From contig KZ992471.1 of the NCBI GenBank assembly GCA_003614735.1, positions 1-49,522 of the forward strand: DNA of 49,522 nt. The letters are read 5' to 3'. Position 1 is the stretch's first letter. Each line of letters starts with the position of its first letter. The position numbers were made by a program, and so were the translations under genes. Positions 1 through 49,522 of this stretch are shown piece by piece. The notes beneath the pieces were generated by a model. That model made no database searches and was not told where the DNA came from. It was given only the letters and a program-made list of their open reading frames with translations. The stretch is from Thamnocephalis sphaerospora (taxonomy: Eukaryota; Zoopagomycota; Zoopagomycetes; Zoopagales; Sigmoideomycetaceae).

Positions 1-670
1 GCGGTATATAATCGGCTAAGCGGCAGTGTAGTGGACCGTCCCCTTGACAGGTCACAAGAGATCAGGCATAGGAGGATCTTTATTCCCCGGTGGATGCATA
101 TCCTCGGGCTCTTATATAATAGTAGTCAGCGGTAGTACGCGGGGGTAGTGACGACATTGCGGGGTACTGATCGGAGATACTGTTTCGGATAGTATTCGCT
201 ACGCGCGGTGTTGAAACACGGAGTGGCCTGATGTAGAGGCTTCTGTGTTGCGCTAAAGATAGTAGTGGTCGCGAATAGTAGTATTGTCCGATGCAGGCAC
301 GCGCGTAGCTTGCGATTGGCGGTAGAATGCTCAATAGCCATGTCGTTACAGTAGTCGCACGTTACAGCTCGCCAATCGCTGAAGCTTCCGCATGAATAAT
401 GCAAATGTAACACGAACATGTTGCAGCGCTTTGTGACACTGTAACACCCCCTTTCTGACACTTTGTCGATTTCGGCACTGCACACACGGCGTGCATGGTG
501 TGCATAACCACCCCGGCATCTATCATCTAGAGGCTTATTATTGTGCGGCCTGCCAAAACAGCATTTAGTGCACGCGGTTTTACTAACTATCACAATCATG
601 CCCGCCCTTCTACTATATGCGCTTGCTTGTTCTCATCAGCCATACGCCATCTGTGTTCCTAATATACCGA

Positions 671-790
671 GTTGAAACGATATTCCGGGAGCAATATCTC
701 CAAAGATCGTGATACGTTCACCTTTGCACGGGTGAAACAATATTCCGGAAGCGACGTTTCCAAAGCTCGTGGCACTTTCATCTTTGTATG
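671..790 (+). repeat. Degenerate 60 bp tandem repeat
   Basis: Two copies of a 60-base unit lie head to tail (671-730 and 731-790), aligned at exactly 60 bases. Shared blocks include GAAAC-ATATTCCGG-AGC and TCCAAAG-TCGTG, and the start of a third partial copy (TTTGTA-G-ATGA-AC) follows. The repeat ends about 90 bases upstream of the TATA box of the next gene, so it could be a duplicated upstream regulatory element. Function is unknown. Confidence 0.8.
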
Positions 791-879
791 GATGAGACAG
801 TCACTTTACAGCACGCATGGGTAATCTCGATAGCTGGCACAGGTCAATATCATTCCGTGTAGCGTATCCCTCCGAATGG

Positions 880-887
880 TATAAATA
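880..887 (+). promoter_or_regulatory. TATA box of the 1065 gene
   Basis: The sequence TATAAATA lies 178 bases upstream of the start codon at 1065. A start of transcription around 910-920, in a CA-rich stretch, would give a leader of about 150 bases. Confidence 0.6.
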
Positions 888-1064
888 CAGCCTTTTATTG
901 TCGATGCTAGTATACGATCATACCAACACAGCACCAATCATCTCTACACAGCTCTACACAGCATAGGCTTTGACCCTTTTCATACAGTCGACACTAGTTC
1001 ACTTGCTGCCGGCAGCACCAGACTTGCTCTCGCCAACCACCGATTCTCAATTGCAGAAGACACC

Positions 1065-1505
1065 ATGCGCAACTACATTCAGCTCGCACTCGCCTTCTGT
1101 GCCCTCGCACAGCCACTCCTCACGCTGGCAACTCCAATGCCGCAGGAAGATGCCGCCGCTGCAACTCACCCTCCGCTTGATGTATATTTAAAGGCCACAG
1201 AGAGCGCTTTGAAAGACGAGCTTAAAGAGAGTAGCTATGTCAGCCTTACTTTGGACACCCCGACGTCGAGCGGCGAGAAAACGGTACTGGAGATAGTCGA
1301 GCGTGTTACCATGTCTGCTTTCGTGGATTTGATTCCACTCTATAGGAGCGGCGAAGATGGCGAGGAGTACATAGTGGATTTGTACAGAGTGAATGATGGA
1401 AAGGATATTGAAATTAGTGTTGAGCACAAGGGCAAACCCCGAACCTGCATCCTAAAGGAGTCTTCCGAGGAAGGTGTACGGTCGTGCGCTATCAAGGCAG
1501 CGTAA
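1065..1505 (+). CDS. Small secreted protein, unknown function
   Basis: Single-exon ORF of 146 residues with a clear N-terminal signal peptide (MRNYIQLALAFCALAQPLLT, cleavage near residue 23). The mature part is acidic and has two cysteines near the C terminus (in RTCILK and RSCAIK), which could form one disulfide. I do not recognise a domain. The ATG sits in a good context (ACACCATGC), a TATA box lies upstream and an AATAAA lies 78 bases downstream. A small secreted, fast-evolving protein (effector-like) is the natural reading, but function is not shown by the sequence. Confidence 0.7.
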   Translation: MRNYIQLALAFCALAQPLLTLATPMPQEDAAAATHPPLDVYLKATESALKDELKESSYVSLTLDTPTSSGEKTVLEIVERVTMSAFVDLIPLYRSGEDGEEYIVDLYRVNDGKDIEISVEHKGKPRTCILKESSEEGVRSCAIKAA

Positions 1506-2687
1506 CGTCACGTCTTGATCTTCATTTGCCGCTGCTTTAGCAGAGCGCGAGTTTTCAACCTCTAAAGATACTTGTTAGAGCAAATAAATGCCCGTGCTTG
1601 TTGCGCAAGGCGTCTGAACCATCATTTTCGTTCTGTGCGTACTTTGCGTATTTAGTAGTTTCCATACATTTGGTCGATGCTAGTGCGCATCGCGACTTGG
1701 TTTGTACGTTAAATGCCCCCTAAACACCACCTATAAAAACGGGTACATATGGCAACAGGGAGGTTAACCATCAGCGTGGCACATGAGTCTCGGTAACTGC
1801 GTCTGTGGTGGAGAAAATGTAGTGCAGCTACGCTTTTTTGCTGGTATGCTCGATGCTGCAACGCTTACCAACGGGGGATGGATAGCGACCGGCGGAACCA
1901 AATGGCACAATCAAACGGCCAGGTGGGTTCTGATGCGGTTCTCGAAATTTCTCGCGAATGGCCGACTTAGCGGCGGTGGTTCCCGGGCGTTGCAGTACTT
2001 TGACCATGTGTGGTTTACCCAATGCGGTATATCGGCTTACTATGGCGGGCCCAAGCAAGCGCACCATGTCCACCGCGGTATGCATCCGCAGATGAGCATA
2101 GTAGAAGCATCTCACGTGGCCTGCGCCAACGATGATTTGCAGGACCTCCGTTCTCATGACGAACCGGGTAATAGCCTATGCGTTATTTATGGCGCGGCCA
2201 CGTGAACAGATGCGGCTAGATATCACACCTGGCCCACTGCATCTAGCTCCGCATAGGTATCTGTCCATATGACGTGCACGTTTGCGGCGGCATTAAATGA
2301 TGCTCTACATCTGCCTCAGTAAACAGGTGCTATTCTGGCAAAGGACACATGGGGTATAATGATGATGCAACACGTGGCAGCCTAATTAGTGTCCCGCATT
2401 GTCGGTTTCCTGTTCTGGCGTGCGACATCGCGCTTCCAAACCCACTGTGTTTAACCCACGTGGATCTGTCGCGCATACACTGCATCTGTGCTGGCTAGCT
2501 TCGAGCAGCTTATGCTGCCCCTGACAGTACAAAATCCAGGCCGGCAGTCGCCCGACTAGCGTAGTGCATCGCACACATTACGCACCGCCCCGCCACTGCC
2601 ATCGCCGACTGTCACGATATCTTGCCGCCGCTCACACTAACCATCTATTCGCTCATTTTAGCATAACCGCGACTCACGACCGACATC
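1506..2687. other. Intergenic region with doubtful ORF
   Basis: Contains a TATAAAAA at 1732-1739 followed by an ATG ORF of 140 codons (1783-2205, plus strand) and an overlapping 109-codon ORF on the minus strand. Neither has a signal peptide, a known domain or gene-like composition. I see no supported gene, although the TATA spacing leaves the plus-strand ORF possible. Confidence 0.5.
1583..1588 (+). terminator. Polyadenylation signal of the 1065 gene
   Basis: AATAAA 78 bases after the stop codon of the small secreted protein gene. Confidence 0.55.
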
Positions 2688-3356
2688 ATGCGTCTCATCT
2701 CTCTATTCGGCACCGCTGTGGCTACCGCCATCGCAGGTCTTGCACTAGCCGGTCCGCTTGCTAGCGCTGCTACGGCACACCCGAACGTCTATCTGGTGAA
2801 GCGCACCATGAAGGCTTCGCCGCAGGAGTCCGCAAGCCCGCAAGTGCTGGCAATCATGAACGACAACGATCTTGTCAATGTCAGCCCCAAGTTTGAGATT
2901 ATTCAGCCCGAGGGCACGACCTACAGCTTTGAGACGGGTGCTGGTGGCCAGCGCACGGCCATCCTCTTTCACAACAGCGAGAACAAGCTGGTCCGCAAGG
3001 GCGAGTTCAGCTACAATGACGACGCGCAAATCGACGACATCCTCTTCAGCCAGTACTCTCCGGAAACCTCGGCGCTCGTTGGCATGGGTAACGTCGCCAT
3101 CACCTACCCCAAGCCTAATTTCTCTGTCCCAGACCCCAAGTTGCGGGGCATTCCCAGCTACTACAAGGTGACCACGATGCGCGGCGAGCTGGTTGTCGCC
3201 AAACTGTGGCATTACTCCAACGCGATGGTCGTCACGCACAACAACGGCGTGCCGACGGTTACAGCCCCGCTTACGCACGTGTGGAACGGTCGTGACATTG
3301 CCGTTGGCCGCGCCTACCAGGCTCCGTCGAGCACAAGTGCCGCTGCACAGCAGTAA
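2688..3356 (+). CDS. Secreted protein, QPEGT family member 1
   Basis: Intronless gene of 222 residues with a typical signal peptide (residues 1-27, ending ALAGPLASA). The mature protein has no cysteine and looks rich in beta structure. The central block SPKFEIIQPEGT (about residues 66-77) and the late block VWNGRDIAV (about 198-206) are clearly related to the secreted protein encoded at 17334-17966 (SPGFAIVQPEGT and SWDGRGIPI). The two are paralogues by eye, roughly 25-30% alike. I do not recognise the family. The start ATG is the first in frame, in context ATCATGC. An antisense ORF of 215 codons is a shadow caused by codon bias. Confidence 0.85.
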   Translation: MRLISLFGTAVATAIAGLALAGPLASAATAHPNVYLVKRTMKASPQESASPQVLAIMNDNDLVNVSPKFEIIQPEGTTYSFETGAGGQRTAILFHNSENKLVRKGEFSYNDDAQIDDILFSQYSPETSALVGMGNVAITYPKPNFSVPDPKLRGIPSYYKVTTMRGELVVAKLWHYSNAMVVTHNNGVPTVTAPLTHVWNGRDIAVGRAYQAPSSTSAAAQQ

Positions 3357-3445
3357 TTTTCCACCACTGCCTATGACGCTGTTCACGCACATCCAGCCTC
3401 TGGATCATACACTGCCACTTAGTATTGCATGTGTGGCCCTGCTGG

Positions 3446-3451
3446 AATAAA
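3446..3451 (+). terminator. Polyadenylation signal of the 2688 gene
   Basis: AATAAA 90 bases after the stop codon, between this gene and the convergent dihydroorotase gene. Confidence 0.55.
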
Positions 3452-3600
3452 CATGTTGAATAATGCTGTGCTTGTCCAAAGACCTTTTGTGCATACCGCG
3501 TGCTTCAAGTGCCATAACCCATGCGTGCATGTCACTAGGTTTATTGGCTAGCGCACCAAGCTGGCCTACATGCCCAAGATGCGCAAGCGTGCACCTTGTT

Positions 3601-4985
3601 TTACTGCAGCTGCCAGCCCAGCTTCTGGCCGGCCTTGAACGGCACCACCTCCAGCGAGCCATTCTCTGTCGCCGCGGCGTAGACGCTCGGTACTTCCCAG
3701 TTGCCACGCTTCAGCGTCATCGCACCCTCATCCAGACCAGCCTGCACGCCGTAGAAACGCCGGCCGAAATCGCAGGCAAAGCCCTGGAGCTTGTCGAGAC
3801 AGTTCAGCTCGTCAAACAACGCAGCCAGGTAGGGTACAAGTGCGGGTGTTGTGTAGACACCTGCACACGCCTGTGCGCACTCTTTGGTGTTGCGCGTATG
3901 CGGCGCCGAATCGGAGCCTAGGAAGAAGCGCGGATGGCCTACACTGTGCGTGAGTAATGCGTAAAGATGTTTGCAACGACAGGCAACACTTAGACGCACC
4001 TTCCTTCACAACATCCCGCAGTGCCTGACGATCGTAAGGGTACTTTGCCACCGGCTTGCAGAAAGAATGCGGCTTGCCGGCCCAGTCGTCGACGACCAGG
4101 CAGAGATGGTGCGCCGTGATGGTGCATCCGACCGTGTCGCCCAGCGACTTGACCTGTCGACGCAAGTGCTTACATCAGCAAGAGCCGCATACTGATGGCC
4201 AGTTTGTCGATTTACCATATCTACCGCTGCTTTGGTAGTCGCATGCTCCAGCACAATGCGCAGTCGCGGGAAACGCTCGTGCAGCGTGCGCAGCCACGGC
4301 AGAAACTTTTCCTCTGCGTTCAGCACGCACACGCCCTACACACCGTAGAGTGATGGCGGTCAGCCGGCGCCGCGTACATGCAGGGTTCACGCAGAAGCAT
4401 GCACCTACCTTGTCAGCGTCGCTAGGCACTTCGCCGTGCAGGTTGAGCACCATACCGCAGGCCTCCATGGCCTCAAAAACGGGATAGTAGATCTCATAGC
4501 TCTCCACGCCAGCATCGCTGTTGGTGGTCACTCCGCGCGGATACGACTTGACGCCTATGTTGTGGACACGCGTTAATATCCAGTCTAGCGACACGGCGCA
4601 GCAATCGCTTAACGCACCTGCAATGCCAGCCGCTGCTGCCTTGTGAATCTCTTCGGGCGTCAGCTCTGGCGTCAGATAGAGGGTCATCAAATAGGTGACG
4701 CGCGGCTCAATAGCCTCCAGCTCAGCCTTGTAGCGCAGCGCCTCCTCCGTGGTCTTGATAGGCGGCACTAGGTTCGGCTGCGCACGCGAGCCAGCATGAG
4801 TTACAGGCCGATCGTACTGCCGATGGCCGACAGCCAAGCGGACGCATACTCACCATAACATACGCGACGTTGACGCCACCCGAGCGCAGCGTCGGCGTTA
4901 CCATGCGCATCATATCGCCATGGCGGAGGTGGACATGAAAGTCGGCCGCATACGGCAGGGTCAGCGTGTCGGTCGGCGTAGCCAT
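3601..4985 (-). CDS. URA4: Dihydroorotase
   Basis: Monofunctional dihydroorotase, which closes N-carbamoyl-aspartate to dihydroorotate in pyrimidine synthesis. Six exons: 4985-4854, 4777-4618, 4554-4409, 4335-4216, 4153-4000, 3938-3601; five GT-AG introns of 61-76 bp; product 349 residues, close to the family's usual ~345-365. Metal and catalytic residues are all visible: FHVHLR (H17, H19), the lysine expected to be carbamylated in VKSYPRG (K100), NLHGE (H137), LEHAT (H177) and GSDSAPH (D247). The closing segment PFKAGQKLGWQL matches the yeast Ura4 end. The ATG at 4985 was chosen because MATPTDTLTLPYAADFHVH has the usual short lead before the first metal motif. Confidence 0.95.
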
Positions 4986-5078
4986 GAGTTTAATGTAATG
5001 TGCACACAACGAGATCGGGAACGGGCGAGAACGAAAAGACAGGCGACCGGCGGTGGTGCAACGTGAAGCGTGCCACTG

Positions 5079-5969
5079 TTATTCCCACGGACGCTTTAGC
5101 GGACTGTCGGCTTGGACGGGTGTCGTGGACTTTGGCGGTGTGTGGGTAGTAGCGGAGGTTGAGGCAGACGCTGGTGACTTGGGCGGCGTCGATACAGGCG
5201 ACACCGTTGGCGTGGGTGGGAGTGGGGTGGTGGGTAAGACGGTGGATGGCACAGCTGTGATGGGTGTAGTAGTAGATGGTGCCGCCGTAGATGGCGTCGT
5301 AGATGGCGCAGTACTAGATGGCGTCGTGGATGGCGTCGTAGTAGGTGACGCAGTAGTAGATGGCGCTGTGGTGGTCTGTGTAGCAGTAGATGGTGCCGCA
5401 CTTGACGAATCAGTATTGAGCGATGGTGTTTGGCTTGGTGTGCTGGACGTGACAGTGTTTGGCGATGCGGAGGAAATAGACTCGGCTGATGTTTGACTCG
5501 CCGGTGCAGCAGCCTGGCCATGGGCAAATATTTGCGCCCAGTAGGTTTGGCCATTGTCGCCAGCACTAGCGCCAAAGCCACAGTGCGTGCTTTCGGAAAG
5601 CATATTGGCCGACGTCTGCTCGCTGCCCATAAACATCTTCACCACAGCGGCGGCAGTGCTGCCTGTGCCAACGTTGATGCGCGACATGGTCCACTGCAAT
5701 TGAGGGGCCGCGCTCACAATGCGTTGTATGAGCTGTGTCTCATCTGGAAACCGAGGCATCATTTGCTTTGTCTGCGCCATCCGGTCGGCATGTGACTGAG
5801 CTAGCTGCGTCAACGCAGGCAGAACCACGACGGCCGCCAGACCCTTTTGCTGGCGTTCCTTGTTGACCAGCGTGAGCATATCGTCAACGGCAATGGGTGT
5901 AGCAGCGGCGTAGCCTACAAATACGGCAAGGGAGGCTAATAGCGCCAACGGAACAAAGCGTTTCAGCAT
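5079..5969 (-). CDS. Secreted CAP-domain protein with Ser/Thr/Pro tail
   Basis: Intronless, 296 residues. Residues 1-23 are a signal peptide; about 26-150 form a CAP (SCP/PR-1) domain of the short bacterial-like YkwD type, shown by MLTLVNKERQQKGLAAV, LAQSHADRMA and the late CGFGAS...TYWAQIF block. Residues 152-296 are a low-complexity Ser/Thr/Pro/Ala tail, expected to be densely O-mannosylated and to act as a spacer or wall anchor. CAP proteins are exported and some bind sterols or other lipids; the role here is unknown. A TATA box lies at 6106-6111 on this strand. Confidence 0.88.
   Translation of the reverse strand: MLKRFVPLALLASLAVFVGYAAATPIAVDDMLTLVNKERQQKGLAAVVVLPALTQLAQSHADRMAQTKQMMPRFPDETQLIQRIVSAAPQLQWTMSRINVGTGSTAAAVVKMFMGSEQTSANMLSESTHCGFGASAGDNGQTYWAQIFAHGQAAAPASQTSAESISSASPNTVTSSTPSQTPSLNTDSSSAAPSTATQTTTAPSTTASPTTTPSTTPSSTAPSTTPSTAAPSTTTPITAVPSTVLPTTPLPPTPTVSPVSTPPKSPASASTSATTHTPPKSTTPVQADSPLKRPWE
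5120..5510. repeat. Low-complexity minisatellite in CAP gene
   Basis: On the plus strand the tract is made of repeated GTAGATGG/GCGTCGTAG-like words, encoding the Ser/Thr/Pro tail on the minus strand. Such tracts are prone to length variation between strains. Confidence 0.7.
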
Positions 5970-6553
5970 GATGCTAAGGCTCTAGTGTGCGTCGTTGATG
6001 CAGATGTGCTTGGTAAATTCAGACCGGCTGAATAAGACAGGATGGCATAGATGGCAAGGCAAAATAACGGGAACAAGCGCACGGAGCAAATGTGCGGCAA
6101 ACGTCTTTATAGCCGTCAGTTGCGCTGATGAGCTGTAACCCGCGCTAGTTTAGCCGCTATACAGGCGTTTCGGAGCCAAAACATCCTGCTTTATGCCACC
6201 AAGACGGAAGTAGGGCGGTGCTACGGGTGACAGCACGTTGTGTCAGTACCGGTGTACTACCAACGACGACAGCAGCTGTCGCCGCCGTTACATCACCGTA
6301 GCCATGTGGAGAAAGTCACGCGCACGCAACACCCCAGCGGCTGCAGCTTATCTAGCCGCCGTCCTGTTGCCACCCCAACAAGCACTCGTTATCCCTACTT
6401 CTTTCCGCTCCATACATCCTGTTCGTTGCCACGCTCTGCCACGTCAACTCGCTTGCCCGCGCAACCGTTACACTCGCCCGCCACCGCTTGTTCTGCTTCA
6501 GCCTGCCCCTCGCCTGCGTGCCTGTTCCCCTCGTTTCGACACGCCCCACAAGT
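5970..6553. other. Intergenic region between divergent genes
   Basis: Separates the CAP gene (minus) from the small membrane-protein gene (plus). The overlapping plus-strand ORFs at 6238-6621 are rich in Arg/Pro/Ser in more than one frame and look like composition artefacts; the segment 6340-6540 is pyrimidine-rich. I see no supported gene. Confidence 0.5.
6106..6111 (-). promoter_or_regulatory. TATA box of the CAP gene
   Basis: TATAAA on the minus strand, 137 bases upstream of the start codon at 5969. Confidence 0.5.
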
Positions 6554-6999
6554 ATGCTCGGTGTCTCTACTTTGGTAATGCAGCGACGATGATATGGAAT
6601 GCTAGGACAGTGTGGCGCTAACACGGCATACATGATGCGTAGCCGACGACGGCGCTAGACGCTGGCTACGATTCGGACGGCTACGTCGTCGTCTCTTCGC
6701 CAAGCGGAGACACGTCACCGCCCACCTCTCCGCCGGTTTCACAAACCGCTGCTGGTTCGTCGGCAGCAAAGTCGCTGCGGCGTAACTCGGCGCCCAAGGC
6801 CCGGCTGAGCACAGCGGCCAGCGCGACGGCCAGCACCGCTCTGGTGCCGATGGACGCTGCCAAGGTCGAGCCGCTTGCCGCGGTGTTTTACCGCACGGCA
6901 CTCGCTACGGCGCTGCTGGCCATGTTCTTTTCCAAGCTGTTTGGTGGATTGAGCATACCGCTGGGCGTGGGCCTAGCAGCCGGTCCGCCGCGCGTGTAA
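6554..6999 (+). CDS. Small protein with C-terminal membrane segment
   Basis: Two-exon model: exon 1 6554-6574 (MLGVSTL), intron 6575-6642 with GTAATG donor, CTAAC branch site 20 bases before the acceptor and TAG acceptor, exon 2 6643-6999. Product 125 residues: a low-complexity Ser/Pro/Ala segment with an acidic Tyr motif (GYDSDGYVVV, 16-25), a basic patch KSLRRNSAPKARL, then a hydrophobic stretch from about 88 to 120 (ALATALLAMFFSKLFGGLSI) that could be a tail anchor or two short helices. No upstream in-frame ATG exists in exon 2 before residue 77, which is why the intron is needed. Not recognised. Confidence 0.5.
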
Positions 7000-7242
7000 C
7001 TGCACTCTGCAGGCGCACGCGACTGCCACGCTTGCCGAATCCCGTCGGATGGTGCCCATCCCGGGCGGCTGTAATATATCAGTCCGAATTGCACATGTCT
7101 ACAGCCTTGAGCGATGCATGCACAGAGGACATTGCTATTCATTGGCATGCACATTCCCACCAGACACGCAGACACGCAGGCAGGCAGGCTGCTACTGCTG
7201 CGCTGCTGCTGCTGCTGCCATAGTCGCCACGCCATACAGGCA

Positions 7243-8624
7243 CTATGGTGCCGTGCTTTGTTCCGGTGTTGCGTCGGGTGGTCTGAGTGCTACTGCTGTC
7301 TCCTCTGGCGGATGCTCATGGATGGCTGCATTGCGAAACCACTCTTGGTGGTCAATATAGCGATCCTGCACGCGTTTCACTTCTTGCTCGCCATGGTCAG
7401 CGCGAGCTGCTACACTAAAGATGGACTCGTTTCCCATTTCCAGCCCGCCAAACACACATCCGTTGGCCTTGTCGATAGCCTGCATTACGTTGGCCACCGA
7501 CATCTTGTCCTGCGAACCGTCGTGCATCAGCGATTGCGACGCAGCCTCAGACCATCCCTGCCAGGATGCGGTGCCTACCTCGATGCAAAGCGTATAGAAG
7601 CCGAGCAGGCCAAAGTCCTCTACCAGCTCGCAAAGCGCCTTGTTGAGCCCGTGATACTTTCTGCCGCGTGGAGAATCGTCGTCTAGCCGTTGCAAGAGAT
7701 AGTCGAGATCCTGAACTTCGGTGTAGTAGTCAAGATTAAAGTCTGGCCAAACGTGCGACCGTGTTAGCGACCGCCCGCATGGCGGTAGGACTGCCGCGCC
7801 TACTTGCCAAGTTTGCCGTAGCTTTCAACGAGATCAATTTTGGAGAGCACGTTGATGTGTGGCAGCTCAAGCATCAGCATGGTCTTGAGCGACACCATGA
7901 GGGCTGAAATGTACTTTGCCGGGTCGGTGCAATAGTGCGCGTCCACCAAGTGTACCGCAGCCAGCTGTATCGACGGCATGCCGCAGGCTGGTCAGTACGC
8001 TCATGCCCATCCACGTGTCCGACGACGCACAGCACGCGACGCACGCGATAGTCCAGCTTCTGCAGTCGGTCCACAATGCGCTTGACAGTGCCGTCGTGCG
8101 TGTGCAGCTCCACCTGGCCCGGCAGGTCAAAGAGAACATACCGGTCTGCAGCGGCGTAAGCAGGCGCTCCCGTCGGTCGCAGCCAGCATGCACTCACCGC
8201 CCAGCGCCTCCAGCTTGCCGCGCAGCCAGTCAAAGTTGGTCTCCAGATAGTGGATGCAGTACATCATCGCACCGTTGGGCCCAAGCTTGAGTGAGCTCAT
8301 CACATCCTCCATGGTGATGAGCTCGGCGATATCGACCGCGCATTCGTACGCCAGATTCTCGTTGGCCGGGTCCAAGTTGATAACGGCCACGTTGCTGGCA
8401 GCATGTCGGCCACGCGTCAGCTGCACCTGCACGCATACATGCATGCATGCATTACGCGGCCAGGCGCTTACCGTTGCATTCCCGTCAGAAACTGTTGCAT
8501 TCCACGGCAGTAGGTCGTCTTGCCAGAGCCTGGCGGCCCAATCACCACCTGACGCGTCGGTCAGCAGCGGTTGCGGGCCAGCTCTGCCGGCAGATCGCCT
8601 CGCGCCCACCTGGCCAAACGGCAT
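7243..8624 (-). CDS. GPN2: GPN-loop GTPase 2
   Basis: GTPase needed for assembly and nuclear import of RNA polymerases II and III. Seven exons: 8624-8610, 8548-8472, 8394-8198, 8145-8045, 7964-7808, 7742-7579, 7509-7243; 325 residues. Motifs: P-loop GPPGSGKTT (residues 9-17, directly after a 5-codon first exon), NLDPANE, LGPNG (the GPN loop), DLPGQVE (G3) and LSKIDL (G4), ending with the GPN2-type DKANGCVFG region. The ECAVD and LETNFDWL blocks favour GPN2 over GPN1 or GPN3. Intron 5 (7743-7807) can only be spliced in frame as a GC-AG intron (donor G|GCAAGT). Shares a 170 bp divergent promoter with PAM16. Confidence 0.95.
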
Positions 8625-8794
8625 TGTCGTGTTGAAAGCGGTGGCAGGTGTGGAAAGAGCGACTAGCACGTTCAGCGGCGCAAATCGGCGGCAACCAAGC
8701 CGACGCTCCTTTTTCTTTACGCCGGCTTCTCGCGCGTCATCGCCACACCAGCTTGGATCCGCCGCTTGCGCGCCTGTCCCACCGCTTCCACACT
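8625..8794. promoter_or_regulatory. Bidirectional promoter GPN2/PAM16
   Basis: Only 170 bases separate the two divergent start codons, so the core promoters must lie here. No TATA box is visible, as is common for housekeeping genes. Confidence 0.6.
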
Positions 8795-9342
8795 ATGGTA
8801 GGTGACCGGCCCGCTGGATGCCGCCGGATTCACCGCGCAGTGATCGTGCGCTGACTCTGTTGCGCGGGCGGGCTAGTCGGCCCGCACACTCGTGCAAGTG
8901 CTGGTAACAGGCACCCGCATTGTTGGCCGCGCATTCGCTGAGGCGTACAAGCAGGCTGCAGAGAATGCTGCAGCACGGAAAGCCGGCGCGGCTGGAGCTG
9001 CAGGTGCACGCGGTGGTGGCGATCCTCTTACGCGCCAGACGGGCATGACGCTGGACGAGGCGACGCAGATTCTGAATGTGGGCACAGAGACGGAAATGAC
9101 TGAGATTATCAAGGTACGCGTCGGCTAGGAGGAGATGCTGTAGCATACGATGCTTACACGTGTGGCATGGCACGTAGAAATACGAGCACCTGTTCAAGGT
9201 CAACGATCAAAAGACAGGCGGCTCTCTTTATCTGCAGTCCAAGGTGGTGCGCGCCAAGGAGCGGATAGAGCTGCAGCGCGCCATGGAAGCGGCAAAGTCT
9301 GAGGGTGCCGAGGGCGTCAAGAAGGGAGCGCCTGAGCCCTAG
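8795..9342 (+). CDS. PAM16: Mitochondrial import motor subunit Pam16/Tim16
   Basis: J-like regulator of the presequence translocase motor on the matrix side of the inner membrane; it holds Pam18 and restrains its stimulation of mtHsp70. Three exons: 8795-8797 (only the ATG), 8877-9113, 9178-9342; introns 79 and 64 bp; 134 residues. The start [20 protein letters not shown] is the hydrophobic family N terminus; the C-terminal part ([13 protein letters not shown] ... [10 protein letters not shown] ... [15 protein letters not shown]) is the degenerate J domain lacking HPD, as in all Pam16. The start exon consisting of the start codon alone is inferred: the exon 2 frame has no ATG before the conserved start. 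Confidence 0.95.
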
Positions 9343-9472
9343 ACAGACGGCTGCGCGCCATGTTGCGCTCATCAGTACCACCAGCAATGGTGTTTAAGCT
9401 GTAGAGGAAAAGCGTAAAGTATCTGCTTGCCGAGCGTAGACGCCCATGGCGTGGATCGCTTTATGCAGTGAC

Positions 9473-9478
9473 AATAAA
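9473..9478 (+). terminator. Polyadenylation signal of PAM16
   Basis: AATAAA 131 bases after the PAM16 stop, in the short gap before the convergent START-domain gene. Confidence 0.45.
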
Positions 9479-9501
9479 AGACCACAGACAGCTACAGTGC
9501 A

Positions 9502-9518
9502 TGTGTGTGTGTGTGTGC
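9502..9518. repeat. (TG)n microsatellite
   Basis: Uninterrupted TG/GT dinucleotide run of about 17 bases in the convergent gap between PAM16 and the START gene. Confidence 0.8.
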
Positions 9519-9547
9519 TCGCGCAATAGCTGGCAGACATCTGTCGC

Positions 9548-10584
9548 CTACAGGACAAAACCCTTCTTGAGCGACTCGTCTAGCACTTCCTTCAGCTCCG
9601 ACACGCCATCCAACATGTTGCCGTTGAACGAGTTGGTGTGGTACTCGGCGCAGGCCTTGGTAAAGCGCTTGAGCCAGCTGGGTACACCGTGCTTAAGCGC
9701 CCAGTCAAACACCGTTGACGGGAGCGAGCCGCGCGGATCCTCGTGGTAATAAAAGTACACGGCAGTGGAAAAGGGCGTGGAGGGCGATGCCTGTAGCACC
9801 ACCTTTTGGCGGCAGTCGTTGACACGGATGCAGCCTTCCTGCTCCGGCTTGGCAAGCGACGGGTCAACCGAGGCTGTTAGCACGATCCAGGTGGTCTCGC
9901 GTTCTACCTCCTGCGCGTATTTCGGCGATGGCATTTAGTAAGGCAAGTACAGCGCATGTCTGTGCGGAGTGGCGCGTGTGCACCTACCGCGCGCTGACTC
10001 TCGCGCTCCAGGCAGTAGTCGCGGCTCTGCACCGGCCTGTCGCCGTCGTGGCAATATCGACCGTCATTCGTAAGCACGTCAGACTTTGACTAGACCGTGC
10101 ACCAAGACGCTACTGCTTACCAGGTGTAGTCTTGGCGCCAGTAGATGGCATTCTGCCGATCGTTGGTAGCCTCGCTGAGCTGCGCCTTGAGCGCTTCGCC
10201 AGATGCAGTGTCGCCGTCTTCGGTTACATCCTCGCCGATCACATGCAGCGCACTCTTCTTGTAGTTGTCCCAGCGCCGGCTGGTGCATGTACATCGCATC
10301 CCGTCGCGTACCGGCATGAGCAAGCGCAGACTCGTGGTTTCACGCGCACGCGCTGCCTACCGATAATCGAGGTCGACAAACACGTCGTGGCAGACTTCCG
10401 GTTTGATATCCACCAGCTCGCCACGCGCCATGTATTCGTAGCCGCCCTTCTCGCCAAGCGGCCGGCGATACACGACCAGGTCGCCAAGCGTGCTGACCTG
10501 TTCCCAGCCGGCGGCCAGCTCATCTTCAACCGACCGGCGAAACTCGACTACAGCTTCTTTGAAATCCTGTGCAGTGAATGGCAT
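9548..10584 (-). CDS. START-domain lipid-binding protein
   Basis: Four exons: 10584-10361, 10279-10121, 10036-9988, 9910-9548; GT-AG introns of 77-84 bp; 264 residues made almost wholly of one START domain. Signs: ...VFVDLDYRRRWDNY (helix and turn typical of PCTP-like START), WRQDYTWPVQSRDYCLERE, matching the family's W-P-S-NRDY core, and a C-terminal amphipathic helix. The closest described relatives are the PCTP/STARD2-STARD7-STARD10 group, which carry phospholipids; the ligand here cannot be read from sequence. No signal peptide or membrane segment, so probably cytosolic. Confidence 0.85.
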
Positions 10585-11224
10585 GGTGGGTGTTGCGTCG
10601 ACGAAAGAGGCTGAGGTTGGTGGACAAGACCGTCGCAGACGCGCGCTACATGGTATGGCGGCTCGCGCCTGAGAAATGCCGAACTAGGCACGTGCTGTAT
10701 GGCCAGAATAGGCCTTTTAGGCGACTGCCAAAGGCTTACTAGGCCACTACTCCAGGGAAACCGGCGTGGGTAGCGCGCGGAATACAAACTACCGGCCCAT
10801 GCACGATGCGCAATGACGGCGCGGTTATACCGGCGTTACAGGTTGCGCAGAAAGCAGGCTGGCTATGTCGTGTTGAAGACCGATGAATCAAGCAACTGGC
10901 AATGTACACGTAGCACGATGGTCCTGTGACGTTACTTGCTAGCACCGGTAGCACATAAAGTCACCGACATTCAAAGCAAATGGCATCCAGACCAACGCAG
11001 GTGGCTGGCAGTTTGAGAGCATCAAACTGGTTGCCCTGTAAATCAAACTAGATGAAGCACAACAGATAGAGTTTAGCTAGTCTAGAGAATAGCAGACATC
11101 ATGATGGAAAGCGGCACGATGATGGCCATCTTTATGCTAGCTTGCATTGTATACGCCAAAGCGGTTCACGCATCCACGTAGCGGGCATGTGCGTGTATGT
11201 ACCAAGTGCGCGAAATACATTATG
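10585..11224. other. Intergenic region
   Basis: 640 bases between two minus-strand genes. Short ORFs only, none with gene-like features. I see nothing else in it. Confidence 0.5.
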
Positions 11225-12811
11225 CTAGGCTGCGCCAAAGCTGATGATTTCGATGCTTTTTTTGTCATCAAGCAGACGAATCAGGCATGTAGCAAGTGAC
11301 GTGGAGAAAATTGATATTGGTGGTAGCGTAGGAAGACTCGGCAACTCGCCTCCGGTGGCAGTATCAACCAGCGCCATTGGCTGTTCTCTCTGATCCACCT
11401 CGTTTGTCAAACAAATGTGACCCAATACCGAGTTGTAGCTACGTTCAAGCGGTCGCCGGCGCTTACAGTGCACAGTACCGTCCCTATTGTAGGACACAAG
11501 ATGTCCGCCCAGATAAGTGACAAAGCCGCGGCGCGTCCGTGCAACGAACGGGGTGTCCGTCGGCAAAATTTTACATTGGACGGTGAATGGCGCACCCGAT
11601 TGATGAGCTGCTGTGGGCAGCGTGTGATGTAATAGTATGAACTGCTTTTCGGTGGTGACAGCAGTTAGCAGCATGTAATCGGTGCAGTCGATGTTGCTGC
11701 CGCCATCTTCGTGTAGTAAGGAGAACCTAGGCGATGGGTCACGGATGGGCGCTGGCGTGGTAATGCTTGCAGTATGCACCAATTGCGCAGGTTGGTCTAC
11801 AGCAAAGCGATAGAGGTACCAGCTGAACATGTTGCCCGTATTGCCCTGCATTGCTGCGCCATATACCGTGGCTATGTGGTCGTCCGTACGCACAAAGCAG
11901 CATTTGCTCAGCGTGCACGGGGCAACAATGCTAGGACATGCTACACCGCGCTCCAAATCGACCACCATCATCTCCGAGGGTGTATCGTCGTTGGCTGGCC
12001 TCATCGGCTGCTGAACCAATGCCCAGCGGTCACGAATTTCATACGGCACCATTGGACGACTCAGTTGAATGCTGCGCTTCAAGGATGGCTTACCGGTCTC
12101 CCAGACTTGCAACACCGATAGGTCGGTCATATACTGCGTCACAGAGAACCGACAGCCCATCCTGTGAATATGAGCGCCCAGACTGGTTTGCGCTGACTGA
12201 TCGCTCGCTCCAACCAGCTGTATAGGCACATGCATATCAGTGGCATTTGACGAGTCTGGCGAAATGATGCGCTCGCCATCTTGCTGGTCCTTGTACACAA
12301 GGTCACCATCAATGACATATGTTTTTTCAACTGCCGGCACTCCAGGCCACGTCGGATTACGAACACTGATCCCAGCCGGTGTGCTGTAACCAATATTCCA
12401 TCTGGTCGTATCAGCGACATTATTCGACAGGCAAAAGGTGCGGCGCACGCATCTTCCTTGGCGCAGATTGCGCTCGGTAAGCACTCGTCGCCGGAATACG
12501 TCCGGCCAGGGGATGCTTGCCCAAAAGTCACCAGTTTGCTCAGCTACAGTCCGCTCTTGAGACTCGTGCTGACTGCCAGTCCGCAAACACCAGTAGAGAA
12601 AGCTCATTTCGCGCTCCACGGTGTGCGGAGCAAAGACGCACATATAATAGCAACACCATAGTGCGACGTCACGCCAGATTGCAGCATGGAGTGTGCGGCA
12701 GGTTGCTGCCAGACACGCTGAGGCATAAGGGCCGATATAGCCAAGTAGGCGACACCTATCTTGCGCTGGAAGTATGCTCAATATGTATACGCACCTTGCG
12801 TCTGCGGCCAT
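11225..12811 (-). CDS. F-box-like protein, intronless, member 1
   Basis: Single exon of 528 residues from the ATG at 12811. The open frame continues to 12853, but the codon there is GTG, so the ATG is preferred. Residues about 8-55 (VYILSILPAQDRCRLLGYIG...LAATCRTLHAAIWRDVALW) have the helical F-box pattern, and the following WPDVFRRRVLTERN matches the region that often follows F-boxes in fungi. The remainder is rich in short strands with repeated aromatic and hydrophobic spacing, as in a beta-propeller-like substrate-binding part. It probably recruits substrates to an SCF ubiquitin ligase. Intronless in a region where most core genes have many introns; related in layout to the F-box gene at 14120. 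A TATATA lies at 12894-12899. Confidence 0.65.
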   Translation of the reverse strand: MAADARCVYILSILPAQDRCRLLGYIGPYASACLAATCRTLHAAIWRDVALWCCYYMCVFAPHTVEREMSFLYWCLRTGSQHESQERTVAEQTGDFWASIPWPDVFRRRVLTERNLRQGRCVRRTFCLSNNVADTTRWNIGYSTPAGISVRNPTWPGVPAVEKTYVIDGDLVYKDQQDGERIISPDSSNATDMHVPIQLVGASDQSAQTSLGAHIHRMGCRFSVTQYMTDLSVLQVWETGKPSLKRSIQLSRPMVPYEIRDRWALVQQPMRPANDDTPSEMMVVDLERGVACPSIVAPCTLSKCCFVRTDDHIATVYGAAMQGNTGNMFSWYLYRFAVDQPAQLVHTASITTPAPIRDPSPRFSLLHEDGGSNIDCTDYMLLTAVTTEKQFILLHHTLPTAAHQSGAPFTVQCKILPTDTPFVARTRRGFVTYLGGHLVSYNRDGTVHCKRRRPLERSYNSVLGHICLTNEVDQREQPMALVDTATGGELPSLPTLPPISIFSTSLATCLIRLLDDKKSIEIISFGAA

Positions 12812-13617
12812 GTCGCGGAAAGAGATGCTTGAACGGGTTACTGCAAAGGCCACTGTATGCTATGAGTCATATAACAGTTTGCAAACAATCAAGCATATAT
12901 AAACTGCGTCACCAAGTGACCAAGCTTTAAGCGCAGCAGCTACGAGTACGCGGTGTTTTATACACATCAATCGCTCGCTCAAAGTCTGGGCCGCAGTCCA
13001 TTGAAATACTAAGCAGTGCTGGCTTGCAAAACGTCAAACTGCACAGCAATATTACAGCGCAGCCTCATTTGGTTTCAAACGCGGCGTGGCGGGCTGGAAG
13101 GGTTGTCCAAGTTCCAGACACTGAGTATGAGCCCATCCAAGCAACTGGCGTCCATACCTATGCGGCTGTTGGAACGCGTGATGTCGCTGATAAAGCTGGC
13201 TGGTAGATCGCCCCAGCTCACGTGCTACCAATTCAAGCAGGCGGCTGGTCAGCAATAAGGTACTGCAAAAAGACCGTCACGCATCCTTACTGCCACAGTG
13301 CCGCGCAGCTGAGCTTTGAACATGAGTACTGTCAGGCTTGGGGCGTTTGATTGGCTTTGTAGGTGGTTGCACAGCAAGCTGCTCCTGGCGCCAGCGTACA
13401 CCTATCATAACGCGCTGGCAAAAGATGTCGAATTAGTTTGCACAGCTGACCAGTGCGCTATAATCAACCAAATCGGGACTGTGATGATAACTGTCTGGCA
13501 TGGCGGTCCAGCCCAGCGTCTGCCTGAAAAGGCGGTGCTGGGAAGACATCTCGCTTATACGTTGTATTGCTCGTTGGTAGCGTGATCCACGCGAGCGAAT
13601 AAATGTGAACCATTTTG
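12812..13617. other. Intergenic region between F-box genes
   Basis: ORFs of 60-89 codons occur on both strands at 13016-13258 and 13316-13585, without recognisable domains. They may be fragments of older gene copies, but I cannot support a gene. Confidence 0.4.
12894..12899. promoter_or_regulatory. TATATA upstream of F-box gene 1
   Basis: A TATATA core in the context AGCATATATAAAC, 83 bases upstream of the ATG at 12811; it reads the same on both strands, so orientation is not informative. Confidence 0.4.
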
Positions 13618-13960
13618 CGTTGTTGCCACCGCCGGTCGTTGGTCCGATCGCTCTCCGCCGCCGTACTCATATATGTTAACCCAGCGCTCTTTTACCTCCG
13701 CCATCAGTATGCGCGCGTAGCAGCGTAGCTATAAAAGCCTTGCCACCGCGCGCCAGCAGAGTAAACGGCAGACATTCCTTTGCACATTTCTTCCTTTCGT
13801 GTCGCGCTCCAGCGCTCCATCTAGTATAATGCATCAATCTCATCGGGCTGCCGTAGCGTACCGCTTCGTGTCTGTCCCGGCAGTTCCTTGCAACCTCGTT
13901 AAGGCTACTCAGCCCAACTGCGTTAGCACCGACCCCCTTAGCGTAGACTTGCATTAGCGT
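13618..13960 (-). repeat. F-box-linked repeat, copy A
   Basis: About 340 bases that match, in inverted orientation, 15890-16247 (copy B) along nearly their whole length. The best blocks are GACCGGCGGTGGCAA, GGCTTTTATAGC, GGGACAGAC and AACGAGGT-GCAAGG. The part nearest the F-box gene also matches copy C. Copy A carries TATAAAAG at 13730-13737 on the plus strand, pointing at the F-box gene at 14120, so it may supply that gene's promoter. A 42-codon ORF (13829-13957, plus) is not kept in the other copies. Confidence 0.75.
13730..13737 (+). promoter_or_regulatory. TATA box in repeat copy A
   Basis: TATAAAAG, conserved in copy B in the mirrored position (16127-16134, minus). It lies 383 bases upstream of the preferred start of F-box gene 2, which is far for a direct core promoter unless the leader is long. 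Confidence 0.45.
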
Positions 13961-14119
13961 GGTCGCACAGAGGGTATGGATGCGCAGGGAGTGATTCTAA
14001 CGAGTTCATAATGCCTACGGTCAAGCCGGTATGTGGCTCTAATTTGAGAGGATCTAGACCACACAGCTATGGTAGCACGCCATGCCTCATCACCTCTTCT
14101 TTGTTTTGCCTGCGCCACC

Positions 14120-15622
14120 ATGAACAGAGTGTCCGCAGAAATTGTCTACCGTATTGTCTACGTCTCCGACGACGAAGCTGCGCTTGTTGCACTGGCTGCC
14201 ACGTCGCGCTGGCTGTATGCTTGCGTGGCAGCACAGCGCAAGCTATGGCGTTTACGCTTTGAGCGTGACTTTCCCAAGCAGGACGAGAATGAGCTGCGCT
14301 GGCTGCGGCTGTATGCACGGACTCATCTGGCCCACCTGCTGTTTGCAGAAGAGCAGCAGAGGGCACTTTCTCTGACAGACGAGCTGCTTGACTGGTTTCG
14401 CGCCTACTGCAATCGATGCGCAACCGAGTATCGCTGGCGCCATAAACTATACACAGCGCATCAACCTAAACAGACTACTGGTACGCATGTCGGAGGCGTA
14501 CGCCTGCAAAGCATGATCATTTCCAAACACGCAGTACAATACATGCGCGTTTTATCGCAGCGGATCCTGGCACCGCACCAGCGGCCAGTATGGATTATCG
14601 AGCAACCATGCTGGGATGGCGTGGATGTGCACGATTTGGTCGCTAAAGAGAAGCAATATTCCGACGAGTATCTGATCGTTTCCGTCGGACCACGCAACAC
14701 ATCGCCACGCAGTGCGATCACGCCTGTTAAATCTACCAATACCACATTGTATGCCTGGCATCTGAACGCACTCCATCTACCACCACACCTTATCATGAGC
14801 AATTTCTCGGGCAATGTTAGCCTATACAATAACTGGCTAGTGGTTCACAAGCATTTCATGGATGACAACATTCCAGGCACCACGCTTGTATTCGACCTTG
14901 CCAAGCGCACAGCTCGTCCCGGGATCATAGAGGGGGGAACGAGCAAACTGCATATACAGCAAGCCACCGAGAATAGCATTCGTCTTTTGTGGAGAGACAA
15001 GATCAAGGAAAAAGAGAGTAATGCGACGATATCATGGCGACTCTGGGATTTTACGCCGGATCGCGCACCGCCAACACAGTGCCTGGCAGTCTGCGAGACA
15101 CAGTGCCTGGCAGTCTATGGGAGACTATTCTATACTAGAGATTCTTTTGTGAAGACATGTCGCATTGATAATAGCAGGCTTATCACTTTTAGTGGTGGTT
15201 ACCGGAAACGTTCTGAAAATTCCATGTCGCCAACTATCGTATTGATGGAAATCACGGAGAGTAATACTGGCGTGACTATGAAGGAGAAGTGGTCGCTTGC
15301 ACAGGAGCTGCTCCTTATAAGACCAATTGTATCGCGAGACCTGCTCCTTGTAACTCTGTCTCCTGAAAATCATAAGCTATTGGACTTGAGCGATGGATCA
15401 CCAGTTCACGACATATCAATACCCACGCTATATTGCTGGTTAGAGTCTGGTCTTTATCCATTGCGGAGCCAGTGGGCGAACATGGATGAAAATAGCACAC
15501 GGAAGCAACCAGATGCCAGCCATGTATATTCTTTAATGGTGTTTACGTCTTGTTTGGCATCGCCAAATGCCAAACAGGTCCGTGTTAACCGTAAGCTTAC
15601 TATGGCTGACTATTCTCTTTGA
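14120..15622 (+). CDS. F-box-like protein, intronless, member 2
   Basis: Single exon of 500 residues. The ATG at 14120 (context CGCCACCATGA) is preferred over the in-frame ATG at 14069 because it directly precedes the F-box: MNRVSAEIVYRIVYVSDDEA...LAATSRWLYACVAAQRKLWR (residues 1-45). About residues 87-108 (WFRAYCNRCATEYRWRHKLY) are the same kind of post-F-box helix seen in the gene at 11225. The remainder has propeller-like strand spacing. A 24-base tandem duplication at 15074-15121 repeats TQCLAV. Likely an SCF substrate adaptor; substrate unknown. Flanked by inverted repeat copies A and B. Confidence 0.65.
   Translation: MNRVSAEIVYRIVYVSDDEAALVALAATSRWLYACVAAQRKLWRLRFERDFPKQDENELRWLRLYARTHLAHLLFAEEQQRALSLTDELLDWFRAYCNRCATEYRWRHKLYTAHQPKQTTGTHVGGVRLQSMIISKHAVQYMRVLSQRILAPHQRPVWIIEQPCWDGVDVHDLVAKEKQYSDEYLIVSVGPRNTSPRSAITPVKSTNTTLYAWHLNALHLPPHLIMSNFSGNVSLYNNWLVVHKHFMDDNIPGTTLVFDLAKRTARPGIIEGGTSKLHIQQATENSIRLLWRDKIKEKESNATISWRLWDFTPDRAPPTQCLAVCETQCLAVYGRLFYTRDSFVKTCRIDNSRLITFSGGYRKRSENSMSPTIVLMEITESNTGVTMKEKWSLAQELLLIRPIVSRDLLLVTLSPENHKLLDLSDGSPVHDISIPTLYCWLESGLYPLRSQWANMDENSTRKQPDASHVYSLMVFTSCLASPNAKQVRVNRKLTMADYSL
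15074..15121 (+). repeat. 24 bp in-frame tandem duplication
   Basis: The 19-base word ACACAGTGCCTGGCAGTCT occurs at 15074-15092 and again at 15098-15116, period 24, inside F-box gene 2. It keeps the frame and doubles TQCLAV, pointing to a recent slippage event. Confidence 0.85.
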
Positions 15623-15889
15623 TGTTGGCAAGAGCATACGACAATGAGGGCCGATACCTGTTTGCTGTCGTAAACAAGGCACAGCGCGGCAGCGGTTGGC
15701 TGCTATTGTAATGTGCGGCCCCGGCTAGTAGTACATACACACACCTCTCTCTGTTAACACGTCCCGGACCTCTTCCTCCGTTACGACCTAACGCAGGTGT
15801 AACAGCGGGCTAGTGCAAGGCATATTAAATGTACTTTATCGCTGCTCGGCCGCCGCCGCAGTAGTAGACTTCAAATCGATTTAATGACA

Positions 15890-16247
15890 TACGCTGTTGC
15901 AAGCCTACGTTAAGGGGAGTCGGTACTAGCGCAGAGAGGGCTGGGTAATCTCAACGAGGTCGCAAGGGAACTGCTGGGACAGACGTGAGCTGCACGCTAC
16001 CGACAGTTCAGAGTCGTAAAAGAGAGAAAGAGAGAGGGGCGCAGAAGTGGTGCAGAGAGTATGGCGCTGAAGGAAGGAACATGCAAAGGGGCTTCTCGTT
16101 TATTCTGTTGGCGTGCGGTGGCGAGGCTTTTATAGCCGAGCCGCTGCGCGCGTGTACTAACGGCGGAGGTAACAGAGCGTTGGGTTAACATATACGGCAC
16201 GACGGCGGAGAGTGATCGAGCCAATGACCGGCGGTGGCAATAACGCG
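15890..16247 (+). repeat. F-box-linked repeat, copy B
   Basis: Inverted match of copy A (13618-13960), about 358 bases with scattered substitutions, many of them transitions, and small indels. It contains TATAAAAG on the minus strand (16127-16134). Together with copy A it frames 1.9 kb holding F-box gene 2. Outer ends do not show an obvious target-site duplication. Confidence 0.75.
16127..16134 (-). promoter_or_regulatory. TATA box in repeat copy B
   Basis: TATAAAAG on the minus strand, the mirrored counterpart of 13730-13737 in copy A. No gene on the minus strand follows it, so it may be a relic. Confidence 0.35.
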
Positions 16248-17219
16248 ATTACCACGACTTGAACAGCCCAGCAATACGCCCTGCCTTTGCTTACATCGCG
16301 TATATACGTGGCGAAAGACCAAAAACAGAAACAGCAGCAGCAGCAACAGCGTACGCCAGAGCAAGCTAAACTTGAAAGAGTGCCACACAGCAAGCACTGC
16401 AGCTGCCGTTTCACCAGCAGGAGGCCTGGGCTTTTTTACACGAGACTAGGTGCTGTGGTCTGGATCGATTCACGGCTTCCTATTCTTCCCACGAAGCTAC
16501 GCGTGGTAGCGTCCAGTTGCTGTGGGGCATCCTCGTTGAAGGGCGCCACATGGGTAGAGTGCCAATTTAGGTGAGTGACGGTGGAGGCACGTGGCAAAAA
16601 AGAAAACGGAATGTGAACGCACAGAGCCGTTGTGTTGCGCAAACACCAAGTTGGGCTGCCACGCGGAATTGGACATGGCTCGGGCCCACTGCGCTCTCGT
16701 CGGTGCAAATCCCGTGAGCGGGAACTAGGCCTTTATCGCTTGTTTCCCATCGCGCTGGACCGTGGATTTCTTGCAAACTAGATGCCGCTACACTTGCGCT
16801 GCCATTTTCGCAGCCCGTAGCGGCCACGTGGGAGCAATACAGACTAGGATTACTGCTGTGTTGTAAGAAGTAGCTAGACATTGCTGGCGCCATCGCTGTC
16901 AACTTCTTTTCTCTGAGAGGCCCCAAGCATCTTTTTGCTGTTTTGCTAGCAATACACTAGTACTGCTGACTCAACATTCATAGCAAGACGCAGAACATCT
17001 CTTGCTCTACAGGCCAGCTCTGCCAAAGGCTCGTGCGTGTCTTCCATGTGTCCTGGTCCGTAGTTGTTACAACGTGGGCGCTGTCTCTTCTGCTTGCTCC
17101 AACCACATTGAACGCACCATACTTTGGTGCGGCAAATGGAAAAATAGGTAACGTCCATATCGAGTAATGCCGCCACCTGCACTGCCGTGGCACCTGCACG
17201 CACGTGCGCAAATACGCCG
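16248..17219. other. Intergenic region
   Basis: About 970 bases with a short CAG-type run near 16331-16345 and ORFs of 70-119 codons on the minus strand that lack recognisable features. No supported gene. Confidence 0.45.
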
Positions 17220-17225
17220 TATAAA
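17220..17225 (+). promoter_or_regulatory. TATA box of the 17334 gene
   Basis: TATAAA, 114 bases upstream of the chosen start codon. A TSS around 17250 would exclude the upstream in-frame ATG at 17187 and supports starting at 17334. Confidence 0.55.
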
Positions 17226-17333
17226 CCCGCATTGCTCTACCGCTGCATCGTTCATTCTGCGCACTGCCATTACATTGCCACGCACATCAGTCGTATGCCT
17301 TCAATTACCACACACATCATTGCCATAGCCACT

Positions 17334-17966
17334 ATGCATTTTAAAATTCTGTTCAACATCGCTGTCGTTGTCACGCTTGCCAGCTTTGCGTTTGTCGGTT
17401 TTTCTGCCAGCGCTTTATTTGCCCCACCATCTTCACTGCGTGCTACTGTGCCGGAGCCACCGGCGCCAAGTCCTGCACCCGTGGCTAATGCCACCTCAAT
17501 TCTTAGAGATTACAGCAGCCTATTCGTGCTTTCCCCAGGCTTTGCAATCGTTCAACCAGAGGGGACGCGCCTCATCTACGAACGAGATGCCCAGGGCCGA
17601 ATCAGGGGTGTCAGCGCTTGCAACACAGGCAGGCGAGTTGTGCTTCGAGCGTCCATTGAATATAACCATGACACAGATCAGATTCGATACATATTCGTGG
17701 GCGCCCACCCTCGCATTGGAGGTGCCATGAACGACTCTGTTTTCATAAAGCTTGAATACGACCAGGACACCGGATTGGTTGACAGCTACGAGATGGATAC
17801 TGCACATGGATCTGCGATTGCCGAGGCAGAGCCAACAATGGATGACTTTCATCCACTGCGCATCTTCTTTTCGTATATGGACGAAGATCTCACGCTAGAC
17901 AACGTACGATCGTGGGACGGCAGAGGCATTCCGATTATGCTGGCCTCCACCGTCGCCAATCTCTAG
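17334..17966 (+). CDS. Secreted protein, QPEGT family member 2
   Basis: Single exon of 210 residues from the ATG at 17334, which begins a signal peptide or signal anchor (MHFKILFNIAVVVTLASFAF, residues 1-28). Upstream in-frame ATGs give a 49-residue lead without signal character. A Pro/Ala-rich linker (about 32-50) precedes a domain related to the protein at 2688: SPGFAIVQPEGT, an EYNHD-QIRYIF block matching FSYNDDAQIDDILF, and SWDGRGIPI. It has more acidic residues and one cysteine not shared with its paralogue. Family and function unknown; exported by inference. Confidence 0.82.
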   Translation: MHFKILFNIAVVVTLASFAFVGFSASALFAPPSSLRATVPEPPAPSPAPVANATSILRDYSSLFVLSPGFAIVQPEGTRLIYERDAQGRIRGVSACNTGRRVVLRASIEYNHDTDQIRYIFVGAHPRIGGAMNDSVFIKLEYDQDTGLVDSYEMDTAHGSAIAEAEPTMDDFHPLRIFFSYMDEDLTLDNVRSWDGRGIPIMLASTVANL

Positions 17967-18839
17967 CGCTCTCCATCGATGTTGATTAATGCAGTTTCTA
18001 CGGCCTGTTGAGTTATTAATGGCACATATTGCATTGTCGCAGCTGTGCATCTCAACATGCCATGGCTGCGGCTTATTTGCTTGCGTGAAGCACGATATAA
18101 ATGGCGTATTAGGCAAACAGAGCGACTCTTCAGCTCTTTTTAGGGGCAGACGCTGGGTTGGATTGTCACATCCTTGCGCTATTGTGGACAAACCAAGTCG
18201 ATCGATGGGATGTAGAAACGCGGGGCGTGAAAATAGCAATGGGTGCGGGTGTGCAGGTGTCGACAATGCACCGGTCCATCGTACCCGCGTTTTGATGCGC
18301 AGGGTCTCAGCTTCTTGTGCGGAGCAGTTTCCTTTGCGCTTGGTGTCTGAGGCACAGTGTGGTTCATGATCCGCTGGTGTGACCTGCCGCTCTATAGGTA
18401 TCCTTCTAGATGTCTCGTGTAGCACACTCAAAGCCACCTTGGCCGCTGCTAGCAGTGTATCCTGCCCCTCACCTTGTTTGAGGTCAAACTCCTTGTGTCG
18501 GCACCGCAGCATGAGAAGTATGCTCAGCGCCGGTTTTTGGTCAAGCACGCGCTAGTCGTCTTGCTGCAGTTTCATCCTGCTCACCCTTTGCTTTGAAAGC
18601 AGTGGCATAACTGATACCTGGCACTGCATTAAACCGTCGTACGTTTTGTCTCGGAGGCCATTGTCATTGCAACATCGTATGCAAAGATGTATCTGATTCC
18701 TCTGCGCTGTTGGCAGTGCTACTAAAATATAGTCTAGGCTCATCGAAAGGCTGATCTGAATGGCCAGTACTGCTAGCACGTCATGTCGCAAATGGACAGC
18801 GCGTCGTCCGTTGCCACGATTGCAGTCCAGGCCAGCCAT
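17895..18839 (-). CDS. Hypothetical two-exon gene, possibly decayed
   Basis: Minus-strand model: exon 1 18839-18618 (ATG start), intron 18552-18617 with GTATCA donor and CTAG acceptor (66 bp), exon 2 from 18551. The junction keeps frame and joins LMQCQ to RVLDQKPALSILLMLRCRHK; the joined segment (about residues 40-130) is helical in pattern and looks coding. The frame stays open to 17895, so the last 72 bases overlap the convergent secreted gene, and the C-terminal third looks unlike protein; the true end is probably earlier. No family recognised. Could be a relic. Confidence 0.3.
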
Positions 18840-20095
18840 CTAGCAATGGTGGCGCAAGTTTGTCCCCTTACAGCACTTGAACCGACCCATCGACCCCTCT
18901 ACTACGGATGCACTACCAGGTAGCATGACAATGATTCAGGCTGAGGTTCTGTTTAGACTCTTCACCCTTGCACGCTTGTGGCCCTATAACGACGATAGGC
19001 TCGCCTTGTGCACCAAAGTTTGATTCCGTTTAGCATTAGACTGCTGTGCAACTTGTGTGGAAGGTTGCATAGGCCGTCCGCTAAAAGTGTCGGCGCTTGC
19101 GGCGTTTTCAAAACGAACTCCACCTCTCCCTGTCAGGGCCAAGCTGCGCTCGAGTCATGATGTAGTACGTGTGATTTGCAGCAAATGATCATCCTGTCAA
19201 AGGGCAAATAGCACCGCATATGGAAATCGTAATACAGCAGTTGACCGCCACACGACCGTCCTGTTGTGTGACTTGGTCGGCTTTGCGCCTATTGGTGTAT
19301 CTCGCAGCTGCCAGAGCTCTTGGCTTGCCGTAACGGTTGCTTATGTCTAGACCCGGCACTTGCTGGCCACGCACGGCGATCATCACAATAGAGGCCTGGC
19401 TGCGCAATGGCTGTGCTGTATCGAAATGGTTCTACTGGCTAAAGGGCTGCAGCATGCAGTTGCCAGCTGCCACAAAGACGCAGAGAACGCATTCGCCTGT
19501 CGAATGAATACGGTTCATTCAATCGCTAGAGCAGCTGCCTAAATTGTATCTGCAACCGTGTGGCCTCGAATATTCCCCACAGATGGCTCCTTACAGCACA
19601 CTCCCGCTGCTCGGTTCATGGTTTCCAAGGCGTTGCAAACAGCATCAGCATATTTTCGAATGGCACTCGTGCTTGTTGCGTAGGTGTCGTGCGTGCATCA
19701 TGCCTGTTTCGCCCGTATCATATAGAAATTTAGCTGATTCCGCCAGCACGCATCTAGACTGCAATCGCTGAAAGATACATGTGATCAGGCGCGCAGTTGA
19801 ACGCTTCGTATCTCCATAACGTCATTTGTTCAGTCGTGGTTTGGCAGTGCACAGGACCCGTCGCCCACAATCCAGGGCACAAACTGTGCAACAAGCAGGC
19901 TCGGTTGCTATCTATCCTAATTGGGCGACTCCAGTCGAGTTTTGCTGCGCTTCTCGCACCAACCGTCGTGGCCACCGCTGCATAAAGGGTGCCAGGTCAA
20001 AGACTGTGGGATCATCACCGCCTCACCATCGCTGTAAACTTGCCCAGTCTTCTCAGAACCAAATAGCCACCAGAGTAATCTACCCTTTCTGTACA
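18840..20095. other. Gene-poor region upstream of subtilisin gene
   Basis: About 1.25 kb. Short protein-like stretches occur (for instance plus strand 19391-19540, RGLAAQWLCCIEMVLLAKGL), but I could not join them into a gene. May hold remnants of older genes and the subtilisin promoter. Confidence 0.4.
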
Positions 20096-22885
20096 ATGCT
20101 AGCCTGTCGCTCGCTAATAATCACATGTGCTGCGGCCCTAGCACTCTTTTGCATTGCTGCGGCCGATGGAACGCAGCTCCCTTCCACCACCTCCGGGCAG
20201 TTTGTCCGTCGCGCTACGGGCACTGCAAAGTCCTCGGTGGGCGTTGTACCCAAAGCGCGCATGGTTCAGCTGACTGCAAAGCCAGGAACTGCCGATGCCC
20301 GTCAGCAGCGGACAAACTTTCTTGCGCAAATTCGCAAACGATGGAGTGTTAGCAATGTCAAAGAATTCGATCTCGTCATGAACGCTGTATCTTTTAATGT
20401 CATCGGCGGTGAGGAAGGATCGCTGGATGACATGTCTACAATGTCGACAGTGCAGCGCGTTTGGCCGGTCACGGTTGCTGTTGGCCACAGCCCGGTCATA
20501 CATACCGTGGACAGCGCCATGTTCAATGCGACACGATCTGGTCACCACAGGCTGCGAGCCCGTGCCATACGAATCGATGAGAATGGCGCTAGAATTGGCA
20601 TCATTGACTCTGGCATCGACTACAAACACCCGCAGCTCGGCGGATGTTTTGGAGCTGGCTGCTTCATCTCGCACGGTTACGATTTTGTCGGCGATGCGTA
20701 CACCGGCAGCAATAATGCGCGACCTGACTCGGACCCAATGGATGAATGCAACGGACACGGAACGCACGTAGCCGGCACGGCAATCGAGGCTCGCACCGGC
20801 GTGGGTATCCGCTCGTTGGGTGCATACCGCGTCCTGGGCTGTACCGGCAATACGGAGCTTCCCATCCTTGCCCAGGCCATGGAGCGCGCCGCTTCGGACG
20901 GCATGGACATCATCAACATCTCCATTGGCAGCGGCACGCATTTTTTCAACTACGCCGATGCAATTGCCGCTCAAACGTTGACAGAAATGGGCATTGTGGT
21001 CATTTCATCCGCTGGTAACGACGGTGCTATCGGTATGGGCGCCATCTCCAGTCCTGGCACAGCGCCCGGTGTCATATCAGTGGCCTCAGCATACATGGAT
21101 AGCATACAAAACTTTAGCTTTTCATACAACGGCCGGACCCGCTACGTCTACCTGTCTTCTGTGGGTCAGGTGTTCATGGGCGGCGTAAAAGCCACGCTAG
21201 TCGATCTGCGCGGCTCAAGCGACCCGTATGGCTGCAATCCCACCACCCAAAAGTACACCGGCAAGTATCCGTTTGTCAAGCGCGGTCAGTGCTCTTTCCA
21301 GCAAAAGGCGGCAATTGCGCAAGCAGCCGGCGCTATGGGTCTGGTTGTGCACAGCGACATCAACGACCCCGATGGTCGGCAGCCGGCCGTGGATGGCTCG
21401 GTGATTCGTATCCCCGTTGTATTGCTAAATAAGAATGATGGCGATGCTCTGCGCGGCTCAAGCGGTGGCACAATCACCATCACCGGCGACGAGTACAGCC
21501 AGGTAGCTCAAAACCCCGAGAACGGTAGTTGGTCTGCATTCTCTTCGGTCGGACCGGTGGCCGATGGTAGCATGCTCAAGCCTGATGTCGCGGCCCGCGG
21601 GTCGAACCGCCTCAGTCTTTTCCCGCGTGCCCTCGGCTCGATGGCCATCATGAGCGGCACCAGCATGGCAGCACCTGCCGTGACCAGAGTTGCCGCGCTG
21701 GTCTACAGAAAGGCCATTGCAGGAGAAAGCAGGGCCGGGTATGTAGCAGCCGTAAAGCGCGCTCTCGTGGGACGCTCTTACACAGGCAAATCGTCCATTT
21801 CCATCCGCTCTGTCGTCAATCCCGACAAAGCCGACGGCACTTACAACGAGCCCATCATCAATATCGGCGCCGGTCGCGTTACAACCCAGGACTTTCCCAA
21901 CGACCTGTGGGGCTTCAACCCAATCTCAATGGCAATCCAGGGTGCGCGCCAAAGCGGCAACAGGTATGCAGGCAGCGTGAGCATCTCGCTTACAGGTCGC
22001 GTACCCGCTGGTACGATCAAGTTGAGCACAATGAGCAGTGTCGCCTACTCTTGCTGGGATAATGGACGGGAAACGGATCCGTTGCTGTGGAACCCGCCTG
22101 TGCAGTATACCATGTCTCCTAGCTCATTCTACGTCTCCAAGAAATACACCGGCGGCTCTATCAACACGCCGCGGCCACTGTCCTCGAAGTTCTCGTACAC
22201 CATCGATACTAGCGCCTATCCCAACCGCTACTGGATTGTCAGCGGTCTGGTTGTCGCGACCATCGGCACAGAGTCGGTGCGTCTTCCATTCCAAATCCGC
22301 GCGGGCAATCCGGCTAGCATCATGCCACTTGATCTTGCAACTGCCAAGCTGGAGCTAGCCAACGATGACGGTCTCATCAAAGGTGCAACGTCCTATAGCG
22401 TGCGTACGGACGGCACCTACACCGGTGCTCGCTTCCGTCTAAACTACCCGACAGATAAGCTCTTTGTTGTCGTGGAGCACGCGACAACGCAGAAGCAACT
22501 GGGCATGGCAAGCCAAGCCTACGGCGAGGATGTTGTACGCACTGTAGGCGGGTCTGATGAGGACTACTTTATCTCGTGGGACGGATGGGTCAATGCCATG
22601 CCATCGTTTGGTCAGCCCACGGCCGATATGACGCCCGTTCCGGACGGCGATTATCGCCTTCGTGTTTACGTTGCGCTGCCATACTCGCCGCTCAATGACC
22701 CGGCATCCTACAAGTCTTGGCTTTCTCCAGTCATCAAGGTTAGCGGTGTCACAGCGGCTGCCGGCGGCAACACAAACGTCAAGGCTAGCGCCACGGCGCG
22801 CACGGTGTTTCCACGCATGAACGGCTACGGCACTCCCAAGAGCGTGATGGCCAATGCGGCCGCGGTCGGGCGCGTTCTCATCTAA
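20096..22885 (+). CDS. Secreted subtilisin-like serine protease (S8) with PA domain
   Basis: Intronless, 929 residues. Signal peptide 1-24 (LIITCAAALALFCIAAADG); inhibitor-type propeptide about 55-130; S8 catalytic domain with the triad D171 (GIIDSGID), H221 (NGHGTHVAGT) and S523 (SGTSMAAPA) and oxyanion N308 (SSAGNDG). A protease-associated (PA) insert sits at about 376-452 (DPYGCNPTTQKYTG ... IPVVLLNKNDG), as in Vpr/C5a-peptidase-type subtilases. The C-terminal ~350 residues form an Fn3-like region with a segment (about 790-880) typical of the extended subtilases. All catalytic residues are intact. The ATG at 20096 starts the signal peptide; the frame is open further upstream without ATG support. 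Probably digests extracellular protein for nutrition or host or prey attack. Confidence 0.93.
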   Translation: MLACRSLIITCAAALALFCIAAADGTQLPSTTSGQFVRRATGTAKSSVGVVPKARMVQLTAKPGTADARQQRTNFLAQIRKRWSVSNVKEFDLVMNAVSFNVIGGEEGSLDDMSTMSTVQRVWPVTVAVGHSPVIHTVDSAMFNATRSGHHRLRARAIRIDENGARIGIIDSGIDYKHPQLGGCFGAGCFISHGYDFVGDAYTGSNNARPDSDPMDECNGHGTHVAGTAIEARTGVGIRSLGAYRVLGCTGNTELPILAQAMERAASDGMDIINISIGSGTHFFNYADAIAAQTLTEMGIVVISSAGNDGAIGMGAISSPGTAPGVISVASAYMDSIQNFSFSYNGRTRYVYLSSVGQVFMGGVKATLVDLRGSSDPYGCNPTTQKYTGKYPFVKRGQCSFQQKAAIAQAAGAMGLVVHSDINDPDGRQPAVDGSVIRIPVVLLNKNDGDALRGSSGGTITITGDEYSQVAQNPENGSWSAFSSVGPVADGSMLKPDVAARGSNRLSLFPRALGSMAIMSGTSMAAPAVTRVAALVYRKAIAGESRAGYVAAVKRALVGRSYTGKSSISIRSVVNPDKADGTYNEPIINIGAGRVTTQDFPNDLWGFNPISMAIQGARQSGNRYAGSVSISLTGRVPAGTIKLSTMSSVAYSCWDNGRETDPLLWNPPVQYTMSPSSFYVSKKYTGGSINTPRPLSSKFSYTIDTSAYPNRYWIVSGLVVATIGTESVRLPFQIRAGNPASIMPLDLATAKLELANDDGLIKGATSYSVRTDGTYTGARFRLNYPTDKLFVVVEHATTQKQLGMASQAYGEDVVRTVGGSDEDYFISWDGWVNAMPSFGQPTADMTPVPDGDYRLRVYVALPYSPLNDPASYKSWLSPVIKVSGVTAAAGGNTNVKASATARTVFPRMNGYGTPKSVMANAAAVGRVLI

Positions 22886-23091
22886 GCCGTACTTTATGTA
22901 GCTCTATTTGCTCACTTGAGCTTATACGCTGTTGAGCAATAGCAAAGTGTGCTTTAATCCTACTACAAGGTTTACAATAGGTGTACCCCAGTGCAAGGAC
23001 CATTATGATATGGCATACATCATTTCAAATACCATCCCGCCGCTCTTGCCAAAATATCCATACGTCCACTCGTGCTTCACTCGTTCCCAGC
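22886..23091. other. Gap between subtilisin gene and MSH4
   Basis: About 200 bases. MSH4's true start could lie within it, since its reading frame is open upstream of the chosen ATG. Confidence 0.4.
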
Positions 23092-26000
23092 ATGTCCATA
23101 AGACTTACAGATGTTATTGCCGCACTAACGTGTAGCAAAGATCGCAGCAGCAAAGGCAATGCGATGGGCTTGTGCGTGCTCGATCAGGGCACGAGCCAAT
23201 GTATAATGTCGCAGGCAGGTGTATGAGCGACTTTTCGCGTATACAGCAGCACTGCACACCAGCTAAACCGGGCGCGCAGTATCTCGATCAGCAGGGATAC
23301 CAGCATACATTGTACCAAATGAGCATACATCGGCCACGGATGGTGTGTGTGTGTGCGTGTGTGTGTGTGTGCATATATCGCATGATATGCATTGACATGC
23401 AACGTAGATTCTTGTGCCTGGCAGCGCTGATCGAGCAAACCACGTATACCTTGCACGGGCACTGTGCCACCACTTTCCGGAGACGCGTCTGGTTGTGGTA
23501 GCCCCAAAGCTTTGCAATGCTTCAGCAGGTGCAGATACAGGATGTATGCACGTATAATATGTGCTAATAACCAGGTTCTGTTTGCCAGGCAAACGATACG
23601 TTAAGCAGTTCAAAGTCCTGTCCAACGCATCACCAGACAGACTGGCACTGGGTAACCGGTATGTTTTACCACAAGACTTTACACAGGCTTAATGCTAATG
23701 CGCCACAGCCTGCGTGCACTCGCAGCAGCAGGAGGATTATTTAGGTACTATAGCTACGATGCGATATAGTACCAAACGCGCTTCTTACGTCATCCTATAT
23801 CATGTAGCTATCTCGAGCACAAAGGCGAGCAGTATACGCCGGCAGCACACACGATACTCTTTGTTTGTCCCGAGCTGGAAGGTGGGGTTGCTCAGTCTGT
23901 CTCCGCATTATCTACAGCTGACAGGTTTCTACATGCCAGGAACGATGATTATTGGCAAGTTCTAGGACTAGCCAAGTGCAGTATGAGATGCTGTTAACGG
24001 CTCCGCGTCAGACCATGAAACGGCACGCGGCTTGGAGCTTGTTCAGAGTCTGCATTACACTGGCAAGGGACCAACACTTTACGGTTGGTTAGCAGACACG
24101 ATATTGCAGCTGTTTGCGTACTCACAACCGCTGCCGATCATAGATGCTATAAACACCACAAAGACAGGCATGGGTGGTGAGTTTGCGCGACAGCAAGCTG
24201 CAAGCTATACGCCTAATGCATATTGCACTGCAGCGCTGCTACTGCGTACAATGATACTGCAGCCATCTTTTGGTAGCCAACAGCCAGCCCCCGCTCGTAA
24301 ACGTCCCGTCTCACGCATATCCGCTGTTTGACAGACACAGCCATCATTGAAGCTCGACTAGATGCTGTGCAAGGTAGGCTATATGCGCTGCTGTAAACGA
24401 GCACGGTGATAATGCTGAAAATGCAACAAGAACTGGCAGGAGATCAGGTAATCTCGTCATGCTGGTGTAGTATTATCATTAGAGCACTGTCGACACCAAG
24501 GCTTTTGCTGACATTTTGGTGCTCCAGGATGCTCTATCAAGCATCCAGCACGGTTCGTGTGCATGTCTTTGGGCGCTAAATTGCGCTAATCTAACGGGTG
24601 TGGCGCGCAAGCAGGCCTGGCCGCATTGCCAAATACCAGCGGTTTTGTGGCGATGGCAAGCAAAGTTTACAATGCATGCGTGGCAGTTTGGACGCTAACA
24701 ACATCGGCTCGTTCTAGCTCTGCAGTCCAGCCAATGTGCAGAGCCACATGCTACTGGAGGGCATGTTGAAGCTCTATCTGCTGATACAGAAAGCAAGGCT
24801 TCTAGGCGATAGTCTAAAGCAGACGCGCTGTGACCTGCTTGAAAAGACACGTAGGGTTAGTGTGTAGCCGTCTATTTCTATGCATTCATGACATCTGATG
24901 AATATACTAGTGGCTGCAAAACAGAGCAGTGCTTTCCGTGGCAAGCACGCTAGAGGATGTGCTGGAGGAGGCTATCATTACACAGCAACGCGGCGGCCGA
25001 CAAAATGGAGCAGGTGCACTATACACACTTTTTGCCGTAAAGGTGAGCATTCTTGAGGCGAAGATGCGCGCTGAATGCAGCAACTGATAGCTAAAGTGCT
25101 ATTCGTATAGGCTGGCAAACATTCAGCACTAGCACTTGGTAAGCGCCACCAGGCATGGCATGCAGAGGGCGCGTTGCTAATTTTTGCAGCATATCAAACA
25201 TACGCCGAGATCATCTCGGATATGAACACGCTAACTGCCAGTTACCAAGGTAGCGCTGCGTGCTCGCCAGAAAACAGAAATATCGGCTTGACACATGTGC
25301 ACACAGAGCAGCACGGTATAGCACTGCGGCTCTTACGCGGCAGGAAGAACACGTTTGTGTTCCAGGCTGCTGAGCGCCATAGACAGCCGAACCAGTATAT
25401 GCATGATCTGCTCGCGCTCAGCGGGACAGTAGGAAAGACGCGCTTCACTTCACCGAGTCTGGTAATCCAGTGTAGCTGTCAGCAATACTACGTTTGCCAA
25501 CGCTGCTGATGCTTCTGCCGTCAGGCCAAGCTCAACGTGAGACTGCGAAACGTCACGGACGAGATAGATGTACTGTCCACCAGGTAAAGCATGCGCTCTA
25601 CCTCATATGCGCAATTTTTTACCAAATACGTTGCAGGATTCTGCGCCCAATTCTGGAGCGTGTGCAAAAAGAGCAGCTCGGCAATATCCACCATATGCTA
25701 GAGGCCGTTGCGCTTCTAGATGTGCTTGCGTGCTTTGCATACAATGCCATCAACAAACACCAAAGTACGTGGTGGAATATTGATGCTAGCATCTGCTGCT
25801 AATGCTCACGCCGCCATACAGTTAGACCAGTCCTTGCGGATACGGTTGTGTTGAAACAGCACGGACATGCGTTTCCACTAGACAAGAAAACCAACCGCTG
25901 GCAGCACCTGGTAAAAAACGACGCATATTTGGCGGATGACTGCAACATCCAACTGGTCTACGGGTAAGTTCGCCGTGCAATACAGTTTGCACGCCTGAAA

Positions 26001-27059
26001 GCCAGAGTATTGCGTGCAGACCAAACATGAGCGGCAAGTCCACCTACGTGAAGCAAGTCGCCTACACCCTTATACTGGCCCAAGTTGGCGCATTGTGAGT
26101 ACTGCTATCGAGACAAATGTTGACGCTGGCTAATATTTTGCTCCAGCGTGTCAGCTGAATACGCTGCCGTGCGATGCTACGATCGGATATTATTCAGAAA
26201 CTATTGCGGATCAACGTTTCCAGCATCGTCGGCCTTTGTGCAGCAGATGCACGACATGGCTCAGACTTTAAGCGCTGTTTCTAGCCGTTCTTTGCTGATT
26301 CTAGATGAAGCTGAAAAGAGTGAGTGGCAGCAAGCTATTGTGCAGGCTTGTTTACGCAGCCTTATTGCCGCGCAGACACGAGCTACGCAGAAGGGGTAGG
26401 ACTGAGTGCGGCCTTTTGCAAAGCGTTGGCCAAGAAGCAGGTGCGATTTTGCGCTGGAACAACTGCAGCAGCATCTGACGCACACTAGGTCCACGTGTTG
26501 ATGGCGACGCATGCTCCGGAGCTCAAGTGCTGCTGTCAGCGACTTGGCGTCAGCGTCGTTTCTTATAGCATGAAGGTTAGCCAACATCTCGCGCCAGATC
26601 CAAGCAGATGCCCACACGTTGCAAGCGCAAACAGGCCGGGCCATCAAGCGACGCTGGCAACGCCGCGTCCCACTACACAATCGACCCAGCTCCCAGTAGC
26701 GCTGGGCACAGCCGCGACTACGGTTGGTGAGCCTATGTAGTATTCGCTCTGCTCGTCTCATGCAAGCCTGGCGTTACACGTTAGGGCTGGATCTAGCTGA
26801 ACGGGCGCAGCTTCCCAAAGAGGTCGTTGACAGGGCACGCCAGGTGATTGTCACCAAGGTATGCATTCTGCCAGCAGCGCTAACATGTTTGCTGCTAAGC
26901 CAGACGCTGCATAAGCGACCGCCAAGCGCGGAGATGCCCTGGTGGCTCCAGGCGTTATGTGCATTGATGCGCCGGTCGCCAGGGTGTGACCAGACCCTTC
27001 GTCGCCAGTTAGCTGCATTGCAGGCAAGGGTGCTGGATTCGTCAGGCCACACCATCTGA
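23092..27059 (+). CDS. MSH4: Meiotic MutS homologue Msh4, divergent
   Basis: Pairs with Msh5 to stabilise crossover intermediates; it has no mismatch-repair domain I. I traced 27 in-phase exons: 23092-23220, 23408-23528, 23589-23658, 23709-23744, 23808-23881, 23925-23954, 23988-24083, 24144-24176, 24234-24272, 24335-24373, 24431-24447, 24483-24552, 24615-24664, 24718-24855, 24911-25042, 25111-25138, 25190-25249, 25322-25461, 25525-25583, 25637-25764, 25822-25963, 26020-26094, 26147-26319, 26376-26440, 26489-26726, 26767-26858, 26904-27059 (809 residues). Core lever motif NTTKTGMG...LLRTMILQP is Msh4-type. Walker A GPNMSGKST (544-552) and Walker B LLILDE (D622, E623) are intact, but the usual LGRGT after Walker B reads AEKNT. 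Intron 1 carries a (GT)n run. Exon 6-7 joining needs a 33 bp GC-AG intron. The start is uncertain. Confidence 0.85.
23342..23372. repeat. (GT)n microsatellite
   Basis: Imperfect GT run of about 30 bases with one GC interruption, placed by my model in the long first intron of MSH4 (23221-23407). Confidence 0.9.
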
Positions 27060-27215
27060 AGCGTGTCGACGCCACCACGAGCGCCGACGACCAGCAACCA
27101 CCTTCATTCTCCACTTGCATCTGCCGCGGTCGCGGCCTGCCTCTGCCACCTTCTCCTCCACTGCGCCTTGCTTCGCTCCTGGCCAATCTACCTCTGCGCC
27201 AGCAGCAATTAAAGC

Positions 27216-29982
27216 ATGTTGGACGCGCGCAAAAGCGTGTACGCGCTCCTGTTGCTGCTGCGCCTCTGCTGCGCACTGGCACCAGGCTACCTGCATCCAG
27301 ACGAGTTTTTCCAGTCGCCCGAGATCAGCGCCCAGAGTGTGCTGAATGTGCACGGCTTTGTGCCCTGGGAGTATCAGCCTGATCAGCCCTGCCGCTCTAT
27401 TGTGATTCCGTAAGTGCGCTGGCGCTTTGGATCGCACTGAACTGCCGGCTTACTCTGCGCGGGTGCCTGACCCACCAGAGGACTTGCCACTGGACTGCCG
27501 TTTTTCCTTCTAAAGTGCCTGCAGACTGTGCTTGAATGGCTTGGCTACGCAGGTGTGTGGCCGCGTCGACGCGTAGGCCACCCTGTGCAGTACTGACGCT
27601 CGCAAACAGTCACCGTCATTACACCCGTATCCGTTTATGCCACCACACGAGTCTCTGCATTTCTGTACTCTATGCTCGTCGGTACGCAGTCTAGTGCGCT
27701 GTCTGCTATTGCAGTCTATGCGCCAGGCACGATCATACTCACGCGGCATACTGTATCCAATTGAACCACGGTAGATTTGGCGGTTCATCGTATCTGCCGC
27801 CTCAACGGTCAAGATCCGTGGCGTCCACTGCTGGTTGCCGCTTCATCTCACGCCCTGCTCGTCTATCATACACGCTCCTTTTCAAATGCCATCGAATCAG
27901 AGCTGCTTGGCCTGTCGCTGTGGGCGTTTTTCCGACTGGTCAAATCAGGACTGGGCAAACGGACGGGCCGCAAGCACACGCGTGTGGTGCGTAAACTCTG
28001 TATATCCTGTACGCACACGCTCGCGCCGGCAGCATTTTAACCTTATCGCGCTGTACGGCTAGGCTCCGTTCAGAGTTTCCATTGCGCTAGGCGGCCTGCT
28101 GGCCCTTGGCCTGTTCTCGCGAATCACCTCGGTGCTGTTTAGTTTGCCGATTGTCTTGGCATTCTGCTATGTTGCAGATCGGCGGTTCCATCATGGACAC
28201 AACGTAGGCGTGTACGTGGATGCATAATGCGCGAGTGGCATGCGATCGGGTGCGCAGTTGCTAAGCATACTTGTGATGTCTGCACAGAATGGGCCGCGTC
28301 GGCAACTTGCTCACGGAGGCCATGCCTGTTCTTTTTGGTGTGGCGTCGGTCACCACCGTGTGTCTAATAGCCGACTCGCTTTATTTCGGCCAGCTGCAGC
28401 TGATGCTTTTCAACGAACCGCTTCACCCGCGCGACCTGTTCTCGCTTCTGCTGTCGCCTCAGCTATGGGGCGGCTTTTCATTTAGGGTATGCTGCTTGTA
28501 GACGGATGTCACGCCATCTTTGCTGACTGCTGTGTGGCATACACGATATCAGGGATCGCTAGTGGTGACGCCGTGGAATAACGCCATGTACAACGTGGAT
28601 GCGGACAATCTCAGCCAGCACGGACTGCATCCGCGGTACCTTCACCTGCTGCTTAACATGCCCTTGCTGTTCGGTCCTCTGGCGCTACTCGGCTACTGGA
28701 CAGGAATACGCAAGCTGGCAAACCGGCGGCTAACGTCGCGTGTCTACTATCGCACAGGTATGTGGTGCCAATCAGCGGGAATGCTGCACTATGCGTCCAT
28801 CTGCACACAGCGGCCGTACACGGCAGATGCTATTCAAAGCAATGGATACGTGTCGCCAAGCAGGCCTAGAGGAAACAGACATGGCGCAGTGCGAGCGTTA
28901 CCTCGTAGCATTGCGCATGCGCCATAGGAGTGGATGCCAGTCATACGCTGCGTTGTAGACCGGCAGTGTAACTTACCCGCGTTCCTACATTTTCATCGTC
29001 GCCAGTGACTGCCTACGTTGTCATCTGTGGCGTCGCCGCACTTTCCATCATGCCGCATCAAGAAGCGCGTTTTTTGCTTCCGGTGCTTACACCGCTGGTG
29101 GTGACACTTGCACCGCAGCTTGAGGCCCGCTCGAAATTATTTTGGGCAAGTAGTATTCGCTACTCGGCCTACACATCTACATGCGATGCTTACACCGGTG
29201 ACTGTATGATACAGGCCGTCTGGATAGTGTTCAATGCCGTTTGCGCTTTTGTCTTTGGCGTGGTGCACCAGAGTGGTGTGCTACCGGCTATTGACCACGT
29301 TTACCGCGACTCTATGGTTGGCGAATGCAAGCCATGGGGTGTGGACGGGCTTGCTTGCACCCGCGGCACAATCTCTTTCGAAGCAGATGGTACATGGCTT
29401 GCGTGCCCAGCTTGCGGTATGGCACTAACAGGCGCCTGTGATGTGATCCTACACTGCAGGAACGCTACGCAAGACAAACGTCATCTTTTACAAGACCTAC
29501 ATGCCGCCACTTCATCTATTTCTACAGCCAGCTGACGGTAGGTGTAGTCGTACTAGTGCCGATTTATCTCGTATTAACCATGGCGACCTTGTAAAGCAGC
29601 CGATGCGAGCATCAATGTGACAGATCTGGCCGGTGCACCGCTACCGCAGCTTGCAGAGCAACTACAAATAGGAACGCCCGTTCATGCTGCTAGTCTGGAA
29701 GCGGTGGACGGATCAATGTTTGCGCGCCACAAAGACGGCTCGTTTGAGCGGTAAGTGTTACGGCACGCTATGCAACCATGTCAGACACCCGACTAAGCAG
29801 GATCCGCACATGCTAGAACACTTCTGGTGACGCCTGCTTATGTGGATCTGTCGTCGCTGCCTGTGCGCCTTGCGCGACTGCATGCGATATTTCCGCATGT
29901 CAACTATGACGACCTGGACAAGCTGCTGGCCAGCCCCACTACGACCACCGCTTCACTCGCCATTTATCAGCTAGTCGCATGA
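27216..29982 (+). CDS. SMP3: GPI mannosyltransferase IV (Smp3/PIG-Z)
   Basis: ER multi-pass enzyme adding the fourth mannose to the GPI-anchor precursor, essential in yeasts. Twelve exons: 27216-27409, 27479-27552, 27610-27681, 27775-27986, 28063-28184, 28288-28486, 28553-28757, 29006-29145, 29215-29389, 29460-29537, 29600-29750, 29817-29982; 595 residues (human PIG-Z 579). The GT22 lumenal motif [11 protein letters not shown] follows the first membrane segment; other family blocks are [11 protein letters not shown], the [15 protein letters not shown] region, [11 protein letters not shown] and FYKTYMPP. Intron 8 (29146-29214) is GC-AG (TGG|GCAAGT). Intron 5 has a weak GTTCCA donor but restores frame. 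The 248 bp gap 28758-29005 may hide one more exon. Confidence 0.92.
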
Positions 29983-30059
29983 TAGCAGATATATAAGTCT
30001 ATAGCTTGCTATTATTGTGCATGCGCCATGTGTCTGGGTGGTTGTGCACTTGGTGTATG

Positions 30060-31138
30060 CTACGCAGGCTGGCGCTGCAAGCAATGGTCCAAGCGCGCTA
30101 TCTGATAAACGCAATGCATAAGTCAGCGTATTACCACTGCTACACCGTGCTATGCTACGTACCAGCTGTGCAAATGCTGGGCTCTTTGTGATTGCTTCTG
30201 CGCGCGCAGCAAGCCATTCATCCGAGGAAGAGGCCAAGCATGCCACGAGACAAGCCGTGTCGGAAGGCGTACACTGAGTCTGCGTCGCCGCATCTCGCTG
30301 TGTGCAAACCGTTGATGCAGCAAGTGCTTCTCTGTACATCATTGGACCGATGTTTGGTGCCGCTGGCGCCAACACCTGTGCCAAGTTGTACGTGACTGGT
30401 AGTGCCTCCATGGTAGGACAGCCTAGCGAAGCGACTGTGCCGTGCGCGTTGGCATAGCCCGAATGAAGGGTGGGCGGCATTGTCCAAACTGGTGGCGGGC
30501 AATGATGCAGCGATCCAGCACCGTGCTCAGACACGGTTTGCGTGTGTGGCGGCGACATGGGCGGTAGCGTATCAGCCGGTCGTAGTATACAGGGCGACCG
30601 TGGCGATGCCGGTCGGTGTGATTCGGAGGGCATGCACGTCTGTGACGGCACTGCCATATCCAAGGCAGCGTAACGTGCCGATACCGAGGGACGAGACAGG
30701 CAGGCACGCACGCAGAGGCGACAAGCAGAGCATGCCTCTTTGGTAAAGAAGCGAAAGTAGAAGCGACATTCCTGCCGTTCGCTCTATTGGGCGATATCGT
30801 TGGCGCCTGCATACATTAACATCGCCTACGAAACATACCTGCTCGAGCAATGCCAGATATTGCTGGATCGCCAGCACAGCTGCCTTGCGTCTTACGCGTG
30901 TACGTGCTTCCGCTACCATTGACTGTGCAAGATCGATACTTGCTAGCACTCGCCCACTGGCGCTGTTTAGTGACAATCTAGCGTGATGGCTGTCGAAGAA
31001 CAGCGTCAGACCCTGCTCAATTACACCGCGCGTATGCTGTCCAGCATGCTGGCTGGCTATCAGCACAGATGCTGCTGCTGGCTTCCAGATAAACTTGGCG
31101 ATGGGCCAGCTGGTGTCTGCGGATGATGCACGGTCCAT
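30060..31138 (-). CDS. REC114: Probable meiotic recombination protein Rec114
   Basis: Three exons: 31138-30839, 30783-30163, 30101-30060; GT-AG introns of 55 and 61 bp; 320 residues. The N-terminal ~150 residues look like the Rec114 PH-like domain: SWPIAKFIWKP (like the WSL-RYGRF start of the mammalian protein), LTLFFDSHHARLSLN, and CRFYFRFFTKEACSACRLCV, matching the signature F-R-F...K-EAL-C-C. A long low-complexity middle (Pro/Ser/Thr) follows, then a C-terminal helix pair (SPAFAQLIARLDHCL) like the family's PxFxxLVxxVE end that contacts Mei4. Rec114 supports Spo11 break formation. The assignment rests on motif pattern recalled by eye. It ends 77 bases from the convergent SMP3 stop. Confidence 0.5.
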
Positions 31139-31403
31139 GTATGCGTTGGCGTATGCATTCAAGGGGCAACAGAGCAGTGGGCATTGATCGGTGACTGGTC
31201 ACGCCACAGCCACGTAGCCTTCTCCTGACCTTTTGCTTAAATCGCCACCCATTTTGCTGCTCATTGACGAGACAACGCATAGACGCGAACGCATATACGA
31301 GAGAGAGAGCCATGGTAGCTTGCCTGCTAGCAGCGTTCCGGCTACGCACGGCCTAGCTGACAGGGTGGCCATCGTCACTTAGGGGAATGAACAGGCCAAA
31401 CCA
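31139..31403. promoter_or_regulatory. Bidirectional promoter REC114/RABL6
   Basis: 265 bases between divergent start codons, with no TATA box visible. It contains a GAGAGAGAG run at 31301-31309. Confidence 0.5.
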
Positions 31404-33798
31404 ATGCCACATGGTGGCACGCCACCACTGGCCGTGTCGACGGCAGCAGCAGCGACAGCACCGCCACCTGGTGCTGGCCTGCGATCGCCAACACGACTCA
31501 AAGCTATGCAGGTCAATGTTAGCCGCGGTGTTCAGTGCAACAGTAAGCTGGAGAGTGGGCGCGCCTGCCGCATTCCTAGGCACAATCCTGACGTCGCTGC
31601 TAGTCAAGGTCGTTATACGCGGGGACAAGCGGACCGGAAAGTCGACCTTGTGTACGTGTAGCCGGATAACTGGCGCGTGAGCTGCTGCTGCTGATGCATG
31701 GCGTGGCAGTCCGACTTGTGCAGGGACTCCCGTTTAGCGATGCCTACGAGACTACGCCGCAGATTCAGGTGGAGAATATTCAGTGGGGATACAATGGTGC
31801 GATGACACGCATAGGCTAGCGCAGCATCTGCTGGATCCGATGACTGACGCGCGTACCTACTAGACTCGAGCGACGTGGTCAAGGTGGAGTTTTGGGATGT
31901 AGTGGACCAGGGCATTCGTGCTGTTGATCTGCCCAAAGACGGTATGTACGCGGTTGCGATGGCGCACTAGATGCTGCATCTCATGTGGGCATTGCTGTTT
32001 AGACCAGACGACGCCGCCAGATCCAGCCTCGGAAATGCTGCTGGATGCAGAAACGGTGAACGTGTATCGCGGTGCCAACGCTGTGGTGCTGCTCTTTGAT
32101 GTGACACGCGAAGAAACGTTCGAGTATGCCTGTCGCCTGCTTCCCGACATTCCTGACGGCATACCGATTCTCTTACTGGTAGGAGCAGCCGCCAGAACGC
32201 ATCTGTTGCCATCATCCTTGCTGACGCTGGCGCTGCGACTTTTTGCCGTCAACAGGGCAACTTTAGTGACGAAGAGTGCGTGCAGAGCAGGATGTGGTGT
32301 GCAGGTCCAGCTCATGGCTAACACCCTTTGTAGTGAAAAGCGAGTGGTTACGCGCAGCACAGTAATGCAAATGCTGGATGAACTTTGTCAACAAAAAGCG
32401 GATCGAAAGGACTTTGTCTTTGAGTTTATCCGCTATGCAGAGGCCAGCCTAAAGGATAGCCTGGGACTCGATTACTTGCACCGTTTTCTCGGTGTACCGT
32501 TTCTGACATTCCAGGTAAGTTTGGGCACAGCTCGCTGTCCATGGCCATCCGGCGACCAGCGCAGCTGTCCTGGCTAGCACTGACAGAAACGCGCTTTGAT
32601 CAGGTTGATACGCTACGCCGACAGCTTGCCGCTCGGGCAGAGGAGCTCTCCAGGCTACTCGAATCGCTCGATGGCAACGAAAATGCCAAGCCAAAGCCTG
32701 CTCCGCAGCCATCCATTGCGTCAACAGGCATGTAGTGGCGATACGAGCGTTTCTGCCACGAGCACCAGACTGATGACTAGCTGCATCCAACAGACGCACC
32801 CGTCAAGGCGGTGGATACACATGCGATTGCCACGTCTCATGATTGGGACGACGTAGATCAGACGCTTCCGCACCATACCATTGGGCTGCAGAGCCCGATC
32901 CAAATTTCGCGCAGTCAATCGGACGCACAGCTGGCAGAGGAGGCGCAGCAGCGTCGAAAGCGCCAGGACGAAATGCTGCGCCATGTGTCCAAAGCGCAGT
33001 GGCACAGCGATGACGAAGAGACCGTGCTGGCATCACGCCCGCTTTTCACCTTTCACGGTGCCGGTCTGACTGCCGACGACGACGATGACGATGACAGCCC
33101 CAATCCGCTGGTTGCTGCTGACGAGGATGTTGATGCGACCGAGGAAAGCGACGAGGGACTCGCAACCGACATTCCACGGAAACAGTCTGGCCTGGCGATT
33201 GACTTTGAGTCTGCGCCTCTGGTGGCAATGCACGACGATGAGCGGCCACTGTCCGATGGTGATACCATGCCGTCGTTGGATGTGCTCATTCACAGAGCAA
33301 ACAGCGACGCGATAATCGACGCACACCGTGAAGGAGACGCCGATGCGCTGTTTGAAATTGGCTCACCTTCTTCGGTCGGTGGCCATCTAGATCACCGCTT
33401 TGATAGTAGCCATGAGGGCTTTGGGCGCTCCAATAGCCCGTCTACGTTACAGGTCAGCGAGCGTCACAACGACACCTATAGCGGCAGCTATCGCAGCGCG
33501 TCTGCCTTGTCGCCTGACAACTATGAAGTGGCCCATAATCCATGGGCTGCCGACATGCCGACTCAGCAAGCGCACGAGCAGGAGAACCCGTATCACGAAT
33601 GGGGTGCCAGCAACGATGCGCAGGCCACGCTGGAGGAAAGCGAGGTGGGTGTCTGGCGGTGAGCGACGATAGATCCGTCCAAAGTAACATGTATCACAGC
33701 TGGAGTCGGTTCAGTTGACGCCATCAGAGTCGTCCAACCCCGCGTCAGGCCACAAGAAGAAGGGAGGCAAGAAGAAACGAAAGGGAAAGAAGAACTAG
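31404..33798 (+). CDS. RABL6: Rab-like GTPase Rabl6-type protein
   Basis: Ten exons: 31404-31542, 31604-31651, 31710-31796, 31864-31941, 32003-32178, 32256-32296, 32334-32514, 32565-32727, 32794-33644, 33700-33798; 620 residues. The N-terminal GTPase domain has a P-loop in KVVIRGDKRTGKST (48-61), IQVENIQW, VEFWDVVDQG (G3 region), LLFDVTREETF, LLLGNFSD and FIRYAEASLKDSLGLDYLHRFLGVPF, all matching Rabl6/Parf order. The C-terminal half is acidic and disordered, and the protein ends in a poly-Lys tail (KKKGGKKKRKGKK) as in the animal proteins. Exon 8 to 9 joining requires a GC donor (G|GCATGT), which I treat as provisional. Intron 6 is only 37 bp. Function in fungi is not established. Confidence 0.9.
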
Positions 33799-33880
33799 CC
33801 AGGGATGTGCTTCACAAGCAGTAAACAGTACATTTGCAATGCATGGCGCCATGTTGTCGACGCGTACATCCCACCGTGCA

Positions 33881-34861
33881 TTAGATGGGAAGAATATTGG
33901 AGACACTGCGACCTAGCGCCCTCGTGCCATACGATAGGGTAGCATGTCCGCCCGGAAGATAGGATACGAGATACCTGCGTGCAAGCTGTGAGTTGGTGCT
34001 GGTTGCTATAGACGGCCTACCATCAGAAAAACGTACCACACGAGTGCTATCACTTGAACGATGGCTGCAATCAGCGTCGGGAAGAAACTTTGCAGCTAAT
34101 ATCAGTTGCGCCACCACGTCAGCCATCCTGTGTGCACTTTGTTCGCAGCCAGTGCAGCTTACCCCAAGCGAAAAGTACAGGGTCAGAATCATGGAGCCCA
34201 GATAGGTGATGGTGAATGGCAGGCGCTCGCGCGAAATCAAGTGAGCCATGTGTGCCTGTGGTCCCTTGTACAGCGCAAAGCTGCCCGCGTAATCGTAGCA
34301 TGCGTCAGCGCGTACATCCACCAGAGCGCATAGATCCGGCAGCTACCTGATCATCACCATGATACTGCCCAGCGTAAACGACGTAGCAAACTTTCGCGGT
34401 GCAATTATCAACCAGGGCAGCGTGAAAAATGCCTAGCGTAGCATCGCACAAGTGAGCGCTGTGCCGTTAACGCCCGCGCCACGTCGACTTGCGCCTGTCG
34501 TATGCTACGCACCACGATAAAGAAAATGCAGCCTGTTGCCATGCAAATGACAAAGCCGACCATACGCTACGCAGGTACAGCACTGCGGTGAGCGTAGGTG
34601 CTGGCAAACAGGCAGCTATCGTGTGCCCACCTGCCAGCGAGTTAGACCAAACCAGGACTCGTCCTGCGGCTCGCCCAGCGGCGTAAAGCCCTGCAGGCGG
34701 TTGGAGACGGACGAGAAGCCAGAGGTGACCGAGTCGGACATGCGTGCAAAGAAGCCAGTGCGCGGCGCCTCCCAGCTGGGCACGCTTGTTGGCACCTGCA
34801 CATTAGGCCCGGTGCCATAGCCGAACGAGCGCAGACGGTCTGAAAAGCTGGGCGTCGCCAT
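33881..34861 (-). CDS. SFT2: Golgi vesicle transport protein Sft2
   Basis: Four-pass Golgi membrane protein assisting fusion of endosome-derived vesicles with the late Golgi. Six exons: 34861-34631, 34566-34513, 34432-34347, 34280-34163, 34095-34037, 33974-33881; introns 62-80 bp; 213 residues (yeast Sft2 215). After a 70-residue cytosolic Ser-rich part come the SFT2 domain blocks RMVGFVICMATG, LPWLIIAPRKFATSFTLGS, the conserved cytosolic loop KGPQAHMAHLISRERLPFT, then WYLVSYLPGG and the C-terminal SVSNILPI. The ATG at 34861 begins MATPSFSDRLRSF; the upstream open frame is Cys-rich and unlikely. Confidence 0.95.
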
Positions 34862-35006
34862 CCTGGTGGCCAGAGAACAGACGCGGAGATGCGAATGGGG
34901 AAAGAACTGGATGCAAAATGCCAATAGACACGTATGCTCAGCGCATAGCGGACACATACACACGCACACGTGACAGACAGGTCAACAGGCTCTATTCTGA
35001 CGCTAC

Positions 35007-36140
35007 TTAGACGATGGTCTCCAGTTCACGCGCGTACCGCAGCATCTGGTCGACAATGGCCGCGGTAGGCACAGCATCTGCAGTGCTGTCGGCCGTGGTA
35101 AACTCGACACGCTTCTCGGACGGGTTCACCTTCCAGTCGCGCTGCAGCATGTCCATTGTTAGCGTACGGCATTTTCCTTGCATAGCATAACAACCGCCCT
35201 ACCTCGTTTGCAAAGGCGATCAAGTCCTGTACATTCTTGATGGACAGCAGCTGTGCAGCGTCATTCAGCGACAGGCTATTGTATGCTTTCTCAATACCAG
35301 ATGCAATCTCATCGCTAACAGGTATGGTGAGCCTAGTATTGACAGGCATGCTGGTGCCAAGCATTGTCCCGTGCCTACCGAATAGTGCCCTCGAGAATCT
35401 CCAGAAAAGTGTTGCACTCGGGCGTAGGCGCTTCAATGCGCGACGCCAGCACACGATTGTAGCTGCCTTCCATCAGACTCTGCTCCAGCACCACCGGATA
35501 GCGAATGTGGGCATTGTCCCGCAGCACCTGCGGATCAATGGTCTCCAGAATCAGATGGAACTCGGCGATACGCTTCTGTGCCAAGAGTCGCAGCAGATTC
35601 AGGCCGACAATAGGATACATGTTGGGAGACTCGGGCAGCTGGTTGCTATCGCCAGCATGATGCGCGCACCGCTCATGTAAGCGTCGCGGTATCTGTGCCC
35701 GCACAGCGAGCATCTGCCACTCACGCAAAGTCGTGGTAGTACACCTTTAGCTGCGCATAGTACCGTTCAAACGACGAAATATCGCGTGCACGAATGCTCC
35801 ACTGTGCGCCCAGTTCCAGCACCTCGCCTGCACAGACCGGTGGCAGCAACGTTAGCGGACGTTGCCAAAGAACGGCCTGGCGGACACTTACGGGCCAGAG
35901 CAAGCTCCGCCACATCTACACGGCTGCCATCGGGCACCAGCAGCGACAACGATGCCAGCTCAATCTACACCATCGCCGCCACGCATTAGCAATGGCCGCA
36001 CTGGTGCATTCGCAGACTGCGCACACCTTGAGCTGCGTCAATAGGCTACGGCAGCGGTTCAAATCGGCCGTGGATGAGGCGAATTCCGCCTTTAGCTGTG
36101 CAAGCAGCTCAGCAGCTGCCGCGGCAGTAGGAGCAGACAT
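35007..36140 (-). CDS. RPN12: 26S proteasome lid subunit Rpn12
   Basis: Regulatory-particle lid subunit. Six exons: 36140-36027, 35964-35892, 35827-35725, 35645-35379, 35314-35203, 35141-35007; GT-AG introns 61-79 bp; 267 residues (yeast 274). Family blocks: ILEIGAQ-type EVLELGAQWSIRARDISSFERYYAQLK, the PNMYPIVGLNLLRLLAQ TPR-like helix, YPVVLEQSLMEGSYNRV, and the PCI/winged-helix end (DEIASGIEKAYNSLSLNDAAQLL) closing with TAAIVDQMLRYARELETIV. Shares a 250 bp divergent promoter with IWR1. No proteasome box (GGTGGCAAA) was seen there. Confidence 0.95.
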
Positions 36141-36390
36141 GGCTACAGAGAGACTGATGGCAGGAAAGAGCAGACAGGCGTAGGCGTGAGGAGAGCGGAG
36201 AAGGGGTGTTTGCGATGGCGCGGGACAGCTTGAGCGATGACGCGTTTGCTTTGTGTGGGTAGAACACGTGATTTGACGCAGTGATAGTCGACTGCCATGC
36301 GCCAGTGTAGTAGCATCAGCCGGCTGTGCTGTTTTTCGTCTCGCTTGGGCGGTGGCTTTTGCTGTCGTTCAACACTGTTGTGCCGTGACC
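36141..36390. promoter_or_regulatory. Bidirectional promoter RPN12/IWR1
   Basis: 250 bases between divergent start codons. I see no TATA box and no clear Rpn4-type GGTGGCAAA element. Confidence 0.5.
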
Positions 36391-38012
36391 ATGTCGATCG
36401 CAGCCAAAGCCAACCAGGTGACGATCCTGCGCATAAAGCGCAAGCGTTACGAAGACCCGGTCGATGCCCTTTGTAGGTGGTGACTCAGCAGCATGTGGGC
36501 GTGCAGCGACTAATGAGCGTGTCTGTATGCCTTCAGACGTGGACACGAGCGACGGTGGCAAGAAGCGCGCCGTAGAGGCGGCCTGTAAGTGCGGACAAGG
36601 GATCATGTTTGCGCTAGGCTGTTACTGACAGGCCGCCTGTCTGCCTGTCTGCCGTGGACCAGTGACCAGCCCGCGCATGTTCCGTCTGGCGCGCAGTATC
36701 AGCGTGAGCAGCGAGCATCAAGCAAAGCGAATTACAGTGCGTGCAGCTGCGCGCGATGTCGCGGATAGGCTGCAGGCTGATGTGTTTCCGATATGCAGAA
36801 AGAGGTGACCACGCAGCTGGTAAACGAGCGCATCAATCCTACGGTGCCGCCCAAAGTGCGCACGGTGGTGCCCGTCGACGACGATGCCAGCAAGATGCTC
36901 ATCTCGCCAACGACAGAGCATGCGCCCGTACCCCCTGAACCGAGTGTGGAACCAGCCGAGGTAGGTGCCTAGTGTGCCTCCAGCGCGAGAAGTAGCGTAC
37001 AGCGTGCCAACAGGACGGTACACGCGTAGGTTCAGCCTCGGTTCAAGGTGTTGTCCAGAAACATTGCGCGTGCGGTAAGCCGTAGTCGTGCAGGCAGTCG
37101 CGAAGGATCACCGGCCTTTCAGCTCTACGATGCAGTGCGTGAAGGTGCATCCGATCCGTAAGCAAAGCGAGCGAGCGAGCGAGCATAGCTGCGACAGTAG
37201 GATACGAGCAGACACTGACACTGATGCAGGGCAGCCGAGTCGGCCGAGGATAACCGCCGTCGCCTGCTTAAGCAGCTGGAGGAGGCGGACAGTATGCCGG
37301 ATGTCATGAGCAATTTTGTTCCGCTGCTGCGCGATCATTTCACGTGTAAGCGAGAAAGATGAGATGGACGACCGGCAGCGGCGCTAATGTGGCGGAAAAT
37401 GGCGGCATGAATAGTACGGGATCGCTCGGGCGGTAATAGTTCCGACGATGATGGCGAATATGTATATGACTTTTACTACGATTCGGGAGACTTGCAGCCG
37501 TCGCAGCGGGTACCACAGCACGCTGCTCCCTTGTGGGTTTTCAGCGGTACAGCGTAGATGCACGCTAGATGATGCACGCTAATACAGGTACACTGTTGAC
37601 TTTAGGATCTGGCTAGACGAGACGGATCCAAACAACGTGTTTTTCGACGATGCTTCGGATGATGACGACTCGCTAGGTGGCTCAGAAAGCGAAGACTCGA
37701 ACGGTAAGCATTTGCGGCCACCATGGCATGCTGCAGGACGCGGTACCTGCAACTCTTGCTGACCCAGCGGTGCAATGATTAGCGGAGGACTTTTACGCCA
37801 ACGATTATCCAGACGAGGAAGAGGATAGCGACGAGGATTACATGCCAGGCGAAGACAGCAGCGACGGCGATGCACGTGCTTACGGCTGGGGCGACGCAGG
37901 TAAGACGACTGATGCACCGACAAATAATGCAGCGGCCGCTACTAACGACAGCGCGTTGCGTATGACCTGTCAAGGTGGCGGCGACGATGACGACGACGAG
38001 CTTTATTACTAG
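36391..38012 (+). CDS. IWR1: RNA polymerase II import factor Iwr1/SLC7A6OS
   Basis: Directs assembled RNA polymerase II to the nucleus. Ten exons: 36391-36472, 36537-36584, 36663-36736, 36799-36960, 37030-37157, 37230-37345, 37415-37532, 37588-37703, 37783-37899, 37933-38012; about 346 residues. The start VTILRIKRKRYEDPVDAL is the family's N-terminal basic motif; MFRLARS, PRFKVLSRN, FQLYDAV and the central DDDGEYVYDFYYDSG (Iwr1 signature) follow, then an acidic tail ending DDDDDELYY. The last 33 bp 'intron' (37900-37932) is a multiple of three without stop, so it may simply be coding (357 residues). Intron 6 holds a GAGC tandem run at 37167-37182. Confidence 0.93.
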
Positions 38013-38138
38013 GCCACAGGCAGGCGCCAATAAGCAATATGTTTTTGCTTGATGCTTGCAGTAAACGCGCTTGCATGAGCGATGGTGGCAGCGCCAGTTG
38101 CAGCGTGCCGTGGCAGCCGCGGGCCATGCAACGCGGTC

Positions 38139-40528
38139 CTAGTCCTTGGCAATCTTGGTGATGCGCCAGGCCGAGGCAGGGATCACTACGGGTAGCAGGA
38201 TATGTGTTAGGCGTTTGCGGTGCAGCTGCCGTTGCATTAAATACGCAGACGCACCTTCGAGACGACGAGCCGTCTTTTGGATGAAGAGGAAGAGTAGCGC
38301 CGTGCCCAGCACGACCGATGCGATGCACACAGTGTAGAAGCCATCCTGAATCATTTCGCACTGGCCGCCGACCTCCTTGCACTGGTTCTTGCCTGCCTCG
38401 CTCACGCACTGGAATGCTTCGGGTGCAACTGCCCACCCCCATTGGCGCGCATGGTAAGCGAAATGCACTAGCTGTACGCCTCGCCCTTGCACACGCACCA
38501 ACACCTTCCACGGTCGGCACATTGCACTGCGCGTTTGAAAACCAGTCGACTGCCTCGAGCACAAAGTACCGAGGCCAGGTACCTCCCAGATTGCTGAGCG
38601 TGTTGAGGAACTGCAAGCGGCGCGTTAGCAACGACAGCAGCCATTTGCACTGGAATGCGATACAATGCCACACTAGCCACTCACCGTCATATAAGTGCCA
38701 CCAACGGTAGCATCCGCAATGCCAGTCATAAATACGCCCATGCCAACAAATTGTACAGTGCTGTCGAAAGCGACGCCACCAGTTAGTCCACAGTGCATAT
38801 CCACAGCGTTGCCACTACCGCTGCTTACCTCATAAACGAGCCGAGAATGGTGACGAAAATGACCAAAACAAAATAGCTGGTGGTGACGCCGCCTTCCGGG
38901 AACATGGGCACGACCAGCATACTCATGAGTGCCGTCAGCAGGCGACCGTAAAATGCAAGCAGCCACTGTTGTAAGTAGCAGTCAGCAAGGCGCCTCTTCT
39001 CGTTACAACTACTGCGATTAGCTTACCGGGCGAAGTGGACGCTTGCCCGTGCTCCAGCGCGCTATTTTCAGCGTATACCCAAACGAGTGGTAAGCAACTG
39101 GTGTCTGTTTAGCGTGCAGGCAACAGCCAACCTACCGGCCAAGTAGCCAAACAGGATCTGGCACGGAAAGTCCAGGAGCACCGCGAGCGCCAGATCCTCC
39201 TTCTGGAAGCCCTTTTCCAACAGCTTCAGTCCGGTAACTGCATCGCCGGCGACAAATCCGACCTTGGCCAGCAGAAGCAGTGCGATATAGTGGCGCATCT
39301 CTACGCAGCAGTGTGCAGATATAAGTTGCTATCCACGTGTAAGCATGCTCATCCGCTGTGCTCTGCAACTTACGCGGCAGCTTGCACATCTTCCACAGGG
39401 TCTCGTATGACTCGCCAATGTTCATCTTTTCACTGGCTGGAGGCGGCTCCTACCAGGTCCAGCCGTGGCGCATACGCAGATGCACAGCATAAGCATGCGT
39501 TCATTTGCCGCACATTGCCACAGTCACAGCCTACCTCGCGCTTGAAGAAGATGAGCAGCGTCGTCACCAAAAAGTACATGCATCCCCAAAAGTAAAGATA
39601 GGTGCCAAGTGGCAGCATGCCAATATCACTGGGCACGCTGCGGAAGTACTTGTTGCTAGGCGCCGGTGCAATGGAGTCAGCGGTGCGGCACTGGCTGACG
39701 CGCGTACGTTCACACGCCCACCTAAACTCGGCCGAGTTGAAGGCGAGAAAGACGGTGAACGAGACAAAGTAGCCGGTGTTGAGGCCTACCGTCTGCGCCG
39801 TGGACGCATACGAAAGATTCTCCTCAGAAAGCAGGTTCAGCGCCCAGCCATCGACGGCGATATCTTGCGTGGCGCTCAGGAAAACCACCACCAAAAAGAT
39901 AAACGTCAAGGCGTAGGTGTTTTCCCAGCCGTCGCCCTGCAGTCGCAACAATGCACAGTGCCACACGCCAGCAGCGGTAAGCCGTCGGATCGTCTACTTG
40001 CGCTGACAAATACGCCCCAGATAGTGTACCTTTGGTGCCATGTATACGTCAATGTTACCGGCCAGCCAGAAAAAGATGGCGCCGAGGATAAGCTGAATCG
40101 GCACAATCCACGTTTTGCGCCGACCAACGGCCGATGAAAAGACCGAGTCGACGATCGGCGACCAAAAGAGCTTCAGGCTGTACGGGTAGGTAGACAGCGT
40201 AAAGACGCCGATCTGAGAATACGACATGTGCTCCTTCATCAGAAACGGGATGGACCCAAAGGCCAGGCCTGTCGGGATGCCCTGAAGGAGGTCTGCGCCG
40301 TGGCTACCGCGTTAGCGCGACGTAATCTGGCGCAGCAGACGATGCTGCATTTCTGTTCCGGTGCCGCAGCAGCACCCGCCACCCGCTAACTGCTGGCCGC
40401 TGGCCACACGTCTTGTACTCACAGAGCACCACCAGGAGCGCCACATTCTACACGGGTCGGAAGCGTCAGTCGCTGGCCAGCGGGACGGTCGCACCTCTCC
40501 TGCCTACTATTTTTTCCTTCCTGTCCAT
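38139..40528 (-). CDS. SLC33A1: Acetyl-CoA transporter, SLC33A1 type
   Basis: Multi-pass ER/Golgi carrier importing acetyl-CoA into the lumen. Thirteen exons from 40528 (MDRKEKI) to 38139. Boundaries: 40528-40508, 40447-40423, 40292-40030, 39936-39722, 39655-39535, then exons beginning near 39450, 39295, 39090, 38968, 38770, 38620, 38440 and ending with a short last exon to 38139. Diagnostic blocks: YLLQGIPTGLAFGSIPF, WSPIVDSVFSSAVGRRKTW, FLSATQDIAVDGWAL, LLLLAKVGFVAGDAVTGLKL, GIADATVGGTYMT followed by LSNLGGTWPRYF. The last intron is in frame and removes a segment inconsistent with the family. Compared with the human protein the N-terminal tail is much shorter. It lies head to tail with TFB1. 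Confidence 0.92.
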
Positions 40529-40753
40529 CGTGGACACAGGCGTAGTACTCGGAGGCGCTGCAGGAATGACAGAATATTCTGGAAAAGGCGAGTGAGCAAC
40601 AACGATGGTCGACGGGAGACGGGGAAAGGAGCGGCACACTCGGACGCTGGCCCGCTGGCGTGTCGGGGGTGCCTTGTAATGTGAGCCAATAGCTTTTTCG
40701 CACGACTCGTTTATTCCATTGCTGCGAAGGCCACATGGCACACTCGACGACCT

Positions 40754-43267
40754 TTACACAGCCGGCAACGCTGGCTTTGCCTGCAGCGTTTCACGCGCCT
40801 TTGCAATGGAGGCATGCAGCGGATCAAGAAACTACGCATTGGCGCTGTGAGCAGAATGTGTGCAAATGCTGCTCAGCCGTATCAGCGCTCACCTGTCGGA
40901 TCGTCTGCTGGTCTTCGGCCGTCACTGTGGTCACAGCATTCAGCGTCGCCTGCACACGCGACTCTACTGTGGCCAAAGATTCAATCAGACGTTCACATTT
41001 GGCACGTTTCTGCGGCGCTGTAGATGGTATGGACGCCCAAAAGTGGCGTAGCAGCTCAATGCCGGTACGCTGGCAGCTTTTAAGCTCCTCAAGCGTTGCA
41101 GCCGGTATGCGATCCACTGCAGGATAGACGGTACTCGCGAATGAGCTGGTCATTTCAGTGCCCTCTCCCTGCTGCATGTGCGAGCCTACCGTGATCGCGC
41201 GACCGCTGGCTGTCCTGGCCACTGCGTCGGATCGTCTCGTTCAGTTCGCTGTACACTGCCATTACGTCTGCGTTTCGCATCATTGCCTATGTGCACGTAG
41301 CATGCTGGACATTAGCGCGATGCATCCTTGCACATGCTTCGCGCTACACACGTTGCGTAAGGTCGGTGTCTCTGCGGCAAAGCGTTGGTAGAACCGCGAA
41401 ATCTCCTAAAGCATGCCAGTGCGCCCATACGTGTCAGTTGCAGGATGCGCACACATGTGCAGACACCGTCACTCACCGCCGCGTCTGAGCCAGATGCGCT
41501 GCCGCCCTTGACTGACGACGCCTGACTTTCAAAGTAACGTCCTTGATCACGAATATCTAGCAGTATCCGCGACGATGTCTCTGCCGCACGCAAATCGGTA
41601 ATGGTGATCTCGTTTGCCATGTTCAGCTCCTGTGCAGCTCAAAGTAAGCGGAATGTTTGGCTGCAAAGACCAACGGTAGCACTCTGTTCTTACCTCGGTA
41701 GCACGCTTGCTCCTCTCGCTGCCCGGATCGCATCAAGCATTCGGCAAATCAACCCAAAAGTCAAACCATTGCATGCGATTAGTGGCTTACCGTAGCGCTT
41801 TGACCACCTGCTCCGAATGATGGTTGAATCGCTTGATAAGCGATCGTGCCGATTCAATTCGCCCTGGCACCATCGGCCAGTCTGGACGGCGCTCTACCTG
41901 CGCGTGCTCTCAAGCCATCAGCATGCGCCAGCATCCCAAGGCCGATACCTCCGACGCCTACGCACCGCCTCGTAGTCCTCTTCTGTAGCAGCCAGGTCCA
42001 GTAATGCAGAAATATCGTCTATCCGTTTTCGCTTCACGCCACTCACAGCTGCACCGGACCACCACGCATAAGCCAGATGCACTTTTTGCCTTTTCAGCAT
42101 GCTCACAGCGCACCTTCTTCGTCTTCCTCTAGGCATTTGTCAAAGATATCATCGCTCTCAACCAGGGTACTTGCCACGGCACGATTCCGATGAAAGAAGC
42201 GCGACTTGAAATAGCGCTTCCAAAATATGCTTTCTGACAACTAATTAAGCATAAATGCTCAGCAATGTGCCAGAGATAATGCAGCGGCAGTGCCTATGAC
42301 AGGACGCCGACTTTCCGTGCTCCCACCTTATCCGGCACATAGGCATCGTAGGCGCGCTTCACTGCCATCCATCAATGCGCACGCGTAAGCAGCGCATCGC
42401 ACGCAGCACTGCACATGGCAGCATTGCCTACCCGATGGATGCTGGAAAAAGATGGCGTGGATGATCTGCGGAGTCAGCGTAAACTTGACATCACGACCCT
42501 CCTCAGTAACTGGGCGTAGATCCAGCCATGCGGACGCGTTGCCCTTTTTCTGGTTACGATGTATTTTTCGCGTGTCTACCAAATGCTACGATGCGTCTAC
42601 GTCAGCCATCTGTAGGACGTCGTCCTGCAAGCCCCAAGCTTGCCAAATCCGCACCTTTTTGTTGGCCCAAAACTCGTCCTCGGTGACGTGCCCGGCCATG
42701 ACAAGTTCGCGATGTAGCCGCTGCAAATCCTTGTCGCTCCGCAGCAGCTCCATGCGCAGTTGAATCGCCTCGGGCAGTCGGTTGGCCGGCGGCCGGGCCG
42801 GTCGAACGCCATTGCCGGCCCCTGGCACCGGCGTTCCTCCACCGCTGGACGCAGCCGGCGTGCCAGGTGTACTTCCGCCTTGAAGTTCAGCCAGAGCCCG
42901 CCGAATCGCCTCTTTGAATTGCTCCCGTGTCGCCACCGCATCCGCGCCGGGAAACACAAACGAGTGATTCGTCTCTTTGCCGTCGGCGTCAGGTTTGAGC
43001 GTGACGCGTAGCGCAATATTCTTGGCCGTGTCTGGGTTGACCAGTTGCGCTGCCGTACGCAGACACGTCAGGGCCCGTCTCGTGCGCACATCGCCGCCGC
43101 CTGCTCGCACCTTTGATAGCACTGAATGGAATCGACACCGTCATCACGCCTGGAGGGCCACCGTCTGCGGCCCAGGCCACCTGTTTGTTGGTGGTATAAA
43201 GCATGCCTGATTTCTTTGCGTAGAGCGTTTTTGCCGCAAGGCATTGCTCTTCACCGGGTGGCCACAT
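40754..43267 (-). CDS. TFB1: TFIIH core subunit Tfb1 (GTF2H1/p62)
   Basis: Scaffold subunit of TFIIH for transcription start and nucleotide excision repair. About ten exons. Exon 1 (from 43267) and exon 2 encode the PH domain: LYAKKSGMLYTTNKQVAWAA...MTVSIPFSAIK, then AQLVNPDTAKNIALRVTLKP. A Gly/Pro linker leads to BSD domain 1 (WANKKVRIWQAWGLQDDV), then KGNASAWLDLRPVTEEGRD, LTPQIIHAIFFQHPS and BSD domain 2 (LSESIFWKRYFKSRFFHRNR). Later pieces ISALLDLAATEEDY, GRIESARSLIKRFNHHSEQVV, MANEITITDLRAAETSSRILLDI and a coiled-coil end (KCERLIESLATVESRVQATL) close with KPALPAV at 40754. Family order is complete. Middle exon ends (41600-42150) were not all fixed. Confidence 0.9.
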
Positions 43268-43573
43268 GGTCGGGCAGAGTGTCGGTGTTGGGAGCAAAGG
43301 AGCGTCGCAGGCGTAGCAGACGGTGGTACGCCAACACTGACTGGCTTATCCAGCTGGCTTTGTGATTCGCACTTTGCCACATACATCGTCACTGCAACAA
43401 CAACAAACGAGCGATGGCTTGCCGCGGTATCGCCTCACCATTTGGTATGCTATAGGACTATATTTTTGGCAGGGTTCTTGTTTCGCCAGGCGCAGCCAAC
43501 AGCGCTCAATAGACAGCATGCACGGAGAATCGACCGCTTGCTGTATTCGCTATTCAGATTGTATCTGCGCGGT

Positions 43574-43731
43574 GCCTTTTGTGTTCCATCTAACGCATTG
43601 CATCAATCCTTTCCGGCTGTTCAAAGCATACCGCTTCACATCTATCCAAACAGTCTCATTGCAATCTCGTTAAGACCATTCACACTTACAACAGCTAGCG
43701 CTGACTCTCTTGACACAAGTTTGCAATAATG
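43574..43731 (-). repeat. F-box-linked repeat, copy C (truncated)
   Basis: Matches the gene-proximal half of copy A (about 13799-13958) in the same orientation. Shared blocks are CCATCTA, GCATCAATC, TACCGCTTC, CTCGTTAAG and GACTTGCA/AGTTTGCA. Most differences are G-to-A or C-to-T. A weaker match (CAGCGCTC) extends to about 43505. It is 27 kb from the other copies, so the repeat is dispersed. Confidence 0.55.
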
Positions 43732-43933
43732 GAGATTCAACACGAAATAGTAGGCATTTATTTGCCTCAGCGGCACTCTAAAGGCATCAAACGTGCAGGT
43801 TCACACCGATTTGGCCAATGTAGCTATCACGCTGTCATCTGCTAGCGCACTGGCAACGGTCAATCAGTGCATGATTACCGTCACCGACGGAGTGCCTTCA
43901 TTACTAATGCAGCACGGATGCAGTACACGGTAG
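43729..43933 (+). pseudogene. Possible F-box gene remnant
   Basis: Directly after repeat copy C, two short stretches in different frames resemble the start of F-box gene 2: MEIQHEIVGIYL from 43729, and after a frame change DLANVAITLSSASALATVNQ, compared with EIVYRIVYVSDDEAALVALAATS. The frame shift and stops would make it a dead copy. The similarity is weak and judged by eye. Confidence 0.25.
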
Positions 43934-44007
43934 CCGTTGAGCCGCGAAATGCTGCTGTATCAGAAAGTCTGACGCCTAAAGTGAATAAAGATGTGCTCAG
44001 AGAACAC

Positions 44008-45724
44008 TTATGCCACATGGGCCGTCTTCTCATCTTCTGCAAACTTTTCCGCGTCTTTCTTGGCTTTTTCCACATCCACGCTCCAGGTGAGGATGGCAGG
44101 CAGAAACAGCATGCACACCAAAAAGTAGAAGGAATACCGCAAGTTGTGCGTGGCGTCCTTGATTGCCGCGGTGATGAGCGGGCCAATCCATGCAGCGCCT
44201 TTGTCGGTGATTTCGTACAGGCTGAAAAACTCGTTCTCTTTGCCAGCTGGCAGCAGATCGCTGAACATAACGCGTGAGTGACTGTGCATTGCGCCAAGGA
44301 GCAGGCCATCGAGAACTGCTACGACCCAGAGTTCTGACTTGTGTCGGATGCCAAAAGGTGCTGCAAATCCAATAAGGCCGTACACCGGGAGGAGTGTATA
44401 GATGCAGCAGATTATGATGAGCACTTGACGCGTGGTGAGCTGAAAGCGGCGGCGGATGAACATCCATACATAGACACCAAGTCCGGCCGACATGATCACA
44501 GCAATGGCGGCAAGAACTAGCTCGAATTGAGTCATTGCCAGCTCAATCTTGGCAAACAGAACGGCTGTCGAAGTAATGGTGCTTATGCCGTCGGAAAGGA
44601 GAAACCAGGTGATGAGGTAGCGGAACGTATGCGATAGTCGGTGCGCCTGGCGTACAGTACGGAATACCTGGCGCCACGAAAAGGTGAAGTAGTTTTCGCC
44701 AGCAGGCAGCGGCGGTGCAATGCGTTCTGGCATTAGGCGGTGCGCAACGATACCAAGCACTAGCCACCATACACAGGCTATCGCGCATCCGATCTGCATG
44801 CCGTAGATTTGATTGGTACTAAAATTGACGACGACAGCGCTAATGACCAGCATGAGAACGCCAGCTGCATAGCCGAGCGCGATTCCATGGCCGCTGATGC
44901 GGTTGCCGACTTCCGTCCTCGTTTGGCGAATGGCCTGCTTGTCTCCGAGCTTTTGGGCCTTGAGCATCTCCGGGTGGAAGCGCGTCAGCGTAGGGACGTA
45001 CGCATAGATGAAGACGAGCGTCGAGCCAAATGAAATGTTGCCCAAAAGGGTGATGACGGCGGCGCCAAGCACACCTTTGGCCGACGTAATAGCCAGTATA
45101 AGCGTACCTGCTATAGCGCCAAACGTATTGAAGAAGAGAAGAAAGTTTTTGCGCCAATTACCGTGATCAGCCAGCGCCCCCATGCTGACAAACAGGAACG
45201 CCTGGATGATAACGCCCAGGCTGGTCACATAAAGCGGAAAGCTGGTCGTATCCACCCAAAGACTGCCAATCTGCAGCACGCATTGGTAACCGGGAACAGA
45301 CGAGTCACATGGCGTTTCGCGGTCTAGCTGATAGCCATTGCTGGTGGCAAGAGACTCCAGAATGACAGGCAAGAATACGGTCATAAGCACTGCAGAGTAC
45401 GGCTCACTCTGTGAAGCAAATAGGCCATTAGACAAAGCGACACAGCCTAGCCATGCAATAGCGTCGCATACATACCGCGGCAGAATACGCATAAAAACCC
45501 CAGAGCTCGCGTCGGCTGACCGGCACCTCTCCTTTGTCCGATGGGTTCGCCTCATGCCCCCCTTTTTCGGCTGATTCGCCAATGTGCTCGCCCATGGCCT
45601 CATTTTCGTCTAGCGCAAGTGTCGATCCACTGGCAGAGCTCTTGTCGGTCTTCTCGTCCTTGAACGTGTCCGCGTGCTCTGCTATAGCAGCGCTGTCTTT
45701 ATCATTGACGATTGCTGAGGCCAT
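44008..45724 (-). CDS. ATG22: Vacuolar amino-acid effluxer Atg22
   Basis: Major-facilitator-type vacuolar membrane protein that releases amino acids made by autophagic breakdown. Two exons: 45724-45476 and 45408-44008, with a 67 bp intron (GTATGT...CACAG) that separates RRELWGFYAYSAA from SEPYSAVLMTVFLPVIL; 549 residues (yeast Atg22 528). Signs: the N-terminal RREL-GFYAYS...Y-V-FLPV lead of the family, about 12 membrane segments, the DHGNWRKNFL loop and SLYEITDKGAAWIGPLI. The hydrophilic first 50 residues are Ser/Asp/Glu/Lys-rich. The open frame continues upstream of the ATG at 45724, but only with a GTG. Confidence 0.93.
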
Positions 45725-46965
45725 GCTGCGGTCTTTGAAGGTTTGGTGCTCCGGATAGTCTAGCGGTAAGCGATGACAGAAATGGCCCTTGCTACCAATG
45801 TGTGATATCACGCCTGCAGTGTGCTTTCATTAAAGGCAAAGCTGCGTGCGCGTCACCAATGCCTTGCAAAAGCAATGGTAATTTTTTGTATCAATACGCG
45901 CGCTTTCGATGGGCTTGAACGGCGAAACCACGAAGGCTGAGGCCGGTCTAAATAACGATGTGTGAAGCAAAAGGCGAGTGGAGAAGCGCGCGGCGAATTG
46001 GATCTGGGGCACAGCTTTTAGTACATTTCTAGTCGGGGCCCAGGAGAATGCGCCACTCCACCAGATGCCACTCATTGGTGGGCGCGCCATTGGTAGCGAA
46101 GGCATTGTTTGCGGCCGTGCATCAGGCTCCAAATCAGGCAGTTGACCCGTATAGGTGCTCTCCTCTCGCATAGGCACGCCTGTCAAGCTAACATTATAGC
46201 ACCAAATGCCGGTATGCCTCACCTGTCGTGCGCCTACTGACCGACAGTGCCTACATCTGATGGCACAGCAGCGCTGATGTGGACAGTCCACGTTGCGACG
46301 CGTTATATTCCAGCCGTCGTTGCCGCTCTTGCTTGACAAGGGCGCCGGCCTAATGCTACACAGTGTCGACGCATCCGATATTATGCACTACCATGGTGTA
46401 CCTCATGCGTTAAATGCACATGGGTAACAGCTGTTTATACTCTGCACTACAGTCGATACGCCGTTTGTATGCCACAAGTCTAGAACACGGTTCTAGCCTA
46501 TGGTTGATGGCTACATGCATTCTGTCCACTGCATACGCCTTGTAGTGCAATACAGCAGTCGTGCAAAGATGTCGCTTGGGCCAATATGCACATCTGCAAA
46601 CCAGCTATTCATAATTTGAAAGTGCATGGCGCGCAACACCATCGCTTGCAAGCATGCATCAGCATCAGGATAAGCAGTTACGGTGCCTTTGCAAAGAAAT
46701 GGTGCCGGCTAGCACAAGCGATCGGCCCACCTCTTTCAAAAGCACAGTACATGTATTCTACCGCTCTCAGTCACTGCAAAGGTAGCCGCGAAATAGGCAA
46801 CTTCACTTTACCCGAGTATAGCAGCGTTATACGCTTGACCCTTGCTACTCAACGATGCACCCATGGTTGCAATTTAGCGCCTCTCCAAAACTGCCGTAAA
46901 CGGGATGTAACGCATGCGGCTTTTCGTGTTTGAGTTGGACAATAGATCGCTGCGGCTCACTGGCG
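45725..46965. other. Intergenic region
   Basis: About 1.2 kb. Minus-strand ORF 45830-46339 (169 codons) and plus-strand ORF 46586-46933 (115 codons) lack domains and gene-like composition. No supported gene. Confidence 0.45.
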
Positions 46966-47823
46966 TTACTCGTTTCTCTGCATACCCGCTGTCGCCTCCC
47001 TCCCCTGTCTCCACACAAGAATGAGCTCTAGATCGTTCTGTGTAATACCGTGCTGCTCGATGAAACGCAGCATGCGGCTATTGTCTGCGGCTACCGCGTT
47101 GGTCTCCGCATCTTGCTTTGAGCAAAAGCGCGCAACGTGCCCAACCTCTCCGCAGGTATAGCACGTACGCAGATCCGGATGATGACAGTCGCTCACAGTG
47201 TGTCCTTTCTTTCGACAGCGCGCGCACATGCTCGCGTTTTTCTGCTGTTTGGCGGGCGGCTGTTTGTCGGTTGCCTGCGGTGCCATTTGTGACGCAGACT
47301 GACTGAATTCTCGGTGCTCCCGTTCTCCGGCAGCAATTCGCAAGGTAAGGCGATATGCTTGTTCCATAGTATACCTGTCGGGGTCACAATATAGCTCCAT
47401 TCGCACGTATCCGTTCGGCACTCGCTGACGGAACTCGTACAGTAGTAATTTTTCGTCATAGTGACCGTGTAAAACAGTCGCCAGCTGCCGAAACTTTCGT
47501 ACAAATTCTTCCTCTTTACCAGCAGCGCACCGCAGCTAAGCAAGCCGTCTCATTGCATCACCAAGCTTCTCTAGCGATTCATAGTCTATAGGCTTTTTGC
47601 GCAGCCTTGTGCATGTGTTTGCTGACTTTGATGAGCTTTCGAGCGGTTCTCTAGCTGTGCCATTTGGTGTTTGCTGATCTGCCGGCCTTTCACTTTCTAT
47701 GTGGCGCTCTCCCGCACGCGCTAAGAAAGCGTTGCTTGCTTTTTCAAAAGCTTTACAGGCTGATGCGTCAGAAGCCACCCCTTGTTGCAGCAATTCCCTT
47801 TCCTCTTTGGTGACCCGCTTCAT
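46966..47823 (-). pseudogene. Gag-like zinc-knuckle protein with in-frame stop
   Basis: A single reading frame from the ATG at 47823 to the stop at 46966 (about 285 codons) is interrupted once by an in-frame TAG at 47536-47538. The C-terminal half has two CCHC zinc knuckles of the CX2CX4HX4C form: CARCRKKGHTVSDC and CYTCGEVGHVARFC. Between the stop and the knuckles lies a Gag-like segment (EEEFVRKFRQLATVLHGHYD ... LLYEFRQRVPNGYVRMEL), as in Ty3/copia-type Gag. No protease, reverse transcriptase, integrase or LTR is recognisable nearby, so this is a lone retroelement remnant or a domesticated gag gene. Confidence 0.7.
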
Positions 47824-48888
47824 TTTCGATAGCCAAGATTTACATGCTTCTGCGCGTTTTCCATGAGCTGACGAGTATAAACCGATTCGCGACCGGCTGG
47901 TGCTTGAAAGGTTTTTGCTTACTGCCTGTTAGCAAGGTGAAGCGCGCTTGATGGATTCTTGTTCTCAACCGCTTGAGGGTTGAATCAGCCTTGTGTGGAG
48001 TTGTACTCTAGTGCTCCGAGGAAATGATGGTTATGGTGGGTTGAGCGGATTGCAGGAGTGAATGATTTTATTACAAGTACTCATCTAGCGTCGGTGGTTT
48101 ATATAGCGAGTGGTTTGATGGTTGTAAGGCATCGAGCCGCGTCCAGCGATAGCTTTACCGGGGCCAGGCCGATACGAGATAGCATAAGATCGTCGCCCGG
48201 GTTCTGTCCTTAGCTTAGGAGTGTAAAGTGTTGCCAGGCAGATGCCGAGCGGGCAAAGTAACGCCGAGCCACCCAAGTCAAGTGCCGAGCGGAACAGGAC
48301 CAAAAGTATCTCTACACCCAAAAGAAGCAATAAGACACGAGGGTCGATGGTTATGTTCCAATGCCATCGTGGTGCCGAGCAAGGGTACTGCCTGGAGGCC
48401 GTGCATAGGTTGTACCATGATTGGCACGACGATGTATATAAGCACGTATGGAAATATCCCGACGGAGAATAAACCCATCATATCCACTCCATACTCTCCG
48501 CCGTATCTGGGCCATCATTTTCTTTAAGCAGTCAGGAGATCAACTCCTTCATAGCCGGGATTCAATCCATTAGCAGTAACCAGCAGGAATCCACTCAGCG
48601 CGGTTCGCCACACAAGCAAGTGTAGGTGAAGACTTTTCAAGTAGACTGCAATGGCACCGGCTATAACCTGGGTCTCTCGCCTTAGCTTAGCTGATATTAT
48701 GGTAGCATCGATAAAAGCCTGGGTCCTGCTATAGCCACCTCGCCTGTCGGGCCGGTGACGGCAGCAAGACTTTACAGTCACCGTCTACGGTTATTATTTT
48801 ATCAGCAGAGTTGCTTCTTAATGATTTAAAGCGGCCCTTTCCTTGTTATCATATGATTGACTTTGCAACGCTCACTTCACTTGCATCA
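47824..48888. other. Intergenic region with spaced GCCGAGC words
   Basis: About 1.06 kb without a supported gene. The word GCCGAGC occurs at 48244, 48263, 48284 and 48374. The AT-rich stretch 48790-48890 precedes the stop of the next gene. Confidence 0.45.
48244..48380 (+). repeat. Four spaced GCCGAGC words
   Basis: GCCGAGC at 48244-48250, 48263-48269, 48284-48290 and 48374-48380. The first three are 19-21 bases apart, about two helical turns, which is the spacing of a protein-binding array; chance is not excluded. Confidence 0.4.
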
Positions 48889-49522
48889 TTAGAATGGAAT
48901 ATGCATCGAAAACAGATCATTAGTTGCACGAGGCACACCGTTGAAAGCAACAATTTTAGCCTGCCGCTTTAGATGGCGTCGCCAGGGCGCTGCATGCCTT
49001 TTTGAAAGTGGCACAAATCGCACCCCTGCAAAGTCACCACGATTTGTGAGTAAAAGAATAGATGAACAGCCATGCCCAGGTGTTTTAACGAATGCGAATG
49101 AAACTTCTGCGAAAATGTAAATTTTCTAAAAGATATGTTAGCGTGTGGCTCAATGCGTCGATAAATCCAATACCTACGTAAACGCTGAGACTTTTGGAGT
49201 TACGCATACTTGTCAGTAAAATCAGACGATCAGTGAGCAAAACAGCATACGCTAAAGTAGTCCTGGTTTCATTCAATCGGCCAAGGTGCTCGATTACGTC
49301 AATTGCATCTACAAGATGAATGCGCTGATTCGGCATCAACAGTGGGCTAGAAATGCCGCGTATTCTTTGCTGGAGAATAGAAACGCGCTGTGTGTTTGCA
49401 ATGTCCTGCAAGCTGGATGGATGTCGATGATTAGCCTCTACCACATTCGACCGCTGCATTTCCCACTTACGCCGGCCAGACATGCCTTGCTATGCGCTCC
49501 AGATGGTCTAGACAGCTCTCCA
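48889..49522 (-). CDS. Probable RhoGEF (DH-PH) C-terminal part, runs off window
   Basis: Minus-strand gene open toward the right edge. Last exon 49125-48889 (79 codons, stop TAA), intron 49126-49177 (52 bp; GTAGGT donor, CTAAC branch, TTTTAG acceptor), previous exon from about 49440 to 49178. The product has a helical stretch (SSLQDIANTQRVSILQQRIR) like the end of a DH domain, then RTTLAYAVLLTDRLILLTSM, which matches the strand pair of PH domains after DH (R-YLFLFNDLLLLTK), and a basic end. Further upstream the frame ESCLDHLERIAR may be an earlier exon; the joining phase is unclear, and an ATG at 49483 could instead be the start. Activator of a Rho-type GTPase by inference. Confidence 0.45.

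Follow-up and report, generated by a model that had tools for sequence, protein, structure and literature searches.

Two inverted repeat copies, A and B, frame an F-box-like gene in the genome of Thamnocephalis sphaerospora, and they are most likely two separate insertions of one old, short, dispersed repeat. We put the probability at roughly three in four that they are independent insertions of a non-coding element ~340 bp long whose inverted ends are short, probably a non-autonomous DNA transposon. The earlier proposal of a non-autonomous mobile element is supported in general terms, by ~36 dispersed places in the genome, by ends that the copies share, and by an empty site for A. The proposal that the element carried the gene is not, and carriage by a transposon thereby drops out as an account of how a large F-box-like family expanded in this early-diverging mycoparasite.

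T. sphaerospora is a mycoparasitic fungus and is among the mycoparasites sequenced from single cells in its genome paper. The term "F-box" is absent from the main text of that paper, and the repeat is absent from the titles and abstract openings of the papers found on T. sphaerospora and on F-box expansion in Zoopagomycota.

The inverted pair and the gene between its copies

The window, that is the whole stretch of 49,522 bases that was analysed, contains the following features:

11225..12811, reverse strand: F-box-like gene of subfamily F2, the divergent neighbour (528 aa; Pfam F-box-like E 0.88)
13500..13603, forward strand: conserved ~104 bp block, 14 bp left of A, with a sharp right end, GCGAATAAA
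13618..13960, forward strand: repeat copy A, a full-length element (left end CGTTGTTGCC, right end GCATTAGCG)
13730..13737, forward strand: TATAAAAG in copy A
14120..15622, forward strand: F-box-like gene of subfamily F1 (500 aa from the ATG common to paralogues)
15891..16245, reverse strand: repeat copy B, a full-length element of a different subgroup from A
16127..16134, reverse strand: TATAAAAG in copy B
43566..43728, forward strand: third copy, decayed, right half only, ~280 bp past the 3' end of the ATG22 gene

In a search against the window, A aligns with B (16245-15891) on opposite strands with 73.5% identity over 362 aligned columns (E 7e-51). With both strands counted, TATAAAAG occurs twice in the window, once in A and once in B, pointing inward in both. 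The third copy matches positions 180-340 of the repeat-family profile (E 1.3e-18). Three observations of the earlier note are thereby confirmed: two inverted copies framing one gene, an inward-pointing TATAAAAG kept in both, and a decayed copy elsewhere in the window.

The F1 gene is a single open frame (14069-15622) with an upstream in-frame ATG at 14069. The paralogues that were read have the start CACCATGAACAGAGTG in common; in the window it is the ATG at 14120, from which the previously given length of 500 residues holds. Its description as an F-box gene is indirect: of the 15 proteins in the alignment of its family, four match PF12937 F-box-like, with a best E of 1e-5, and several database names of family proteins read F-box domain-containing, while the F1 protein of the window has no match in Pfam at E<=1. 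The label is plausible for this protein, judging from its relatives. In the genome, the F1 protein has 86 matches and the F2 protein 81. The subtilase and ATG22 genes of the window are single open frames too, so the lack of introns, for which the earlier note had sought a reason, needs no special cause.

A deposited protein matching 14069-15622 has 318 residues (98% identity over 59% of the query), so its gene model seems shorter than the open frame. Inside the F1 gene, positions 15074-15121 are an in-frame 24-base tandem duplication.

A dispersed repeat with short inverted ends

The assembly searched is a single-cell assembly of 14,455,036 bases in 594 contigs. Of the 34 rows for query 13500-14100, 20 belong to the repeat (including A and B), 13 to the 104-bp block and one to the 5' part of the gene itself; the 20 rows for query 15880-16260 include four new places. 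Pattern searches for the left end and for the right end had 12 and 22 matches, with 0 for a backward control, and added one and 10 new places, respectively (a pair on contig C4 counts as one). A diverged copy used as query gave four rows and one new place, on C223. Of these places, C298, C426, C129:31053 and C4 were counted from the end motif alone, and C223 from the search row alone; all eight end-motif places that were read match the family profile. Two further copies beyond the 36, C368:6549-6877 and the decayed copy of the window, were seen by profile only. Place counts from these searches are lower bounds.

The majority ends are CGYTGTTGC ... GCAACASCG, inverted over 8-9 bp, with CGYTGTTGCC as the longer left form and GCTTGCAACASCG as the right one. 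Among 11 near-complete copies, from which the profile was built, identity falls from 0.78-0.83 in the first 150 bp to 0.64-0.71 in the middle and rises again to 0.75-0.82 in the last 70 bp. The higher conservation of the first 150 bp could also mean that this promoter-like half is functional. TATAAAA is intact in six of the 11, and many copies are truncated. By eye, the alignment of the 11 copies has no conserved ATG and many indels.

Further properties speak against a mobile element. Its inverted ends span just 8-9 bp, and in the 10 copies with both ends they are exact on the left in six, on the right in five and on both sides in two. Target-site duplications, which had been suggested as a check, were sought at the ends of 10 copies, and in an aggregate test no excess was convincing (the best value, 0.19, came at k=2 and an odd offset). 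However, the copies differ by 12-31% from their own best match, so old duplications are possibly blurred. With its short, non-coding sequence of ~340 bp and terminal inverted repeats, which at 8-9 bp in the majority form are short for a MITE, the element behaves like a MITE. It is not filed as one because no target-site duplication was found in the 10 copies, perhaps owing to their age.

Solo LTRs of fungal LTR retrotransposons share with the repeat TGTTG...CAACA near the ends, a TATA box and length. One alternative to the transposon reading is that the repeat is a solo LTR left by an LTR retrotransposon since lost, with TGTTG...CAACA lying inside the ends, an AATAAA ~30 bp on from the TATA box, and a length of ~340 bp in its favour. 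We consider it unlikely. The ends common to the copies extend outside TG...CA (CGY before it, and often CCG or GCG after it), and there is no 4-6 bp duplication. There are 0 matches to the integrase domain PF00665 in the single-cell assembly of 594 contigs, in which several of the reverse-transcriptase matches (six, four of them over the cut-off) lie near contig ends. The 0 matches to RVT_2 (PF07727) are a weak absence, as the control search was likewise without a match. The sole pair of copies in direct order, on C338, encloses a weak kinase-like match, and neither of the two frames scanned there has a gag-pol domain; the stretch read there holds no F1 or F2 match.

The element also resembles mimps, MITEs of Fusarium oxysporum, which are 200-220 bp long, have a TA target and end in inverted repeats of ~27 bp (PMC3599309). 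Like them, the repeat is short, non-coding, diversified and apparently inactive, with inverted ends, and lies beside a special gene set, in some cases in promoters (PMC3599309). Unlike them, it is ~340 bp long, has ends of 8-9 bp and no target duplication seen, and is in a promoter position in two of 13 F-box-linked copies. That paper also describes a mini-cluster with inverted repeats on either side, and promoter deletions that revealed no direct function of the mimp (PMC3599309).

RNA was considered as well. The single match to a known RNA gene in 12900-16900 is below threshold and lies at 14182-14246, outside A and B. The predicted fold has a covariation term of -0.65 of -37.75 kcal/mol and both-sided change in 11 of 62 pairs, leaving a structured RNA unsupported.

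Separate kinship and probable arrival of A and B

A and B each have nearer kin elsewhere than each other. The best match of A is on C338 (C338b, 81.3%) and that of B on C151 (87.8%), and B forms a subgroup with C151, C347 and C540, which has a longer middle. In a tree of 18 copies, forcing A and B into one clade costs 86 log-likelihood units, and such a clade is rejected. A simple local inverted duplication is ruled out by this nearer kinship elsewhere.

The same evidence bears on the carrier idea raised in the earlier note, in which a composite transposon of 2.6 kb, with A and B as its long inverted ends, moved the F-box gene as a whole. The inverted layout, the equality of the outer ends and the presence of 13 of 35 copies within 1 kb of an F-box-like match would fit such a carrier. 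However, A and B are less alike (73.5%) than either is to its best match, their clade is rejected, and a copy at the 5' place of A was found in 0 of eight other F1 loci (C479, C89, C294, C591, two on C162, C12 and C160; ~420-450 bp of 5' flank were read in five of them, L060-L064, and C479, C12 and C160 were checked by profile). The sole other F-box-like gene found with a copy on each side, on C368, has copies that point outward where A and B point inward, so that its outer ends are the element's opposite ends. Neither a recurring A-gene-B unit nor an empty site for the whole was found, and we regard a composite transposon as extremely unlikely.

An empty site was found for A on its own. On C479, the same divergent pair of F2 and F1 genes lies closer together and without A. 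Up to the junction, the left flank of A fits C479 better than all 2000 shuffles and all 2000 random pieces of the window, at each of the lengths 30, 45 and 60 bp. In pairwise alignments the right flank resumes in C479 directly at the junction; a multiple alignment left it unplaced. The paralogue is ~76% identical, and its lack of A could conceivably reflect loss there. A probably entered between the F-box-like gene and an upstream block that is older than A. Elsewhere, on C379, a copy follows an F2 gene on its 3' side, and the homology to the 3' flanks of other F2 genes breaks off at the left end of the element.

For independent insertion of a short element we infer a DNA-transposon mechanism and an order of events, as we would any effect on transcription. 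The element would have been mobilised by a transposase encoded elsewhere. A would have landed upstream of the F1 gene, between the older block and the start codon, and B, from the other subgroup, past the stop codon in opposite orientation. The F-box-like genes would have multiplied by duplication without need of the repeat.

Proximity to F-box-like genes

The earlier note held that wide occurrence with no link to F-box genes would tell against a carrier. The repeat is indeed widespread, with no F-box-like match within 3 kb of 22 of 35 copies, but proximity exceeds expectation: 13 of the 35 lie within 1 kb of any of 167 F-box-like matches, against 1.0 expected, and 7 of 29 do so when the window and four other copies 3' of F1 genes are left out. 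The set of 35 omits C223, the second copy on C368 and the decayed copy of the window, and binomial P values for proximity are too strong, as they assume independent copies. Of the 35, 16 lie within 2 kb of a contig end, against 16% expected (the lengths of three contigs are lacking), and 36 of the 167 F-box-like matches start within 2 kb of the low contig end, against 8% expected. A shared gathering in poorly assembled stretches can explain the proximity without targeting. The old short repeat crowds the stretches that fast-growing gene families also occupy. For a Helicase_C control of 57 matches, the numbers are small: 0 of 36 copies lie within 3 kb (0.81 expected) and one within 5 kb (1.31 expected). 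Helicase matches on C278 and C535 have identical coordinates and scores, which hints at redundant contigs.

Another reading makes the repeat a promoter-plus-leader module, exchanged between expanded families (F-box-like, kinase-like and kelch) and kept by selection. It agrees with the first 150 bp and the right end being most conserved, and with three copies that precede gene starts in the same orientation: A and the copy on C297 before F-box-like genes and, probably, the copy on C150 before a kinase-like gene, although the kinase matches are below the Pfam cut-off. It agrees also with a chimera at C369:15200-16000 (L049), where the right half of the repeat is fused to the tail of the 104-bp block (33/40 identical to the C403 block); the halves of the repeat are exchangeable on this evidence. 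However, of the 13 F-box-linked copies, two (A and C297) lie before a gene start and point at it, five point at the 3' end of an F1 gene, and the remainder are at 3' ends or point away. This placement of 11 of the 13, a TATAAAA intact in just six of the 11 near-complete copies and the many truncations make the module quite unlikely. With two copies in position, and 22 of 35 away from any F-box-like match, a role for it in the growth of the family, which the earlier note had suggested, is unsupported.

The 104-bp block itself has 13 genome matches, some weak. It is found upstream of several F2 genes (mostly at ~335-390 bp, at 153 on C157 and at 689 in the window) and points away, and it is also found near kinase-like and kelch genes. 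It is possibly an older promoter, shared two-way.

Where the 3' flank of an F1 gene could be read, a copy is present in five of 10 cases (the window, C162, C165, C479 and C12; the gene on C162 is a fragment at the contig start), ~170-515 bp beyond the stop and with the TATA side facing the gene in all five. No 3' copy was found on C89, C233, two convergent genes on C162, or C160 (510-700 bp read for the first four). Co-duplication of the five with the gene was rejected, as they do not form one clade (p-AU 1.9e-4, for a group chosen after the data were seen). Repeated landing beside F1 genes is therefore likelier than a single landing that was then duplicated along with the gene, though the five may instead have an older, paraphyletic origin. 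A portable antisense promoter near genes of this lineage-specific subfamily, tuning the expanded F-box set, would suit the facing TATA side, but TATAAAAG is intact in just two of the five (B and C479), which lowers the odds of this reading to very unlikely.

Younger sequences lie beside some copies. A younger repeat (~93% identical) abuts truncated copies on C338 and C540 (L009:2160-2628, L021:4441-4909 and L015:7229-7615), and a young common stretch of 115 bp (92%) lies beside two decayed copies (L022:1123-1237 and L024:5149-5263).
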